Assembly (NCBI RefSeq): GCF_900187035.1
Contig: NZ_LT906446.1
Span: 1,550,001 to 1,614,000 of the forward strand
Source: Megamonas hypermegale
GTDB taxonomy: Bacteria > Bacillota > Negativicutes > Selenomonadales > Selenomonadaceae
Direction of reading: 5' to 3'
DNA: 64,000 nucleotides
Positions within the stretch are counted from its first letter, which is position 1. Each line of letters starts with the position of its first letter. Below are positions 1 through 64,000 of the stretch, piece after piece. Made by a program: the position numbers and the translations under genes. Under the pieces are notes generated by a model. The model did no database searches. It was not told the origin of the DNA and worked only from the letters and a program-made list of their open reading frames with translations.

Positions 1-390
1 GATAGAATTGCCAATCAAAGACGCAATTTACTACATCAAGTAACATGTCAACTTATCAGAAACTACGATGTAATCTGTCTTGAAGATTTGCAAGTTGAAA
101 ACATGATGAAAAATCATAAATTAGCAAGAAATATAGCTGATGTCAGTTGGTCAGAGTTTATGAGACAACTAACATATAAAGCCAAATGGTTTGGCAGGGT
201 TATTGTCAAAATAGATAAATTTTATCCTTCAAGCCAATTATGTCATATTTGTGGGTATAAAAATACTGAAGTAAAAAACTTAAATGTTAGAAAGTGGAAC
301 TGTCCTGAATGTAAAACACATCACGATAGAGATGTAAATGCAGCTATAAATATTAGAAATGAAGGATTAAGAATATTAAACATAGCTTAA
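1..390 (+). CDS. tnpB: TnpB (IS200/IS605 family RNA-guided nuclease), C-terminal part
   Basis: The reading frame is open from base 1, so the N-terminus lies outside the window. The visible 129 residues hold the end of the RuvC-like nuclease fold: an acidic position in [12 protein letters not shown], a four-Cys zinc ribbon (CHICG then CPEC) and the closing [10 protein letters not shown] motif with the last catalytic Asp. TnpB proteins are programmable nucleases guided by an omega RNA made from the element's right end. They promote retention of the transposon rather than transposition itself. Whether tnpA and the N-terminal catalytic Asp are intact cannot be seen. Family assignment is secure. 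Confidence 0.93.
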
Positions 391-500
391 TCTTGAATAA
401 CATATACAAGAACCGTAGGAACTATGGGGATAGCTCGGAGATACTGTATTCGTTAGAATACTTGACCGAGAACCCTGCGACTTTAGTCGTGGGAGGTTCA
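391..500 (+). ncRNA. Candidate omega RNA scaffold and right end of the IS605-type element
   Basis: Directly after the tnpB stop, the DNA is rich in short inverted repeats: GTATTC/GAATAC (about 450-465), CTCGG/CCGAG around it, and CGAC-TTTA-GTCG inside a CCC/GGG stem (about 473-492), ending in GGTTCA. A folded right end overlapping or following tnpB is the known source of the guide-bearing omega RNA. The scaffold would end near 500 and the bases after it would be the guide. The exact end is inferred. Confidence 0.6.
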
Positions 501-540
501 GAGTATTCTTATGTATATATTATAAAGGTAGGTTGATAAC

Positions 541-1041
541 ATGATTGCTGACAGCACAAATTTTGAGCTTACAGATGAATTAAAAGAAAAAATCAAAAAT
601 ATCATTGCAGCTCATGATTATGATTTCACTCAAATTGTTGGTATATTAGTTGAAGTCCAACAGGAAATTCCTCAGCATTATATTCCAAAAATCGTAGCGT
701 ATTATATTGCTGAAAATTTACCTGATGTTAAAGTATCCGTTATCTATGATTGCATCACTTTCTATGATGCTCTCTCTGATAAACCACGTGGCCGTTATCC
801 AATCGAAGTTTGCGATAATATCGCTTGCAAAGTAAACAACAATCAGTTTTTAATTGATACTCTACAAAAACTTTTAAATATCGGTTTTGATAGTGTAACA
901 TATGATGGAAGATTTACCCTTGAAAAAGTATCATGTTTCGGTGCCTGTGATAAAGCTCCTGCTGTAAGAATTAACGGTCAGGTTTATGGCAATCTCGACA
1001 GCGAAGAAAAAATCAGAGCATTACTCGAAAAATTTATCTAA
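541..1041 (+). CDS. NADH-dependent [FeFe] hydrogenase, NuoE-like [2Fe-2S] subunit
   Basis: This 166-residue protein belongs to the NuoE/HndA/HydC family. An N-terminal helical bundle is followed by a thioredoxin-like [2Fe-2S] domain with Cys91, Cys96, Cys132 and Cys136 (CDNIAC and CFGAC). It passes electrons between the flavin subunit and the catalytic subunit of a soluble, NAD(P)-linked hydrogenase. It is the first gene of a six-gene plus-strand cluster (541-7835). A good ribosome site (AAAGGTAGG) precedes the ATG. Only about 40 bp separate its start from the transposon end upstream, so its promoter must lie in that gap or inside the element. Confidence 0.93.
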   Translation: MIADSTNFELTDELKEKIKNIIAAHDYDFTQIVGILVEVQQEIPQHYIPKIVAYYIAENLPDVKVSVIYDCITFYDALSDKPRGRYPIEVCDNIACKVNNNQFLIDTLQKLLNIGFDSVTYDGRFTLEKVSCFGACDKAPAVRINGQVYGNLDSEEKIRALLEKFI

Positions 1042-1074
1042 TCAAAATCTAGGGAAAGGCAGGGTTTTTATTAT

Positions 1075-2316
1075 ATGAGTACAGTACAGTACATAACCGA
1101 AAATTTTGGCAAATATGATGTATTTTCTATTGAATCTTATATGAACATTGGCGGTTTTTCTGCTTTAAAAAAAGCTGTAACTATGGACGGCGATGATATT
1201 GCTGCTCTTTTGAGTGAAGCAAAAATCAAAGGTCGTGGTGGTGCAGCTTATCCAATGGGACGCAAATGGTCACAGGCTCGCGCTGTTCCGCGCCCACATC
1301 ACTGCGTTATTTGTAATGCTGATGAAGGCGAAACTTGCACATTTAAAGACCGTGAACTCATCACAAATGACCCATTTAATTTAATCGAAGCTATTATCAT
1401 TGCTGGCTGGGCAGTAAACGCAGAAGATGGTTATATCTATATGCGCGCTGAATACAGCCATCTTCGTCCACGCCTTTTAAATGCCATAAAACAAGCAGAA
1501 GAAAATGGCTTTTTGGGCAAAAATATCTTAGGCACAGGCTGGGATTATAAAATTCATCTCTACACTGGTGCTGGTGCTTATGTATGTGGCGAAGGTACTG
1601 CGCTTATCCGTTCTATGGAAGGAAAAGCCGGTCGTCCACGCATGAAACCGCCATTTATGAAACAAAGTGGTTTATTCGCTCGTCCAACTTGCATGAATAA
1701 CGTTGAAAGTTTATCTATCGTACCACATCTCTTACGCGATAGCGCTAAAACTTATATGAAATACGGTGTAGGCGAGTCACTCGGCACAAAACTCGTCAGC
1801 GTTGGTGGCAATGTAAAAAAACCTGGTGTTTATGAAATTCCTTTTGGCACAACTATTCGCGAAATCATTTATGATATGGCTGGCGGTATTCAAGGCGATA
1901 GAAATATTCAATTAATCCAGTTCGGTGGAGCTTCTGGTAAAATCGCTGACAGCAGTGTTTTAGATGTACCTTATACTTATGAAGATTTTGATAAACACGA
2001 TTTAATCATCGGTTCTGGTTCTATACTCGTAATTGATGAACGCACTTCTGTAATTGATTTTCTACGCTATACACAAGATTTCTTCTTACATGAAAGTTGC
2101 GGTCAATGCACACCATGCCGTGAAGGTAATCGCCATATTAAGATGTTCTTGGATAAAATCAAAGCTGGCACTCATACACAGGAAGATTTAAAGACAATGG
2201 CTACATTTGCTAAAGTCATGCCTATGTCTTCATTATGCGGTCTTGGCGAAACGGCACAAAATGCTTTAAAATCCGCTATGAAAATATTCCCTGATGTATT
2301 TAAAGTCAACGAATAG
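1075..2316 (+). CDS. NADH-dependent [FeFe] hydrogenase, NuoF-like FMN/NAD subunit
   Basis: The 413-residue protein matches NuoF/HndC/HydB. It has the glycine-rich FMN and NAD(H) site (KGRGGAAYPMGRKWS, residues 52-66; NADEGE, 81-86; YTGAGAYVCGEGTALI, 163-178) and a [4Fe-4S] site of Cys342, Cys345, Cys348 and Cys388. It oxidises NAD(P)H or reduces NAD(P)+ at FMN. Compared with electron-bifurcating HydB proteins it lacks both the N-terminal thioredoxin-like domain and the C-terminal two-cluster ferredoxin domain. It ends in the short tail after Cys388. That reduced form resembles HydB of non-bifurcating NADH-dependent enzymes. The gap to the next gene is 15 nt. Confidence 0.93.
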   Translation: MSTVQYITENFGKYDVFSIESYMNIGGFSALKKAVTMDGDDIAALLSEAKIKGRGGAAYPMGRKWSQARAVPRPHHCVICNADEGETCTFKDRELITNDPFNLIEAIIIAGWAVNAEDGYIYMRAEYSHLRPRLLNAIKQAEENGFLGKNILGTGWDYKIHLYTGAGAYVCGEGTALIRSMEGKAGRPRMKPPFMKQSGLFARPTCMNNVESLSIVPHLLRDSAKTYMKYGVGESLGTKLVSVGGNVKKPGVYEIPFGTTIREIIYDMAGGIQGDRNIQLIQFGGASGKIADSSVLDVPYTYEDFDKHDLIIGSGSILVIDERTSVIDFLRYTQDFFLHESCGQCTPCREGNRHIKMFLDKIKAGTHTQEDLKTMATFAKVMPMSSLCGLGETAQNALKSAMKIFPDVFKVNE

Positions 2317-2331
2317 GAGGAGCTATAGTTA

Positions 2332-4074
2332 ATGGAAGAATTAATCCATCTTAAAATAAATAATATGCCTGTAACTGTAAAAAAAGGCACAAAAATCCTT
2401 GAAGCGGCTCGCATGCTTCATATCGATATTCCACATTTATGTTACCATCCTGACCAAAAAATTAAAGCTAGATGCCGTATTTGCTCCGTTGAAGTAGTGG
2501 GCAAACGCCGTCTATTAGCTGCTTGCTCTACAGAATGTTGGGAAGGCATGGAAGTATATACAGATACTCAAGTAGTTCGCGATACACAGCGTGGCATTTT
2601 ACAGCTCATAATGGCTGACCATGAAGAAAACTGCCTCACTTGCCCACGTAATGGCAATTGTGTATTGCAAGACCTTTGCAGTCGTTTCAATGTATTAAAA
2701 CCAAAAATTCCACATGTAAGCAAACCACAGCCAAAATTTGGCAACAATCCAAGTCTTTTACATGACCCAGAAAAATGCGTAAAATGCGGTCGTTGTATCC
2801 GTGCTTGTAAAGATATTCAAGGCATTGAAGTCCTCGGCTTTGCTGGTCGTAGCACTGATATCCATATAACAACACCATTTAACGATGAATTCAATAACAC
2901 ACAATGCGTTCTCTGCGGTCAATGCTCTTTAGCTTGCCCTGTTGGCGCGCTCGTTGAAAAAGACGATACTGAACGCGTACTCGATGCAATTTTCGACCCT
3001 GATAAAATCGTAATCGTTCAGACTGCTCCAAGCGTGCGCGTTGCTTTAGGTGATGCCTTTGGCTTACCAAAAGGAAGTATCGTAACTAAAAAAATGGTTA
3101 CAGCTCTTCGCATGATTGGTTTTGATAAAGTATTTGATACAAATTATGGCGCTGACCTCACTATCACAGAAGAAGCTAACGAATTAATCGAACGCATTAA
3201 GTCTGGTCAAAAAATGCCAATGGCTACATCTTGCTGTCCTGGCTGGGTAAATTATGTAGAAAAACATTATCCTGATTTACTCGACCATTTATCTACAACA
3301 AAATCTCCAATGCAGATTTTCTCTGCTATCACTAAAACGCACTACGCTCAACAAAAACATATTGACCCGAAAAAAATCTTCACAGTTGCCGTTATGCCAT
3401 GTATTGCTAAAAAATATGAAATCACTCGCCCTGAAATGGGACGTGATGGCTACCAAGATACTGATGCTGTTATCACTACACGTGGCTTAATCAAACTCAT
3501 AAAATACATCGGTATTGATTTCAACAACTTACCAGAAAGTGAATTCGATAACCCAATGGGTGAAGCAACTGGTGCAGCTGCTATTTTCGGTACTACTGGT
3601 GGCGTTATGGAAGCAGCACTTCGCACAACATACGAATGGCTTACTGGCAAAGAAATGCAAAATGTAGAATACACTCCTGTTCGCGGTTTTGACGGCATCA
3701 AAGAAGCTGAAATAAATATTGACGGCAAAAAAATCCGTATAGCTGTTGCTCATACGCTCAAAAACGCTAAAGTAATCATGGATAAAATACGTGCTGGCGA
3801 ATGCGAATATGATTTCTTTGAAGTGATGGCTTGTCCTGGTGGTTGCCTCGGCGGTGGCGGTCAACCTGTAGACACTACTATGGCTGTAAATAAAAAACGT
3901 ATGGAAGCACTCTACACTATAGATAAAAATACTAAATACCGCAAATCACATGAAAATCCTTATTTGAAGAAACTTTACGCTGAATTCTTAGAAAAACCAG
4001 GTAGTAAAATCGCTCATGAACTCTTGCATACACATTACCATGCTAGAAAAAAGATGTACGATTTTGATAAATAA
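2332..4074 (+). CDS. hydA: [FeFe] hydrogenase catalytic subunit HydA/HndD-like
   Basis: This 580-residue M3-type [FeFe] hydrogenase makes or consumes H2. In order it shows a plant-ferredoxin [2Fe-2S] domain (Cys37, 48, 51, 65), a His-Cys3 [4Fe-4S] site (His97, Cys101, 104, 110) and a two-cluster ferredoxin domain (Cys149/152/155/159 and 192/195/198/202). The H-cluster domain follows, with TSCCPGW (Cys301 proton transfer, Cys302 ligand), MPC (Cys357) and ACPGGC (Cys501, Cys505). The small-subunit-like domain closes the C-terminus. There is no extra C-terminal [2Fe-2S] domain like that of Thermotoga HydA. All catalytic residues are present. It ends 2 nt before hydE. Confidence 0.96.
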   Translation: MEELIHLKINNMPVTVKKGTKILEAARMLHIDIPHLCYHPDQKIKARCRICSVEVVGKRRLLAACSTECWEGMEVYTDTQVVRDTQRGILQLIMADHEENCLTCPRNGNCVLQDLCSRFNVLKPKIPHVSKPQPKFGNNPSLLHDPEKCVKCGRCIRACKDIQGIEVLGFAGRSTDIHITTPFNDEFNNTQCVLCGQCSLACPVGALVEKDDTERVLDAIFDPDKIVIVQTAPSVRVALGDAFGLPKGSIVTKKMVTALRMIGFDKVFDTNYGADLTITEEANELIERIKSGQKMPMATSCCPGWVNYVEKHYPDLLDHLSTTKSPMQIFSAITKTHYAQQKHIDPKKIFTVAVMPCIAKKYEITRPEMGRDGYQDTDAVITTRGLIKLIKYIGIDFNNLPESEFDNPMGEATGAAAIFGTTGGVMEAALRTTYEWLTGKEMQNVEYTPVRGFDGIKEAEINIDGKKIRIAVAHTLKNAKVIMDKIRAGECEYDFFEVMACPGGCLGGGGQPVDTTMAVNKKRMEALYTIDKNTKYRKSHENPYLKKLYAEFLEKPGSKIAHELLHTHYHARKKMYDFDK

Positions 4075-4076
4075 TC

Positions 4077-5144
4077 ATGAATAAAACTAAATCCTATAAA
4101 ATAATTGATGAATTAGTAGTCAACCCCTCTTTTAACGAAGGCGATATTCAATCAATCTTAGAGGATTTACGAAATGAAAATTATACAGGGCCGCTTAGCG
4201 AATATTTATTTGCGGCGGCTCGTTTCGTTCGTGAACCTCATTACGGTCATAAAGTATTTTTGCGTGGCTTGATTGAATTTACCAATTACTGCAAAAACGA
4301 TTGTTATTATTGTGGTATTCGTCGCTCTAACAGTAAAGCCACTCGCTATCGCCTATCATTAGAGGATATTTTACTTTGTTGTAAAATTGGCTACAATAAC
4401 GGACTTCGCACCTTCGTCTTACAAGGTGGCGAAGATATGTATTTCACCACTTCAAGAGTAGTAGATATCGTTTCTGCTATCAAAAAAAATTATCCTGATT
4501 GTGCTATTACACTTTCCATCGGTGAAAAAGATTTAGCTGATTATAAAGCGTATTTTAAAGCCGGAGCCGATAGATTTTTACTGCGCCATGAAACGGCTGA
4601 CTATAGTCACTACGCAAAACTTCACCCTGCTGAAATGAACTTCGCACATCGCATGCAGTGCTTACAAGAATTAAAAGATATCGGCTTTCAAGTCGGCGCT
4701 GGCATGATGATTGGTTCACCGTATCAAACAATGAACAATTTAATCACTGATTTAAAATTTCTAAGCAATTTTAAACCGCATATGATAGGAATGGGGCCTT
4801 TTATACCTCATAATCAAACGCCATTTAAAGACCGATTAGCTGGAAGTGTACCACTCACACTCGTGATATTATCTTTGGTGCGCCTCTTACTGCCTAAAGT
4901 ATTATTACCAGCTACAACAGCACTTGCTACACTGAGTGAAAACGGCACAATAAAAGGATTAGAAGCTGGTGCTAATGTCATAATGCCGAATATTTCTCCT
5001 ATTGACATTAGAAATCTATATACTCTATATAACAACAAGAAAATAACGGGCGGTGAGTCGCTTGAAGGCATTAACAAATTAAAAGACATGCTAAATGCTC
5101 ACGGTTATCAAGCAGTCGCAACTCGTGGAGATAGTTTAATATAG
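4077..5144 (+). CDS. hydE: [FeFe] hydrogenase H-cluster radical SAM maturase HydE
   Basis: The 355-residue radical SAM enzyme has the CxxxCxxC cluster motif at Cys72, Cys76 and Cys79 (CKNDCYYCG), the GGED segment that contacts AdoMet and a TIM-barrel length typical of HydE. HydE acts on the product of HydG to build the dithiolate-bridged di-iron part of the H-cluster. The start codon follows the hydA stop by 2 nt, so translation is probably coupled. BioB, the nearest relative, is excluded by context and by the adjacent HydG and HydF. Confidence 0.94.
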   Translation: MNKTKSYKIIDELVVNPSFNEGDIQSILEDLRNENYTGPLSEYLFAAARFVREPHYGHKVFLRGLIEFTNYCKNDCYYCGIRRSNSKATRYRLSLEDILLCCKIGYNNGLRTFVLQGGEDMYFTTSRVVDIVSAIKKNYPDCAITLSIGEKDLADYKAYFKAGADRFLLRHETADYSHYAKLHPAEMNFAHRMQCLQELKDIGFQVGAGMMIGSPYQTMNNLITDLKFLSNFKPHMIGMGPFIPHNQTPFKDRLAGSVPLTLVILSLVRLLLPKVLLPATTALATLSENGTIKGLEAGANVIMPNISPIDIRNLYTLYNNKKITGGESLEGINKLKDMLNAHGYQAVATRGDSLI

Positions 5145-5192
5145 ATATCAATATTTAAATACAATTATCAATAATATTTTTCAGAAAGAAGT

Positions 5193-6620
5193 ATGATAGC
5201 TTTGTACAATCCAAAATCTTCAAAAGCAGAAGAATTCATCAACCATGAAGAAATTCTCGCTACACTTGCTTATGCAGATGAAAACAAACACAATGCAACT
5301 TTAATCAAAGAAATTTTAGCTAAAGCTAAATTAGAAAAAGGCTTATCCCATCGTGAAGCTTCTGTACTTTTAGCTTGCGATATTCCTGAACTAAATGAAG
5401 AAATCTTCCATCTCGCTAAAAAAATCAAAGACGACTTTTACGGCGATAGAATTGTTTTATTCGCTCCGCTTTATCTTTCTAACTACTGCGTCAATGGCTG
5501 TGTTTATTGCCCATACCATGCAAAAAATAAACACATTCCACGCAAAAAATTAACTCAAGAAGATATTAAACGCGAAGTAATCGCACTTCAAGATATGGGA
5601 CATAAACGCTTAGCTCTAGAAACTGGCGAAGACCCTGTAAACAATCCAATTGAATACGTGCTTGAAAGCATCAAAACAATCTACAGCATAAAACACAAAA
5701 ACGGAGCAATCCGCCGTGTAAATGTCAACATCGCTGCAACAACTGTTGAAAATTATCGCAAATTAAAAGAAGCAGGCATTGGCACTTATATTCTTTTCCA
5801 AGAAACTTACCATAAAGAAAGCTATGAACAACTTCACCCAACAGGACCAAAACACGATTATGCATACCATACAGAAGCTATGGATAGAGCAATGGAAGGC
5901 GGTATCGATGATGTTGGCTGTGGCGTATTATTCGGTCTTGAAAAATATCGCTATGAATTTGCAGGATTACTAATGCACGCTGAACATCTTGAAGCTCGCT
6001 TCGGCGTTGGTCCTCATACCATCAGCGTTCCACGCATTCGCCGTGCTGATGATATCGACCCATCTACTTTTGATAATGGCATTGATGATGATACTTTTGC
6101 TAAAATTGTCGCTTGTATTCGCGTTGCTGTACCATATACAGGAATGATTGTATCAACACGCGAAAGCCAAAAATGCCGTGAACGTGTACTTCAACTCGGT
6201 ATCTCTCAAATCAGCGGTGGTTCTCGCACTAGCGTTGGCGGTTATGCTGAAAAAGAATTACCAGAAGAAAATTCCAGTCAATTCGATGTAAGCGATAATA
6301 GAACGCTTGATGAAGTAGTAAATTGGCTCATGAAGCAAGACTTTGTTCCAAGCTTCTGCACAGCTTGCTATCGTGCCGGTCGTGTCGGCGATAGATTTAT
6401 GAGCTTGTGCAAGAGCGGTCAAATCTCTAATTGCTGTTTGCCAAATGCTTTAATGACTTTAAAAGAATACCTTTGCGATTATGCTAGTGAAGATACTAAA
6501 AATACTGGCAATGCTTTAATCGCAAAACAAATTCCATTGATAAAAAGTGATAAAGTACGCGCTATCGTAGAAAAACAACTTCATTTAATCGAAGACGGAC
6601 AACGCGATTTCAGATTTTAA
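5193..6620 (+). CDS. hydG: [FeFe] hydrogenase radical SAM maturase HydG (tyrosine lyase)
   Basis: HydG cleaves tyrosine to p-cresol and makes the CO and CN ligands of the H-cluster. The 475-residue protein has the radical SAM motif CVNGCVYC (Cys99, 103, 106). Its C-terminal auxiliary cluster motif has the HydG-specific CX2CX22C spacing, beginning at CTAC and ending at the second Cys of NCC. That spacing separates it from the related tyrosine lyase ThiH. It follows hydE by 48 nt and precedes hydF by 15 nt. Confidence 0.95.
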   Translation: MIALYNPKSSKAEEFINHEEILATLAYADENKHNATLIKEILAKAKLEKGLSHREASVLLACDIPELNEEIFHLAKKIKDDFYGDRIVLFAPLYLSNYCVNGCVYCPYHAKNKHIPRKKLTQEDIKREVIALQDMGHKRLALETGEDPVNNPIEYVLESIKTIYSIKHKNGAIRRVNVNIAATTVENYRKLKEAGIGTYILFQETYHKESYEQLHPTGPKHDYAYHTEAMDRAMEGGIDDVGCGVLFGLEKYRYEFAGLLMHAEHLEARFGVGPHTISVPRIRRADDIDPSTFDNGIDDDTFAKIVACIRVAVPYTGMIVSTRESQKCRERVLQLGISQISGGSRTSVGGYAEKELPEENSSQFDVSDNRTLDEVVNWLMKQDFVPSFCTACYRAGRVGDRFMSLCKSGQISNCCLPNALMTLKEYLCDYASEDTKNTGNALIAKQIPLIKSDKVRAIVEKQLHLIEDGQRDFRF

Positions 6621-6635
6621 GCGAGGTATTTTCTC

Positions 6636-7835
6636 ATGGATTTAAATCAAACACCATCAGCTAACCGCATTCACATTGCATTTTTCGGCATGCGCAATGC
6701 TGGCAAATCAAGTCTTATGAATGCCGTTACCGGTCAAAATCTAGCCGTTGTATCTGATGTAAAAGGAACGACAACTGACCCTGTTTTAAAATCAATGGAA
6801 CTTTTACCACTCGGCCCTGTAACCATCATTGATACGGCTGGGCTTGATGATACAGGAGCTCTCGGCAAATTGCGCACAGAAAAAACCATGCAAATACTGC
6901 GCAAAACAGATATTGCCGTGCTCGTAGTTGATAGCACTTGCGGTATTTCATTTTTTGATGAAGAAATTTTAAATTTAATCATAAAGCAAAAAATACCGTA
7001 TGTAATCGCCTATAACAAAATAGATTTACAAAAATCTTTAAAACAGCAATTACAAACAGATGAACACACTATTTTTGTCAGTGCATCAACTGGTGAAGGC
7101 ATTCATGAACTAAAAGAAAAATTAGCTCATTTCACAAAGACAAAACAAGAAAAATTCATTTTAAAAGATATTGTAGCGCCAAAAGATGTCGTCGTTCTCG
7201 TAATTCCAATCGATAAAGCGGCACCAAAAGGACGACTCATCTTACCGCAACAGCAAGTAATCCGTGAATTACTCGATATCGGTGCAACTGCCGTCATGAC
7301 GCAAGACGATAATTTACTAAACACACTCAATAATTTAAAAGAAAAACCTCGCCTTGTGATAACCGATAGTCAAGCATTTGCCAAAGTCAATAAGATTGTA
7401 CCTAAAGACATAGAACTGACTTCTTTTTCTATTTTGTTTTCCCGCTATAAAGGAAATCTACAAAGACAAGTTCAAGCTGTTAAAGTCCTCGATACAATCA
7501 AAGACCACGACAAAATCTTAATAGCTGAAGGTTGCACACATCACCGCCAATGCGATGATATCGGCACAGTAAAATTGCCAAACTGGATACGCAATTATAC
7601 TAAAGCAAATCCAGATTTCACCTTTACTTCTGGCACTGAATTTCCTCAAGATGTATCTTCATACAAATTGATAATTCACTGCGGTGGCTGTATGCTCAAT
7701 GAACGTGAAATGCAAGCGAGATTAAAAATTGCTCAAAGCCAAAACATTCCTATGAGCAATTACGGAACAATTATCGCTTATGTAAACGGCATCTTACAGC
7801 GCACTATTCAACCACTTCATTTCTTTGATAAATAA
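6636..7835 (+). CDS. hydF: [FeFe] hydrogenase maturation GTPase HydF
   Basis: HydF is the scaffold GTPase that carries the di-iron precursor and loads it into apo-HydA. The 399-residue protein has a P-loop (GMRNAGKSS, about residues 18-26), switch motif DTAGLDDTG and NKID in the N-terminal GTPase domain. A dimerisation region and a C-terminal [4Fe-4S] domain follow, with CTHH and HCGGC supplying the ligands. It is the last gene of the hydrogenase cluster. An intrinsic terminator lies directly behind it, so the cluster carries structural and maturation genes together. Confidence 0.95.
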   Translation: MDLNQTPSANRIHIAFFGMRNAGKSSLMNAVTGQNLAVVSDVKGTTTDPVLKSMELLPLGPVTIIDTAGLDDTGALGKLRTEKTMQILRKTDIAVLVVDSTCGISFFDEEILNLIIKQKIPYVIAYNKIDLQKSLKQQLQTDEHTIFVSASTGEGIHELKEKLAHFTKTKQEKFILKDIVAPKDVVVLVIPIDKAAPKGRLILPQQQVIRELLDIGATAVMTQDDNLLNTLNNLKEKPRLVITDSQAFAKVNKIVPKDIELTSFSILFSRYKGNLQRQVQAVKVLDTIKDHDKILIAEGCTHHRQCDDIGTVKLPNWIRNYTKANPDFTFTSGTEFPQDVSSYKLIIHCGGCMLNEREMQARLKIAQSQNIPMSNYGTIIAYVNGILQRTIQPLHFFDK

Positions 7836-7840
7836 TAAAA

Positions 7841-7870
7841 GCTCTAGGATAATCCTAGAGCCTTTCTTTT
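7841..7870 (+). terminator. Intrinsic terminator after hydF
   Basis: GCTCTAGGAT and AATCCTAGAGC form a 10-bp stem with almost no loop, followed by a T-rich run. It closes the hydrogenase operon and could also serve the convergent gene ending at 7899. Confidence 0.85.
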
Positions 7871-7898
7871 ATCTTTAAAATTTTAGTTTTGATTGCAA

Positions 7899-8366
7899 TT
7901 ATAATTTAATTCTATGTGCTACTGTTTTTATGACTTTAGCACTTTTTTTCTTAATACTGCGAAGTGGTCTAAGCGGTGCAATTCTAATTTTAATACGTGG
8001 TTTTACATCTTTAACCGTGCCAAAATCACCACGTTTTAAATAAGTCATTCTGATTTTTTCTGGCTTAACGATTTTTTTCAAAGCCTTCACGGCTTTTTCT
8101 GGTTTTCCATCTTCTGCACAAATAAAAATATCGCTTGATACATATTTTAATTCTGGATAAGTACGAATTACTGCATGACCTTCTTGTAATAAAATGAATA
8201 CCACTACTTCATTTTCATTCAAAATCTGAGCACGAACTTCAATAGGCGTGAAACCAGCCATATTCATGCCAACTTCTAAAGAATCTTTTAAGTCCATATA
8301 GTCATTCAAATTTTTATTTTTGCAATCGTACATATCTACTGTTAATTGTCTTGCTAAAATCTTCAC
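7899..8366 (-). CDS. AdoMet decarboxylase (SpeD/SpeH)-like protein lacking the pyruvoyl-forming Ser
   Basis: The 155-residue product follows the short prokaryotic AdoMet decarboxylase fold almost without gaps: an N-terminal strand with QLTVDMYDC, then EGHAVIRTYPE at 62-72 and DIFICAEDG at 79-87. In the Thermotoga enzyme the chain cuts itself before Ser63 to make the pyruvoyl cofactor, helped by His68, with Cys83 as a catalytic residue. Here position 63 is Gly (codon GGT), position 68 is Arg and Cys83 is kept. Self-processing in the usual way is therefore not expected. A basic C-terminal tail of about 30 residues is extra. No spermidine synthase gene lies nearby. It could be a non-enzymatic or altered-function paralogue. 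Fold assignment is firm; function is unknown. Confidence 0.75.
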   Translation of the reverse strand: MKILARQLTVDMYDCKNKNLNDYMDLKDSLEVGMNMAGFTPIEVRAQILNENEVVVFILLQEGHAVIRTYPELKYVSSDIFICAEDGKPEKAVKALKKIVKPEKIRMTYLKRGDFGTVKDVKPRIKIRIAPLRPLRSIKKKSAKVIKTVAHRIKL

Positions 8367-8478
8367 GGCATTCGCTCCCCGTCATAAATTCTAACAATAT
8401 TATATCATAGCGCCTAAAAATTATATACCATGTTATAATAATATAAATATATATTTTATGTAAGGAGTTGATATTACC

Positions 8479-9090
8479 ATGTTTAAAAAATCTCTCTTCT
8501 TATTTTGCTTACTTTTTTTTATGCTGTTTAGCACTTGTTTTGCACAAGCACAGCAAACTCAACCTTTAAAAGTGGCAATAATGCCTGTAGTAACCGATGT
8601 ATCCGGTCAGAAAGATGTGAAAGCTCAACTTTACTCAGCGCTTAAACAACAAATGTACATTCCTTTAAATGGTACACTTCAAGCCGTTAAATACATCGAT
8701 GCAGAAACAGTATACATTGCAATGCAAAAATCTAACTTTACGAACGAGCAAAATCTTGATACACTAAAACGTACAGCTGATTTATTAAACGCTGATATCA
8801 TTGTTGGCTACAGTGTTCCAAATATGTTTCAACGCTATTTCCATATGGCTTCACATTTAGAAGGAAGCCCTGTGATAAATAGCTATATCTCCTTAAAACT
8901 TTGGGCATATTATAGACCACTAAATAAAACAGTAGAAATGTCTACTACAAGAAGTTACCTAGATACATTATCAACTTTCGGTACACTTTCTTCACTTGCT
9001 GATGATGCTTCTTACTATTTAAATAAAAAAGCTGATTTAAAAAGTTTATTAAAACAATCCATACAAATACAGAAAGGTGATGTTCAATGA
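8479..9090 (+). CDS. Secreted protein of unknown function
   Basis: The 203-residue protein starts with a clear signal peptide (MFKK, then a Leu/Phe-rich core, then AQAQQ near residue 25). The mature part begins with a KVAIMPVVTD strand and contains an ADIIVGYSVP segment, reminiscent of secreted alpha/beta proteins that share the first strand of the TolB/CsgG-like fold. I cannot name a family. A strong ribosome site (TAAGGAG) precedes the ATG. The stop overlaps the start of the GNAT gene (ATGA type), so the two are translationally coupled. Confidence 0.75.
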   Translation: MFKKSLFLFCLLFFMLFSTCFAQAQQTQPLKVAIMPVVTDVSGQKDVKAQLYSALKQQMYIPLNGTLQAVKYIDAETVYIAMQKSNFTNEQNLDTLKRTADLLNADIIVGYSVPNMFQRYFHMASHLEGSPVINSYISLKLWAYYRPLNKTVEMSTTRSYLDTLSTFGTLSSLADDASYYLNKKADLKSLLKQSIQIQKGDVQ

Positions 9091-9482
9091 ATATCGTTTA
9101 CTCACAAGAAAAAAATTTCACAGCTGAAGCTTTACTCGATTTCTTCACAAAATCCGGCAATCCTGATGCTAAATACGGCGAAGCTCTCGTAAAAGCTATG
9201 AATAATTCAACTGTTATTCATGCTTGGGATAAAGATGCTGATGAAATCGCTGCATTAATCTCTGTAATCGATGATGGCGCAACAACAGCTTATATCCGTT
9301 ATTTAATCGTTGCTCCAAATTATCGTGGCAAAGGTATCAATGATGAATTAATCGCTCAAGTAAAAGCAAAATACGCTGATTATCCTTTTGTATACGCTTT
9401 TGCTCCAGATGATTTTCATGCTTCTTTCTTCACAAAACTCGGCTTCAATGTGATAGATAATATGAAAGTTTTAGCTCGTTAA
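9087..9482 (+). CDS. GNAT family N-acetyltransferase
   Basis: The 131-residue protein has the GNAT acetyl-CoA site, with YIRYLIVAPNYRGKGIND carrying the R/Q-x-x-G-x-G/A-type loop after the central strand, and a C-terminal FFTKLGF motif. The substrate cannot be inferred. Its start overlaps the stop of the secreted-protein gene by 4 nt and a terminator follows, so the pair forms a small operon. Confidence 0.85.
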   Translation: MNIVYSQEKNFTAEALLDFFTKSGNPDAKYGEALVKAMNNSTVIHAWDKDADEIAALISVIDDGATTAYIRYLIVAPNYRGKGINDELIAQVKAKYADYPFVYAFAPDDFHASFFTKLGFNVIDNMKVLAR

Positions 9483-9518
9483 TCAACCGATAAATAAATA
9501 ACGCATATTTTTATAAAC

Positions 9519-9556
9519 AAAGCTTAGTAATATATAAATTTACTGGGCTTTTTTTA
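9519..9556 (+). terminator. Intrinsic terminator after the GNAT gene
   Basis: AAGCTTAGTAA pairs imperfectly with TTACTGGGCTT across an AT-rich loop and is followed by seven T. It ends the two-gene operon. Confidence 0.7.
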
Positions 9557-9641
9557 TAAATATACCTTGATTGCTATTATATATATTATTAATGTATAAT
9601 AATTATTAATTATATAAATAAATTATAAAAGAGGTCTTGTC

Positions 9642-10259
9642 ATGGATTTATCTACTTTTCTTTATTTCTTAATAGCATCTATGTTATTGACCATCGCGCC
9701 AGGGCCAGACATAATGTATCTTTTAGCTAAAAGTCTAGCAGATGGGGCAAGAAGTGGTATCAGCTTAGCTTTAGGTTTAACCACAGGACTTATATTTCAC
9801 ACAACTCTTGTAATCATAGGTGTTGCCGCTATTATACAACAATCGCCACTAGCTTTTGCCATATTAAAATACGCTGGTGCAGCTTATTTATTATATCTAG
9901 CATGGGGAGCATTTCACGCACAAGGCAATTTAAAATTAAACGCTGTAAATAAAAGCGGTTCGTATTTCAAATTATATCGCCGTGGCGTTATCATGAACGT
10001 TTTAAATCCTAAAGTATTATTATTTTTCTTGGCATTTTTGCCACAATTCGTCAATTTAAATTCTAATAGCGTTAGTCTTCAAATTGCCTTTTTAGGATTT
10101 ATCTTCGGTCTGCAAACACTTGTAATATTCTCCCTCGTTGCCATCTGTGCAGGCAAAGTACGCGATTATATCTTAAATATCAAAAACTTCAATAAAATAA
10201 TGGGCTATGTACAAGGTATTGTATTACTCCTCATAAGCTTAGCCTTAATCATAAGTTAA
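9642..10259 (+). CDS. LysE/RhtB family amino-acid exporter
   Basis: The 205-residue membrane protein is of LysE/RhtB length with about six hydrophobic segments. It carries the family's N-terminal signature (APGPDIMYLLAKSL, about residues 20-33) and the internal GVIMNVLNPKVLLFFLAFLP segment. Members export amino acids such as lysine, homoserine or threonine; the substrate is not readable here. The gene stands alone behind an AT-rich upstream region. Its downstream terminator has been split by an IS element 24 bp after the stop codon. Confidence 0.9.
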   Translation: MDLSTFLYFLIASMLLTIAPGPDIMYLLAKSLADGARSGISLALGLTTGLIFHTTLVIIGVAAIIQQSPLAFAILKYAGAAYLLYLAWGAFHAQGNLKLNAVNKSGSYFKLYRRGVIMNVLNPKVLLFFLAFLPQFVNLNSNSVSLQIAFLGFIFGLQTLVIFSLVAICAGKVRDYILNIKNFNKIMGYVQGIVLLLISLALIIS

Positions 10260-10339
10260 TAAAAAAAGCTCTTGAACTATCTTGAACTGCACCCCAAAAG
10301 TTGGACAAAAAAAACAACTTTTGGAGGTGCAGTTTTTTT

Positions 10340-10852
10340 ATGACTAAATACTCAAATGAATTTAAAGTTAAAGCAATTAAAATGGTTTTAAAAGGAGATT
10401 CTATTTATCATGTAGCTAAAATTCTAAACATGCCAAATACAGCTCCTCTTCGCAGATGGATATTTCATTATGAAAATGGTGGCATTTCACAACTTCTTCA
10501 TAAAAATCGTAAATATACTCCTATCTTTAAACAAAAAGTTATTGAATATAAATGGCTACATCATTTATCATTAAATCAAACAGCAGCCAAATTTTCCATT
10601 CCTAATACTGGTACAATTTCTACATGGGAAAAATTGTATAGCTCTTATGGATTTTCTGGCTTAGTTTCTAAGAAACGAGGTAGACCATCTATGAAAAAAT
10701 CTAAATCTAAAAATAAGGTTAACAAACCTAAAAAAGAACTTTCTTATGTTGAACAATTGGAACAAGAAAATTATCAATTAAGGATGGAAAATGACTTATT
10801 AAAAAAGTGGCATGCCTTAATGAAGCAATGGGAAAAGGAAGGAAGACACTAG
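10340..10852 (+). CDS. IS150-type transposase OrfA (DNA-binding), copy A
   Basis: The 170-residue OrfA starts at the ATG at 10340, preceded by GGAGGTG. An upstream in-frame TTG in the inverted repeat is not needed. It has two helix-turn-helix units (MTKYSNEFKVKAIKMVLKGD region and a second near residues 75-110), a basic linker and a C-terminal leucine-zipper-like helix (YVEQLEQENYQLRMENDLL). This is the layout of IS150-group OrfA, which binds the element ends. Its 3' end overlaps orfB in the -1 frame. This copy has two extra codons (Ser-Lys) in the linker relative to copy B. Confidence 0.93.
   Translation: MTKYSNEFKVKAIKMVLKGDSIYHVAKILNMPNTAPLRRWIFHYENGGISQLLHKNRKYTPIFKQKVIEYKWLHHLSLNQTAAKFSIPNTGTISTWEKLYSSYGFSGLVSKKRGRPSMKKSKSKNKVNKPKKELSYVEQLEQENYQLRMENDLLKKWHALMKQWEKEGRH
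10801..10807 (+). promoter_or_regulatory. Slippery heptamer A AAA AAG for -1 frameshifting
   Basis: Read in the OrfA frame (TTA AAA AAG), this is the canonical -1 slippery site. Slipping here enters the OrfB frame exactly where its open frame begins, giving an OrfAB fusion transposase. Both IS copies keep it. Confidence 0.85.
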
Positions 10853-11700
10853 TTTTAGTAATTGCTAAATTAAGGAAAAAATATACTCTAAAAACCCTAT
10901 TAAACTATACAAAATTAGCTAAAAGCACATATTATGATGCATTAAAAAAATTATCAAAAGAAGACAAATATAAAGGATTAAAAACATTAATTCATAATAT
11001 TTGTAATAAAAATCATGGAAGATATGGATATAGAAGAGTAACTTTGCAGCTGCATAAACAAGGAATAAAAGTCAATCATAAAGTAGTTATGAGATTGATG
11101 AAAGAAGAAAATTTAACATGCAAGATAAGAGCAAAGAAATATAAATCGTATAGAGGGCAAGAAGGGAAAATAGCTAAAAATATATTAAATAGAAATTTCA
11201 AAGCATCAAAACCAAACGAAAAATGGGCAACAGATGTAACAGAATTTGCATTATGTAATGAAAAAATATATTTATCACCAATAATAGATTTATATAACGG
11301 AGAAATAATAAGTTATAAAATATCGAAAAGACCAATACTAAAGCAAGTATTAGATATGGTAGAAGATGCAACAAGAAAGATAAAAGAAACAAAAGGAATA
11401 ATTCTACATTCAGACCAAGGATGGCAGTATCAGAATAGAAGATATCAGGAGTTATTAAAAGAAAAAGGCATTATTCAAAGCATGAGCCGAAAAGGAAATT
11501 GCTTAGATAATGCCGTAATAGAAAATTTCTTTGGTTTGCTAAAAAGCGAATTGTTCTATTTAAAAAAATTTAAATCCGTTGAAGATTTTATAAAAGAGTT
11601 AAAATCTTATATAAAATATTATAATACAAAACGGATAAAGATAAAACTAAAAGGACTTAGTCCCGTAGAATACAGAACTAAGTCTCAATTAGTAGCTTAA
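10807..11700 (+). CDS. IS150-type transposase OrfB (DDE integrase), copy A
   Basis: The 297-residue frame holds an N-terminal HTH_21-type region and an rve integrase core with the DDE triad visible as ATDVTEF, LHSDQGWQY and CLDNAVIENFFG. All three acidic residues are present, so the element looks active. It is most likely made as the C-terminal half of an OrfAB fusion through the -1 slip at 10801-10807. The GTG at its start is probably not a real initiation codon. Confidence 0.95.
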   Translation: MACLNEAMGKGRKTLVLVIAKLRKKYTLKTLLNYTKLAKSTYYDALKKLSKEDKYKGLKTLIHNICNKNHGRYGYRRVTLQLHKQGIKVNHKVVMRLMKEENLTCKIRAKKYKSYRGQEGKIAKNILNRNFKASKPNEKWATDVTEFALCNEKIYLSPIIDLYNGEIISYKISKRPILKQVLDMVEDATRKIKETKGIILHSDQGWQYQNRRYQELLKEKGIIQSMSRKGNCLDNAVIENFFGLLKSELFYLKKFKSVEDFIKELKSYIKYYNTKRIKIKLKGLSPVEYRTKSQLVA

Positions 11701-11734
11701 TTAATATGTCCAATATTTTGGGTGCATATCATCT

Positions 11735-12628
11735 TCAGTAATTCAAGAGCTTTTTGTATTCTCTAGGAGTCATTTTCATATATTTTTTAAACAATTTACT
11801 ATAATAACTACTACTATTAAAACCCACTTTTAAAGCAATTTGCATAATTGAATAATCATCACTTTGCAATAAATATAAACTCTGTTGAATGCGATAATAT
11901 AAAATATATTCAAATACACTTTCCTTCATAAACTTTTTAAAACTATGACTACAATCACTTATAGATATATGTATATTATTAGCAATAAGCTTTAATGTTA
12001 TTTTTTCCGCATAATGTATATGAATAAACTCTATTATCTGTTTCACTTTTACTAATTGTTTATAATAATTTTTATCCATACCTATTTCAATTTCGCTTTC
12101 AAAAATTTCCCACAATATTTGCCATAACTTTAATAAATGCTCTTTTATCTCCATTTCATAAAATAAACTTTTCTTTTGATAACATTTATCGATATATTTT
12201 ATTTGCTTTATTATCTTTTTTTCCAATTTATTTTCTGGTAAAAAAATAAAAGATGCCAAATTTTTACTATAAATAATAGGCAGTATATATTTTTTATAAA
12301 TCAACTCTTCTTCATTTGCCAAAAAATGTGCATTAAATGTCATTGCAAAATATTTACATTCTTCTTTATTTATATGTTCTCCTCTATGAAAGGTATTCGC
12401 ATTAACAAATAAACATTGCCCTTTTTTTAGTTCATAAATTTTATCATTAACATGATATTTCATTCTACCTTGATATACATATGTAAACTCTATTTCTTTA
12501 TGCCAATGACAAGCAAATTTTCCATTATAATATTGCCAAATGTCTTCATAACCTATTCTAAAAGGAAATTGTATATTACCATGTTGCTTTAATTCTTGTT
12601 TATTTTTATCTATTAATAAATCTCTCAC
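11735..12628 (-). CDS. AraC family transcriptional regulator with cupin domain
   Basis: The 297-residue protein has an N-terminal cupin sensor (about residues 20-110, with HWHKEIEFTYVYQGRM and GQCLFVNANTFHRGEH). A two-HTH AraC domain lies at the C-terminus (about 195-297, ending FNSSSYYSKLFKKYMKMTPREYKK). Such regulators usually sense a sugar or small carbon compound. It is divergent from the acetyltransferase gene at 12746 and may control it. The last codons overlap the right arm of the terminator that the IS disrupted, and the IS lies 3 bp beyond the stop codon. Confidence 0.92.
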   Translation of the reverse strand: MRDLLIDKNKQELKQHGNIQFPFRIGYEDIWQYYNGKFACHWHKEIEFTYVYQGRMKYHVNDKIYELKKGQCLFVNANTFHRGEHINKEECKYFAMTFNAHFLANEEELIYKKYILPIIYSKNLASFIFLPENKLEKKIIKQIKYIDKCYQKKSLFYEMEIKEHLLKLWQILWEIFESEIEIGMDKNYYKQLVKVKQIIEFIHIHYAEKITLKLIANNIHISISDCSHSFKKFMKESVFEYILYYRIQQSLYLLQSDDYSIMQIALKVGFNSSSYYSKLFKKYMKMTPREYKKLLNY

Positions 12629-12745
12629 TAAAATCCGCTCACTTCATAAAAAATGCAAGATATTTATATATTTTAATTATATAATAACACAAATGAAACA
12701 TTCCAATTACTATAATAAAGAAAATTAATAGGAGGATATGTTTCT

Positions 12746-13342
12746 ATGAATGAATTATTAAAATGTTTACACGATCAACAATTTAATTGTACTGATGAAA
12801 AATTAGTTTCAATCATCGCTAAAGCTCGCAAACTCACTAAACAATACAATCAAACTAATTTTGAAGATACAATTCAAAAAGAAAATATTTTATCTGAACT
12901 ATTTGCAAAAATAGGCAATAACGTAAAAATTGATGTGCCCTTTTATTGTGATTATGGTCAACATATTTCTATCGGTAATAATGTAATTATCAATATTAAC
13001 TGTACTTTTGTAGATTGTAATAAAATAACCATTGGCAATAATGTTTTAATCGCTTCTAATGTTCAAATTTATACAGCTACTCATCCAGTAGATATCAATG
13101 AACGTTTACTAAAAAATTGGTCTTATGATAATCCCCATGCTTTTTTTAACACCTATGCTTTGCCAGTAACCATTGAAGACAACGTCTGGATTGGTGGTGG
13201 AGTTATAATTTTACCAGGTGTAACTATTGGCAAAAATTCAGTAATCGGTGCAGGAAGTATCGTTAACAAATCCATACCACCTAATTCATTAGCTGTGGGA
13301 AATCCCTGCAAAGTCATTCGTGAGATTAATAAAAAAGATTAA
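12746..13342 (+). CDS. Sugar O-acetyltransferase, maltose/galactoside type (hexapeptide repeat)
   Basis: The 198-residue protein has an N-terminal Mac domain followed by a left-handed beta helix of hexapeptide repeats. It contains the catalytic-His segment TATHP and the acetyl-CoA loop with VWIGGGVIILPGVTIGKNSV, as in Maa, LacA and NodL. It transfers acetyl from acetyl-CoA to a sugar hydroxyl. AGGAGG precedes the ATG. A paralogue lies at 39113-39748. The divergent AraC gene is its likely regulator, which is inference. Confidence 0.9.
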   Translation: MNELLKCLHDQQFNCTDEKLVSIIAKARKLTKQYNQTNFEDTIQKENILSELFAKIGNNVKIDVPFYCDYGQHISIGNNVIININCTFVDCNKITIGNNVLIASNVQIYTATHPVDINERLLKNWSYDNPHAFFNTYALPVTIEDNVWIGGGVIILPGVTIGKNSVIGAGSIVNKSIPPNSLAVGNPCKVIREINKKD

Positions 13343-13375
13343 AAGACTTCAAACATAAAATAACTTTAGATAAAA

Positions 13376-13411
13376 AAATACCAGTAGAAATAATATCTAC
13401 TGGTATTTTTT
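13376..13411. terminator. Bidirectional terminator between the acetyltransferase gene and lysS
   Basis: AATACCAGTAGA and TCTACTGGTATT form a 12-bp stem with A-rich and T-rich flanks. It serves the converging genes at 13342 and 13420. Confidence 0.85.
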
Positions 13412-13419
13412 ATATCTTA

Positions 13420-14913
13420 TTATTGATTTTCAATTGGTTTCATTGTTGGGAATAAAAGTACATCACGAATTGATGGGCTGTCTGTTAAGAACATAACAAG
13501 ACGGTCGATACCAATTCCGAGACCACCCGTTGGTGGAAGACCATATTCAAGAGCTGTGATATAATCATGGTCCATCATGTGAGCTTCATCATCACCGTTT
13601 TCACGAGCTTTTTGCTGGTCGATAAAGCGCTGTTCTTGGTCGATTGGGTCATTGAGTTCGGAGAAACCATTTGCAAGTTCACGACCATAAACGAATGCTT
13701 CAAAACGGTCAGTGAATGCTGGATTTTCTTTATTGCGTTTAGCAAGTGGAGAAACTTCTGTTGGATACTGAGTTACAAAAGTTGGCTGAATTAAAGTGGA
13801 TTCAACTTTTTCATCGAATACTTCATACATGATTTCGCCAATAGTGTTTTTGCCTTCTGTTGGTACGCCAACTTCATCAGCCATTGCACGAGCGTCTTCA
13901 ACAGTCTGTGCTTTGCTGAAGTCTTTACCAGTAACTTCTAATACTGCATCATTCATAGTTACACGGCGGAAAGAAGATAAATCAATTTCAGTACCTTCAT
14001 AAGTGATAGTAGTTGAACCGCAAGCATCAAGTGCTGCTTGACGAACGATACCTTCTGTTACATCCATTAATTCATTGTAATCAGCATAAGCCTGATAAAT
14101 TTCAATGGAAGTGAATTCTGGATTATGTCTGATATCGATACCTTCATTACGGAATACACGACCGAGTTCATAAACGCGTTCCAAACCACCAACTACAAGA
14201 CGTTTTAAGTATAATTCTGTAGCGATACGGAGATACATATCAATATCAAGTGCATTATGATGAGTGATGAATGGACGAGCATTTGCACCACCAGCAATTG
14301 GGCTTAATACTGGTGTTTCAACTTCTAAGAAGTTGCGGTCATCTAAGTATTTACGAATGGATTTAATGATTTTTGTACGTGCGATAAAAGTCTGACGAAC
14401 ATCTGGATTTACGATTAAATCTAAGTAACGTTGACGATAACGAGTTTCTACGTCTTTTAATCCATGGAATTTTTCTGGAAGTGGACGAAGAGATTTTGCT
14501 AAGATGGAGAAATCTGTTACTTTAACAGTGATTTCACCGCGATGTGTTTTAAATAAAGTACCTTCAACACCTACGATATCACCTATATCTAATAATTTAA
14601 ATTCGCCATATTTTTCTTCACCGAGATTATCTAAACGGAAATATGCTTGAATTTTGCCACTGAGGTCTTCAACTACTGTAAAGCTTGCTTTACCATGGCC
14701 ACGTACAGCCATTAAACGACCTGCCATGCGTACAACAGTTTCTTCGCCTAATGTTTCAAACTGGTCTAAAAGTTCTTGTGCATGATGAGTTACATCATAT
14801 TTACGACCAAATGGTTCAATTCCTTTATCTATAAAAGCCTGCATTTTATTACGACGTACCTGCATGAGTTCATTAACGTCTTGTTGCTTTTCTTCTACAT
14901 GTTGTTTTGCCAA
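13420..14913 (-). CDS. lysS: Lysyl-tRNA synthetase, class II
   Basis: LysS attaches lysine to tRNA-Lys. The 497-residue protein has the N-terminal OB anticodon-binding domain ([18 protein letters not shown]) and the class II core: motif 2 ([18 protein letters not shown]) and motif 3 ([15 protein letters not shown]). Length is normal. It lies 37 bp downstream of greA on the same strand, a common pairing in Firmicutes, and is probably cotranscribed with it. Confidence 0.97.
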
Positions 14914-14950
14914 CTTGGTTCCTCCTGTTCTTTTATCTGTTTATCTTCTA

Positions 14951-15433
14951 TTATTTTACGATTTCCATAATTTTATATTCCAAAACACCTGCTGGTACTT
15001 TTACCTGAACAACTGTTCCGACTGTTTTACCTAAGATTGCAGCTCCTACAGGAGATTCATTAGAAATTTTACCTTCTGTTGTATCTGCTTCAGTAGAACC
15101 TACGATTGTGTAAGTTTCATCTTCATCGTATTCCATATCTTTAATTACTACAGTATTACCGAGATGAACTACATTTTTATTAGCACCAGAAACATCAGCT
15201 TTGATGATTTCACTGTTTCTGATTTGTTTTTCTAATGTGAGGATTTCACCTTCAATAAAAGCTTGTTCGTTTTTAGCATCATCATATTCGGAGTTTTCGC
15301 TAAGGTCTCCGAGTGCGATTGCTGCTTTTAAACGGTCAGCAACTTCCAAACGACGGACACTTTTTAAATATTCCAGTTTTTCTTCGAGCTTTTTCAAGCC
15401 TTCTTCGGTTAAAACTACGCGTTTATCTGCCAT
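14951..15433 (-). CDS. greA: Transcription elongation factor GreA
   Basis: GreA stimulates cleavage of backtracked transcripts by RNA polymerase. The 160-residue protein has the N-terminal coiled coil with the acidic tip ([16 protein letters not shown], about residues 43-58) that reaches the active site, and the C-terminal FKBP-like domain ([16 protein letters not shown]). It is upstream of lysS in the same direction. An AAAGGAAG ribosome site precedes the ATG. Confidence 0.97.
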
Positions 15434-15670
15434 TTTTCTGCTTCCTTTCCACTCTAAAAATTCAAGTTTATACTCTGTTTTATCAAATTAAACCTTTTAA
15501 TAATAATAGAAGAGTGCCAAGCAAATGCCTGACACTACCACTTTACAATCAGCAAATATTATATAGTTTTTAAGACTTTTTGTCAATTTTTGACAGTGTA
15601 AATCAAGTTTTTTATACTATACATAGAAATACAAATTCACCTAGATTTTACACGAAAAGAGGTCTTTTTT

Positions 15671-16303
15671 ATGAAAACACGCCTATTTATTTTACTTTCC
15701 TGTTTCATTTTTGCTATTTTCTCACTCGGAATGACCTTTGCACCCACATCACAACAATTTTCCTACAATGGTTTAAAATTAGGTGATGATTATAATAAGA
15801 TGATTGAACGCTTCGGCACACCTCGTTATGACCAATCAGATTATGCTTGGGGCAATAAATTAACTTATTATATCTATAAAAATGAAAATAAAATCGGCAT
15901 CAATACTGATACTGGAAAAGTAGTCGATATTGTTATCATAGATGATACGTATAATAACGGCGATACTTTAAAAGATGGTACTACTTCATATAAAATAGAA
16001 GATATTTTCGGCAAGACGCAACGTCAATTCATAAACGGTCAAGTTTGCTATGCTTATAAAAATGGCGATGAACGCATTTTATTACAGGTAGAACCAACTG
16101 ACCGCTATTTGGAAAGCTTTCGCATAACATCACTACCGATTGAACTTCCTGAAGATACAACAGCTTATCTGCCAGATGATACTACAGATGAAAGTGAAAA
16201 TCCATTATTCGGTGATAAAGAAATCGATACTTCCGCTGTAACTGGTGACAAAGTAAAAAGTGGCGGTTTTAAAATAAATTACCGTTATTCTGTAACAAAA
16301 TAA
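15671..16303 (+). CDS. Secreted protein with a CAP-associated-like domain, function unknown
   Basis: The 210-residue protein has a signal peptide (MKTRLFILLSCFIFAIFSLG). A domain follows that begins LKLGDDYNKMIERFGTPRYD with a W...YYIY segment and a VVDIVI strand. This pattern resembles the domain attached to secreted CAP proteins and SmpA-like folds, in which a G...D..I..FG.P motif recurs. Similarity is by eye only. The C-terminus is acidic and low-complexity (ELPEDTTAYLPDDTTDE). Its last 19 bp overlap the end of the convergent ribF gene. Confidence 0.7.
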   Translation: MKTRLFILLSCFIFAIFSLGMTFAPTSQQFSYNGLKLGDDYNKMIERFGTPRYDQSDYAWGNKLTYYIYKNENKIGINTDTGKVVDIVIIDDTYNNGDTLKDGTTSYKIEDIFGKTQRQFINGQVCYAYKNGDERILLQVEPTDRYLESFRITSLPIELPEDTTAYLPDDTTDESENPLFGDKEIDTSAVTGDKVKSGGFKINYRYSVTK

Positions 16304-17220
16304 TCTTTAGCCTTTTGTACATCTTTCTTTAATTGATTTAACAGAGCATCAACTGAAGTAAATTTTATTTCACGGCGAATTGCTTCTAAAAAATCCACGC
16401 GAATGATTTTACCATAGATATCTTTATTGAAATCAAAGATATTGACTTCCACGCGACGGCTTATATCTCTAAATGTTGGATTAGTACCAATGCTCGCTAT
16501 TGCATTGTATTTCTTGCCATCAACATAAGCTGCTACGATGTATACACCGTTTGGCAACATTATGCGATTTTCTTTTATTGCCAAATTAGCAGTTGGATAA
16601 CCAAGCATGCGACCGCGTTTTTTACCGTGAATTACTTCTTCATCAATGCTAAATGGTTTGCCTAACATTTTATTAGCCTTCGCTAAATCGCCATCTAAAA
16701 TGGCTTTGCGAATAGCTGTACTGCTAACCATGCTATTTTGACAGTATACGAAATGATGCATATACGCTTTAAATCCATATTTTTCGCCTTCTTTTTGTAA
16801 AAGCTGTGGCGTACCTGCTCCTTTAGCTCCAAAAGTATAATTTGGTCCCGTTACCACAAATTTTGGAGCTAAATGATTTTCTAACATTTGCATGAATTCT
16901 TCTGGTTGCATATTGCTCATCTGCACTGTAAATTCAACATTGAATAAATAATCTACGCCTAATGCTTCTATATCTCTAATTTTAGCTAGAGTATCATTGA
17001 TTATTGGCATTTTATTGTTGGGAAAAATCACTGAACGCGGGTGATTGCTAAATGTAAAAACAGCACTTTCACCGTGATTTTTCTTAGCTAAATTCACAGC
17101 TTCACAGATGACATTTTGATGACCGAGATGCACACCATCAAATGTGCCTAAAGCTACAGCTAAATTTTTATCTTTAAAATCCGATTTTTTTATATCTGAA
17201 AGCGAAGAAAAAATTTTCAT
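16285..17220 (-). CDS. ribF: Bifunctional riboflavin kinase/FAD synthetase
   Basis: RibF phosphorylates riboflavin to FMN and adenylates FMN to FAD. The 311-residue protein has an N-terminal nucleotidyltransferase domain (GTFDGVHLGHQNVI, about residues 26-39; NYTFGAKGAG) and a C-terminal flavokinase domain (GKKRGRMLGYPTANL, GVYIV). Length and motifs are typical. The 3' end overlaps a convergent gene by 19 bp. Confidence 0.96.
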   Translation of the reverse strand: MKIFSSLSDIKKSDFKDKNLAVALGTFDGVHLGHQNVICEAVNLAKKNHGESAVFTFSNHPRSVIFPNNKMPIINDTLAKIRDIEALGVDYLFNVEFTVQMSNMQPEEFMQMLENHLAPKFVVTGPNYTFGAKGAGTPQLLQKEGEKYGFKAYMHHFVYCQNSMVSSTAIRKAILDGDLAKANKMLGKPFSIDEEVIHGKKRGRMLGYPTANLAIKENRIMLPNGVYIVAAYVDGKKYNAIASIGTNPTFRDISRRVEVNIFDFNKDIYGKIIRVDFLEAIRREIKFTSVDALLNQLKKDVQKAKDYFVTE

Positions 17221-17354
17221 TTATCTTAACCTCTTTATAATAAAATTTCATTATATATTAAATATATTAAAAGGATATCATATATTTAAATGTTGTGCTA
17301 TTAATTAATTTTAAACTTATTGCATTTAATTTACAAAGGAGTTGTTTTTTATCC

Positions 17355-17900
17355 ATGGGAAAAATCGTTTTAATCACTGGCGGAGCTCGTAGTGGTAAAA
17401 GTAAATTTGCTGAAAATTACGTTGCACACACTGGCAAGGATATAGCTTATATTGCCACTTCTCAAATTTTTGATGATGAAATGGCTTACCGCGTTAAACT
17501 ACACCGCCAGCGTCGCCCTGCTAATTGGCAAACATTTGAAGCGCCGTTTAATGCGCATGAAGCGATACAAGAAGCATTTAAAGCGCATGATACAATATTG
17601 TTTGATTGCTTAACTTTGTATTTGAGTAATTACTTATGCCAAGAAGAAGCTCAAAGCCTTTCTTTAGACGATTTATCTGATAATGTCTCTATGTTAATGA
17701 AGGAATTAATCTCCGCGGTGCGCAGTGTTACGAATAAAACTTGTGTCTTTGTAACAAATGAAGTCGGTGCTGGTATCGTGCCAGAAAATGAACTTGCTCG
17801 CAAATACAGAGATTTAGCTGGTCTTTGCAATCAACAAATAGCTAAAACAGCTGATGAAGTTTATCTAGTCGTATCTGGTATACCACTTCAAATAAAATAA
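17355..17900 (+). CDS. cobU: Adenosylcobinamide kinase/guanylyltransferase CobU
   Basis: CobU phosphorylates adenosylcobinamide and transfers GMP to it in late cobalamin assembly. From the ATG at 17355, preceded by AAAGGAG, the protein is 181 residues, the family's normal length. A TTG 60 bp upstream would add an unlikely extension. It shows the P-loop GGARSGKSKF (about 9-18), the guanylylation His region LHRQRRPANWQTFEA and FVTNEVGAGIVPEN. cobS follows after 16 nt and cobC after another 14. Confidence 0.95.
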   Translation: MGKIVLITGGARSGKSKFAENYVAHTGKDIAYIATSQIFDDEMAYRVKLHRQRRPANWQTFEAPFNAHEAIQEAFKAHDTILFDCLTLYLSNYLCQEEAQSLSLDDLSDNVSMLMKELISAVRSVTNKTCVFVTNEVGAGIVPENELARKYRDLAGLCNQQIAKTADEVYLVVSGIPLQIK

Positions 17901-17916
17901 TCAGGAGTATATTTTA

Positions 17917-18681
17917 ATGAATAATTTTTTAGTAGGACTACAATTTTTAACGCGTATCACCGTAAAGAAAAATCTCGATTGGTCAGAAAAAGCCTGTGGT
18001 GGCAGCGTAAAATTTTTCCCATTTATCGGGGCTATCTTAAGTATAATCTACGTTATATTTGGTTATGTAATCTATTTTTTATTACCACAATACAACTTTA
18101 ATCTATCCACTCTTCTAATAGGTTTTATTCTTCTTGCCTTAAATATATTTTTAACAGGTGCACTCCACTGTGATGGCTTTACTGATACTATGGACGGCAT
18201 TTTATCGGGTAGAAAGCGTGAACGCATCTTAGAAATAATGAAAGATAGCCGAGTTGGAGCTCATGGTGCAACTTCTTTAATCTTATTATTAATCGGCAAA
18301 TTTGCCATGTTCTCAGACTTAAACTCTACAGTCGCATTGACTGCGTTATTTTTGATGCCAATCATTCCTCGCGCTTGCATGAGTAATGCTGTCGTACATT
18401 TTCCTTATGCTCGCAAAGAAGGACTTGGCAAGGCATTTCACCAGTATTCAAGCCAAAAAGATATGTTGATAGCTGGTTTTTTTACTTGCCTTCTTTCCCT
18501 TCTTTTAGGTAAAATAGCTATTATTGCTTACGTTTTAACTACGCTGATAATGTATAGCTTTAATCGCTATGTATCTCATCTTTTAGGTGGATTGACTGGC
18601 GATGTCTACGGTGCTACAACTGAACTTGGTGAATTTGTAGTGCTTTTTATTTTTGTTATTGCTCAAACTTTTATTTTATAA
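17917..18681 (+). CDS. cobS: Adenosylcobinamide-GDP ribazoletransferase (cobalamin synthase) CobS
   Basis: CobS is the membrane enzyme that joins adenosylcobinamide-GDP with alpha-ribazole to form cobalamin. The 254-residue protein has several transmembrane segments and the conserved LHCDGFTDTMDGILSGRKRERILEIMKDSRVGAHG region, seen as HCDGFTDTMDG then MKDSRVGAHG. It lies between cobU and cobC in a tight operon. With only these three genes here, they may serve cobinamide salvage or be split from the rest of the pathway. Confidence 0.95.
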   Translation: MNNFLVGLQFLTRITVKKNLDWSEKACGGSVKFFPFIGAILSIIYVIFGYVIYFLLPQYNFNLSTLLIGFILLALNIFLTGALHCDGFTDTMDGILSGRKRERILEIMKDSRVGAHGATSLILLLIGKFAMFSDLNSTVALTALFLMPIIPRACMSNAVVHFPYARKEGLGKAFHQYSSQKDMLIAGFFTCLLSLLLGKIAIIAYVLTTLIMYSFNRYVSHLLGGLTGDVYGATTELGEFVVLFIFVIAQTFIL

Positions 18682-18695
18682 GAGGAGGCTTTTTT

Positions 18696-19343
18696 TTGAT
18701 AAAAGTAATTTTAGTTCGTCATGGCAAAACACTCTGGAATAGTTCTGGTCGCTTCCAAGGTCAAGCTAATACAGAATTATCACCAGAAGGCATTATGCAA
18801 GCTCAAAAATTAGCGGAAAATTTTCCCGTTGAACATATTGACGCTGTATACAGCAGTCCTTTAGACCGCGCTTTTATCACAGGGAAAACTATTGCTGATA
18901 AATTTCATGTACCAATAAAAGCAGATAAACGCCTTTGTGAAATAAACTTCGGTGCTTGGGAAGGTTTAACTTATGATGAAATCCACGCTAAATGGCCAAA
19001 TGAAATAGAAATGCTTTTTTCTCGTCCTGATGAAGTCGTAATTCCTAAAGGAGAACAATTTATTCAAGTGCAAGAACGTGCAAAATCTGCACTTAAAGAT
19101 ATTCTTGCTGAAAACACGGTAGAAAATCAAGATAGAGTCGTTGTCATAACAGCTCATGGCGGTATTCTTCGCGCTTTACTGAGCTATATCTTGCATATGC
19201 CACTTCGCTATATTTGGGCACTCCGTCAAGATAATACAGCTGTAAACATCATCTCTTTCTTTGGCGAAAAATACAATATTGAGCTCATAAATAGCACAGC
19301 TCATCTCGGTCTTGTCAAACAATCCAAACCTGGACGTTTTTAA
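18696..19343 (+). CDS. cobC: Histidine phosphatase, probable alpha-ribazole phosphatase CobC
   Basis: The 215-residue phosphatase has the catalytic RHG motif near its start (ILVRHGKTLWN) and the second catalytic His in VVITAHGGILRALL. Its place behind cobU and cobS supports dephosphorylation of alpha-ribazole phosphate, though phosphoglycerate mutase-like relatives share the motifs. Translation starts at a TTG at 18696, 8 bp after AGAGGAGG. polC starts 14 nt downstream. Confidence 0.85.
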   Translation: MIKVILVRHGKTLWNSSGRFQGQANTELSPEGIMQAQKLAENFPVEHIDAVYSSPLDRAFITGKTIADKFHVPIKADKRLCEINFGAWEGLTYDEIHAKWPNEIEMLFSRPDEVVIPKGEQFIQVQERAKSALKDILAENTVENQDRVVVITAHGGILRALLSYILHMPLRYIWALRQDNTAVNIISFFGEKYNIELINSTAHLGLVKQSKPGRF

Positions 19344-19357
19344 TTTAGAGGCTGATT

Positions 19358-22300
19358 ATGAATAAGAAATTTTATATTTTACCGCAAAATGGCGGTGAAA
19401 AATTCCGCCAAATTTTAAAAGCTATCCCAGCAACTCCACAAGAAAAACAGATATTACAGGAAGCTTCCATAAAACACGTAGAAATCGATTTAAACAACAA
19501 TTCTTGGGAAATCCTCATGCAAACGTACAACGGTATTCCTGATGAATTGCTAACAAAAGCAGCAAGTTATATTTCACATCGCTGCAATATCCCTAATGTA
19601 ATTTTTTATCAAGATATAATCGATTTACCACAAGAAGTTACACGCCATTGGCAAACGATAATTCAAAATGCCGCTGGCACTAATCCAACGCTTTACAGCA
19701 TTTTGACACAAGCTACTCATAGCGTTGATGGCAATCGCATCATGATTGATTTTAAAGGTTCTCATATTGAGGATATCTTGCGCTCTCATAATGTTGAAGA
19801 AACAATCACTCATGCTGTTCAAGCAATGGTACATTGCCCTTGCAAAGTCATTTGCCGTATCGATAATGAAAATAATATCCCTATCAATACCATGGTAAAT
19901 CCACTCGATAGCGATATCGAAAAGGAAAATTACCTGCGCCAATTGCAACAACAATCTCAAAGCAATGTTCATCATACAACTAAAACTCAAACAACTTCAA
20001 ACACCAATGAAAACGGCTTTAATAATAATCAACCAAAATTCCGCCGTTCTAAAACAGAACGCAAATTGATTATTGATACTATTTCTGATGAACCAATTGA
20101 AATCACCAGCATTGATGGTGAAATGAAAAATATCACATTGCGCGGTCGTATCTTCAATATAAATACACGCGAATTCAACACAGGAACAATTCTTTTGACA
20201 TTCGACCTCGCTGATGAATCAGACGGTATTTCCTGTAAAGTATTCTTAAAGACAAAAGATGAATTTACAGAAGTTAATTCCGCACTACAAAAAGCTGATA
20301 TCGTAAAAATCAAAGGCGCAATCCGTTTTGACTCCTATTTAAATGACTATGTGATGATGCCAAATAATATCGCTATGTCAGAACTGCCAAAACGTGAAGA
20401 TAGGGCTATTGAAAAACGCGTTGAATTGCATGCCCATACTCATATGAGTAATATGGATGCTGTCGTGTCCGCCACTGATTTAATCAATACTGCTGTTCGT
20501 TGGGGCTGGCCAGCCATTGCCATCACTGACCACGGTGTTGTTCAAGCTTTCCCAGAAGCCATGAAAGCAGCTAAAGGCAAAGACATCAAGATAATTTACG
20601 GTATTGAAGGATATTTAACGGGCGACGATTACCAACAGCGCCGTGCAAATCACATCATAATGTTGGCTAAAAATTCCATTGGACTGCACAATATTTATCG
20701 CATGGTTTCATTATCCCATTTAAAATATCTGTACAAATCGCGACCACGTTTGCCGAAAAAAATAATTTCAGAATTACGTGAAGGAGTAATCATCGGTTCT
20801 GCCTGCGAAGCTGGCGAGTTAATTCGCGCTATCGTTGCTGGTGCGGATGATGATAAATTATTGGAAATCGCTTCATTTTATGATTATCTGGAAATTCAAC
20901 CTATCGGCAACAATGCCTTTTTACTGCGCGATAATGATAATTTCCCTAATATCCAAACAGAACAGGATTTAATCAACATAAACTTAAAAGTCGCTGAACT
21001 CGCTGAAAAACTTGGCAAAATGCTAATTGCCACTTGTGATGTTCATTTTCTAAATGCCAAAGACAGCATTTATCGCGCTATCTTAATGAAAGGCAAAGGC
21101 TTTGCCGATGCTGAAAAACAACCACCATTATACTTGCGCACAACTGAAGAAATGCTCAAGGAATTTTCTTATCTCGGCGAAGAAAAAGCATATGAAGCAG
21201 TCGTTACCAATCCGCGCAAAATCGCTGATATGGTAGAAGTCTTCAAGCCAATTCCTGATGAATTGTATTCACCGATGATACCTGGCGCAGATGAACAAAT
21301 TCACGATATGTCTTACGCTAGAGCACGCGAACTTTACGGTGAAAACTTGCCAAAAGTCGTACAAGACCGCCTTGAATTAGAGCTTAACTCCATCATCGGA
21401 CATGGTTTTGCTGTATTGTATTTAATCGCACACAAACTCGTAAAAAAATCACTTGATGACGGCTATCTCGTAGGCTCTCGTGGTTCTGTTGGCTCTTCAT
21501 TTGTCGCAACTATGACAAATATAACAGAAGTAAATCCATTGCCACCGCATTGGCGTTGCCCATATTGCAAACACAGCGAATTTGTCGAAGACGGCACTTA
21601 TGGCTGTGGTTTTGATATGCCAGATAAAATCTGCCCACATTGTGGCACAAAAATGATTAAAGACGGTCATGACATTCCATTTGCCGTATTCATGGGCTTT
21701 GATGGCGATAAAGTTCCAGATATCGACCTCAATTTCTCCGGTGATTATCAGCCTGTTGCTCATAAATACACAGAAGAATTATTTGGCAAAGACAATGTAT
21801 TCCGCGCTGGAACTATTGCCACTGTCGCTGATAAAACAGCTTATGGCTATGTAAAAAAATTCTTCGATGAAAAAGGTATAAAAAAACGCGATGCTTATAT
21901 AAACAGCCTTGTCAATGGTTGCACCGGTGTAAAACGCACCACAGGTCAACATCCTGGTGGCATCATGGTTATCCCTCGTAATATGGATGTTCATCACTTT
22001 ACACCAATTCAACATCCAGCTGACGATAATGATACAAATACGATAACGACACACTTTGATTACCATTCCATTAGCAGTCGTCTTGTTAAACTCGATATAC
22101 TAGGACACGATGACCCAACTGTAATTAAAATGCTCGAAAATGTCACACATCGCGACCCAAGAAGCATACCATTTGATGACCCAGCTACCATGAGTATCTT
22201 TTCTTCTACGGAAGCACTCGGCGTCACACCGGAAAAACTCGGCGCTACATCTGGTACTTTCGGTATTCCAGAATTTCGCACGCCTTTTACACGTCAAATG

Positions 22301-23146
22301 CTTGATGATACTAAACCAAAAAAATTCAGTGATTTAGTGCGTATCAGTGGATTTTCACATGGAACAAACGTTTGGCTCGACAATGCGCAGGATTTAATCA
22401 CCAATGGAACATGTACCGTATCCGATGCTATTTCTTGTCGTGATGATATAATGATGCACTTAATTCACAGCGGTCTTGACCCTCTCTTTTCCTTTAAAAC
22501 CATGGAAAAAGTACGTAAAGGTAAAGGATTGAGTGAAGATGATATTAAAGTCATGAAAGACGGTGGCATTCCACAATGGTACATTGATTCTTGCTTAAAA
22601 ATAAAATATCTCTTCCCACGTGCTCATGCTACAGCTTACGTTATGATGGCATATCGCATTGCCTTTTGCAAAGTTCATTATCCACTCGCTTTTTATGCCG
22701 CTTATTTTTCCATTCGTGCCGCTGAATTTGATGCTAATATCATCTCACGCGGTAAACAGGCTGTACGCGATAAATTAGATGAAATCATCGCCATGGAAAA
22801 ACAAAAGAAATTATCCGTAAAAGATAAAAGCTTCCAAGTAATTTTGGAATTAGCTTGGGAAATGTATTTACGCGGATTTTTTGTAGAAAAAGTTGATTTA
22901 TATAAATCGAGTGCTAGCAAATTCATCTTGCATGAAAAATCACTGCTTCCACCATTCACAGCTTTAACTGGTATCAGCACTACAGCTGCTAATAATATCG
23001 TTCAAGCTCGCAAAGATGGCGAATTTACTTCTATTGATGATTTGAAAAAACGTGCTAGCTTGACTACAACTATTATCGAAAGCTTGCGTGAACACGGTTG
23101 TCTCAATGGACTTCAGGAAAATGACCAAATCGCACTCTTTAGCTAA
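19358..23146 (+). CDS. polC: DNA polymerase III, PolC type, apparently without the exonuclease domain
   Basis: This is a replicative polymerase of 1262 residues. In order it has the N-terminal domain (1-about 230), an OB fold (about 248-340), PHP (ELHAHTHMSNMDA, about 357), the zinc ribbon (CPYC...CPHC), palm catalytic Asp residues (VPDIDLNFSGDYQ) and the fingers and C-terminal region of PolC. In Bacillus-type PolC (about 1430 residues) a DEDD 3'-5' exonuclease is inserted in the PHP domain. Here the PHP sequence runs straight from IIYGIEGYLTGDD into NHIIMLAKN, with no DxETTG motif. The polymerase core is intact. It is downstream of cobC with a short gap. Confidence 0.95.
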   Translation: MNKKFYILPQNGGEKFRQILKAIPATPQEKQILQEASIKHVEIDLNNNSWEILMQTYNGIPDELLTKAASYISHRCNIPNVIFYQDIIDLPQEVTRHWQTIIQNAAGTNPTLYSILTQATHSVDGNRIMIDFKGSHIEDILRSHNVEETITHAVQAMVHCPCKVICRIDNENNIPINTMVNPLDSDIEKENYLRQLQQQSQSNVHHTTKTQTTSNTNENGFNNNQPKFRRSKTERKLIIDTISDEPIEITSIDGEMKNITLRGRIFNINTREFNTGTILLTFDLADESDGISCKVFLKTKDEFTEVNSALQKADIVKIKGAIRFDSYLNDYVMMPNNIAMSELPKREDRAIEKRVELHAHTHMSNMDAVVSATDLINTAVRWGWPAIAITDHGVVQAFPEAMKAAKGKDIKIIYGIEGYLTGDDYQQRRANHIIMLAKNSIGLHNIYRMVSLSHLKYLYKSRPRLPKKIISELREGVIIGSACEAGELIRAIVAGADDDKLLEIASFYDYLEIQPIGNNAFLLRDNDNFPNIQTEQDLININLKVAELAEKLGKMLIATCDVHFLNAKDSIYRAILMKGKGFADAEKQPPLYLRTTEEMLKEFSYLGEEKAYEAVVTNPRKIADMVEVFKPIPDELYSPMIPGADEQIHDMSYARARELYGENLPKVVQDRLELELNSIIGHGFAVLYLIAHKLVKKSLDDGYLVGSRGSVGSSFVATMTNITEVNPLPPHWRCPYCKHSEFVEDGTYGCGFDMPDKICPHCGTKMIKDGHDIPFAVFMGFDGDKVPDIDLNFSGDYQPVAHKYTEELFGKDNVFRAGTIATVADKTAYGYVKKFFDEKGIKKRDAYINSLVNGCTGVKRTTGQHPGGIMVIPRNMDVHHFTPIQHPADDNDTNTITTHFDYHSISSRLVKLDILGHDDPTVIKMLENVTHRDPRSIPFDDPATMSIFSSTEALGVTPEKLGATSGTFGIPEFRTPFTRQMLDDTKPKKFSDLVRISGFSHGTNVWLDNAQDLITNGTCTVSDAISCRDDIMMHLIHSGLDPLFSFKTMEKVRKGKGLSEDDIKVMKDGGIPQWYIDSCLKIKYLFPRAHATAYVMMAYRIAFCKVHYPLAFYAAYFSIRAAEFDANIISRGKQAVRDKLDEIIAMEKQKKLSVKDKSFQVILELAWEMYLRGFFVEKVDLYKSSASKFILHEKSLLPPFTALTGISTTAANNIVQARKDGEFTSIDDLKKRASLTTTIIESLREHGCLNGLQENDQIALFS

Positions 23147-23169
23147 AAATTAAATTAAGGAACTTTATA

Positions 23170-24513
23170 ATGAAACAAACACTATCTTTATCTCAATATA
23201 TACTTGTCGGCTCTATGCTCTTTGGCATGTTCTTCGGTGCAGGGAATTTAATATTCCCTGTACACTTAGGTCAAGAAGCTGGTAGCAATATCTTAGCTGC
23301 CAATATCGGTTTTATGCTGACTGCTATCGGTCTTCCATTTCTTGGCATCATAGCTATGGGCGTTTCTCGCAGCAATGGCTTATTTGATTTAGCTAGTCGT
23401 ATAAATACAACATACGCTCACTTTATCACAATTGCCCTTTATTTATCCATCGGTCCTGCTTTTGCTCTGCCACGTACTGCTGCCGTTTCCTTTGAAATTG
23501 GTTTTGCCAGCCATATAGATAGCTCTATGCAGACAATTTATCTTGCTGTTTTCACCATAATATTTTTCTTATTAGCATTGTTCTTCGCTTTAAAACCAGG
23601 CAAAATAATAATTTGGATTGGTAAATTCCTCAATCCATTATTCCTCGTCTTTCTCGCTATTTTAATCGTAACGGCATTTATAAATCCTATGGGTTCACCA
23701 GCTGATATGGCTGCACAAGGTGCTTACCAAAATGAAGCTTTAACAAAAGGTATCATTGAAGGTTACAACACCATGGACGCTTTAGCCTCTCTTGCTTTTG
23801 GTATCATTGTAATTCATACACTGTATGATTTAGGTTTAAAACATCCTAAAGATATCGCACTCGGCACACTAAAAGCTGGTATCGTAGTATTAATCTTAAT
23901 GGGCATTATCTACAGTGCTTTATCTTATATCGGTGCTACAAGCTTAGGACAATTACCACTTTCAGCTAATGGCGGTATTGCTCTCGCTGATATTTCCACA
24001 TATTATTTTGGCTCTTTCGGTCATATTTTACTTGCTAGTACAGTAACTGTAGCTTGCCTTAAAACAGCAATCGGTCTCATAACTGCTTGTTCTACTACAT
24101 TTAGCGAATTATATCCTAATACTTTATCTTATAAATCATACGTATATCTGATTACACTCGTTTCATTTTTAATCAGTAATGTTGGTTTGACCAGTATTAT
24201 TTATTTAGCTATTCCGATTTTAATGCTATTATATCCACTTGCTATCACATTGATTTTATTAGCTTTCATTGACGCAATTTGTGGTTATCACCGTTATATC
24301 TATGTATGCACAACAATCCTCACTTTAATCGCTGCTATCGGTGATATGCTCAATGCTTTACCATTTGGACTCAATAAAGCTTCTGCTATAAGCAGTATAA
24401 TTGAAATCTACCACAATACACTTCCATTTTTCGATATCGGCATGGGCTGGATACTTCCTGCCATAATCGGTTTAGTGATTGGTACTGTCATCACAGTTTT
24501 AACAAAAAAATAA
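23170..24513 (+). CDS. brnQ: Branched-chain amino acid transporter, LIVCS family
   Basis: BrnQ takes up leucine, isoleucine and valine with a cation. The 447-residue protein has about 12 membrane segments and the family signature near its start (GMFFGAGNLIFPVHLGQEAG). The usual conserved GPAFALPRTAAVSFE segment follows. It starts 23 nt after polC and ends at a terminator, so it is probably the last gene of the cobU-to-brnQ run. Confidence 0.94.
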   Translation: MKQTLSLSQYILVGSMLFGMFFGAGNLIFPVHLGQEAGSNILAANIGFMLTAIGLPFLGIIAMGVSRSNGLFDLASRINTTYAHFITIALYLSIGPAFALPRTAAVSFEIGFASHIDSSMQTIYLAVFTIIFFLLALFFALKPGKIIIWIGKFLNPLFLVFLAILIVTAFINPMGSPADMAAQGAYQNEALTKGIIEGYNTMDALASLAFGIIVIHTLYDLGLKHPKDIALGTLKAGIVVLILMGIIYSALSYIGATSLGQLPLSANGGIALADISTYYFGSFGHILLASTVTVACLKTAIGLITACSTTFSELYPNTLSYKSYVYLITLVSFLISNVGLTSIIYLAIPILMLLYPLAITLILLAFIDAICGYHRYIYVCTTILTLIAAIGDMLNALPFGLNKASAISSIIEIYHNTLPFFDIGMGWILPAIIGLVIGTVITVLTKK

Positions 24514-24519
24514 AATGTA

Positions 24520-24552
24520 AAAAAGCTGCTGCCTTAAGGCAACAGCTTTTCT
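24520..24552. terminator. Bidirectional terminator between brnQ and the acyltransferase gene
   Basis: AAAAGCTG-C-TGCCTT pairs with AAGGCA-A-CAGCTTTT, a strong stem with flanking A and T runs. It separates two converging genes. Confidence 0.85.
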
Positions 24553-25680
24553 TTATTTCTTCTTATAAATGCCAATCGTAAGTTCATTTATAATCGGCCA
24601 TTTTTCTGCACTGAGTTTTCTAATCACAATAGCAGCTATAAGTGTAAAACCAACGACTGCTACATAAAAAATCATAGAGTGAACAGCCGTCATCACAATA
24701 TTAAATTTTGCCATGAACAATGCCAAATACGTTATTGCAACAGGATGAGCTAAATAAACAAAATATGAATGTCTGCCCAATATTGAAAAAGCTCCCGTTC
24801 CAATTCTCGATAACACACCGTATTGAAATTCTGCAAATAAGAATATAGTCGCACCGAGTGTATATACTAGCCCCGCTGGTGATAATTGATGTGCTGTATT
24901 TATAGCAGCTTCTGGTGAACAATCATTTACATAAATGCAATAATAATAATAACCTACCATTCCAATAAGACTGATTAGACCAAATATACGAATTTGATTA
25001 AGTTTTTCTTGCATAAATAGCTTAAATCTGTCATAATGAACTGCTATGTAGCCACCCAATACAAAAATAAAAACATAATGCACAACCCAATAGTTCAAGC
25101 GATATACAAAAATTGACTTTATAAACTCATTTTGAATTCCATACGGATTCATAATGAAACTAGAATAATAGTCAAATGCCATCTGAGCTACAAACAGTAT
25201 GACAAACAAACACAAATTCATTCGTTTTACCATGAATATCCAAAGCGGCATCAATGCGTAAAACCAAATCAATAAGACCATGAAATACAGTTGATAACAT
25301 GCCATACCAAAAAACAAAATTCCGATTAAATTTAACGGATGCAATAAAATAAGCGTATGGTGTGTCAATGTATAATGCGCAATATAAAATATCGACCAAA
25401 CTAAATACGGTATCAATACCGTTTTAAATCTGCGTTTCATAAAAGCTTTATAGGAAAACTTTTCTTTTAAATCCAGATTGTAAAATAAACCAAATGCTGA
25501 AATAAAGAAAAAAATCGGCACAGAAAATCGCGTTACGATTTCATACAAAGCTAATAGCTGTAAATTAGGTGTCGGATTGTTTACAAGATATTGTGAACCA
25601 ACATGTATACCGACTACACCGAGCATAGATATACCTCGCATGTATTCTATGGCAGGAATTCGTTCTTTTCTTATCCTCAC
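24553..25680 (-). CDS. Membrane acyltransferase 3 family protein (OatA-like)
   Basis: The 375-residue protein has about ten membrane segments. The family start motif EYMRGISMLGVVGIHVGSQY carries the conserved Arg and His. Members O-acetylate cell-wall or exported sugars, using acetyl-CoA across the membrane. There is no extracellular SGNH domain of the kind found in full-length OatA, so the acceptor cannot be inferred. It is a single gene, with the 262-bp space upstream shared with dnaG. Confidence 0.9.
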   Translation of the reverse strand: MRIRKERIPAIEYMRGISMLGVVGIHVGSQYLVNNPTPNLQLLALYEIVTRFSVPIFFFISAFGLFYNLDLKEKFSYKAFMKRRFKTVLIPYLVWSIFYIAHYTLTHHTLILLHPLNLIGILFFGMACYQLYFMVLLIWFYALMPLWIFMVKRMNLCLFVILFVAQMAFDYYSSFIMNPYGIQNEFIKSIFVYRLNYWVVHYVFIFVLGGYIAVHYDRFKLFMQEKLNQIRIFGLISLIGMVGYYYYCIYVNDCSPEAAINTAHQLSPAGLVYTLGATIFLFAEFQYGVLSRIGTGAFSILGRHSYFVYLAHPVAITYLALFMAKFNIVMTAVHSMIFYVAVVGFTLIAAIVIRKLSAEKWPIINELTIGIYKKK

Positions 25681-25951
25681 AAAAACCCCTCATTTGTTAA
25701 ATTCATTTCATTCATAATAGCAAATCCCTACTAAAAAAACAACAACCACTATAAAATGTATGTACAATGCAGGATATTTAACGCTAAATATGGAATATAT
25801 AGATAGAAAATCACGATTCTGTAAATTTCTAAAAAAAAATTTGTTATTTCTAAAAAAAAAGAAGGATTTTCGTTAACTTAAATAGAATATATGTATGTTA
25901 TGCCGTAAATTGATTTTTACTTTAGCAGCTTTTTATTGAAAGGTGAGTTAT

Positions 25952-27748
25952 ATGAGCACAACCAGTGTGCATGATGATTTTGTTGAGCGAGTACGCTCTT
26001 CTTCAGATATTCTGGCTGTCATCTCAAGTTACGTTCATCTGAAGAAAAAAGGAAATCGATATTGGGGCTGCTGTCCATTCCATAATGAAAAAACACCTTC
26101 CTTTTCTGTAGTTCCGCAACAAGGATTTTTTTATTGCTTTGGCTGCCATGCAGGTGGTAATGTATTTAAATTTTTATCATTAATTGAAAATGTATCTTAT
26201 TACGAGGCCATCAAATTGCAGGCACAGAGATTAAACATTCCTATTCCAACGTATCGCAAGAACGCACACGAGTTGGCGGAAGAGCAAGAACGCAATGATT
26301 TGCTTAAAATACATGAATTGGCAGGTTCTTTTTTTCATAATTGTTTAACCAAAACAGCACTTGGTGCCCCTGGTCGAGAATACTTTGCTACTCGTCAGAT
26401 AAATTCCAATATCATAGAACAATTTAAACTAGGTTATGCCCCTAATCTTTGGGACAAATTATACACTTCTTTTATCAAAAGAGGTATTCCTAAAGAACTT
26501 TTAGCTAAATCTGGTTTAGTTACCATAAAGGATTCAGGTAAGGCATATGACCGTTTTCGCAATCGAGTAATAATACCTATTGCTGATGAACACGGACATA
26601 TTACTGGATTTGGTGGACGCATCATCACTAATGCTGATTCACCTAAATATTTAAATTCACCTGAAACTATTATCTTTAATAAACGTTATTTACTTTTTGG
26701 TTTAGACCAAGCACAAAAAGCTATAAAAGAACAAAATTTTGCTATTGTTGTTGAAGGATATATGGATGCAATTTCACTTCATAGTTATGGCATTACCAAT
26801 GCTGTCGCTTCTTTAGGTACTGCCTTCACTGTTCAGCAATGTCGTAAAATTTTACGCTTTAGTCCTAATATTTATTTTTGCTACGATAGTGACAATGCTG
26901 GTCAAAATGCTACCATGCGTGCATTAGCCATAGCTTCAAGCAGTGGTGCTAATGTCCGCGTTATATCCATTCCAGACGGCAAAGACCCTGATGAATTTGT
27001 CAAAAAACATGGTGCAAAAGCTTTTTATACGTTAATTGATAAGGCTTTACCGCTAATGGAATTTCAGCTGCAATATGTTTTAAAAAATACAAACGGCAAC
27101 ACTTTAGAAGGCAAATTATCTGCCATAAATCAATTAATGCCGCTTTTAGCAAATATATCTAATGCTGTTGAACGCAATGAATATATTATTCGCATATCCA
27201 ATGTATTGGGCATAGATGAAGGCGTTATCCGCAGTGACTTGCAACGGCAGAGTTCTTTTAAAAATTACACTGAAGTTAATTCTCTTCCGGGTAATAATAC
27301 TCGCAAAATCATACCAGATAAAAAAGACGCCCTCACTCTGGCCGGGCGTTATTTAATAAAAAAATCTTGGTATGAACAAGGTGTTTTAGATTACGTTTTA
27401 AGTGTAATTCCTGCTACGGAATTTCCTAACAAGCTTCATAGTGAAATTCTCTCGTATATGTCAAAAAATAATCAGGATAATCTTGCTTTCACTGATATCG
27501 ATGCCGCTGAAAAACTCAGTGAAGCGGCCTACAGCGAATTATCACATTGTTTAGTAGAAGAAATATCTACTACTGATGATGTACAATTTACTGAAGACTG
27601 TTTAAAACGTTTGAGGCGGTACTATTTAAACAATAATTATGAAAAACACCGTCTTTTAGCCGACCAGTTGCAACGCAACGGTGACAGCAGATTTTTAGAT
27701 GAATTGAAAATCACTCAACAGTTAAGAACACAAATGGATAATTTATAA
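25952..27748 (+). CDS. dnaG: DNA primase DnaG
   Basis: DnaG makes RNA primers at the replication fork. From the ATG at 25952, with GAAAGGTGAG spaced correctly before it, the protein is 598 residues; a GTG three codons upstream lies within that ribosome site. It has the N-terminal zinc finger (CPFHNEKTPSFSV...FYCFGC), the TOPRIM core (VVEGYMDAISL, then CYDSDNAGQNA) and a C-terminal helicase-interaction domain. rpoD follows after 36 nt, the classic macromolecular synthesis pairing without rpsU. Confidence 0.97.
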   Translation: MSTTSVHDDFVERVRSSSDILAVISSYVHLKKKGNRYWGCCPFHNEKTPSFSVVPQQGFFYCFGCHAGGNVFKFLSLIENVSYYEAIKLQAQRLNIPIPTYRKNAHELAEEQERNDLLKIHELAGSFFHNCLTKTALGAPGREYFATRQINSNIIEQFKLGYAPNLWDKLYTSFIKRGIPKELLAKSGLVTIKDSGKAYDRFRNRVIIPIADEHGHITGFGGRIITNADSPKYLNSPETIIFNKRYLLFGLDQAQKAIKEQNFAIVVEGYMDAISLHSYGITNAVASLGTAFTVQQCRKILRFSPNIYFCYDSDNAGQNATMRALAIASSSGANVRVISIPDGKDPDEFVKKHGAKAFYTLIDKALPLMEFQLQYVLKNTNGNTLEGKLSAINQLMPLLANISNAVERNEYIIRISNVLGIDEGVIRSDLQRQSSFKNYTEVNSLPGNNTRKIIPDKKDALTLAGRYLIKKSWYEQGVLDYVLSVIPATEFPNKLHSEILSYMSKNNQDNLAFTDIDAAEKLSEAAYSELSHCLVEEISTTDDVQFTEDCLKRLRRYYLNNNYEKHRLLADQLQRNGDSRFLDELKITQQLRTQMDNL

Positions 27749-27784
27749 TCATATAATTATTACTTTGAAGGAGGCATGCAAATA

Positions 27785-28924
27785 ATGGCTCAAACAAAAA
27801 AAACCGTCAAAGCCGTTAAAGATACAAATACATCTAATTCAGCTGCTAGCTTAGATGCAGTAAGTAAATTATTGGATAAAGGTAAGAAAACTGGCGTTTT
27901 AACTTATAATGAAATCATGGAATCCCTTCAATCGGTAGATATGAGTCCGGATGAAATTGATGAATTATATGATACTTTCACCAAACGTGGCATTGACATT
28001 ATTGATAATGGCAGTGATATTGGGCCAGAAGACGATACTTCCGATATCAAAGATGAAGATGATATTGATATCGACCTTAGTATCCCTGAGGGTATTAATA
28101 TCGATGACCCTGTTAGAATGTATCTCAAAGAAATCGGTCGCGTGCCTTTACTATCCGCTGACGAAGAAATCAAATTAGCAAAACGCATGGAAGAAGGCGA
28201 CACAGAAGCACAAAAAAGACTTGCAGAAGCTAATTTACGTCTTGTTGTCAGCATCGCAAAACGATATGTGGGCCGCGGTATGTTATTCTTAGACTTAATT
28301 CAAGAAGGTAACCTTGGCCTTATTAAAGCCGTAGAAAAATTTGATTACAATAAAGGATATAAATTCAGTACGTATGCAACTTGGTGGATTCGTCAAGCAA
28401 TAACTCGTGCTATTGCTGACCAAGCACGTACAATTCGTATTCCTGTACACATGGTAGAAACCATCAATAAATTAATTCGTGTTTCTCGTCAATTATTACA
28501 ATCTCTCGGACGTGAACCAACCCCAGAAGAAATTGCTAAAGAAATGAATGTTAGTGTAGACAGAGTTCGTGAAATCATGAAAATTGCTCAAGAACCAGTA
28601 TCTTTAGAAACACCAATCGGTGAAGAAGAAGATTCTCATCTCGGCGATTTCATTGAAGACCATGATGCACCAGCACCAGCAGAAGCAGCATCTTTCGTTC
28701 TTCTCAAAGAACAATTAGAGGATGTTTTGGATACTCTTACAGAACGTGAAGAAAAAGTTTTACGTCTACGTTTTGGACTTGACGATGGTCGTGCTCGCAC
28801 CTTAGAAGAAGTTGGCCAGAACTTTGGTGTAACACGCGAACGTATTCGTCAGATTGAAGCAAAAGCTCTTCGCAAATTGCGTCATCCAAGTCGCAGCAAG
28901 AAATTAAAAGATTTCTTGGAATAA
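27785..28924 (+). CDS. rpoD: Primary sigma factor RpoD (SigA)
   Basis: The 379-residue housekeeping sigma factor has region 1.1 (residues 20-80), region 1.2 ([16 protein letters not shown]), region 2 with [17 protein letters not shown] for -10 binding, region 3 and region 4 ([19 protein letters not shown]) for -35 binding. The ATG at 27785 is chosen because AAGGAGG ends 10 bp before it. An ATG 9 bp upstream would sit almost on the ribosome site. A terminator follows the stop. Confidence 0.98.
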
Positions 28925-28936
28925 AACCGTCATACG

Positions 28937-28970
28937 CCGTCTATGTTTATTTATTTCATAGACGGTTTTT
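28937..28970 (+). terminator. Intrinsic terminator after rpoD
   Basis: CCGTCTATG and CATAGACGG pair over an 11-nt loop and are followed by TTTTT. Confidence 0.88.
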
Positions 28971-29017
28971 CTAATAAATAAACAAAAAATTTTTTCTAAA
29001 AAATTTTTAAAAAACTG

Positions 29018-29047
29018 TTGACAAGAAACTCTATATTGTATTATAAT
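29018..29047 (+). promoter_or_regulatory. Consensus sigma-A promoter for the tRNA cluster
   Basis: TTGACA (29018-29023), 18 bp, then TATAAT (29042-29047). Both hexamers are perfect, as expected for stable RNA genes. Transcription should begin about 15 bp before the first tRNA. Confidence 0.88.
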
Positions 29048-29068
29048 AATTTTCGTTGGCGATGACAT

Positions 29069-29144
29069 TCCTCGATAGCTCAGTTGGTAGAGCAATCGGC
29101 TGTTAACCGATCGGTCGTAGGTTCGAGTCCTACTCGAGGAGCCA
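29069..29144 (+). tRNA. tRNA-Asn (GTT), first copy
   Basis: The 76-nt cloverleaf has acceptor TCCTCGA/TCGAGGA, D arm AGCTCAGTTGGTAGAGC, anticodon loop CTGTTAA, T arm GTAGGTTCGAGTCCTAC and encoded CCA. Confidence 0.96.
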
Positions 29145-29162
29145 TTTTCTAACATATCAAAT

Positions 29163-29238
29163 TCCTTGATAGCTCAGTTGGTAGAGCAATCGGCTGTTAA
29201 CCGATCGGTCGTAGGTTCGAGTCCTACTCAAGGAGCCA
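29163..29238 (+). tRNA. tRNA-Asn (GTT), second copy
   Basis: It is identical to the first copy except for one acceptor base pair, C-G changed to T-A on both sides (TCCTTGA/TCAAGGA). The pairing is preserved. CCA is encoded. The copies are 18 bp apart. Confidence 0.96.
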
Positions 29239-29249
29239 TTTTTATTTTT

Positions 29250-29324
29250 GGGCCTATAGCTCAGCGGTAGAGCCCCCGGCTCATAACCGGTTGGTCCCTG
29301 GTTCGAATCCAGGTGGGCCCACCA
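29250..29324 (+). tRNA. tRNA with CAT anticodon (Met, or Ile decoding AUA)
   Basis: The 75-nt cloverleaf has acceptor GGGCCTA/TGGGCCC with one G-U pair, anticodon loop CTCATAA and encoded CCA. A CAT anticodon reads AUG, or AUA if the C is modified to lysidine. Sequence alone does not settle which. It lacks the initiator's features. Confidence 0.9.
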
Positions 29325-29340
29325 CTTATAAAGATGATAC

Positions 29341-29375
29341 AAGCTTTCATTATTAATTTAATGAAGGCTTTTTAT
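29341..29375 (+). terminator. Intrinsic terminator of the tRNA cluster
   Basis: AAGCTTTCATTA pairs with TAATGAAGGCTT and is followed by a T run. Confidence 0.8.
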
Positions 29376-29405
29376 TTTTTTCAAACAAATTAATCTAAAA
29401 TATAT

Positions 29406-29449
29406 TAAAGGCGTAATTATAATTTCAAAATTATAGTTACGCCTTTTTA
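29406..29449 (-). terminator. Terminator of the MerR gene
   Basis: AAAGGCGTAA...TATAATTT pairs with AAATTATA...TTACGCCTTT in a long, nearly perfect stem. It is usable from both sides and ends the minus-strand operon at 29467-30093. Confidence 0.8.
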
Positions 29450-29466
29450 TTTCATATGTAAGCTTT

Positions 29467-29853
29467 TCATTTAAATCTGTACATTAATTTATCTGTTTGT
29501 GGCAATAAAACATCATTATAATGTTCAAGATGATAACTATTCTTCTCCACCATAGTATACAAAACTTTTATTTTGTTCAATAAAATATTTTGAACTTCTA
29601 TTATCATCTGTTTTCTAGCTTCACTGGAGGCTTCGCCTAGTTTTGCCAATTTAATATAATCTAAAATAGCTTCAAGTGAAAAGCCTACACTTTTTAAATC
29701 TTGAATAAAACTCACTAAATGAATGAAAAATTCATCATAATCACGAATTCCATTGGCTTTCCTCGGAACTGCTGGTAAAAGCCCTATTCTTTCATAATAA
29801 CGCAGTGTATCTGTAGAAACACCTGTCTTTTCTGCTACTTCCTTTATTGTCAT
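29467..29853 (-). CDS. MerR family transcriptional regulator
   Basis: The 128-residue regulator has the MerR winged helix at its N-terminus (MTIKEVAEKTGVSTDTLRYYERIGLLP) and a long dimerisation helix. There are no paired cysteines of metal-sensing MerR proteins. The pattern fits the AdhR-like group often linked to aldehyde stress and aldo/keto reductases. It follows a 75-residue small protein by 12 nt on the same strand. Its target is unknown. Confidence 0.92.
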   Translation of the reverse strand: MTIKEVAEKTGVSTDTLRYYERIGLLPAVPRKANGIRDYDEFFIHLVSFIQDLKSVGFSLEAILDYIKLAKLGEASSEARKQMIIEVQNILLNKIKVLYTMVEKNSYHLEHYNDVLLPQTDKLMYRFK

Positions 29854-29865
29854 ACGAAAAACCTC

Positions 29866-30093
29866 CTATCCCTTTTTTAATTTATCAATCATAAAATCTA
29901 AATTATCCAATAATTTTTGCCTATCGTGAATTTCTTCCAATAACATGCCTCTATATTTTCTTAAAGTTTTAATAGCTTCTGGTTTTTGCCTTTCCCTATC
30001 TAATAGATTGCAGATTTCTTCCCTTGCTATTGAACACAAATTCATTTTTTTCAAAAGTAAGACTAAATCATCTTTTATCTGTTCATCTAGCAT
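29866..30093 (-). CDS. Small helical protein, paralogue of the one at 41146
   Basis: The 75-residue, charged and probably all-helical protein shares a pattern with the 77-residue product at 41146-41379: LLL near the start, an R..LLEE/KLH core and a C-terminal LD.LD...+I+K segment. It has no signal peptide or metal motif. It sits directly before merR and shortly after a LysR gene. The paralogue also neighbours a LysR gene, plus an aldo/keto reductase. I do not know its function. Conserved context suggests a small regulatory partner. Confidence 0.7.
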   Translation of the reverse strand: MLDEQIKDDLVLLLKKMNLCSIAREEICNLLDRERQKPEAIKTLRKYRGMLLEEIHDRQKLLDNLDFMIDKLKKG

Positions 30094-30186
30094 GAATAAA
30101 CCTCCTAAAAAAATATGAGCATAAATGATATCTCATCTACACTCATATTATAAAAAATATTAAATTTCATGTCTAATACTTAAATA

Positions 30187-31077
30187 TCAAGGTTTAACCA
30201 TGCCCAAAAAGCATTTTATATGTTCAATAAATTTTTCCACTGCCAAACTAAACGGTTGATATCTCTTCCAAGCAATAAAAGTATTCGTTGTTAAATTTGG
30301 TGAAAGTGGTCGACAACAAATTTTTGTATTATCTATAAATGGCAAAGAACCTTCGACAACTATAGCACAACCTAAACCATTTTGTACCATTATAGAAGCA
30401 TTCGTACTCAAATTGCTGATAAAATCAATCTGTAAATCCTTAAAATTATCACCAAAATAATTGGCTATTTCACTGCGCACATCATCACGCCACGGCAAAA
30501 TCAACGGCACTTTTTTTAAGTCTTCTATTTCTATAGCATTTTTTTGTGCTAATGCATCATCAGCTCGCATGACAACTACCCATCTTTCTTTCACTGGCAT
30601 GCGAATAAATTCATATTTTGCCTTATTTATCGGCTCTAAAAAAACACCTACATCAACCAGGCCCCTATCTAATCGCTCTTTTATATGTTCACCACTTGCC
30701 GTATACAAATTAAATTTCACTAGAGGATATTTATCTTTAAACGCTTTTATTATTTTAGCTAAAACTTCTACAGAATATAATTCACCTTGACCTAAACTGA
30801 TAGTTCCATCTATTACACTTTCCTGTTCTAATAATTCATGCTCAGTCTTATCAACCATATCTATGATTTCTTCTGCTCTGCGACGAAGTAACATACCTTC
30901 ATTCGTCAAAGTGATATTTTTCTTTCCTCGAATGAATAATTTAACATTTAAATCATCTTCTAATTGTGCCAACTGTCTGCTGAGTGTTGGTTGTGTAATA
31001 TGTAAAACATTTGCCGCTTTAGTGATATTTTCTTCTCTAGCTACTGCTAAGAAATATTTTAAAATGCGAAACTCCAT
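30187..31077 (-). CDS. LysR family transcriptional regulator
   Basis: The 296-residue protein has the LysR helix-turn-helix (residues 1-60, AANVLHITQPTLSRQLAQLE) and a substrate-binding-like effector domain. The ATG at 31077 is preferred because AGAAGGA lies 6 bp before it. An ATG two codons upstream abuts that site. It is closely similar in the DNA-binding half to the LysR at 41553 (shared EGMLLRxRAEEIIxMVDKT), so the two are probably paralogues. Confidence 0.92.
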   Translation of the reverse strand: MEFRILKYFLAVAREENITKAANVLHITQPTLSRQLAQLEDDLNVKLFIRGKKNITLTNEGMLLRRRAEEIIDMVDKTEHELLEQESVIDGTISLGQGELYSVEVLAKIIKAFKDKYPLVKFNLYTASGEHIKERLDRGLVDVGVFLEPINKAKYEFIRMPVKERWVVVMRADDALAQKNAIEIEDLKKVPLILPWRDDVRSEIANYFGDNFKDLQIDFISNLSTNASIMVQNGLGCAIVVEGSLPFIDNTKICCRPLSPNLTTNTFIAWKRYQPFSLAVEKFIEHIKCFLGMVKP

Positions 31078-31221
31078 ATACATTCCTTCTTTACTAAAAT
31101 GAATATCTTTAAATTTATTATATCATTTATTTTCTGATTGAATTTTACGTAATATTGATTTTATCGTGCCTTTAATTTTGCTATAATTTAACTATCTAAA
31201 TATATTATTAAAGGTGATTTT

Positions 31222-31623
31222 ATGCAATCTTGTATGATTTTAGTTCCATTTATCGGTTGGCTTGTAGCTGTAAGTATCAAATTCATAACAAACTGTATTT
31301 TCAACTCCACTATGGATGTAAAATTAGCACTCAGTAACGGCGGATTTCCCAGCGTACACACTGCTACTATAATTACCACTACGACTTATATCGGTCTTCA
31401 TGATGGTCTTAATTCCACAGTATTCATATTAGCTGTAACACTTTCTTTTATCGTGATGATTGATGCTACACATTTACGCCGTTCAATCGGCAAACACGCT
31501 TCAATTTTAAATAATATGATGGGTAAACGAGAACTTCATGAAAAAGAAGGTCATACGTATTTTCAAGTGATAAGTGGTGCTATAATCGGTATTATCACAG
31601 GTTCTATCTTACACTTTATCTAA
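31222..31623 (+). CDS. Divergent PAP2 family (DUF212, YuiD-like) membrane protein
   Basis: The 133-residue protein has about four membrane segments and the conserved DUF212 stretches GGFPSVHTAT, IDATHLRRSIGKHA and GHTYFQVISGAIIG. The family is distantly related to PAP2 phosphatases; its substrate is not known. It is divergent from the LysR gene and a single transcription unit by appearance. Confidence 0.88.
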   Translation: MQSCMILVPFIGWLVAVSIKFITNCIFNSTMDVKLALSNGGFPSVHTATIITTTTYIGLHDGLNSTVFILAVTLSFIVMIDATHLRRSIGKHASILNNMMGKRELHEKEGHTYFQVISGAIIGIITGSILHFI

Positions 31624-31676
31624 AATAAATAAATACACAAACCTCTATTTCATTAATTTTAGTAGATGTTTTTTCT

Positions 31677-32639
31677 TTATTTTTCATTCTTTTCTTGTTC
31701 CATCTTATAATACGAACGGTATTGAGTAGGTGATATCTGCATTATTTCCTTAAAAGCTGTAGCAAATTTACTTTGATTTTCATATCCTAAAGCTTCTGCC
31801 ACTTCTTTAACTGTCATATTTGTTTGGCATAATAAATTTGCTGCTTCATGCATGCGATAATCCTTCATATACTGTGCTATTGGTTTACCATAAACTGCCT
31901 TAAATACCTGCTTTAATGTTGAAGTATTAATTAAAAATTCTCTTGATAAAATTTCTATTGTCGGTCTTTGTTCTAAGTTTGCTATCAATTTAGCATGAAT
32001 GCGTTTTATCGTATCAACTGTACAAGCTGGATATATTTGCTTTTCTGCTATTTTAGATAAATCTAATAGAGCTAAAAACATCATTATTTCTTCAAATTTT
32101 AATTTAAAATACATTGCTTTATATTCCTCTGGCACAATATTTAACAATGCAAATAGATTTTTTATATTATTCGTAGCTGGTAAGACAGTCGTTTTATTAT
32201 TGCGACAATATTTCTGCTTCAACTGCATAAAGTTTAAATTCATCTGCTTTAAAACCACAGATTTCTCCATATCAAGTTCAGTTAAATCAATAAAAATACT
32301 TATTCCTTTATAATGTTTAAGTGGCAATGTTATCGATGATAATGCACAATTATTCACCATATGTAGCGATATATCATTTTCCGCCAAATAAATATAATCG
32401 CCATTGTGCAGTCGCCAGCCTAATCTTCCTTCTAGGCAATAATTTATCTGCAAGATATTCTCTAACGCTTGATGCTCACATTTTAGTTCATTTCCTTCGT
32501 ATTCATTTAAAACTAATTCTACACCAGGAAATATCATATACGGCTGCATTGTAGCAGTTATGCCATTTATTTTTTTATTTATCAACTTGCTTAAACCAAG
32601 TCTTTTTAAAATACTTTTATTTTCACTGTTTTGTAACAT
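31677..32639 (-). CDS. AraC family regulator, PchR-like
   Basis: From the ATG at 32639, with AGGAAGG about 6 bp before it, the protein is 320 residues. An N-terminal sensor domain resembles that of PchR-type regulators, which often answer to iron-chelate or metal status. The C-terminal AraC domain has both HTH units, ending LGYENQSKFATAFKEIMQISPTQYR. It is divergent from the HMA/ATPase genes. Two direct repeats between the genes (32727-32765) look like its binding sites. An upstream ATG would add 20 residues without a ribosome site. Confidence 0.9.
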   Translation of the reverse strand: MLQNSENKSILKRLGLSKLINKKINGITATMQPYMIFPGVELVLNEYEGNELKCEHQALENILQINYCLEGRLGWRLHNGDYIYLAENDISLHMVNNCALSSITLPLKHYKGISIFIDLTELDMEKSVVLKQMNLNFMQLKQKYCRNNKTTVLPATNNIKNLFALLNIVPEEYKAMYFKLKFEEIMMFLALLDLSKIAEKQIYPACTVDTIKRIHAKLIANLEQRPTIEILSREFLINTSTLKQVFKAVYGKPIAQYMKDYRMHEAANLLCQTNMTVKEVAEALGYENQSKFATAFKEIMQISPTQYRSYYKMEQEKNEK

Positions 32640-32726
32640 AAATATCCTTCCTAAATAACAATTACATACAATAAAATTATACAAAAATTTATTTAACAAA
32701 ACTATTATTCCTTCACAAAAAAGATA

Positions 32727-32765
32727 TTTAATCCATTTAGAAATACTTTTAATCCATTCGGAAAT
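32727..32765. promoter_or_regulatory. Pair of direct repeats, probable AraC-type operator
   Basis: TTTAATCCATTTAGAAAT (32727-32744) and TTTAATCCATTCGGAAAT (32748-32765) match at 16 of 18 positions and are 21 bp apart, two helical turns. This is how AraC-type proteins bind. The repeats lie directly upstream of the HMA-gene promoter. Confidence 0.65.
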
Positions 32766-32781
32766 GATTACTCTAAAACCA

Positions 32782-32809
32782 TTGAACTTATTTTTATTTT
32801 TGTTATACT
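32782..32809 (+). promoter_or_regulatory. Promoter of the HMA/MBL/P-ATPase run
   Basis: TTGAAC (32782-32787), 16 bp, TATACT (32804-32809). The AraC-like repeats end 16 bp upstream and a palindrome begins 10 bp downstream, so the promoter sits between an activator-type and a repressor-type site. Confidence 0.7.
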
Positions 32810-32818
32810 GTACTCGTA

Positions 32819-32844
32819 ATCATTCAAACATATATTTGAATGAT
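32819..32844. promoter_or_regulatory. 26-bp palindrome at the transcription start, probable ArsR/SmtB operator
   Basis: ATCATTCAAA and TTTGAATGAT are perfect 10-bp arms around CATATA. Size, AT content and position over the start region fit a metal-sensing ArsR/SmtB repressor, which is encoded nearby at 36051. Confidence 0.65.
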
Positions 32845-32896
32845 AATTAAAAATATGAATTATAAAAATCTAATATAAAGAAAGGTTGTCTCTACT

Positions 32897-33112
32897 ATGA
32901 AAAAAAATATCAAATTAATCGACTTAGATTGCGCAAACTGTGCTGCTAAAATTGAAAACGCTGTTAAAAAAATCGAAGGTGTAACAAATGCTTCTGTAAG
33001 CTTCATGGCTCAAAAAATGACACTTGAAGCTCCAGATGAAAAATTTGCTCAAGTCCTCGATGAAGCAAAAAAAATCATTCACAAATTAGAACCAGATATC
33101 ACTATTAAATAA
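32897..33112 (+). CDS. Heavy-metal-associated (HMA) domain protein, metal chaperone
   Basis: The 71-residue protein is a single HMA ferredoxin-like domain. Its metal site is DCANCAAKIE (Cys residues at about 14 and 17), the form seen in Zn/Cd-type HMA domains and P-ATPase N-termini. It probably delivers a soft metal ion to the P-type ATPase encoded two genes downstream, which has no HMA domain of its own. It is the first gene after a regulated promoter. Confidence 0.9.
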   Translation: MKKNIKLIDLDCANCAAKIENAVKKIEGVTNASVSFMAQKMTLEAPDEKFAQVLDEAKKIIHKLEPDITIK

Positions 33113-33136
33113 TTGACGAAGAGAGGTATTTATTTT

Positions 33137-33958
33137 ATGCAATTTCAACAAATACGAAATGCTACATCAATTATAACCTTTGCCAATAAACGATTTTTAA
33201 TTGACCCATTATTTGCTCCAAAAGATTTCTTTGCACCATTCCCAAAAAGCTTAATACCAAATAGACGCTGGCCAATGGTAGAATTGCCTTTTGAAGCTAC
33301 AAAAATTGTAGAAAATATCGATGCTTTAATCTTAACCCATTCACATGTTGACCATTTCGATGATTTTGCAGCAAATGCTTTACCAAAAGATTTAAAAGCC
33401 TTTGTTCAAGATGAATACGATAAAAACTTCTTGCAAAAATACGGTTTTAACAATATCGAAATCTTATCAGAAGATGGAACTGTATTTGATGATATCAAAC
33501 TTTATAAAACTCCATGCTTACACGGAAATATGGAAACTGCAATGCCATATTATAAAATGTTCGGTTTTAGACCGGATGCTATGGGCGTTATCTTTAAACA
33601 TGAAAATGAACCTACTGTTTATTTAGCAGGTGATACGATTTGGTGTGATTTTGTTAAAAATTCCATAAATAAATTTGCACCAAATGCAATCATCATAAAT
33701 GCCGCAGCAGCTCAACTTGAACACAGTGGGCCAATCATCATGGGCACTGAGGATATCGCAAAACTTCGCCAATATGCACCAAATTTGACTGTAATAGCAA
33801 GTCATATGGACGCTGTTGGTCATGCAACACTTAACCGCAAAGAATTAAAAGAATTTATCACTGCTAAAAATATTTCTAAAAACTTTTTAATTCCTGATGA
33901 CGGTGAATTACTCTATATAAATAAAATGGGTGTAGAAAATTTTGATTTAAAATACTAA
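33137..33958 (+). CDS. MBL-fold metal-dependent hydrolase, UlaG-like
   Basis: From the ATG at 33137 with GAGAGGT before it, the product is 273 residues. The metallo-beta-lactamase motif THSHVDHFDDF supplies the HxHxDH ligands, with LAGDTIWCD and ASHMDAVGH further on. The general form is that of UlaG-like hydrolases. The substrate is unknown. It sits between the metal chaperone and the P-type ATPase, and a link with metal stress is inferred from place only. Confidence 0.87.
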   Translation: MQFQQIRNATSIITFANKRFLIDPLFAPKDFFAPFPKSLIPNRRWPMVELPFEATKIVENIDALILTHSHVDHFDDFAANALPKDLKAFVQDEYDKNFLQKYGFNNIEILSEDGTVFDDIKLYKTPCLHGNMETAMPYYKMFGFRPDAMGVIFKHENEPTVYLAGDTIWCDFVKNSINKFAPNAIIINAAAAQLEHSGPIIMGTEDIAKLRQYAPNLTVIASHMDAVGHATLNRKELKEFITAKNISKNFLIPDDGELLYINKMGVENFDLKY

Positions 33959-33966
33959 AACTAAAC

Positions 33967-34052
33967 CATTGCTTTTAAATCAGCAATAGAAAATTTTTAT
34001 AGGTAGCATATTTGAAGATACTGATTGCTGATTGTATGGCAATCAGTATTTT
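33967..34052 (+). promoter_or_regulatory. Leader with competing hairpins (possible attenuator) before the P-ATPase gene
   Basis: A terminator-like hairpin, TACTGATTGC/GCAATCAGTA (34019-34028 with 34039-34048) then TTTTT, stands just before the ATPase ribosome site. ATCAGCAAT (33979-33987) is a perfect 9-bp complement of ATTGCTGAT (34024-34032), which would break that hairpin. ATTGC (33968-33972) can in turn pair with GCAAT (33983-33987). These are the parts of a terminator/antiterminator switch. It could also simply be the terminator of the MBL gene. Confidence 0.5.
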
Positions 34053-34070
34053 TAAAGGAGATATTATACC

Positions 34071-36014
34071 ATGACAAAAAAACAAAGAAAATTGTTAAAT
34101 CGCATCATCGTCGCTGCTATTTTATTTATAGCTGGCATGATAATTCCCCATATATTACCCGAAAATTCTATAACAACTTATGTTGAATTTGCCGTATTTT
34201 TGGCAAGTTATGCAATCATTGGTTGGGATATCATTTGGAAAGCAATTTGTAACATCAGACAAGGTCAAGTATTTGATGAAAACTTTTTAATGATGGTTTC
34301 AACAGTCGGCGCTTTCATTCTCGGCGAACATTCTGAAGGCGTAGCCGTTATGCTGTTTTACCAAATAGGTGAATGGTTCCAATCCTATGCCGTTTCTAAA
34401 TCACGTAAATCTATTACAAGCTTAATGGATATTCGCCCAGATTATGCCAATGTAGAACGTGACGGCAAACTCGTTGAAGTTGACCTAGATGAAGTTCAAA
34501 TCGGTGAAATTATCACTGTAAAACCAGGTGAAAAAATTCCTATTGATGGTATTGTCGTAAGTGGTATTTCCATGCTCGATACTTCCGCATTGACTGGTGA
34601 ATCTCTACCACGTGAAATCGAAGAAGGCATGGAAGTCATCAGTGGTTGCATAAATCAATCTGGTATCTTAAAAATAAAAACCACTAAAGAATTTGGTGAA
34701 TCAACTGTTGCCAAAATTCTCGACTTAGTAGAAAATTCCAGTGAAAAGAAAGCTCGCACTGAAAACTTTATAACTCGTTTCGCTAAATATTACACACCGA
34801 TTGTCGTTTTTGCTGCTTTAGCACTCGCAATCATTCCTCCTCTTGTAACTGGCGATGCTTTTTCTGAATGGGTTTACCGTGCATTGACTTTCCTTGTTAT
34901 CTCTTGCCCATGTGCACTTGTAATCTCAATTCCACTCAGCTTCTTCGGTGGTCTTGGCGGTGCCTCTAAATGCGGTGTATTAATAAAAGGCAGCAACTAT
35001 TTAGAAGCTCTCGCTAATACACAAATCATTGTATTTGATAAAACAGGTACATTGACAAAAGGTTCTTTTGCCGTTTCTAAAATTCATGCTAAGGATATAA
35101 GCAATGAACAATTGCTTGAAATTGCTGCTTATGCTGAAAGCTATTCAACTCATCCTATTTCTCAATCCATCAAACACGCATATAACAAAGAAATAAATAA
35201 TTCTCGCATTCAAAACGTACAAGAAATCGCAGGTCATGGTGTATCAGCTGTAATTGATGATAAAACCGTACTTGCTGGCAATGCCAAACTCATGAACCGT
35301 GAACACATTCAATATGAACCATGCACAGAAGCTGGCACTGTCATCTATGTAGCAATTGACAATAAATTTGTCGGATACATCTTAATTGAAGATGAAATCA
35401 AAGATGATGCTCCATTTGCCATCAAAGAATTAAAAGCTAACGGCATTAAACAGACTGTTATGTTGACAGGCGATAACGATGCTGTAGGTAAAAAAGTTGC
35501 TAAAAAATTAGGCCTAGACAAGGTATACACTCAATTATTACCAGCTGACAAAGTAGCTCATGTTGAAGAATTACTCCAAAGCCTTCATCAAACAAATCCA
35601 AAAGGTAAACTCGCCTTTGTCGGTGATGGTATAAATGATGCTCCTGTACTCGCTCGTGCTGATGTAGGTATTGCCATGGGCGGTCTCGGCTCTGATGCTG
35701 CAATCGAAGCTGCTGATGTCGTTTTAATGACAGATGAACCATCTAAAATCGCTACTGCTAAAAAAATTGCTCGCAAAACGCTTGCAATCGCTTATGAAAA
35801 TATCGTATTTGCTATCGGCATTAAATTAATCGTCTTAGCACTAGGTGCACTCGGTTTTGCCTCCATGTGGGCAGCAGTTTTTGCTGATGTTGGCGTTTCC
35901 ATAATCGCAATTTTAAATGCTATTCGCGCTTTGAATGTAAACAAATATAATACTAACTCTATATCAAATACTACAAAGACAAATTTTTCTACTGTAAGCT
36001 ATAAAACAATTTAA
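34071..36014 (+). CDS. P1B-type heavy-metal-exporting ATPase (Zn/Cd type)
   Basis: The 647-residue ATPase exports a divalent soft metal, most likely Zn2+, Cd2+ or Pb2+. It shows the A-domain TGES loop, the transmembrane metal site ISCPCALVISIP, phosphorylation motif DKTGTLTKG, HP motif (THPIS), GDGINDAPVLA and, near the end, ADVGVSIIAILNAIRAL, whose Asp belongs to the Zn/Cd class site. It has no N-terminal HMA domain; a separate HMA protein is encoded upstream. The convergent ArsR/SmtB gene at 36051 is the likely sensor. Confidence 0.95.
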   Translation: MTKKQRKLLNRIIVAAILFIAGMIIPHILPENSITTYVEFAVFLASYAIIGWDIIWKAICNIRQGQVFDENFLMMVSTVGAFILGEHSEGVAVMLFYQIGEWFQSYAVSKSRKSITSLMDIRPDYANVERDGKLVEVDLDEVQIGEIITVKPGEKIPIDGIVVSGISMLDTSALTGESLPREIEEGMEVISGCINQSGILKIKTTKEFGESTVAKILDLVENSSEKKARTENFITRFAKYYTPIVVFAALALAIIPPLVTGDAFSEWVYRALTFLVISCPCALVISIPLSFFGGLGGASKCGVLIKGSNYLEALANTQIIVFDKTGTLTKGSFAVSKIHAKDISNEQLLEIAAYAESYSTHPISQSIKHAYNKEINNSRIQNVQEIAGHGVSAVIDDKTVLAGNAKLMNREHIQYEPCTEAGTVIYVAIDNKFVGYILIEDEIKDDAPFAIKELKANGIKQTVMLTGDNDAVGKKVAKKLGLDKVYTQLLPADKVAHVEELLQSLHQTNPKGKLAFVGDGINDAPVLARADVGIAMGGLGSDAAIEAADVVLMTDEPSKIATAKKIARKTLAIAYENIVFAIGIKLIVLALGALGFASMWAAVFADVGVSIIAILNAIRALNVNKYNTNSISNTTKTNFSTVSYKTI

Positions 36015-36022
36015 CATTTCAT

Positions 36023-36064
36023 AAAAAAAGACGCTTGTAAGCTAAAAACTTCAAGCATCTTTTT
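36023..36064. terminator. Bidirectional terminator between the P-ATPase and ArsR genes
   Basis: AAAAAAGACGCTTG pairs with CAAGCATCTTTTTT around a 14-nt loop, with one mismatch. It overlaps the last codons of the ArsR gene. Confidence 0.8.
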
Positions 36065-36431
36065 TATCGTCATGCGTTGGACAACTCACTTCAAATAAAT
36101 CATCAATTGCTTTATGTAATAAATTCGTTATCTTCGTATCTGCCAATGTATAATAAATCTCTTTTCCTTCTCGTCTGCTGACTATCAAGCCATGTTTTTT
36201 CAACACTTGCAAATGGTGCGATACTGCTGCTGTACTCATATCTATAGCTGCTCCGATATTGGATACACATTCTGTGCTATGACATAAGAGCCATAAAATT
36301 CTAAGCCTTGTACCATCTCCTAATTGATTAAAAATGCGCGCTACAATCGCAAAATCATCTACTTCTGGCATTTTTTCTAAAACATGATTAATATTTTGTC
36401 CATGATTATGCGGTAAATTATAATGTTTCAT
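36051..36431 (-). CDS. ArsR/SmtB family metal-sensing repressor
   Basis: The 126-residue winged-helix repressor begins at the ATG at 36431, with AAGGGAG 9 bp before it. It carries an ESVSNI-like segment (TECVSNIGAAIDMSTAAVSHHLQVLKK as the DNA-reading region), an N-terminal His cluster (HYNLPHNHGQNINH) and a C-terminal CPTHDD. These are candidate Zn/Cd ligands like those of the SmtB/CadC/ZiaR group. It is convergent with the ATPase and probably represses it through the 32819 palindrome. Confidence 0.9.
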   Translation of the reverse strand: MKHYNLPHNHGQNINHVLEKMPEVDDFAIVARIFNQLGDGTRLRILWLLCHSTECVSNIGAAIDMSTAAVSHHLQVLKKHGLIVSRREGKEIYYTLADTKITNLLHKAIDDLFEVSCPTHDDKKDA

Positions 36432-36604
36432 TGTTTTTAACTCCCTTATCAACATTATCTTTTATTATATCAATAAATAATAAGTTACCAAAATAAAGAT
36501 TTTAAACTCATTATATAAAAATTATAAACTATACCCAACAATTTATTTTTAACTTTGGCTTTGTTATAATTATTATAATTAATTTTTTATGAGGAGATGA
36601 TTTT

Positions 36605-37282
36605 TTGCTCGGTTCTCGTTTAAAAACTGTAGCTGATTTTGTACCACCTAAAAGCATTATAGCCGATATAGGCACAGACCACGGCTATTTACCTATAGAA
36701 TTAATAAAATCTGGCAAATGCCCAAAAGCCATTGCTGGAGATGTCAACGAAGGCCCTTATTTAGCTGCTAAACGCTCTGTTCGCGATGCTGGTTTATTAT
36801 CTAAAATCGATATCAGACTCGGCAGTGGTCTTTCTATTCTGCAAAAAAATGAAGTTGATATCGCCATTTTCTGTGGCATGGGTGGAAACTTAATCCGCCA
36901 ATTATTGATAGATGAACCTGATATCGTAAATTCTTTAAAAGGACTCATTCTTCAACCGCAACAAGGCTATAGCGCACTTCGCCATTATTTATACGAAATA
37001 AATTGGCATATCGCTGATGAAGCTATTGCTAAAGAAGATGGTCGAATTTATCAGATAATCTATGCAGTGCCTGGCAAAGCGGATATGCCAAGTGAAATTG
37101 AATTTGAAATCGGTCCTATTTTAAACAGCAAACGCCCGCCTTTATTTGCTGAGATGGTCAATGAATTCATCACTAAAGCCAATCGTTCACTAAAAGGCAT
37201 GAATAAATCTGAAAAGGCTAGAGCTAGCCAGCATTATGTAGATTTACAAAATTATGTTCAAAAATTGGAGGCTTTATTATGA
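36605..37282 (+). CDS. trmK: tRNA (adenine(22)-N1)-methyltransferase TrmK
   Basis: TrmK methylates A22 in tRNAs. The 225-residue protein has the SAM site ADIGTDHGYLPIEL (about residues 19-32) and FCGMGGNLIRQLL. It starts at TTG 36605 with GAGGAGATGA upstream. The stop overlaps the start of the Nif3-like gene by 4 nt, an arrangement conserved in Firmicutes (yqfN-yqfO). Confidence 0.95.
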   Translation: MLGSRLKTVADFVPPKSIIADIGTDHGYLPIELIKSGKCPKAIAGDVNEGPYLAAKRSVRDAGLLSKIDIRLGSGLSILQKNEVDIAIFCGMGGNLIRQLLIDEPDIVNSLKGLILQPQQGYSALRHYLYEINWHIADEAIAKEDGRIYQIIYAVPGKADMPSEIEFEIGPILNSKRPPLFAEMVNEFITKANRSLKGMNKSEKARASQHYVDLQNYVQKLEALL

Positions 37283-38394
37283 TAAAATGCCAAGTTGTAA
37301 TGAATGCTATGGATGCTTTTGCTCCGCGATATTTAGCTGAAGATTGGGATAATGTAGGCTTATTAATCGGCAGTCCCGCACAAAATGTTCATAAAATTTT
37401 AACGTGCCTTGATGTGACAGAAAGTATCATCGATAAAGCTATTGCCGAAGGCTATGACATGATTGTTTCACATCACCCATTTTTATTTAGAAGCATGAAA
37501 CGTATAAATACAGATAAACCGCTTGGCAGAATGATACAGAAATTATTGAGCCATAATATAGCCGTTTTTGCCGCTCATACAAATCTTGATACGACATTTG
37601 GCGGTGTAAACGATGTATTAGCGCAAAAATTAAATTTAACTGATTTAAAACCACTCACGATAAGCTATCGCGAAGAGATTTTAAAATTAGGCGTAAACGT
37701 TCCAAATGATTATGCAGACGCCGTTCGCCAAGCTATTTGCAAAGCAGGTGCTGGATTTATTGACAATTACAGTGATTGTTCATTCCAATTTGTAGGTGAA
37801 GGCAGATTTACACCACTTGAAAACGCTACTCCATTTATCGGTACACAAGATAAAAATGAAGTGGTAACTGAAACACGCATTGAAACAATTTTCCCTGCTA
37901 AGATAAAAAATCGCGTTATAAAAGCATTGTTAAAAGCTCATCCTTATGAAGTTCCAGCATACGATATAATTCCTACACAAAACGTTTATCATGAAAACGG
38001 CTTAGGGCGCATAGGCAAATTACAAATACCAATGCTCCTCACTGAATTTGTCAAAATGGTAAAAGAAAATTTGCCTGGTGATACATTCCGCTTTGTAAAG
38101 GGCAATGATAAATTAGTTCAAAAAGTAGCTTTATGCTCTGGTGCTGGCGTGGAATTTCTCGATAAAGCATCTATGCAAGGCGCTGACACGTATGTAACAG
38201 GTGACGTCAAATATCATGAAGCACAACACGCCCAAGAACTCGGCATAAATCTCATTGATGCAGGTCACTTTGGCACAGAAATGCCAGTCGTTAAAACACT
38301 TGCCACTTATCTGCAAAATGAAAATATCAAAAATAAATGGCAAATTGAAGTTACTGCTGACACATCAGCTCAAGATGTTTTCACTACCATTTAA
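37279..38394 (+). CDS. Nif3-like dinuclear metal centre protein (YqfO type)
   Basis: The 371-residue protein is of the long form, in which an extra PII-like domain (about residues 130-230) interrupts the Nif3 fold. Metal ligands are visible in VSHHPFLF, HTNLDTTFGG and the C-terminal GDVKYHEAQHA and DAGHFGTE. The fold binds two metal ions. The physiological role is still debated; GTP cyclohydrolase activity has been proposed for relatives. It is coupled to trmK. Confidence 0.93.
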   Translation: MIKCQVVMNAMDAFAPRYLAEDWDNVGLLIGSPAQNVHKILTCLDVTESIIDKAIAEGYDMIVSHHPFLFRSMKRINTDKPLGRMIQKLLSHNIAVFAAHTNLDTTFGGVNDVLAQKLNLTDLKPLTISYREEILKLGVNVPNDYADAVRQAICKAGAGFIDNYSDCSFQFVGEGRFTPLENATPFIGTQDKNEVVTETRIETIFPAKIKNRVIKALLKAHPYEVPAYDIIPTQNVYHENGLGRIGKLQIPMLLTEFVKMVKENLPGDTFRFVKGNDKLVQKVALCSGAGVEFLDKASMQGADTYVTGDVKYHEAQHAQELGINLIDAGHFGTEMPVVKTLATYLQNENIKNKWQIEVTADTSAQDVFTTI

Positions 38395-38440
38395 ATTTAA
38401 TTTCAAATATAAAATAAATCATATAAAAGAGGTATAAGCC

Positions 38441-39088
38441 ATGAGAGCAGGAATGGAACAATTTATCAATAATCCTATTTATACAATAACTGCTGAAGCT
38501 ATGTCCAACGGTCGCGACAATATAGAAGTCGTTGGTCAAATGCTCAAAGCAGGCATTAAATTCATTCAATACCGCGAAAAGACAAAACCAGCGCTTGACC
38601 GCTATAATGAATGTTTAAAATTAAGACAAATGACTCGCGATAATGGCGCAATCTTCATCATTGATGATTTTATCGACTTAGCTATGGCTGTTGATGCTGA
38701 TGGAGTGCATATCGGTCAGACCGATTTACCAGCTCAAGTAGTGCGCCAATTAATCGGAAACGATAAAATTATTGGTTTATCTACTCATAACGAAGAACAA
38801 CTTCAAAAAGCTAATATGCTCGGCGATATCATTGATTATATCGGTGTAGGCCCTGTTTACGCTACACAAACTAAAAAAAATGCTGTTCCTGTTGGCTTTT
38901 CCTATGTAGAATACGCTACTAAAAATTCTAAACATCCATTTGTTGCCATCGGTGGTATTAAAGAACACAATATCTGTGATGTAGCTGCACACGGTGCTAA
39001 AACTTTTGCTATCGTATCTGAAATCGTCGGCGCTGATGATATCGTAGGCAAAATCAATTCGATAAAAAACACTTTGCAAAAAAAATAA
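38441..39088 (+). CDS. thiE: Thiamine phosphate synthase ThiE
   Basis: ThiE joins HMP-PP and the thiazole phosphate to form thiamine phosphate. The 215-residue TIM barrel has the family motifs FIQYREKTK, FIIDDFIDLA, DGVHIGQTDLPA, YIGVGPVYATQTKK and AIGGI. It stands alone: no other thi gene is near, and the 46-bp upstream gap is too short for a TPP riboswitch. An AGAGGT ribosome site precedes the ATG. Confidence 0.93.
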   Translation: MRAGMEQFINNPIYTITAEAMSNGRDNIEVVGQMLKAGIKFIQYREKTKPALDRYNECLKLRQMTRDNGAIFIIDDFIDLAMAVDADGVHIGQTDLPAQVVRQLIGNDKIIGLSTHNEEQLQKANMLGDIIDYIGVGPVYATQTKKNAVPVGFSYVEYATKNSKHPFVAIGGIKEHNICDVAAHGAKTFAIVSEIVGADDIVGKINSIKNTLQKK

Positions 39089-39112
39089 TAATCTATAGAA
39101 AGAGATGATTTT

Positions 39113-39748
39113 ATGCGTTTAGAAGAACAAATGAAAAATGGTCTATTATACCGTGAGTTCGGACACAAAGACCCTGTTGACCAAGAATACGAAAAAGTCA
39201 TTGAAGCACAACGCGTCCATGCTAAAGAAATGATGTATGACTTTAATAACACGCGTCCAAGTGAAATGGAAAAAAGAACTGCAATTTTAAAAAATCTTTT
39301 AGGCGCGGCAGGCGATGGTATTTACCTTGAGCCACCAGCTCATTTTGCTTATGGTTGCAATACTTTTATCGGCAAAAATTTCTACGCTAATTTTAATTTT
39401 CAAGTTGTAGATGATGGTGAAGTGCATATCGGTGATGATGTCATGATTGGGCCAAATGTATTAATCTGTGTAACAGGACACCCACTTTATCATGAATATC
39501 GCCTTGGCGGTACACAATTCTCCTTGCCTATTCACATTGGAAATCGCGTTTGGATTGGTGCAGGAGCGATGATTATGCCAGGCGTTACCATTGGTGATAA
39601 CAGTGTAATCGGTGCTGGTTCGCTCGTAACTAAAGATATTCCAGCTAACGTTCTCGCTTATGGTTCACCATGCCGCGTAATTCGTGAAATCGGAGAATAC
39701 GATAAAAAATTCTATCGCAAAAATATGCCAGTAAACGATTTTAAATAA
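39113..39748 (+). CDS. Sugar O-acetyltransferase, maltose/galactoside type
   Basis: The 211-residue paralogue of the enzyme at 12746 has the N-terminal Mac domain (MKNGLLYREFGHKDP), hexapeptide-repeat beta helix, catalytic-His segment VTGHP and VWIGAGAMIMPGVTIGDNSVIG for acetyl-CoA binding. It follows thiE by 24 bp and ends at a terminator. Sugar specificity is not readable. Confidence 0.92.
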   Translation: MRLEEQMKNGLLYREFGHKDPVDQEYEKVIEAQRVHAKEMMYDFNNTRPSEMEKRTAILKNLLGAAGDGIYLEPPAHFAYGCNTFIGKNFYANFNFQVVDDGEVHIGDDVMIGPNVLICVTGHPLYHEYRLGGTQFSLPIHIGNRVWIGAGAMIMPGVTIGDNSVIGAGSLVTKDIPANVLAYGSPCRVIREIGEYDKKFYRKNMPVNDFK

Positions 39749-39760
39749 GACTAAAACAAC

Positions 39761-39806
39761 AAAAGCTGATTTATTGCCAGATATTTAGCAACAAATCAGC
39801 TTTTTA
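39761..39806. terminator. Terminator between the acetyltransferase gene and the small Cys-rich gene
   Basis: AAAAGCTGATTT and AAATCAGCTTTT form the outer stem and TTGC/GCAA an inner one, with T and A runs on both sides. It serves the converging genes. Confidence 0.85.
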
Positions 39807-39819
39807 TTTTTCTAATATA

Positions 39820-40176
39820 TTATTTTAACATTTCATCTTTTTTAGTTAAAATAGCTGCAACAGCTGTACAAGCAGGACAATCACAGAATTTTGCTCCAGC
39901 TGCTTTGATACTTTCAGCATGAGCTAATACATCTTTTGCTTTTTCACCAAAAACTTTTGCGCCCATTTCTGATTTAGCAAAATTAATTAAGCCATCAATC
40001 GGCATGATATCTGCTTCAAGTTCAGCAATGTATTTTTGTGTCTGTTCTTTTTCCTTATCTGTGCCTACAGCGCTAAGCCAATCTTCAGCAGCTTTTTTAG
40101 CTTCAGCGCTGCAAGAAACAGCATTCATTAAATCATGTGTTTTAGTTACGACAAAATCCAATACATTTTTTTCCAT
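39820..40176 (-). CDS. Small conserved protein with a CxCxxC C-terminus, function unknown
   Basis: The 118-residue protein (from the ATG at 40176) is acidic and mainly helical. Its notable feature is FCDCPACTAV near the C-terminus, a three-Cys motif that could bind a metal or form a disulfide. An isolated Cys sits in VSCSAEAK. I recognise this as a recurrent small protein of anaerobic Firmicutes, but know no tested function. An inverted repeat upstream (40284-40306) may be an operator. Confidence 0.7.
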   Translation of the reverse strand: MEKNVLDFVVTKTHDLMNAVSCSAEAKKAAEDWLSAVGTDKEKEQTQKYIAELEADIMPIDGLINFAKSEMGAKVFGEKAKDVLAHAESIKAAGAKFCDCPACTAVAAILTKKDEMLK

Positions 40177-40333
40177 AATATAATACACCACTTTTTCTAA
40201 TTTTTATACTCGCTTTTTACCATAACGAGCTATTAATTACATTATAGCAGGTTTTTTTATATATAATAGTAGACACTATTTTATTACTTAGTCACCTTAA
40301 AGTAACCATCAAAAATCTCGAATAAAACCCTTA

Positions 40334-41134
40334 TTAATACCAATTAAATAAAGATTTACCTTCATCAAGTGTTTCAATCCGCTGCATTTCTTCTTGCGAA
40401 AGTTTAAAATCAAAAATATCTAGATTTTCCTTTAAACGTTCAATTTTGGATGATTTAGGTATTACTATTATATTTTTTTGCACTAAATATCTCAAAGCAA
40501 TTTGCGCTGAAGTTTTCTTATGCACTGTACCTATTTCAACAAGTATTTTTTCTGCAAATATATTTCTTCGTCCTTCTGTAAAAGGCGCCCAAGCTTCCAT
40601 TTTTGTGCCATATTCTTTCATAAGTTTTTGCAGACCAGTCTGAACAAAGTAAACATGCGCTTCTACTTGATTTATCGCTGGCATAATCTCACATGAAGCA
40701 ACAAAATTTTTATAAAAATTCTCATTAAAATTTGATACACCAATCGCTCTTATTTTTCCTGCTTTATACGCGTCTTCTAACGCTTTATACATTTCTAAAG
40801 CTTCTTTATATGGTTCATGAATGAGCATCAAATCTATATATTCTAAACCTAAATTGCGCAAAGAATTATCTATACCTTTTTGAGATAATTTATAACTATG
40901 GCTAGGTGAATATAATTTTGTAGTGATAAATAATTCTTCACGTGATATACCACTATTTTTTATAGCATACCCTATTTCTTCTTCATTTTTATACATCTGT
41001 GCCGTATCAATTAAACGATAACCTTCATTAATAGCAGCTGTTACAGCTTTAATACATTGCTCACCATGTAAATCCCATGTTCCTAAACCCAAAATAGGCA
41101 TCTTTATGCCATTATTTAAAGTTAAAAATTCCAT
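40334..41134 (-). CDS. Aldo/keto reductase
   Basis: The 266-residue NADPH-dependent reductase starts at 41134, with GAGAGGAGC 6 bp before it. It shows the AKR signatures GLGTWDL, LIDTAQMYKNEEEIG (catalytic Asp and Tyr), the Lys in FITTKLY, the His in DLMLIHEPY and the NADP site IVIPKSSKIERL. It reduces aldehydes or ketones; the substrate is not defined. It lies 11 nt after a small protein gene and is divergent from a LysR gene that probably controls both. Confidence 0.93.
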   Translation of the reverse strand: MEFLTLNNGIKMPILGLGTWDLHGEQCIKAVTAAINEGYRLIDTAQMYKNEEEIGYAIKNSGISREELFITTKLYSPSHSYKLSQKGIDNSLRNLGLEYIDLMLIHEPYKEALEMYKALEDAYKAGKIRAIGVSNFNENFYKNFVASCEIMPAINQVEAHVYFVQTGLQKLMKEYGTKMEAWAPFTEGRRNIFAEKILVEIGTVHKKTSAQIALRYLVQKNIIVIPKSSKIERLKENLDIFDFKLSQEEMQRIETLDEGKSLFNWY

Positions 41135-41145
41135 ATAAGCTCCTC

Positions 41146-41379
41146 TCATTTATTTTTTCTTATTTCATATACAAGATAATCAAGGCAATCCAATTTATTC
41201 TGACTCATATGCAATTTTTCGAGCAAGTCCGCTCTATACGCAAATAAAAGATGTAATTGTTCTTGTTTTTTTCCAGCCTCTTCTAATTCTAAAAATCGCT
41301 CAATTAAGTCTTGATTACAACCTGCATCTTTTAAATTACGCAATAATAATTGTTCACTATCCAATTTAGTTGTCATCAT
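41146..41379 (-). CDS. Small helical protein, paralogue of the one at 29866
   Basis: The 77-residue protein shares with the 29866 product an LLL segment, an R..LLEKLH core and LDCLDYLVYEIRK at the end. It is predicted helical and soluble. It is the first gene of a two-gene unit with the aldo/keto reductase. Function unknown. Confidence 0.7.
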   Translation of the reverse strand: MMTTKLDSEQLLLRNLKDAGCNQDLIERFLELEEAGKKQEQLHLLFAYRADLLEKLHMSQNKLDCLDYLVYEIRKNK

Positions 41380-41423
41380 ATCACGCCCTCATCTAAAATA
41401 TTAAACCGTATCACATTTTATTT

Positions 41424-41438
41424 ATACTAAAAGTGTAT
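41424..41438. promoter_or_regulatory. LysR-type box in the divergent promoter region
   Basis: ATAC-N7-GTAT fits the T-N11-A pattern bound by LysR proteins. It lies between the LysR gene and the small-protein/aldo-keto reductase operon. Confidence 0.5.
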
Positions 41439-41552
41439 AGCTCTTAATTTTAAATAACAAATACTTTGTTTTTATACGATACTATGCTTGACAGGTATAA
41501 CTTATAAAATTATGCTAAGATAAAGAATATATTATAAAAGGAGTGCATCTTT

Positions 41553-42449
41553 ATGGAAATTCGTGTACTTCGTTACTTTTTAGCTATCACTCGTGAAGAG
41601 TCTATAACAGGAGCTGCTAATTCTCTACATATAACACAACCTACGCTCTCCCGCCAAATCAAAGACTTAGAAGAAGAACTCGGACAAAAACTATTTGTAC
41701 GAGGCAGCCACCGCATCACTTTAACTGCCGAAGGCATGCTACTGCGCAAACGTGCCGAAGAAATCATAGCCATGGTAGATAAAACTCAACAAGAATTTTA
41801 CTCTATGAAAGGCAATTTAAGTGGCGATATTTATATCGGTGGTGGCGAAACAGAAGCGATGAATTATATTGCCTCTGTCTGTCATGAAATTCAAATCGAT
41901 TATCCCGATATTCGCTACCATCTTTACAGTGGCAATGCCGAAGATGTTACAGAACGACTCGATAAAGGACTGCTTGATTTCGGTCTTTTAATCCAGCCTA
42001 CCGATATCACTAAATACAATTATTTAAACATACCAGCTAAAGATAGATGGGGCGTATTAATGCTAAAAACTTGCCCACTTGCCAAAAAAGAAGCAATCAA
42101 AGCCACTGATTTAATCGGCCTTCCTTTGATTTTTTCTCGCCAAGTATTGCAAAGTCGCATGGAAACAAATGACCTTGCAAAATGGTTTGGCAAAGACTGG
42201 AAAGATTTAAATATCGTTACTACATTTAATCTTGTCTACAATGCCACTATAATGGCTAAGCAAGGTATAGGATACGTCATAACTTTAGATAACCTAGCCG
42301 ATACTTCCGATGATAGTCCACTTTGTTTTCGCCCATTATCACCTAAAATCGAATCTGGACTTGATATCGTTTGGAAAAAATATCAAGTTTTTTCTCCTGC
42401 AGCAAAATTATTTTTGAATAAATTAAAAGAAAAATTTTCTAACCTTTAA
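41553..42449 (+). CDS. LysR family transcriptional regulator
   Basis: The 298-residue protein has the N-terminal winged helix (AANSLHITQPTLSRQIKDLE) and an effector domain of periplasmic-binding fold. It is divergent from the small-protein/aldo-keto reductase operon, the standard layout for LysR control of its neighbours. It is very like the LysR at 30187. AAAGGAG precedes the ATG. Confidence 0.93.
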   Translation: MEIRVLRYFLAITREESITGAANSLHITQPTLSRQIKDLEEELGQKLFVRGSHRITLTAEGMLLRKRAEEIIAMVDKTQQEFYSMKGNLSGDIYIGGGETEAMNYIASVCHEIQIDYPDIRYHLYSGNAEDVTERLDKGLLDFGLLIQPTDITKYNYLNIPAKDRWGVLMLKTCPLAKKEAIKATDLIGLPLIFSRQVLQSRMETNDLAKWFGKDWKDLNIVTTFNLVYNATIMAKQGIGYVITLDNLADTSDDSPLCFRPLSPKIESGLDIVWKKYQVFSPAAKLFLNKLKEKFSNL

Positions 42450-42480
42450 AAACAATATTTTACTTTAAATCTTGATAACA

Positions 42481-42509
42481 AAAGCCTTAGGATAACCTAA
42501 GGCTTTTTT
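42481..42509. terminator. Bidirectional terminator between LysR and GntR genes
   Basis: AAAGCCTTAGG and CCTAAGGCTTT form an 11-bp stem followed by T. It touches the GntR stop codon. Confidence 0.85.
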
Positions 42510-43213
42510 CATAAATTAAATTTCGCCAAAATATTTCCTGCAAAAATCATTCCGTGCATGCTGGAAATATCTGACTCTATTTCATCTTTAGCTACTACAG
42601 ACAATCTACTTTTTAATGCTAAATAAATAGAATAATGGTACATATAGACATTTTCATTCGTATTTCGTTCAATTATTAATTGTTTATAATGATATCTATA
42701 TCTTTGCAAATCAGGTTTTATTCTCTTGTACATCTCTAAAATATAATCATTGTGTGCCGCTTTAACTACTAAATCATGAAATCTTTCATCATTTTTGCAA
42801 AACAGTTCATCATCAATCGGTTTATCATTACCCTTGCGAAAATTCAATAAGATTTCTTTTAAAACCATGAGTTCTGCTTTAGTTATGCGCTTAGCTGCTA
42901 AATATGCAGCTTGTCCTTCTAAAAATTTACGCGCTTCATAGAGATAAAAACATTCTTGCGGACTTATCTTGCGCACTGTTAAAAATCTTTTACTGCGCCT
43001 TTCAAGCCAACCATCTTTTAATGCTCTACTAAGTGCTACATTTACAGGTGTTCTACTGACATTTAATTGTTGTGCAATTTTTGATTCGACAATCTTATCA
43101 CCTGGTAATAATATACCTTGCATAATATCATTTTTTAAATGTCTATAAATAATATCAGTTAAAATTATAAATGGATTATCTTTTTTACAAGCTTCAATAT
43201 CCAATTTATCCAT
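42509..43213 (-). CDS. GntR family regulator, FCD type
   Basis: The 234-residue protein has an N-terminal GntR winged helix (IYRHLKNDIMQGILLPGDKI then VSRTPVNVALSRALKDGWL) and a helical FCD effector domain, usually bound by organic acids. It starts at the ATG at 43213 just after a GGTGGTG ribosome site. It is the last gene behind the MFS and LDH-like genes and probably regulates them in response to a hydroxy- or keto-acid. Confidence 0.9.
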   Translation of the reverse strand: MDKLDIEACKKDNPFIILTDIIYRHLKNDIMQGILLPGDKIVESKIAQQLNVSRTPVNVALSRALKDGWLERRSKRFLTVRKISPQECFYLYEARKFLEGQAAYLAAKRITKAELMVLKEILLNFRKGNDKPIDDELFCKNDERFHDLVVKAAHNDYILEMYKRIKPDLQRYRYHYKQLIIERNTNENVYMYHYSIYLALKSRLSVVAKDEIESDISSMHGMIFAGNILAKFNL

Positions 43214-43272
43214 AAAATTCACCACCACAAGTATAATTTTTTTAATTATACTATATAAATCATCGTTTTATC

Positions 43273-44508
43273 TCAAGAAATTACTCTTTTTGTCTGCACC
43301 TTTAAAACAGGGAACGTACACACAAAAATTATATATAGACAACTACATGTGATATAAAATACCATGGATAAATCCCAACCGTAATAAGAAAGTATAATAC
43401 TCCAAATAAAATTTAATACAGTATAAACTGTATAACCTAAAGCCCAAAACACACCAAACATAATAGTCAATTTGCGTGGGTTCATATTCGGCAATTCATG
43501 TGGAAAATTCAAATACACGGAATACTGCGAAAACATCACAAAACCACCAATTGCAAATAAAAAATATGCCATTTTCGGATTTATATATGCCATGTGTAAA
43601 CCTAAAGCCATTGATATTATCATTGTAATTCCATGAATTAATAAGAATGGTTTGCGCTCAAAAGGTATTTTTCCAATTAATATACTGAATAAAGTTCCAC
43701 CTATTCCGCCCATAGTAATCGCTAATATCATAAATTCAGCATTAAAATCATTATCTACTTGAGATACTAATTTCATAGGTATAGATACTAAAGACATCAC
43801 ATACAAAAATAAAAACCCGCCAAACCCCATAGAAAAACAATATACGAATTTATCTGTCAAAGCATCTTTATATTTATATACTTTTTCAGCTTGTGCATCT
43901 TCATTACTAGGTGAAAAATCCTTAGCAAAAACAGTCCATAAAACTAAAAGTAATATGCTACATAAACTAAACATATACATTGTATTTTGCCAATCACTAG
44001 TAACTACATCTTTATATAAAAAGAAAATAATCGCCACAGCTCCTGCACCAATATTATATGAAGCAGTAACTAATGCATTTGCTATTATCTTTTCATCATT
44101 AGCTATAAAACTAGCTACTACAGTATTCATATACACCATCACCATTGAACCACCTAATGCCATAATCATGCGCGCTATAGTGTATAACCAATAGTTTGTA
44201 GCAAATACAGCTACAAAGGAAAAACAAAGCAATACTAATGCAACTATACTAGCTTTACGTGGATTTAATTTTAATAAGATATACGCTGCTACTAAATTCG
44301 CAAAAATCCTAGCAATTGTTATCGTATAATTTATAACTTCTGAAACCATAGGCGATACCGTTTCACCGTTAAAATAATGATATACAATCTTTTCTGATAG
44401 ATTTGAACCGGCTACCCAATTCGAGGCAAATACTATATACGATAACAATAATATAATAAACATTATTATTCCATGTGATTTTTTTACATTAATCATGGTA
44501 TTTTGCAT
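43273..44508 (-). CDS. MFS transporter, probably for an organic acid
   Basis: The 411-residue protein has about 12 membrane segments in two halves and a central soluble loop (FAKDFSPSNEDAQAEKVYKYKD). No motif names the substrate. Its position between an LDH-like dehydrogenase and an FCD-type GntR regulator favours a short carboxylate as cargo, which is inference. Confidence 0.85.
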   Translation of the reverse strand: MQNTMINVKKSHGIIMFIILLLSYIVFASNWVAGSNLSEKIVYHYFNGETVSPMVSEVINYTITIARIFANLVAAYILLKLNPRKASIVALVLLCFSFVAVFATNYWLYTIARMIMALGGSMVMVYMNTVVASFIANDEKIIANALVTASYNIGAGAVAIIFFLYKDVVTSDWQNTMYMFSLCSILLLVLWTVFAKDFSPSNEDAQAEKVYKYKDALTDKFVYCFSMGFGGFLFLYVMSLVSIPMKLVSQVDNDFNAEFMILAITMGGIGGTLFSILIGKIPFERKPFLLIHGITMIISMALGLHMAYINPKMAYFLFAIGGFVMFSQYSVYLNFPHELPNMNPRKLTIMFGVFWALGYTVYTVLNFIWSIILSYYGWDLSMVFYITCSCLYIIFVCTFPVLKVQTKRVIS

Positions 44509-44574
44509 GATATTATTCCTTTCTCATCACAACAATTAAAACACTACCTTCTTTTCAAAAATTAATCTTACAAA

Positions 44575-44612
44575 AATAGCGAGATTTTCTATCTAAATAA
44601 AAATCCCGCTAT
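44575..44612 (-). terminator. Terminator between the LDH-like gene and the MFS gene
   Basis: On the minus strand AATAGCGGGATTTT pairs with AAAATCTCGCTATT, followed by TTTTG. It may reduce expression of the MFS gene relative to the dehydrogenase. Confidence 0.7.
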
Positions 44613-44645
44613 TAAAATAAATATTTCTAAATTATATAGTTTTAT

Positions 44646-45617
44646 TTAAGCTACAGCTTCTATTTTCTTTTCGATAGCTTCCATAGCCGATTTTACACTT
44701 TTTGCCGATGCTATCATTTTTTCTATTTCTTCATCAGTTAATTTTGGTGTAAAGCGCTTAATAATTCCCGTATTGTTAAGCATACATGGCAAACTCAAAG
44801 CCACATCATGTATACCATATTCACCAGTTAATATCGATGACATTGGCAAAATAGTATATTCATTATATTTTATAGCTTTAATAAAACGACAAACTACCAT
44901 AGCAATTCCCGTATTAGTGCAACCTTTTAAATTGATTACATCATATACAACCTGCATAATTTTCTGTTCAATCATACTTTTATTCAATTTATAATTATGA
45001 TTTAAAAATTCATCCATATTATCTAGACCTAAACTTGCTATATCCACTGTACTCCATGCTACAAAACCTGAATTACCATGTTCACCTAATACATAACCAT
45101 GAACAAGTTTTGGGTCTAAATGATAATAATCAGCTAAAATTCTGCGCAAACGGAAAGTTTCTAATAAAGTTCCCGTTCCAATTATCTTTTCTCTCGGATA
45201 ATCAAAATTATCTGATACGTAATACGTAGCTACATCTAAAGGATTAGTTACTACTAAAATAATAGCATCTTTAGTATATTGAACAATTTGCGACATTACG
45301 CTGTCCATGATTTTACAATTTGTCTTTGTTAAAATTAATCTGTCCGGTGTTTCTCCTGGTTTTATACTTGGCCCAGCTGTTATAATAATCATACTAGCAT
45401 CTTTGCAATCTTCATAAGTGCCTTCATGAATGTACATATTATAACTGCCAACACATGCTGTAGCATGACTTGTATCTAAAGATTCGCCCATACATTTTTT
45501 CTCATTAATATCAATCAATACAACTTCCGAAGCTAAGCCAAAATCTACAATTTTATTTAATACTGCTGTACCGACATTACTAGCACCAACAATAACAATT
45601 TTGCCTTCATCAAACAT
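44646..45617 (-). CDS. Lactate/malate dehydrogenase family, 2-hydroxyacid dehydrogenase
   Basis: The 323-residue NAD-dependent enzyme has the Rossmann loop GASNVGTAV, NPLDVATY, the catalytic pair Asp/Glu-Arg in LLETFRLRRIL and His in GEHGNSGF. In L-lactate dehydrogenases the loop residue 102 is Gln, and in malate dehydrogenases Arg. Here the aligned site in AGPSIKPGET is Ile. The Asp of the D-x-x-R pair is Glu. The substrate may thus be a bulkier hydrophobic 2-keto acid. It is first in the run with the MFS and GntR genes. Confidence 0.87.
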   Translation of the reverse strand: MFDEGKIVIVGASNVGTAVLNKIVDFGLASEVVLIDINEKKCMGESLDTSHATACVGSYNMYIHEGTYEDCKDASMIIITAGPSIKPGETPDRLILTKTNCKIMDSVMSQIVQYTKDAIILVVTNPLDVATYYVSDNFDYPREKIIGTGTLLETFRLRRILADYYHLDPKLVHGYVLGEHGNSGFVAWSTVDIASLGLDNMDEFLNHNYKLNKSMIEQKIMQVVYDVINLKGCTNTGIAMVVCRFIKAIKYNEYTILPMSSILTGEYGIHDVALSLPCMLNNTGIIKRFTPKLTDEEIEKMIASAKSVKSAMEAIEKKIEAVA

Positions 45618-45681
45618 AATTTTCGCACCTCTTTTATTATTTATAAATTTCTCACTTTTCTAACGCTTTATCTTTGACTAT

Positions 45682-45710
45682 ATTGTACCGTTATTGTTTT
45701 TTCGTTTCAA
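45682..45710 (-). promoter_or_regulatory. Sigma-A promoter of the LDH-like gene
   Basis: On the minus strand TTGAAA, 17 bp, TACAAT. The start would be about 60 bp before the ATG. Confidence 0.7.
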
Positions 45711-45891
45711 AATTCATTCTATTTTTTCGTAAATTTCATGTTAATACTATTTTTAAAATACTATACTAATGATAAATAGCATACTTTGTTTTTTATAAAT
45801 GCCATAATTTACAAAATCTCATAAAAAAATGCAAAAAACAACTATAAATCTCAAATATTTTTTCATAAAAATTGTCTATATTGCCTCAATC

Positions 45892-45920
45892 TTGTTTTTG
45901 CTAAAGTTTTATGATATACT
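45892..45920 (+). promoter_or_regulatory. Promoter of the pheS T-box leader
   Basis: TTGTTT (45892-45897), 17 bp, TATACT (45915-45920). It lies just upstream of the T-box RNA. The rest of the 45618-45942 gap holds only this and the divergent promoter. Confidence 0.75.
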
Positions 45921-45942
45921 TTTGTGTAAAATTGTAATATAA

Positions 45943-47214
<1,272 letters not shown>

Positions 47215-47234
47215 TTCAAGGAGGCACTTTCTTA

Positions 47235-49670
47235 ATGCAAGTTTCAATTAAATGGCTTAAAGATTATATAGATTTCACAGAAACTCCGGAACAACTTGCC
47301 GATAAACTCACTATGGCTGGCATACCGGTAGAAAATATCATCGACCCAGGTGAAGGCTTAGAAAAAGTCGTTACTGGTCGCATTGAAAAATTAGAACCAC
47401 ATCAAAACTCCGACCATTTACAAATATGTACTATGAATGTCGGCTTAAAAGAAAATATCATCATTGTAACTGGTGCTCAGAACGTTGCTGAAGGTCAAAT
47501 CGTTCCTGTAGCTATGGTTGGCGCTCACTTACCAAACGGCATGAAAATTTCCAAAGGAAAACTTCGTGGCGTTGTATCTAACGGTATGCTTTGCTCTGCA
47601 CAGGAATTAAAACTCGACCTTGAAAAATTACCACCAGAACAAAAAACTGGTATCTTCATTTTACCTAGCGATACACCTGTTGGCATTCCTGCTAAAGAAG
47701 TATTAGGTTTAAATGATGTTGTTTTAGAATTTGAACTCACTGCTAACCGTGCTGATTGCTTCAGCGTTGTTGGACTTGTTCGTGAAATTGCTGCAATAAC
47801 TGGCAATAAACCACATTTCCCTGAAATAAAAGTTACAGAAGACGATGAAACTAAACTCGGCGATATCTTCTCCGTAGAAATTGCTGACCCAGATTTATGC
47901 TCTCGCTTCTCCACACGTATGCTTAAAAATGTAAAAATTGGTCCATCTCCTGAATGGATGCAACAACGTCTCGAAGGTGCTGGCATTCGTTCCATCAATA
48001 ACGTTGTCGATGTAACTAACTTCGTCATGATTGAACTCGGTCATCCTATGCACGCTTACGATTATGACCATATCGCTGGTAAAAAATTAATCGCTCGCCG
48101 TGCTGTTGATGGTGAAGAACTTCATACACTCGATGATACATCTCGCAAAGCTAAAGGCGAAATGCTCGTAATTGCAGATACTGAAAAAGCTGCTGGACTT
48201 GCTGGTATCATGGGCGGTTTTGAAACAGAAATCACTGATACAACAACTACTGTCGTATTAGAATCCGCTGATTTTTATGGTCCATGTATCCGCCGTACTG
48301 CTCGCGCTTGCGGTTTATCCTCCGAAGCATCTGGCAGATTTGAACGCGGTATCGATAGCGAAACTACTATTAAAGCACTCGATAGAGCAGCTCAATTACT
48401 CCAAGAAATGGGAGCTTGCACAGTTTGCCAAGGAATTGTAGACGTATATCCAAATCCAAAACAACCTGCTTACGTTACATTCACAACAGAACAAATCAAC
48501 AAACATCTCGGCACTGATATTCCTAAACAAACTATGATTGATATCATCACAAGTGTTGGCTTTGAAATCACTAAAGATGAAAATGATGAAATCACAGTTA
48601 AAGTTCCATCTTGGAGAAATGATGTAAGTCGCATGGCTGATATCTCCGAAGAAATCGCTCGCTTATACGGCTTTGATAAAATTGCTTCCACTTTACCAAG
48701 CGGAGCATCTATGCAAGGCAGTCAATCAGATAAACAAACTTTCATCGATAAAGTAAAAGCTTCTTTATCTGCACAAGGTCTTTGCGAAACTATTTCTTTT
48801 GCTTTAACTAATGAAGCAACTTTTGATAAATTAAACGTTCCAAAAGATGATATGCTTCGCCAAGCCATTCCAATCATGAATCCACTTTCCGATGAATATC
48901 CTCTCGTTCGCACTACTTTACTCAGCAGTATCTTCGATAATTTATCCCGCAACTTAGCTCGTAAAAATGATAATGTAGCAATTTTTGAAGTTGGTACAGT
49001 CTTCTATCCTAAAGCACTCCCTGTTACTGAATTACCAAACGAAGTAGTTAAAATTGCTGGTGCAATTACAGGTCGCCGCCATGCTCATATTTGGAACCAA
49101 CCCAATGATATGGTTGATTTCTATGACGTAAAAGGCATCATCGAAGAATTATTTGCTGACCTTCGCGTTACTCGCTACACTGTTGAAGCTGGCACACATT
49201 ACGCTATGCACCCTGGTAAAACTGCATTATTCAAAAAAGGTCGTGATGTACTCGCTACAATAGGTGAAGTTCATCCAGCAGTATTAGCTAACTACGGTAT
49301 TTCTAAACCAGTTTACATCTTTGAACTCGATGCTAAAACTGTCATGAAATACATGGCTAAAGATTTCAAATACAAATCCTTACCAAAATATCCAGCAATG
49401 ACTCGTGACCTCGCTATGCTCGTTGCCACTGATATCAACTCCGCTGATATTGAAAAAGCTATGACAAAAGCAGCAGGTCAAAACCTCGTTCAAATAACTT
49501 TATTTGACGTTTACACTGGAAAACAAGTTGAAGCTGGCAAGAAGAGCTTGGCATTCTCCTTAACATTCCAATCCAATGATAAAACATTGACAGATGCAGA
49601 AGTTAATACAGCTATCGAAAAAATTGTAGCTAAATTACAAAAAGATTTTGACGCTGACCTTCGCGCATAA
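47235..49670 (+). CDS. pheT: Phenylalanyl-tRNA synthetase beta subunit
   Basis: The 811-residue beta subunit has in order the tRNA-binding OB domain (about 40-150), the B3/B4 editing domain (about 210-390, with HPMHAYDYD and RRTARACGLSSEASGRFERG), B5, the inactive class II core and a C-terminal anticodon-binding ferredoxin fold (YPAMTRDLAMLV). Length is normal. It is cotranscribed with pheS and ends at a strong terminator. Confidence 0.97.
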   Translation: MQVSIKWLKDYIDFTETPEQLADKLTMAGIPVENIIDPGEGLEKVVTGRIEKLEPHQNSDHLQICTMNVGLKENIIIVTGAQNVAEGQIVPVAMVGAHLPNGMKISKGKLRGVVSNGMLCSAQELKLDLEKLPPEQKTGIFILPSDTPVGIPAKEVLGLNDVVLEFELTANRADCFSVVGLVREIAAITGNKPHFPEIKVTEDDETKLGDIFSVEIADPDLCSRFSTRMLKNVKIGPSPEWMQQRLEGAGIRSINNVVDVTNFVMIELGHPMHAYDYDHIAGKKLIARRAVDGEELHTLDDTSRKAKGEMLVIADTEKAAGLAGIMGGFETEITDTTTTVVLESADFYGPCIRRTARACGLSSEASGRFERGIDSETTIKALDRAAQLLQEMGACTVCQGIVDVYPNPKQPAYVTFTTEQINKHLGTDIPKQTMIDIITSVGFEITKDENDEITVKVPSWRNDVSRMADISEEIARLYGFDKIASTLPSGASMQGSQSDKQTFIDKVKASLSAQGLCETISFALTNEATFDKLNVPKDDMLRQAIPIMNPLSDEYPLVRTTLLSSIFDNLSRNLARKNDNVAIFEVGTVFYPKALPVTELPNEVVKIAGAITGRRHAHIWNQPNDMVDFYDVKGIIEELFADLRVTRYTVEAGTHYAMHPGKTALFKKGRDVLATIGEVHPAVLANYGISKPVYIFELDAKTVMKYMAKDFKYKSLPKYPAMTRDLAMLVATDINSADIEKAMTKAAGQNLVQITLFDVYTGKQVEAGKKSLAFSLTFQSNDKTLTDAEVNTAIEKIVAKLQKDFDADLRA

Positions 49671-49684
49671 ATATATATTTACGC

Positions 49685-49722
49685 AAAAAACACCTTGAAT
49701 TTAAGTTCAAGGTGTTTTTTAT
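49685..49722. terminator. Bidirectional terminator between pheT and arsC
   Basis: AAAACACCTTGAA and TTCAAGGTGTTTT form a 13-bp stem with T run. Confidence 0.88.
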
Positions 49723-49729
49723 ATCTTAT

Positions 49730-50131
49730 TTAAATTTCTTTATTGTTTATCTTTGTGATTAACTCTTTCATTTTACATTCTATTTTATTGATGACAGCTA
49801 AAAAAGTAGCATCATCTTTGCCCGTAGGGTCATCAAGTCCCCAAACTTCGCGGTATTTACATTTAATCGCAGGACACGCTACATTACAACCCATAGTGAT
49901 TACAACATCAATTTCTGGCAAATCCTGTAATAATTTTGGTTTTTGTACTCTTGTTATATCACCATAGCCTAAAGAATTCATAATGCGAACTGCATCAGGA
50001 TTTATTTGATTTTTTAATTGTGTTCCAGCTGAAAAAGCTTCAATAATTCCTTTTCCCATTTTTCTAGCTACGGCTTCTGCCATCTGCGACCTACAAGCAT
50101 TATGCACACAAATAAATGCTACTTTTAACAA
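49730..50131 (-). CDS. arsC: Arsenate reductase ArsC, thioredoxin-coupled (LMW phosphatase fold)
   Basis: The 133-residue enzyme reduces arsenate to arsenite. It has the CX5R loop CVHNACR (Cys8, Arg14), the redox pair region GCNVACPAIKC (Cys82 and further Cys at 86 and 91) and the WGLDDPTG motif with the acid residue. This matches the pI258-type, thioredoxin-dependent group. It is the last of three minus-strand genes with a permease and ArsR, which supports arsenic resistance. Confidence 0.92.
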   Translation of the reverse strand: MLKVAFICVHNACRSQMAEAVARKMGKGIIEAFSAGTQLKNQINPDAVRIMNSLGYGDITRVQKPKLLQDLPEIDVVITMGCNVACPAIKCKYREVWGLDDPTGKDDATFLAVINKIECKMKELITKINNKEI

Positions 50132-50152
50132 AAAATCATCTCCTAACTTTAT

Positions 50153-51139
50153 TTAAAATACCAAATTAAAGATATATCCTACAAAAATAATCCCTATGCT
50201 CACAATACCAATGAATAAAAATAATAATTTTCTCTGCAATACTTGACTGAGCATAATGAGTGATGGAAGTGATAGCGCTGTTATCGCCATCATCAAAGCT
50301 AAAATTGTACCAGCTGGTACACCTACTAAGTATAAAGCTTCAGCTATTGGTAAAGTTCCAAATATATCTGCATAAATAGGTACACCAATCACTGTAGCCA
50401 AAATAACGGCAAATGGATTGTTATTGCCTAAAATAGTTAAAATAAATTCTTGTGGTATCCAATTATGAATTAATGCACCTATTAAAACGCCAAGCAATAC
50501 ATACGGAAATACTTTTTTGACTATGATTTTAGTATCATTTAACGCATAATTTAATCTCTGTCTTTGATTAAAATATTCTGACTCAGAGTAAAAATCTCTA
50601 ATTGCTCCATCATATTTTTTCAAATATCGTTCAACTTTCATCATAGCTAAAACTTTACCGCCAACAACAGCTAATATAATTCCTACAACTGTATAAAAAA
50701 TAGCAAATTCAGGACCAAAAAACGACATCAACATAAGCATAGATGCCACATCTACCATAGGTGAAGATATTAAAAAAGAAAAAGTCATGCCCACAGGTAA
50801 ACCCGCTCTAGTAAAACCTATAAAAATAGGCACGCTAGAACAAGAGCAAAATGGCGTTACAGTTCCAAGTAATGCTGCAATTATATTTCCTGTAAAACCA
50901 TCAAAATGTGTCAAAATTCGCTTTGTTTTTTCTGGTGGAAAATACGACTGAATATATGATATCAAATAAATTAAAGTCACTAATAAAATAGTTATCTTTA
51001 TCGTATCATAAAAGAAAAAATGAGCACTTGACCACCAATTTGAATTTTGGTCTGCGTTAAAATAATTTATTAATACATACCAAACGGCTTCACTCAGCCA
51101 CTTCATCCCCAATATCTGTTCAATGAAAAAATCAAACAT
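50153..51139 (-). CDS. Permease of the DUF318/ArsP type, probable arsenic efflux protein
   Basis: The 328-residue membrane protein has about eight membrane segments, a TPFCSCSSVPIF cysteine motif and GVPIYADIFGTLPIAEAL, both typical of the DUF318 permeases. ArsP members export organoarsenicals, and others accompany inorganic ars genes. The start at 51139 is 5 bp after GAGGTG; an ATG one codon earlier is only 2 bp from it. Two palindromes lie just upstream. Confidence 0.88.
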   Translation of the reverse strand: MFDFFIEQILGMKWLSEAVWYVLINYFNADQNSNWWSSAHFFFYDTIKITILLVTLIYLISYIQSYFPPEKTKRILTHFDGFTGNIIAALLGTVTPFCSCSSVPIFIGFTRAGLPVGMTFSFLISSPMVDVASMLMLMSFFGPEFAIFYTVVGIILAVVGGKVLAMMKVERYLKKYDGAIRDFYSESEYFNQRQRLNYALNDTKIIVKKVFPYVLLGVLIGALIHNWIPQEFILTILGNNNPFAVILATVIGVPIYADIFGTLPIAEALYLVGVPAGTILALMMAITALSLPSLIMLSQVLQRKLLFLFIGIVSIGIIFVGYIFNLVF

Positions 51140-51150
51140 CATATCACCTC

Positions 51151-51197
51151 ATATCAAAAATTTTTGATATATTTATTATATCAAAAAAAATTGATAT
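51151..51197. promoter_or_regulatory. Two palindromes between arsR and the permease gene, probable ArsR operators
   Basis: ATATCAAAAATTTTTGATAT (51151-51170) is a perfect 20-bp palindrome. ATATCAAAAAAAATTGATAT (51178-51197) repeats the same ATATCAA/TTGATAT arms. Their centres are 27 bp apart. They lie downstream of arsR and directly before the permease ribosome site. Confidence 0.7.
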
Positions 51198-51210
51198 GAC
51201 AATACTTATT

Positions 51211-51492
51211 TTATTTATCAAACAAAGTTTTTATCATATTTTCACTTAAAACATTCTGCAAAGTTTCCATATTAATGCTATAAAAATTCCATTTACCTTT
51301 AGATTTTACATTGATTAAACTTGCTTCCAATAATAATTTTAAATGATATGATAATTTGCTTTGTGCTATGGTAAACTTTTCCATTAATTTACATACACAA
51401 ATTTCTTCATGTATTGCTATTTCCTGTAAAATATTTAAACGCGTTTCATCTGATAAAGCTTTAAAAATTTTTATATAAATTATCTTTTCCAT
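51211..51492 (-). CDS. arsR: ArsR family transcriptional repressor
   Basis: The 93-residue winged helix starts at the ATG at 51492, 8 bp after GAGGGG. It carries the ArsR arsenite site in the recognition helix region (EICVCKLMEKF, with the CxC pair) and the LDHL-like IAQSKLSYHLKLL helix. It should repress the ars genes until As(III) or Sb(III) binds. It is first of three genes with the permease and arsC. Confidence 0.92.
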   Translation of the reverse strand: MEKIIYIKIFKALSDETRLNILQEIAIHEEICVCKLMEKFTIAQSKLSYHLKLLLEASLINVKSKGKWNFYSINMETLQNVLSENMIKTLFDK

Positions 51493-51602
51493 TAACAAAA
51501 CCCCTCATTTTTTACTATATATCTATTCTATTTTTTTTATACTTTGCTATAATAATTTATATTATAATAATATGTAAATAATTTATAAAGGAGGTTTTAA
51601 CG

Positions 51603-52526
51603 ATGAAATACGTCATTATGGGTTCAGGCGGAACGGGCGCTAGTATCGGTGGCTTTCTTGCTAATAATAAACATGATGTCACACTTATTGCTCGCGGTAA
51701 TCATTTAAAAGCTATTCGTCAACATGGTCTTATTCTTCATTCTGATAAAATAGGCGAAACAAAATTAAATGATATAAAAGCCATAACAACTGATGAATAT
51801 ATCACCTCTGGCGAAAAACCAGATGTGATTTTCGTTGCTGTAAAAGGTTATTCTATTGATGAAATCATACCGTTTTTACAAAAAATTTCTGACGCTCATA
51901 CAATCATCATCCCTATATTAAATATTTACGGTACAGGCCAATATCTGGCTAAAAAACTACCTAAAACAAATGTTCTCGAAGGTTGTATTTACATCGTTGC
52001 TTATATTTCTGCTCCTGGAGAAATCACTCAATCCGGTGATATTTTTCGGATTGTATATGGTACACGTGGTCCTTCACCATTAAAACCACAATTAGAAAAA
52101 ATAAAACAGGACTTAGAAAATAGCAATATTAAGGTTGTAGTGTCTGAACAAATCGCTGATGATACATTTCGCAAATTTACTTTTGTTTCTCCTTTTGCCG
52201 CTGCTGGTGCGTACTATAATATCACGGCAGGCACAATGCAACAAAAAGGCAAACAGCAGGATTTATTCATGGCTCTCACTAAAGACTGTATGAACATTGC
52301 TAATGCTTACGATATAAAACTGCCTGCTGATATCATGGATATCAATTTAAAAATCTTACAAGCTGTAACACCAGACACGACAGCTTCCATGCAAAAAGAT
52401 TTAGCTAAAAATCATCAAAGCGAAATTGATGGTTTAATTTTTGAAATAGTTCGCATGGCAAAAGCTAAAAATATAACTGTTCCTGCATATGAAAAAGTAG
52501 CTTTACACTTTGGTTTTAAAATTTAA
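51603..52526 (+). CDS. Ketopantoate reductase family protein (2-dehydropantoate 2-reductase)
   Basis: The 307-residue protein has the PanE/ApbA NADP site MGSGGTGASIGGFLA, the AVKGYS motif with the conserved Lys and a C-terminal helical domain with the SMQKDL segment. It reduces ketopantoate to pantoate in coenzyme A synthesis, though many paralogues act on other 2-keto acids. No other pan gene is nearby. AAAGGAGG precedes the ATG. Confidence 0.88.
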   Translation: MKYVIMGSGGTGASIGGFLANNKHDVTLIARGNHLKAIRQHGLILHSDKIGETKLNDIKAITTDEYITSGEKPDVIFVAVKGYSIDEIIPFLQKISDAHTIIIPILNIYGTGQYLAKKLPKTNVLEGCIYIVAYISAPGEITQSGDIFRIVYGTRGPSPLKPQLEKIKQDLENSNIKVVVSEQIADDTFRKFTFVSPFAAAGAYYNITAGTMQQKGKQQDLFMALTKDCMNIANAYDIKLPADIMDINLKILQAVTPDTTASMQKDLAKNHQSEIDGLIFEIVRMAKAKNITVPAYEKVALHFGFKI

Positions 52527-52553
52527 TAAATAATAAGTAAAGGATAATTTATC

Positions 52554-53339
52554 ATGATAGAAATATTCGTCTTATTCTTAGTAGGTATTGGTGTTGGTAC
52601 TTTTGGTACACTCGTTGGTATCGGTGGTGGGCTCATTATGATACCACTATTTACATTCGCTTTAACACCATCTGTTTTCCAAACAGCTCCACAAATTATC
52701 GGCACATCTTTATTTGGTGTATTCTTAAATGCCATTTCTGGTACATTCGCTTATGTCAAACAAAAACGTGTTTATTTTAAAGCAGCTATTCCATTTGCTA
52801 TCGCTACATTGCCAGGTGCTTTTTTAGGCAGTCTTGTCAGCGATTATTTCACAGGTCCATCTTTTAGCTTAGCTTATGGTATTTTTATCTTATTTATAGC
52901 TGTCATCATGTATTGGAATTCTTCTAATAAAAAAGTCATTGCTAATGAATTTAATGAAAAATTATTTCAATCTCGAAAAAAACTCGGTATTATTTTAAGT
53001 GGTTTTGTTGGTTTCATTTCCAGTATCTTCGGCATTGGCGGTGGCGTTATCCATGTTCCAACAATGATTTATGCTCTGTCTTTTCCACCACATATGGCTA
53101 CAGCTACTTCACATTTTGTACTTGCTGTATCTTCCTTTTTTGGTGTAATTTCTCATATTATGCTTAATCATGTTGTTTGGGTTCCAGCATTATCTGTTGG
53201 TATCGGTGCTGTTATTGGGGCTCAAATCGGTGCTAGATTATCTCGTAAAACTCGCCCTCGCAGTATTATTTTACTTTTATGTTTAGCCCTCTTTCTCTTA
53301 GGCATTCGCATGATTGTTGAAAGTAAATTATTATTCTAA
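52554..53339 (+). CDS. TauE/SafE family anion exporter
   Basis: The 261-residue protein has about eight membrane segments in two repeats. Each repeat opens with the family motif GTFGTLVGIGGGLIMIP and FISSIFGIGGGVIHVP. TauE/SafE proteins move sulfite, sulfoacetate or other small anions. It follows the ketopantoate reductase gene by 27 bp and ends at a terminator; a joint role is not evident. Confidence 0.9.
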   Translation: MIEIFVLFLVGIGVGTFGTLVGIGGGLIMIPLFTFALTPSVFQTAPQIIGTSLFGVFLNAISGTFAYVKQKRVYFKAAIPFAIATLPGAFLGSLVSDYFTGPSFSLAYGIFILFIAVIMYWNSSNKKVIANEFNEKLFQSRKKLGIILSGFVGFISSIFGIGGGVIHVPTMIYALSFPPHMATATSHFVLAVSSFFGVISHIMLNHVVWVPALSVGIGAVIGAQIGARLSRKTRPRSIILLLCLALFLLGIRMIVESKLLF

Positions 53340-53347
53340 AACTCACT

Positions 53348-53390
53348 AAAAAGATGTTATTTATTGCAATTTTAAATAACATCTTTTTTA
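53348..53390 (+). terminator. Intrinsic terminator after the TauE gene
   Basis: AAAAAGATGTTATTT and AAATAACATCTTTTTT form a 15-bp stem around a roughly 11-nt loop. Confidence 0.88.
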
Positions 53391-53469
53391 TTTTCATTTA
53401 AAATTATGTATTCTTAAAGCATTTGTGATACAATAACATTTGAAATTTATATATAAAGGAGAATGAATT

Positions 53470-54126
53470 TTGCGTTTAAGAAGAAAACCTTGGATAGATG
53501 AAGCTATCTTTGATTTTAGCGATTTTGTATACACTAAAGGCAATAGCCCCTCTGAAGAAATGAAAGGTCATTGGCAAGAAGTCTTCAATCGCCCTGCACC
53601 ACTTTATGTTGAACTCGGTACAGGTAAAGGCGATTTTATCAGCCAAACTGCTTTAAAACATCCTGATGTCAATTTTATCGGTATTGAATTACAACAAGAT
53701 GTTTTATACTATGCTGCTAAAAAAGTAAAAGAACTTGGCCTTTCTAATGTTCGTTTAATGGTATTTAATATCGAACAAATTGAAAATATCTTTGCTGAAG
53801 ATGAAGTTGACCGTTTTTATATTAATTTTTGTGACCCATGGCCAAAGGCACGCCATGCTAAAAGACGTCTTACTTATATCAGTTTCTTAGAAAAATATCG
53901 CCGTCTTTTAAAAAATAATGGAGAATTATTTTTCAAAACAGATAACCGCCCACTATTTGATTTTTCACTAGAACAATTTAATCTTGCTAATTTAAAAGTT
54001 AACGCTGTGACTTTTGATTTACACAACAGTGAATATCAAGCTGAAAATATCATGACAGAATATGAACGTAAATTTAGTGGTTTCGGTGAAAAAATTAATC
54101 GCTGTGAAGTAACTTTTACCAAATAA
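53470..54126 (+). CDS. trmB: tRNA (guanine(46)-N7)-methyltransferase TrmB
   Basis: TrmB makes m7G46 in tRNA variable loops. The 218-residue protein has the SAM motif VELGTGKGDFI, FIGIELQQDV, the family's YINFCDPWPKARHAKRRL catalytic block and FKTDNRPLFDFS. It starts at TTG 53470, 8 bp after AAGGAG. The SEDS gene follows after 20 bp. Confidence 0.96.
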   Translation: MRLRRKPWIDEAIFDFSDFVYTKGNSPSEEMKGHWQEVFNRPAPLYVELGTGKGDFISQTALKHPDVNFIGIELQQDVLYYAAKKVKELGLSNVRLMVFNIEQIENIFAEDEVDRFYINFCDPWPKARHAKRRLTYISFLEKYRRLLKNNGELFFKTDNRPLFDFSLEQFNLANLKVNAVTFDLHNSEYQAENIMTEYERKFSGFGEKINRCEVTFTK

Positions 54127-54146
54127 ACTCAAAGGTTTCTGTTTAA

Positions 54147-55304
54147 ATGAAAAAACAACGTCGATTTTGGATAAATGATATGGAAGCTCTTACATATATC
54201 ATGTTTATCCTCATCATTATCGGTACTATAAATATATGTAGTGCTAGTCTTATAACAGCTTATACCGATTTTGAAAATCCCTATTATTTTTTAACACGAC
54301 ATCTCATAAGTATTCTCGTTGGTCTTGTTGCTTTTGCCGCTTCTAGTCGATTTAACTACAAGCGATTATCTCATCCTAATTGGCAAATGGGACTTATTGC
54401 TATCACAATTCTATCTTTAGCAGCAGTATTACTCTTTGGTATCACAGTAAACGGTTCAAGACGCTGGCTACCACTTGGTTTTATGCAATTCCAACCTTCT
54501 GAACTTGCTAAAATCGTAACTATAATTATCAGTTCATCTTATCTTGGCAGATGTCTTGATAAAAAATTACCAATTACGATTGACCCTCGCAAAAATATAG
54601 TATTTATAGTTTGTTTAGTTATTGCAGGCTTTGTTGAAGCTCAACCTGATATGGGAACTGCTATGATTATCTTAGGCATTCCAATTGCCTTATATTTCAT
54701 TGCTGGTTTAGATAAAAAATGGATGGGCATTATTTGTGGTGTAGGTGCTATTTTATTAGCTTTTTTAGCTACATTTCAACCTTATCGACTTGACCGCTTA
54801 AAAAGTTATTGGGACCCTTGGTCTCGCGCACAAGATGATGGATATCAGATTGTACAATCGATTTTAGCTATTGGCTCTGGCGAATTTTCTGGCATGGGAT
54901 TAGGTCATGGATTCAGTAAATATTCCTATTTACCTGAATCACACACTGACTTTGCTTTTGCTGTACTTTGTCAAGAAATGGGCTTTATCGGTGCTTTAGT
55001 CATGTTCTTTTTATTAATTGCCATGGCTTTTTATTTTATAAAAATAGCCTTACACACTAAAGATAATTTTGGCAAAATGCTCGTATGTGGCATCATGCTT
55101 TTAATTGTTGGTCAAGCTGCCGCTAATATGGCTATGGTAGTTGGTCTTTTACCTGTAATCGGCTTTCCACTTCCATTTATCAGTTATGGCGGGACATCAC
55201 TCATCTTGAACATGACCAGTATGGGACTAGTTTTAAGTGTAAATCGTCACAATAAAACGACACAAACAAATTCTGGAAATAATACTGTTTATACAAAAAA
55301 ATAA
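54147..55304 (+). CDS. SEDS family peptidoglycan glycosyltransferase (FtsW/RodA/SpoVE)
   Basis: The 385-residue protein has about ten membrane segments and polymerises lipid II into glycan strands. Family motifs are FQPSELAK, VEAQPDMGTAMII with the essential Asp, YLPESHTDFAFAVLCQEMGF and the closing PLPFISYGGTSL. The last is closer to FtsW/SpoVE than to RodA, but the division and elongation forms cannot be separated by eye. It ends at a terminator. No partner transpeptidase lies nearby. Confidence 0.92.
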   Translation: MKKQRRFWINDMEALTYIMFILIIIGTINICSASLITAYTDFENPYYFLTRHLISILVGLVAFAASSRFNYKRLSHPNWQMGLIAITILSLAAVLLFGITVNGSRRWLPLGFMQFQPSELAKIVTIIISSSYLGRCLDKKLPITIDPRKNIVFIVCLVIAGFVEAQPDMGTAMIILGIPIALYFIAGLDKKWMGIICGVGAILLAFLATFQPYRLDRLKSYWDPWSRAQDDGYQIVQSILAIGSGEFSGMGLGHGFSKYSYLPESHTDFAFAVLCQEMGFIGALVMFFLLIAMAFYFIKIALHTKDNFGKMLVCGIMLLIVGQAAANMAMVVGLLPVIGFPLPFISYGGTSLILNMTSMGLVLSVNRHNKTTQTNSGNNTVYTKK

Positions 55305-55308
55305 AAAA

Positions 55309-55352
55309 CAAAAACCTCTATAATACAACGCGTATTGCAGAGGTTCTTTTTT
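55309..55352 (+). terminator. Intrinsic terminator after the SEDS gene
   Basis: AACCTCT pairs with AGAGGTT, with an inner ATAC/GTAT helix, and is followed by CTTTTTTT. Confidence 0.8.
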
Positions 55353-55386
55353 TATAAATTTCAATAATATCATTTTTCTAGAGAAA

Positions 55387-56015
55387 GTAAAAAGCGATTA
55401 ACACATCTTCATGTTAATCGCTTTTCAATTAGTATACTGTGTATACAACTAAATCCCTCTTTATTCAATTTTTTGTTGCAATTTCTTCCCTTAAGTTAGA
55501 AGTCCTTGCTGTATTTTTCAGTCAGCTAACGTGTGCAATATGCATCTAGTTTCAATATAAGATATCTTAGAATAAATTAAAATCTAAAATTATCTAACCT
55601 ACCAACCTTAAATACCTAATATACATTCATTCGAACATATATCATACATTTTAAATACCATTTCTTCTAGATACAAAACATATATCTAAATTACTTTTGA
55701 TATTTTTGCTTTTGCAAAGCTTTTTTTTGTAACGTTACTTTTTAATGCGCATAAGAATGAAAATTTGTTGTTGCTATTAATGTTCACTGCCTCGTTATGC
55801 TTCTAACGATGCCTCTCCTAGGCTTGCTTTCTTCAACAGCTTGACATATCCCAAGTACAGTTCACACTAAGGCTTTCTGTAACTTCTTCTATAGTCGGCC
55901 ACATCCTTTCGAATGCATAAAAAATAATTTTTTTCGGGTTCCTCTGTACAATATATATTGCTCATTCTCCCTAAAAATTACTTTCTTAGCAACCCTTGTG
56001 CATTTCCCCTTTGCT
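55387..56015 (-). ncRNA. Candidate large structured non-coding RNA, about 630 nt
   Basis: This 630-bp stretch has no credible reading frame but has its own minus-strand promoter (56022-56050) and intrinsic terminator (55390-55425). Local helices are dense: a 6-bp stem capped by a GAAA tetraloop (55901-55916), GCCT/AGGC (55811-55823), TCGTTA/TAACGA (55792-55809), TAGATA/TATCTA, a nested AGATA..TTAGA/TCTAA..TATCT helix near 55566-55600, and GTATAC/GTATAC near 55431-55446. GGGTT near the 5' end can pair with AACCC about 75 nt later. G-rich, purine-rich 5' sequence differs from the AT-rich spacers elsewhere. Length and style recall OLE, ROOL or GOLLD RNAs, none of which I can assign by eye. It is not recognisable as tmRNA, RNase P, 6S or SRP RNA. 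Confidence 0.72.
55390..55425 (-). terminator. Terminator of the large RNA candidate
   Basis: Perfect 14-bp stem AAAAGCGATTAACA/TGTTAATCGCTTTT with an 8-nt loop. On the minus strand it is followed by a T run and TACTTTCTC. No protein gene uses it from that side. Confidence 0.85.
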
Positions 56016-56021
56016 GATTAA

Positions 56022-56050
56022 ATTATACCATATATTTAATCAAATTGCAA
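56022..56050 (-). promoter_or_regulatory. Extended -10 promoter of the large RNA candidate
   Basis: On the minus strand TTGCAA (56045-56050), 17 bp, TATAAT (56022-56027) with TGG just before it, an extended -10. Transcription should start near 56015. Confidence 0.8.
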
Positions 56051-56106
56051 TAATCTAACTATTCATTTTTTAATTTTATTATAATAAAATTAAATATATT
56101 TATAAC

Positions 56107-56140
56107 AAAGTGTCTACTAAAACTCTATAGTAGACACTTT
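56107..56140 (-). terminator. Hairpin after dhaL, probable terminator
   Basis: AAAGTGTCTACTA and TAGTAGACACTTT form a perfect 13-bp stem 19 bp past the dhaL stop. The following T run is weak (TTTGTTAT). It would isolate dhaL from the RNA gene downstream. Confidence 0.7.
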
Positions 56141-56158
56141 CGAACAATATAATTTTTA

Positions 56159-56782
56159 TTAACGTTGAAAAAAGTTATATAATTCTCTAACCATGATAAG
56201 TGATGATGTTGCACCTGGGTCTTGATGTCCAATACTGCGAATACCAAGATAACTTGCACGACCCTTACTAGCAGATATAGTGCGTGTATAATCAGCACCT
56301 TCTTTAGCCGCACGAGAAGCTTCACCAAGACATTGAAATAATGTCATATCTTTTTCTTTACCTTTTACGAATACTTCATATACAGGTAATAATACATCTA
56401 ACATAGTTTTTTCGCCTGGTTTAACGCGTCCACGTTTTTTTATAGCTTCAATTGCTTCGCCTAATACCTTAATTACAGAATCAATTGTAAATGAAGTATT
56501 TTCATCACATGCTTTAGATGCACGATTAAATGCTGCTGCATAAAGTGGACCAGCAGCTCCGCCTACATTTTCAGAAAAAGCTGTTCCTATAGCTTTTAAT
56601 ACTTTTGATGGATTTCCATCATCATTCATATTTTCGATATCTTCTAATGCTGCTGTAAAGCCAATAGCCATATTATTTCCATGGTCTCCATCACCAATAG
56701 CTTTATCCAACATATTTAAATAATCTTTTTGTGAGATTATAGCTTTTGCAATATGTTCTACTGCATCCTTTAATCTTGTCAT
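56159..56782 (-). CDS. dhaL: Dihydroxyacetone kinase subunit DhaL (ADP-binding)
   Basis: The 207-residue protein has the DhaL nucleotide/Mg site DKAIGDGDHGNNM (Asp26, Asp31, Asp33, His34), NVGGAAGPLYAAAF, RVKPGEKTMLDVL and HQDPGATSS. DhaL transfers phosphate from ADP/ATP to the DhaK-bound substrate in PTS-type or ATP-type dihydroxyacetone kinases. No dhaK or dhaM gene is in the window, so its partner is elsewhere or it serves another kinase. An AGGAGG site precedes the ATG. Confidence 0.92.
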   Translation of the reverse strand: MTRLKDAVEHIAKAIISQKDYLNMLDKAIGDGDHGNNMAIGFTAALEDIENMNDDGNPSKVLKAIGTAFSENVGGAAGPLYAAAFNRASKACDENTSFTIDSVIKVLGEAIEAIKKRGRVKPGEKTMLDVLLPVYEVFVKGKEKDMTLFQCLGEASRAAKEGADYTRTISASKGRASYLGIRSIGHQDPGATSSLIMVRELYNFFQR

Positions 56783-57060
56783 ACGACAATCCTCCTAAAT
56801 GTTTTCTATAAATTAAAGCTATTTCAACAATAGCTTTAATTAATCTCTATATATAGATTTATTCTATCATATATTATCAATACTGTGTATAGCCTAACTA
56901 GAAAATTTAGTAAAACGAAACAATCTTTTCTTATTTTTTTCTTTAAAAATAATCATAAACAAAATAAAGCTCAACAAATTTGTCTTTTTATAATGAAACG
57001 CATATAATAAATTTATACTTCTTATCATACATCTTAATGAAAGGATAAAATATTATCATC

Positions 57061-57882
57061 ATGCGTATTGGTCATATAAATTATTTAAATTGTTTACCAC
57101 TTACCTATACTTTTTCCGAAACTGAACATCAAGATTTTTCTATTATAAAGGATGTTCCTGCTAAATTAAATGCAGCTGTTATTCAAGGAAAATTAAATGT
57201 AAGCCCTGTATCTTCCATCGTTTATGCTCAAAATTTTGACAAATTACTCATCTTACCAGATGTAAGTATCATGGCTGATGGCGATGTTCAAAGTATTATA
57301 CTCGTTAGTAAAAAACCAATTGAACAACTTCATAAAGAAAAAATTTTACTAACAGCTCAGTCAGCTACTTCACATCGTCTGTTAAAAATTATCATGAACA
57401 AATCTTATCATGTTCAACCAATATATGAGATTGAAGCACTATCACCAAATAATATTTTTTCTACATCAGATGCTAGTGCAGCTCTTTTTATTGGTGATGA
57501 TGCCTTATACTTAAAATATCATCAACAAAAAGATTATTATTATTATGATTTAGGTCGTGAATGGAAAAAATTAACTGGTCTTTGCATGGTTTATGCTGTA
57601 TGGGTAGTTAGTCGTGAATTCGCCAAAAATCACCACGATGACACAATGAAAGTTCAGCAATTTATTACCAATGGTTTTAAAAATGGATTTAAGCATATCG
57701 ATGATGCTATAACAAAATTAACTTCTGATAAACCATTCACTTATCAACAACTTTATGAATACATGCATGTAATTCAATGGAAATTAAATTCTGAACAAAT
57801 ACAAGCTTTATCTTTATTTTATCAATATGCTTACGAATTAAATCTAATAGACAAAATGCCACAAATAAATATTTTTGCATAA
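57061..57882 (+). CDS. mqnA: Chorismate dehydratase MqnA (futalosine pathway of menaquinone synthesis)
   Basis: The 273-residue protein has the MqnA/MqnD periplasmic-binding-like fold, with the opening RIGHINYLNCLPL and the conserved NVSPVSSIVYA segment. MqnA dehydrates chorismate to 3-enolpyruvylbenzoate, the first futalosine-pathway step. No other mqn gene is in the window. The gene is divergent from dhaL with a 278-bp space. Its terminator starts inside the stop codon and is split by an IS element. Confidence 0.88.
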   Translation: MRIGHINYLNCLPLTYTFSETEHQDFSIIKDVPAKLNAAVIQGKLNVSPVSSIVYAQNFDKLLILPDVSIMADGDVQSIILVSKKPIEQLHKEKILLTAQSATSHRLLKIIMNKSYHVQPIYEIEALSPNNIFSTSDASAALFIGDDALYLKYHQQKDYYYYDLGREWKKLTGLCMVYAVWVVSREFAKNHHDDTMKVQQFITNGFKNGFKHIDDAITKLTSDKPFTYQQLYEYMHVIQWKLNSEQIQALSLFYQYAYELNLIDKMPQINIFA

Positions 57883-57955
57883 AAAAAGACTGTAACAAGT
57901 GAACTGCACCCCAAAAGTTGGACAAAAAAACAACTTTTGGAGGTGCAGTTTTTTT

Positions 57956-58462
57956 ATGACTAAATACTCAAATGAATTTAAAGTTAAAGCAATTAAAATG
58001 GTTTTAAAAGGAGATTCTATTTCTCATGTAGCTAAAATTCTAAACATGCCAAACACAGCTTCTCTTCGTAGATGGATATTTCATTATGAAAATGGTGGCA
58101 TCTCACAACTTCTTCATAAAAATCGTAAATATACTCCTATCTTTAAGCAAAAAGTTATTGAATATAAATGGCTACATCATTTATCATTAAATCAAACAGC
58201 AGCCAAATTTTCCATTCCTAATACTGGTACAATTTCTACATGGGAAAAGTTGTATAGTTCTTATGGATTTTCTGGCTTAATTTCTAAGAAACGAGGTAGA
58301 CCATCTATGAAAAAATCTAAAAACAAACTTAACAAACCTAAAAAAGAACTTTCTTATGTTGAACAATTGGAACAAGAAGTTTATCAATTAAGGATGGAAA
58401 ATGACTTATTAAAAAAGTGGCATGCCTTAATGAAGCAATGGGAAAAGGAAGGAAGACACTAG
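57956..58462 (+). CDS. IS150-type transposase OrfA, copy B
   Basis: The 168-residue OrfA starts at the ATG at 57956, with GGAGGTG upstream inside the element. It has the same double helix-turn-helix and leucine-zipper layout as copy A. Differences from copy A include Ser for Tyr in the first helix-turn-helix (GDSISH), Ser for Pro before LRRW and the loss of a Ser-Lys pair in the linker. The A AAA AAG slippery site is at 58411-58417. Confidence 0.93.
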   Translation: MTKYSNEFKVKAIKMVLKGDSISHVAKILNMPNTASLRRWIFHYENGGISQLLHKNRKYTPIFKQKVIEYKWLHHLSLNQTAAKFSIPNTGTISTWEKLYSSYGFSGLISKKRGRPSMKKSKNKLNKPKKELSYVEQLEQEVYQLRMENDLLKKWHALMKQWEKEGRH

Positions 58463-59310
58463 TTTTAGTAATTGCTAAATTAAGGAAAAAATATACTCTA
58501 AAAGCCCTATTAAACTATACAAAATTAGCTAAAAGCACATATTATGATGCATTAAAAAAATTATCAAAAGAAGACAAATATAAAGGATTAAAAACATTAA
58601 TTCATAATATTTGTAATAAAAATCATGGAAGATATGGATATAGAAGAGTAACTTTGCAGCTGCATAAACAAGGAATAAAAGTCAATCATAAAGTAGTTAT
58701 GAGATTAATGAAAGAAGAAAATTTAACATGCAAAGTAAGAGCAAAGAAATATAAATCGTATAGAGGGCAAGAAGGGAAAATAGCTAAAAATATATTAAAT
58801 AGAAATTTCAAAGCAGAAAAACCAAACGAAAAATGGGCAACAGATGTAACAGAATTTGCATTATGTAATGAAAAAATATATTTATCACCAATAATAGATT
58901 TATATAACGGAGAAATAATAAGTTATAAAATATCGAAAAGACCAATACTAAAGCAAGTATTAGATATGGTAAAAGATGCAACAAGAAAGATAAAAGAAAC
59001 AAAAGGAATAATTCTACATTCAGACCAAGGATGGCAGTATCAGAATAGAAGATATCAGGAGTTATTAAAAGAAAAAGGCATTATCCAAAGCATGAGCCGA
59101 AAAGGAAATTGCTTAGATAATGCCGTAATAGAAAATTTCTTTGGTTTGCTAAAAAGCGAATTGTTTTATTTAAAAAAATTTAAATCCGTTGAAGATTTTA
59201 TAAAAGAGTTAAAATCTTATATAAAATATTATAATACAAAACGGATAAAGATAAAACTAAAAGGACTTAGTCCCGTAGAATACAGAACTAAGTCTCAATT
59301 AATAGCTTAA
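58417..59310 (+). CDS. IS150-type transposase OrfB, copy B
   Basis: The 297-residue OrfB has the intact DDE triad (ATDVTEF, LHSDQGWQY, CLDNAVIENFFG). It differs from copy A at only a handful of residues (for example KVRAKK for KIRAKK and KAEKPNEK for KASKPNEK). Both copies are open, so either could supply transposase. Expression should be as an OrfAB fusion by -1 slipping. Confidence 0.95.
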   Translation: MACLNEAMGKGRKTLVLVIAKLRKKYTLKALLNYTKLAKSTYYDALKKLSKEDKYKGLKTLIHNICNKNHGRYGYRRVTLQLHKQGIKVNHKVVMRLMKEENLTCKVRAKKYKSYRGQEGKIAKNILNRNFKAEKPNEKWATDVTEFALCNEKIYLSPIIDLYNGEIISYKISKRPILKQVLDMVKDATRKIKETKGIILHSDQGWQYQNRRYQELLKEKGIIQSMSRKGNCLDNAVIENFFGLLKSELFYLKKFKSVEDFIKELKSYIKYYNTKRIKIKLKGLSPVEYRTKSQLIA

Positions 59311-59396
59311 TTAATATGTCCAATATTTTGGGTGCATATCACAAGAAAAATTTTTGTTACAGTCTTTTTTTATTTTATTTAGATTTTAGGAGAATT

Positions 59397-60212
59397 CTAT
59401 TTTAAAACACCAGCCCAGAAACCTAAGATACCTATTGCAAATAAACCAAAGATAATCCAAATTGCATTAACTTTTTTCTTCATTAGTTTCATACATGCAA
59501 AAGTCAATAAAAGTGGTACAAGACCTGGCATTAATTGGTCTAAAATAGATTGAACTGTTGTTGTAACTACAGTGCCATCTTGCATAGTAACTTCTGAAAT
59601 AACGAGCGGTATATTAACCGTTGTCCATTTATTAACGAGCGCCCCCATAACGAATAACCCTAAAATGGAAGCACCTTCTGTGATTTTTTGAAGTGTATTA
59701 CCTGCTACGTCTTGAATAATATCAGTACCTTTAGTATATCCATATTTAATACCGTACCAACGAATTAATAAACGTACCACGTTAAATAATACAAAGAATA
59801 AAATAGGACCTAATAAACTGCCACCCATAGCTAAAGAAGCGCCAAGTGCTGCACAGATAGGACGAAGTGTACCCCAGAAAATTGGGTCACCAACACCAGC
59901 AAGAGGACCCATCATACCAACTTTAATACCATTGATAACACCATCTTGAATATCTTTACCGTTAGCTTTTTGTTCTTCCATAGCTGTTACTACGCCGATG
60001 ATTGGTGCTGTAACGAATGGTTGTGTATTGTAAAATTCTAGATGTCTTTTAATCGCTTTTTTTCTTTCTTCGCCTTCATACAATTTTTTGATGATTGGAA
60101 CCATACCGAAACAGAAACCAAGTGCCTGCATACGTTCCATATTCCATGAACCTTGAAGGAAATTCGAACGAATAAAGGTCCAGAATAAATCTTTTGAACT
60201 TATTTTTTTCAT
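59397..60212 (-). CDS. PTS mannose/fructose/sorbose family IID subunit
   Basis: The 271-residue IID subunit has the family opening (SSKDLFWTFIRSNFLQGSWNMERMQALGF) seen as SNFLQGSWN and the GPLAGVGDPIFWGTLRP signature, plus C-terminal membrane segments. With IIC it forms the sugar channel of a mannose-family PTS. It is the last gene of the IIA-IIB-IIC-IID operon. Its terminator is split by IS copy B. Confidence 0.95.
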   Translation of the reverse strand: MKKISSKDLFWTFIRSNFLQGSWNMERMQALGFCFGMVPIIKKLYEGEERKKAIKRHLEFYNTQPFVTAPIIGVVTAMEEQKANGKDIQDGVINGIKVGMMGPLAGVGDPIFWGTLRPICAALGASLAMGGSLLGPILFFVLFNVVRLLIRWYGIKYGYTKGTDIIQDVAGNTLQKITEGASILGLFVMGALVNKWTTVNIPLVISEVTMQDGTVVTTTVQSILDQLMPGLVPLLLTFACMKLMKKKVNAIWIIFGLFAIGILGFWAGVLK

Positions 60213-60228
60213 AATCTTTACCCTCCTC

Positions 60229-61050
60229 TTAATCTAATTCATCATCAAGGTCATCATCTAAATCACTGTTAGCATTACTAGAACTTGCTGCCGCTGCTGG
60301 AGCTGCCACTTGATGATATTTAGGGCTAAGCTGAATATAAACGATCGCGCATACGAGACCAATTACACCAAATGCAACTAAGTTAAAATCAGTGAATGCT
60401 GCCGTAACAAAACCGAGGAAGAAAAATGGCATTAAGTATCCAGCATTCATCATATTGATAACCATTGCATAACCAACTACAACGATGAAACCACCAGCAA
60501 CTTGAAGACCACCTGTGATTACTGGAGGAATTGCATTTAATAAACCTTGAACAGCATCTGTACCAACGTACATAGCAACGAGTAAAGATGGAATAGCTAC
60601 ACGCAAAGCTTGAAGTAATAATGCACCTAAATGGCAAATATCAATACCTCTTAAATTGCCTTCTTCAGCAAAGGCATCTGCTTTATGTTGGAAAAATACT
60701 GTTAATGTACGGCAAATAATAGTTAATACTTGACCTGCTGCAGCAAGTGGCATAGCAATTGCAATACCTGCACCAATACTTTGATGACCTGCAATTACCA
60801 ATATTGTAGAAATAACAGAAGCAAGTGCTGCATCTGGTGCCATGGCAGCACCAACATTCATCCAGCCAAGTGCAATCATTTCTAATGTACCACCAATTAT
60901 AATACCTGTTGTCATATCACCTAAAATTGCACCAACTAATGTACAAGCAATAAGTGGGCGGTGTGTCTGAAATTCATCTAAAACACTTCCCATACCAGCT
61001 ATTGCCGAAACAATAAATATAGCTATGAGTTGTACACCACTAAGTTCCAT
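60229..61050 (-). CDS. PTS mannose/fructose/sorbose family IIC subunit
   Basis: The 273-residue membrane protein has the IIC hallmark GGTLEMIALGWMNVGAAMAPDAALAS and about seven to nine membrane segments. The C-terminus carries an unusual Ala/Ser stretch ending in a run of Asp and Leu (NSDLDDDLDDELD), probably cytoplasmic. It is 16 bp upstream of the IID gene. Confidence 0.95.
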   Translation of the reverse strand: MELSGVQLIAIFIVSAIAGMGSVLDEFQTHRPLIACTLVGAILGDMTTGIIIGGTLEMIALGWMNVGAAMAPDAALASVISTILVIAGHQSIGAGIAIAMPLAAAGQVLTIICRTLTVFFQHKADAFAEEGNLRGIDICHLGALLLQALRVAIPSLLVAMYVGTDAVQGLLNAIPPVITGGLQVAGGFIVVVGYAMVINMMNAGYLMPFFFLGFVTAAFTDFNLVAFGVIGLVCAIVYIQLSPKYHQVAAPAAAASSSNANSDLDDDLDDELD

Positions 61051-61118
61051 GATAAAAGCCTCCTTTTACACAAAGATAACAGCTATTTATACAAACAGCT
61101 GTTAATCCTTTTATTTAA

Positions 61119-61595
61119 TTATTTAAGTAATTCCATTAAATTTACACGTTTATCTGTATCAACTTTTCTAAATTCAATTTCAATACCTTTTTCACTTAAT
61201 TTTTTAAATGCATCTACATCTTCATCATTAACTGATACTGCATTTGTTATCTGACGTTTTCCTTCTTTAAAACTCATACCGCCAACGTTTACAGATTTAA
61301 TATCTACGCCACCTTCAACCATGCGCAATACGCTTGTTGGATTAGTAAAGAGCAATAAGCATTTATCTTCTGCGTATTTTGGATTTTTATAAACGCGAAT
61401 TGCTTTATCAACATTTACTACGCTAGATTTAATACCTGGAGGAGCTACTTGTTTTAAAAGTGTAGCACGAATAGTATCTGCTGCTACTTCATCATCACAA
61501 ACGATAATTCTTTGGCAGCCTGTAACTTTTGCCCAAACAGTTGCTACCTGTCCATGAATTAAACGGTCATCAATTCTTGCTAATACAATTTTCAT
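61119..61595 (-). CDS. PTS mannose/fructose/sorbose family IIB subunit
   Basis: The 158-residue cytoplasmic IIB takes phosphate from IIA on His14 (RIDDRLIHGQVATVW) and passes it to the sugar. GGMSFKEGKRQI and the C-terminal EFRKVDTD region are typical. It overlaps the IIA gene by 1 nt and is separated from the IIC gene by 68 bp. It is a separate protein, as in the Lev and Sor systems, unlike the fused IIAB of E. coli ManX. Confidence 0.95.
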   Translation of the reverse strand: MKIVLARIDDRLIHGQVATVWAKVTGCQRIIVCDDEVAADTIRATLLKQVAPPGIKSSVVNVDKAIRVYKNPKYAEDKCLLLFTNPTSVLRMVEGGVDIKSVNVGGMSFKEGKRQITNAVSVNDEDVDAFKKLSEKGIEIEFRKVDTDKRVNLMELLK

Positions 61596-62038
61596 TATAA
61601 ATCGTCTCCTTCTTTATCTTCACTTTCTTCAACTTGACTCTTATGGAATTTTTGTGTGCCACTGCCATTTGCTTCTATAGCTTTTTCCATAGCAGTTTGC
61701 ACATCAGCTTCATCACCACTATATAATCGATAATTGATTACTTCAATGAGCATCGGTAAACTTACACCAGTAACAACACCACATTTTTCATCATTGATGG
61801 CAATACGACAAGCCGCATTATATGGGCTACCTCCAAATAAATCATTTAAAATAATTACACCATTTGTCGTATCCATCTCTTCAATAGCTTTATTGTATTT
61901 TACTATCAAATCATCCGGACCTTCCCCTGGTACCAACGTTACTGTTTTTAAATTTTCTGGTTCTCCACAAATCATAGCACAAGTTTTTACGAGCTCTTCT
62001 GCTAAATGACCATGTGTTCCTACTATAATACCTAGCAT
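61595..62038 (-). CDS. PTS mannose/fructose/sorbose family IIA subunit
   Basis: The 147-residue IIA is phosphorylated by HPr on His9 (IIVGTHGHLAEEL). It also has the LNDLFGGSPYNAA and GVSLPMLIE motifs. The C-terminus is acidic (QVEESEDKEGDDL). It is the first gene after the sigma-54 promoter, with AAGGAGGG before the ATG. Confidence 0.95.
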   Translation of the reverse strand: MLGIIVGTHGHLAEELVKTCAMICGEPENLKTVTLVPGEGPDDLIVKYNKAIEEMDTTNGVIILNDLFGGSPYNAACRIAINDEKCGVVTGVSLPMLIEVINYRLYSGDEADVQTAMEKAIEANGSGTQKFHKSQVEESEDKEGDDL

Positions 62039-62080
62039 TATAAAACCCTCCTTTTTATTTATCTAACTATAAAATATTAT

Positions 62081-62098
62081 ATGCAAATCACGTGCCAA
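62081..62098 (-). promoter_or_regulatory. Sigma-54 (-24/-12) promoter of the mannose-PTS operon
   Basis: On the minus strand TTGGCAC-N5-TTGCAT, i.e. TGGCAC (-24) and TTGC (-12) at exact spacing, about 40 bp before the IIA start codon. A LevR-type activator is encoded just upstream, as expected for a RpoN-dependent PTS operon. Confidence 0.9.
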
Positions 62099-62189
62099 CT
62101 TTTTGTGTCAAAATAAATCCACATATTTAAAGGCTTCTTTCTCACTAATTTATAAAAATATTAGAAATTTAACACTCTTCATCAAAAAA

Positions 62190-62248
62190 AATAATCTGTG
62201 TCGATTTTAAATAACACAAAATTATTTTGTGTATCAACACAGATTATT
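62190..62248. promoter_or_regulatory. Nested inverted repeats: activator site or levR terminator
   Basis: Outer arms AATAATCTGTGT (62190-62201) and ACACAGATTATT (62237-62248) enclose ACACAAAATTATTTTGTGT (62214-62232), itself a palindrome. Lying about 100-150 bp upstream of the sigma-54 promoter, they suit a LevR enhancer. On the minus strand the outer arm is followed by a T run, so it could also terminate levR. Confidence 0.6.
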
Positions 62249-62283
62249 TTCTATCTAGAAAAACACACTATTTTATTAAAAAT

Positions 62284-64000
62284 TTACACCATTTTTGTAA
62301 TATAACATATTTCATCATCTGTAAGTTTTATTTGAAATGTCTTTTCAAATATTTTTGCCGCTTCTTTTATTATATTAAATACACGTGTATCAACTTCACC
62401 TGCACTTTCTGTATTATATGCCAATCCATTATGCACTACCATTCGCTCTAAAGCACAGCCAACATGAATTACTAAACGCAATTTATGTGGATTATCCCAT
62501 TTTGAATCTAAATCTTTCTCTAATTTTTCGATAAACTTAATTAAACTATTGATAATTTTACTAGGATTTAAATACAATAACATTTCTTGTAATCCATCTT
62601 CACAAAATCTTTTTAGTACAACATTTGTCTTTTCTTTTTTCACTGATGCTTTTGCACCAACAATTTCACGCAAAATTATATCGCCTTCTCCATTTATCAT
62701 CTGCTCAATCGGTATAAACGGAGCATCTATATGAGGATTTTTTACACCTACAACAGCTATAATCTGATATTTATGTGCGATCTGTGTCAATCTTTCATGC
62801 ATATCATATATACCTACGGAAAATACTTTTATATGATTCATTGAAACATCAACTAAAATATCTATTACTAAATTCTGCAATTTTTCCGCTGTACCTTTAC
62901 CTGTACTACAAATTGTTACCACAGCTTTTTCTTTTGTGTCACTATGATTTATATTTAAATCTACATGTTCATATCCTGTAAAACTTTTAAGCGAATCATA
63001 TACTGCTGAAAGACTAATTCCCGCAATATCAACTTTGCGTATCGCTTCTAAAACAAAAGGCGTTGTAACCATGCCTAAGGTCTTAACAGGTACATTTAAC
63101 CGCTCTTCTAAAATTGGACCAAAGCTACATAGCGAACCCATATCTGCTAATAAAAGTACACCTTCTCTACAATCAATATTTTGCAACTGTTCTACAATTT
63201 TATTGAGCATATCATCTGGTCTACACTCTAAAGGCATATCAAAAGCTAATAAAGTTACTTTATTAGCGCTATACAATTTACGAGCCACATTTACCATTGA
63301 ACTTGCCGTATATTCTCCATGCATAGCTACAGCAATTACTATTTTTCGTGAATTATCTTCTTGTTTCAACGATTGCAACAACATAGCAAAATATTCTGTT
63401 TCCGATTTTGACACAGTAACATCATATTTTTCTTCAATCATCAATTTTATTTTTGTAGCTAATTTAAATTCAATAGAATTATTATCTACCGTTCCTTCTA
63501 GTAAATGATAAATATTTTTTTCACTTTTTATTCTATTAAACATCGAACTTAAATGTAGACCAAACGCATATAAAAAACGTTCTCGTGAAATAAGGTTTAT
63601 ATATCGTTCAACTAAATCTACAATCTGCTGAACAAAATCTACCATATCAGCATCAATTATTTTCAATAAGCGGTCATTTACTGATAATGTTACATTATCC
63701 TTTTGATTATAAAGTGATTTCACATACGTATTAACATCAGCTACGATTATCTGTTGAATTAATTCATCAGCAATACCTTCCCGTTTTAACATATTCACTT
63801 TATTTTCTACCATTTGATATAGATTAAATGGTTCATCATCTTTTTCTTTTGATATCTTAGCAGGAGAAGTTGGCGTTACATATAAATCTTTTTCAATATA
63901 ATGACTGATGAAAGATACATCATCTCTTTCCTTTGTTTGACTTATAGATAAAATGCCTGATTTTATATTCGATGGTAACATTTGATACGTTATTTTAATA
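62284..64000 (-). CDS. levR: LevR/ManR-type sigma-54-dependent PTS regulator, C-terminal part
   Basis: The frame is open to the window edge and the visible part is about 571 residues; full LevR proteins are over 900. What is seen is a PRD (about 70-170), an EIIA-Man-like domain (KIVIAVAMHGEYTASSM with its His, then LLADMGSLCSFG), an EIIB-Gat-like region (VVTICSTGKGTAEKLQ) and a second PRD (VIHVGCALERMVVHN). The AAA+ and DNA-binding domains would lie outside. PTS phosphorylation of its His residues tunes activation of the downstream IIA-IID operon. Confidence 0.9.
   Translation of the reverse strand, partial: IKITYQMLPSNIKSGILSISQTKERDDVSFISHYIEKDLYVTPTSPAKISKEKDDEPFNLYQMVENKVNMLKREGIADELIQQIIVADVNTYVKSLYNQKDNVTLSVNDRLLKIIDADMVDFVQQIVDLVERYINLISRERFLYAFGLHLSSMFNRIKSEKNIYHLLEGTVDNNSIEFKLATKIKLMIEEKYDVTVSKSETEYFAMLLQSLKQEDNSRKIVIAVAMHGEYTASSMVNVARKLYSANKVTLLAFDMPLECRPDDMLNKIVEQLQNIDCREGVLLLADMGSLCSFGPILEERLNVPVKTLGMVTTPFVLEAIRKVDIAGISLSAVYDSLKSFTGYEHVDLNINHSDTKEKAVVTICSTGKGTAEKLQNLVIDILVDVSMNHIKVFSVGIYDMHERLTQIAHKYQIIAVVGVKNPHIDAPFIPIEQMINGEGDIILREIVGAKASVKKEKTNVVLKRFCEDGLQEMLLYLNPSKIINSLIKFIEKLEKDLDSKWDNPHKLRLVIHVGCALERMVVHNGLAYNTESAGEVDTRVFNIIKEAAKIFEKTFQIKLTDDEICYITKMV

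Follow-up and report, generated by a model that had tools for sequence, protein, structure and literature searches.

The locus examined here raises the question of what occupies the largest gene-free gap in the window (the whole 64-kb stretch of DNA that was analysed), and whether its content belongs to a known class of RNA. The gap covers positions 55305-56158, 854 bp without an open reading frame of at least 80 amino acids. It is flanked by a plus-strand gene whose product is an FtsW/RodA/SpoVE protein and by the minus-strand gene dhaL, which encodes a Dak2 protein. A reading made from the sequence alone had placed a large structured RNA of unassigned family between a SEDS gene and dhaL in the largest gap of the window; the flanks match FTSW_RODA_SPOVE and Dak2, and the rank of the gap stands, although its size had been put at 750 bp. 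The second-largest gap, of 562 bp, contains a T-box leader (45941-46139, plus strand, 117.6 bits). Elsewhere on the plus strand the window holds three tandem tRNA genes at 29069-29321, the first two near-identical, and two overlapping ORFs of a two-frame-type transposase (HTH_28/HTH_Tnp_1, then rve) at 57899-59310; a menaquinone-biosynthesis gene separates these ORFs from the start of dhaL, about 1.1 kb away.

The elements that delimit the putative RNA gene are as follows.

56022..56050, minus strand: promoter, with -35 TTGCAA (56045-56050), a 17-nt spacer and extended -10 TGGTATAAT (56022-56030)
55385..56015, minus strand: RNA of ~630 nt, from ~6 nt past the -10 to the T-run of the terminator, both ends inferred
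55388..55427, minus strand: intrinsic terminator, a hairpin followed by T

The promoter had been predicted as TTGCAA-17-TATAAT with an extended -10, and was located at 56050-56022 with TG before the -10; it shares the top rank among 12 promoter-like sites between 54500 and 57000, a number of sites that is not above that in shuffles (14.4). The predicted terminator was likewise located, at 55427-55388, and is the strongest of three terminator-like sites where 0.8 were expected. On the minus strand within the RNA a scan with ATG, GTG and TTG starts gave no ORF of at least 34 amino acids. The predicted fold of the RNA, terminator included, has an energy of -149 kcal/mol and beats each of 20 shuffles (-113.7 kcal/mol, sd 6.1; z -5.8).

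Searches with the window DNA found the sister species G001 and traces at E ~1e-3 in two genera; at E up to 1 the same search 'matches' 158 of the 189 genomes of the window's family, nearly all by chance. In the sister species the same two genes flank the RNA, its promoter and terminator are at matching places, and it is 63% identical to the window RNA over 747 aligned columns. We followed two leads from this search, both covering the same part of the RNA (G178 and G179, E ~1e-3), and these proved to be whole genes with the same layout, located elsewhere in the chromosome. As queries, at E up to 0.005, their RNAs reached 20 and 41 of the family's 189 genomes, a portion of these matches being due to chance. 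From 33 full-length RNAs extracted first, with promoters placed by hand and terminators by script (four corrected by hand), six near-duplicates were dropped to leave 27. Promoter and terminator were found in all 33, and lengths counted from the -10 range from 374 to 644 nt in these and from 433 to 680 nt in six members identified later. Among the 30 members that have enough upstream sequence, the promoter repeatedly shows a -35 of the TTG type and a -10 extended by TG. In group g21 the promoter stretch TATTGCAATNRTCTGA extends beyond the -35 hexamer; across 22 genomes it has 10 matches in nine genomes, all upstream of this RNA, which rules out a regulon sharing this exact pattern.

Covariance models of the central domain (R1) and the 3' domain (R2) were used to survey 380 Negativicutes genomes. 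R1 matches 51 of them, all within the window's family, and R2 matches 58, with 55 in that family, at a cut-off of E up to 0.01 per genome at which about four chance hits are expected. Nine loci from weaker R2 hits were read for promoter, box, loops, tail and terminator; six appear real and three false. The hits in G030 and G038 (E 0.0016) are among those judged real. Three were rejected by eye: the hit in G099 falls where a coding frame ends, the one in G238 where a gene starts, and the one in G197 has no recognisable promoter, box or terminator. G204 (E 0.0076), which comes from another family and is the sole genome of that family in the collection, was accepted from the reading of its locus and not from its score. 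In total the RNA is present in 62 of the 380 genomes: the window's family contributes 61 of its 189 (in 17 of its 30 genera) and the 191 genomes outside it contribute one. This count includes the window and its sister, which were placed by DNA similarity and synteny. Since R1 misses the window itself, the lack of a model match is no proof of absence. Each genome has one match, with the exception of G162. A scan of the whole collection for the exact family pattern returned 29 genome contigs, labelled Selenomonas, Mitsuokella, Selenomonadaceae or Veillonellaceae and, in one case, Megamonas; no viral contig contained the family pattern or a 20-nt string from the window, exact matches only being counted.

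The window RNA is itself an outlier to these models. It is not found by R1, and R2 built without the window's genus ranks it first in the 64 kb with an E of 0.1, next to a spurious hit at 0.2; at the whole-genome threshold of E 0.01 neither the window nor its sister is listed. An nhmmer profile built without the window's genus places its two best segments in the 64 kb within the RNA, each with E 0.042, in the correct order and on the correct strand, both below the inclusion threshold; on the sister the values are 0.16 and 1.1. The decisive link between the window and the family is synteny with g8, where in three genomes (L201-L203; R2 E 8.8e-7, 7e-5 and 8.7e-4) dhaL precedes the RNA and shares its strand, the arrangement seen in the window. 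On the basis of this synteny, the order and strand of the profile matches, the weak model hits and the chained DNA similarity, we take the window RNA to be a divergent member. It retains the promoter, the box, the palindromic loops, the tail motif and the terminator, and the start of the mini-ORF described below is gone. The features along the RNA are the following.

55899..55910, minus strand: conserved Shine-Dalgarno-like box GAAAGGATGTGG, among the two best profile segments
55889..55891, minus strand: position of the relatives' UUG start, TAG in the window, so that the start is lost (comparison by eye)
55827..55837, minus strand: GUUGAAGAAAG, like the central-domain GGUGAAGAAA of the relatives; the rest of the domain is unrecognised by R1
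55729..55738, minus strand: palindrome GUAACGUUAC, tentative site b, the same in the sister species
55519..55533, minus strand: hairpin with the self-complementary loop AGCU, site a
55478..55509, minus strand: hairpin GCAAGGACUUCU-AACUUAAG-GGAAGAAAUUGC with the palindromic loop CUUAAG, site d
55454..55468, minus strand: tail motif UUGAAUAAAGAGGGA, conserved in the family
55432..55446, minus strand: short hairpin GUAUACACAGUAUAC, retained in the sister species

The position of the gene relative to dhaL allows a different account, in which the transcript would belong to dhaL or to the SEDS gene as a leader or 3' region acting in cis, or would be the remnant of an eroded protein gene. The RNA lies downstream of dhaL in the window, in L032 and in the three g8 loci, and no terminator was scored between dhaL and the RNA. 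An inverted repeat seen by eye at 56108-56139, between dhaL and the RNA promoter, may end dhaL; as the terminator scan did not score it, partial read-through from dhaL is possible. Against this, the RNA has a promoter and terminator of its own, its strand carries no ORF of 34 amino acids or more, and its neighbours differ elsewhere: L005 has a radical SAM gene beside it, as does L004 when read by eye, L039 has an Lrp-like gene (names assigned by eye) and g23 has an ORF that by eye resembles ribosomal protein S2. We regard a cis-acting element or an eroded gene as barely credible.

Comparison with Rfam (4227 models), which the sequence-only reading had proposed, gave no family match, OLE, ROOL and GOLLD included. 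In the window RNA no model reached its gathering score, and relaxing the limit to E 10 brought up nothing but sub-gathering matches, all to unrelated families; the same holds for 11 relatives (E up to 3 for three of them, up to 2 for eight). The models for tmRNA, RNase P, SRP, 6S and other RNAs had no match in the window or the 11 relatives, nor did those for ROOL and GOLLD, which is in keeping with the doubt already expressed about these two classes.

OLE requires separate consideration. OLE has been reported in most major Bacillota classes with the exception of the Negativicutes, according to the parts of PMC11332333 that we consulted, and the RNA could in principle be a highly divergent OLE member in the one large class reported to lack it. 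Its size is similar, and OLE loop L9.3, in the sections of PMC12286853 available to us, likewise switches between GGCC, GAUC and AGCU. However, a search with the OLE model (RF01071) came up empty in the window (E up to 10), in three related loci (E up to 3) and in eight more (E up to 2). The model was also silent in all of 150 Negativicutes genomes, but the positive-control genomes gave no match either. The gene for OapA, a CNNM-like membrane protein, is not adjacent to the window RNA, as had been remarked in the earlier reading; its neighbours encode the FtsW/RodA/SpoVE and Dak2 proteins, the flanks alone being considered. An OLE origin is in our judgement very improbable.

RNAalifold applied to a MAFFT alignment of 16 members produced a poor global structure, and the RNA was for this reason analysed domain by domain. 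Alignment A1 omitted six divergent rows of the 27 (L058, L033, L039, L045, the window and L032), and alignment A3 comprised 24 of 52 segments, with the window and its sister excluded. Alignment A2, which had one motif out of place, was set aside, and the widest 3' alignment was too poor to yield a model. Of 27 pairs in the central domain, 18 are altered on both sides, compared with 11.3 in shuffles, and 82.7% of cells are paired, compared with 31.7-41.5% when the partner strand is slid; there is no excess of further pair types (38 versus 37.9 in shuffles). In the 3' hairpins 12 of 15 pairs are altered on both sides, compared with 10.0 in shuffles, a count reached by 60 of 500 shuffles; the covariation score is 0.548, against 0.289 for shuffled and at most 0.211 for slid alignments. 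The 5' domain is strongly conserved among 28 aligned members, in an alignment that left out nine near-duplicates, members missed by the pattern, L034 and L082; its helices were recognised by eye only. Conserved stretches also exist outside the helices. A two-species fold of the window and its sister lends only weak support. By eye, L121 and L124 have apparent insertions in the 5' part, upstream of the box. In genus g27 (L045, L125 and L126) R2 detects no 3' domain, and the box, mini-ORF and central domain are present; the RNA of L045 measures 374 nt.

The absence of conservation or of covariation in relatives would have refuted the original reading; the relatives are conserved, and the central and 3' domains covary. 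With relatives in 17 of 30 genera, covariation and no Rfam match, the proposal of a large structured RNA of unassigned family is upheld, and we are very nearly certain that this is a real family of large structured RNAs, undescribed within the reach of our searches, of which the window holds a divergent member.

The 3' half of the RNA contains two palindromic loops. A palindrome scan over 56 aligned members evaluated 575 centres with at least 30 rows, and the mean share of 6-nt palindromes over these centres is 1.8%, about the level of chance. Of the 53 rows at site d, 87% have a palindrome there, with the core UCGA or UUAA, and in other members the sequence is UCGCGA, off the alignment column; the loop palindromes CUCGAG, CUUAAG and UCGCGA switch between genera. 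At site a, 76% of 55 rows have a 6-nt palindrome and 93% have one of 4 nt, with the cores AGCU (35), GGCC (7), CGCG (6), GAUC (2) and CUAG (1); one of the GGCC rows is a misaligned terminator. The next palindromic sites reach 47%, with a single palindrome, CCGG, and 43%. After dereplication by genus, 17 of 20 6-mers at site a have palindromic cores, versus 7.9 in column shuffles (P <=5e-5), and 11 of 16 at site d, versus 6.7 (P 0.014; 2.5e-4 for 6 nt). Six later members are also palindromic at site a (L201 and L209 by eye), and no palindrome was seen by eye at site d in L204 and L209. Two further sites, b and c, were convincing by eye and fail the column-shuffle test in this alignment, and are retained as tentative only.

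Sites a and d are the loops of hairpins with covarying stems. Judged from sequence comparison, the switching of palindromes at these positions is the mark that a symmetric kissing loop joining two RNA copies would leave. In OLE, loop L9.3 switches between GGCC, GAUC and AGCU and forms a dimer contact, and palindrome switching in OLE L9.3 and in GOLLD has been matched to kissing loops from cryo-EM, as described in the portions of PMC12286853 that we could consult. Because the same switching in those RNAs coincides with kissing loops visualised by cryo-EM, homo-oligomerisation of the new RNA is likely though inferred. We consider it probable, in the absence of biochemical data and with the pairing itself not shown, that copies of this RNA pair with one another.

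The same loops could alternatively belong to a monomeric structured RNA, for example a ribozyme or protein scaffold, in which they would dock a symmetric protein or another RNA. The length of the RNA, its covariation and its conserved stretches outside the helices are all compatible with this. Five different palindromes at one site, however, suit self-pairing better than recognition by a sequence-specific protein, and neighbouring bases of such a loop are unable to pair within one chain, an argument taken from the part of PMC12286853 available to us. A monomer is improbable, if not to be dismissed.

Upstream of the central domain lies the conserved box, GAAAGGAUGUGR or a variant. In 57 of 62 RNAs no other site is predicted to bind the 3' tail of 16S rRNA more strongly. 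Its anti-Shine-Dalgarno energy equals the best among the window's 54 gene starts (-13.2 and -12.8; median -7.4). This energy is in itself unexceptional, as a site of -12.5 or lower also occurs in 21% of shuffled RNAs; since shuffles reach similar energies, the case for a ribosome box rests on its conserved position. The sequence-only reading had pointed here to a stem with a GAAA tetraloop; the hairpin GCATTC-GAAA-GGATGT is present in the window RNA but is not a feature of the family, in which a GAAAGGATG-type box is conserved instead.

In 51 of 56 members the box is followed by a mini-ORF that starts with UUG (44) or CUG (7) 14-17 nt past the start of the box. It has 9-18 codons, with 12-14 in 49 of the 51, and mostly stops at a UAG beside the first helix of the central domain. 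Where several starts fit (three members), the frame nearest 13 codons was chosen; the five members without a mini-ORF have no candidate start at all. Two of the six later members, L204 and L205, also carry it by eye, for a total of 53 of 62. Counting stops in frames that had been chosen as open is circular, and that count was superseded by one with fixed end points, in which the starts come from the ORF scan and members with short frames were not excluded. With end points fixed, interior stops occur in the mini-ORF frame of one of 46 sequences, compared with 18 and 16 of 46 in the other frames and 19.3 of 46 expected from shuffles; by genus the counts are one of 13 versus nine and six of 13. 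In 11 of 51 members the triplet that follows the helix strand falls outside the frame, which in these members ends at another stop. Codons show no synonymous excess (24 of 91 changed codons, versus 20 of 84 and 20 of 89 in the comparison). As stops are rare in frame yet synonymous changes are not in excess, it is the frame that is kept and not the peptide. Genome G162 contains two copies of the RNA (L053 and L128) on different contigs, with identical mini-ORF peptides.

The start is absent in nine of 62 sequences (the window, its sister, L039, L040, L127, L201-L203 and L209; by genome, the window, its sister, both g9 sequences, G002, the three g8 genomes and G204). The earlier statement that the locus has no plausible reading frame is accordingly true of the window and a minority of members, and most relatives carry the box and the mini-ORF. 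Because the window lineage, g8 and g9 keep the box without a start, contact with the ribosome, or another use of the box, is perhaps the older role. We lean slightly towards ribosome contact at the box, for which there are no binding data.

A box, a start and a stop retained in position in most members, with in-frame stops rare, would also be expected of a dual-function RNA like RNAIII of staphylococci, in which the peptide of 12-14 amino acids would be the product and the rest of the RNA a regulatory 3' region. All 21 sequences of group g21 have peptides that begin MK[IK]S. The interior of the peptide is variable, however, with no synonymous excess, and nine of 62 sequences keep the RNA without the start, so that we find a functional peptide unlikely.

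Taking these observations together, we favour an explanation in which a chromosomal gene at this locus, with its own promoter and terminator, produces a large structured RNA. Two or more copies of the RNA would join through self-complementary kissing loops into a homo-oligomer, and a 30S subunit would dock at the Shine-Dalgarno-like box. In most members the 30S would then translate the mini-ORF until it meets the first central-domain helix, and translation itself, not the peptide, may gate the folding or assembly of the remaining RNA. The oligomer, the docking and the gating are all inferences, made without expression or biochemical data, and we assign the explanation as a whole a probability of roughly 0.6. 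A more specific version, in which the homo-oligomers act as a ribosome-tethering device that pairs, stores or clusters 30S subunits via the box, with translation of the mini-ORF as the release switch, is a long shot at present; if true, a ribosome-tethering RNA would operate in a class reported without OLE.

We did not find this RNA described in the literature, subscription papers, preprints and supplements being outside the scope of the search. It is not described in the passages around our search terms in the discovery papers PMC11109978 and PMC8632094 or in the metatranscriptome paper PMC7160235. Large structured bacterial RNAs of unknown function are called rare in the consulted part of PMC11109978, and natural RNA multimers are called rarely observed in that of PMC12286853. 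The family would add hosts among cultured species of Selenomonas and Mitsuokella. Its genus-level loop swaps make self-pairing directly testable by compensatory mutation, and a ribosome-binding-site-like box combined with a mini-ORF of which the frame, and not the sequence, is kept is an unusual combination that offers a handle on function.

RNAIII of staphylococci is a dual-function RNA, and with RNAs of this type the new RNA shares a long structured transcript, a small ORF and a strong ribosome-binding site; it differs in that its peptide is unconserved and the start is missing in whole groups. The dimerisation initiation site (DIS) of retroviruses is a six-base, purine-flanked palindrome in a hairpin loop that varies between palindromes; the likeness is one of mechanism only, and the RNAs are unrelated. 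GOLLD is about 800 nt long, and the new RNA is shorter. With no Rfam match and its exact pattern in no viral contig, the new RNA stands apart from both GOLLD and ROOL, and it occurs once per genome except in G162. Like those two RNAs, which are large, ornate and form homo-oligomers by self-interacting kissing loops (PMC12286853, as far as consulted), it may assemble through contacts between identical loops. A parallel in size and setting is OLE (RF01071), also of ~600 nt, chromosomal and from Bacillota, in which the symmetric kissing loop L9.3 switches palindromes in the dimer (same source, same extent). The new RNA differs from OLE in having no match to its covariance model and no OapA gene adjacent in the window, and in carrying two palindromic loops in its 3' half, a Shine-Dalgarno-like box and a mini-ORF.
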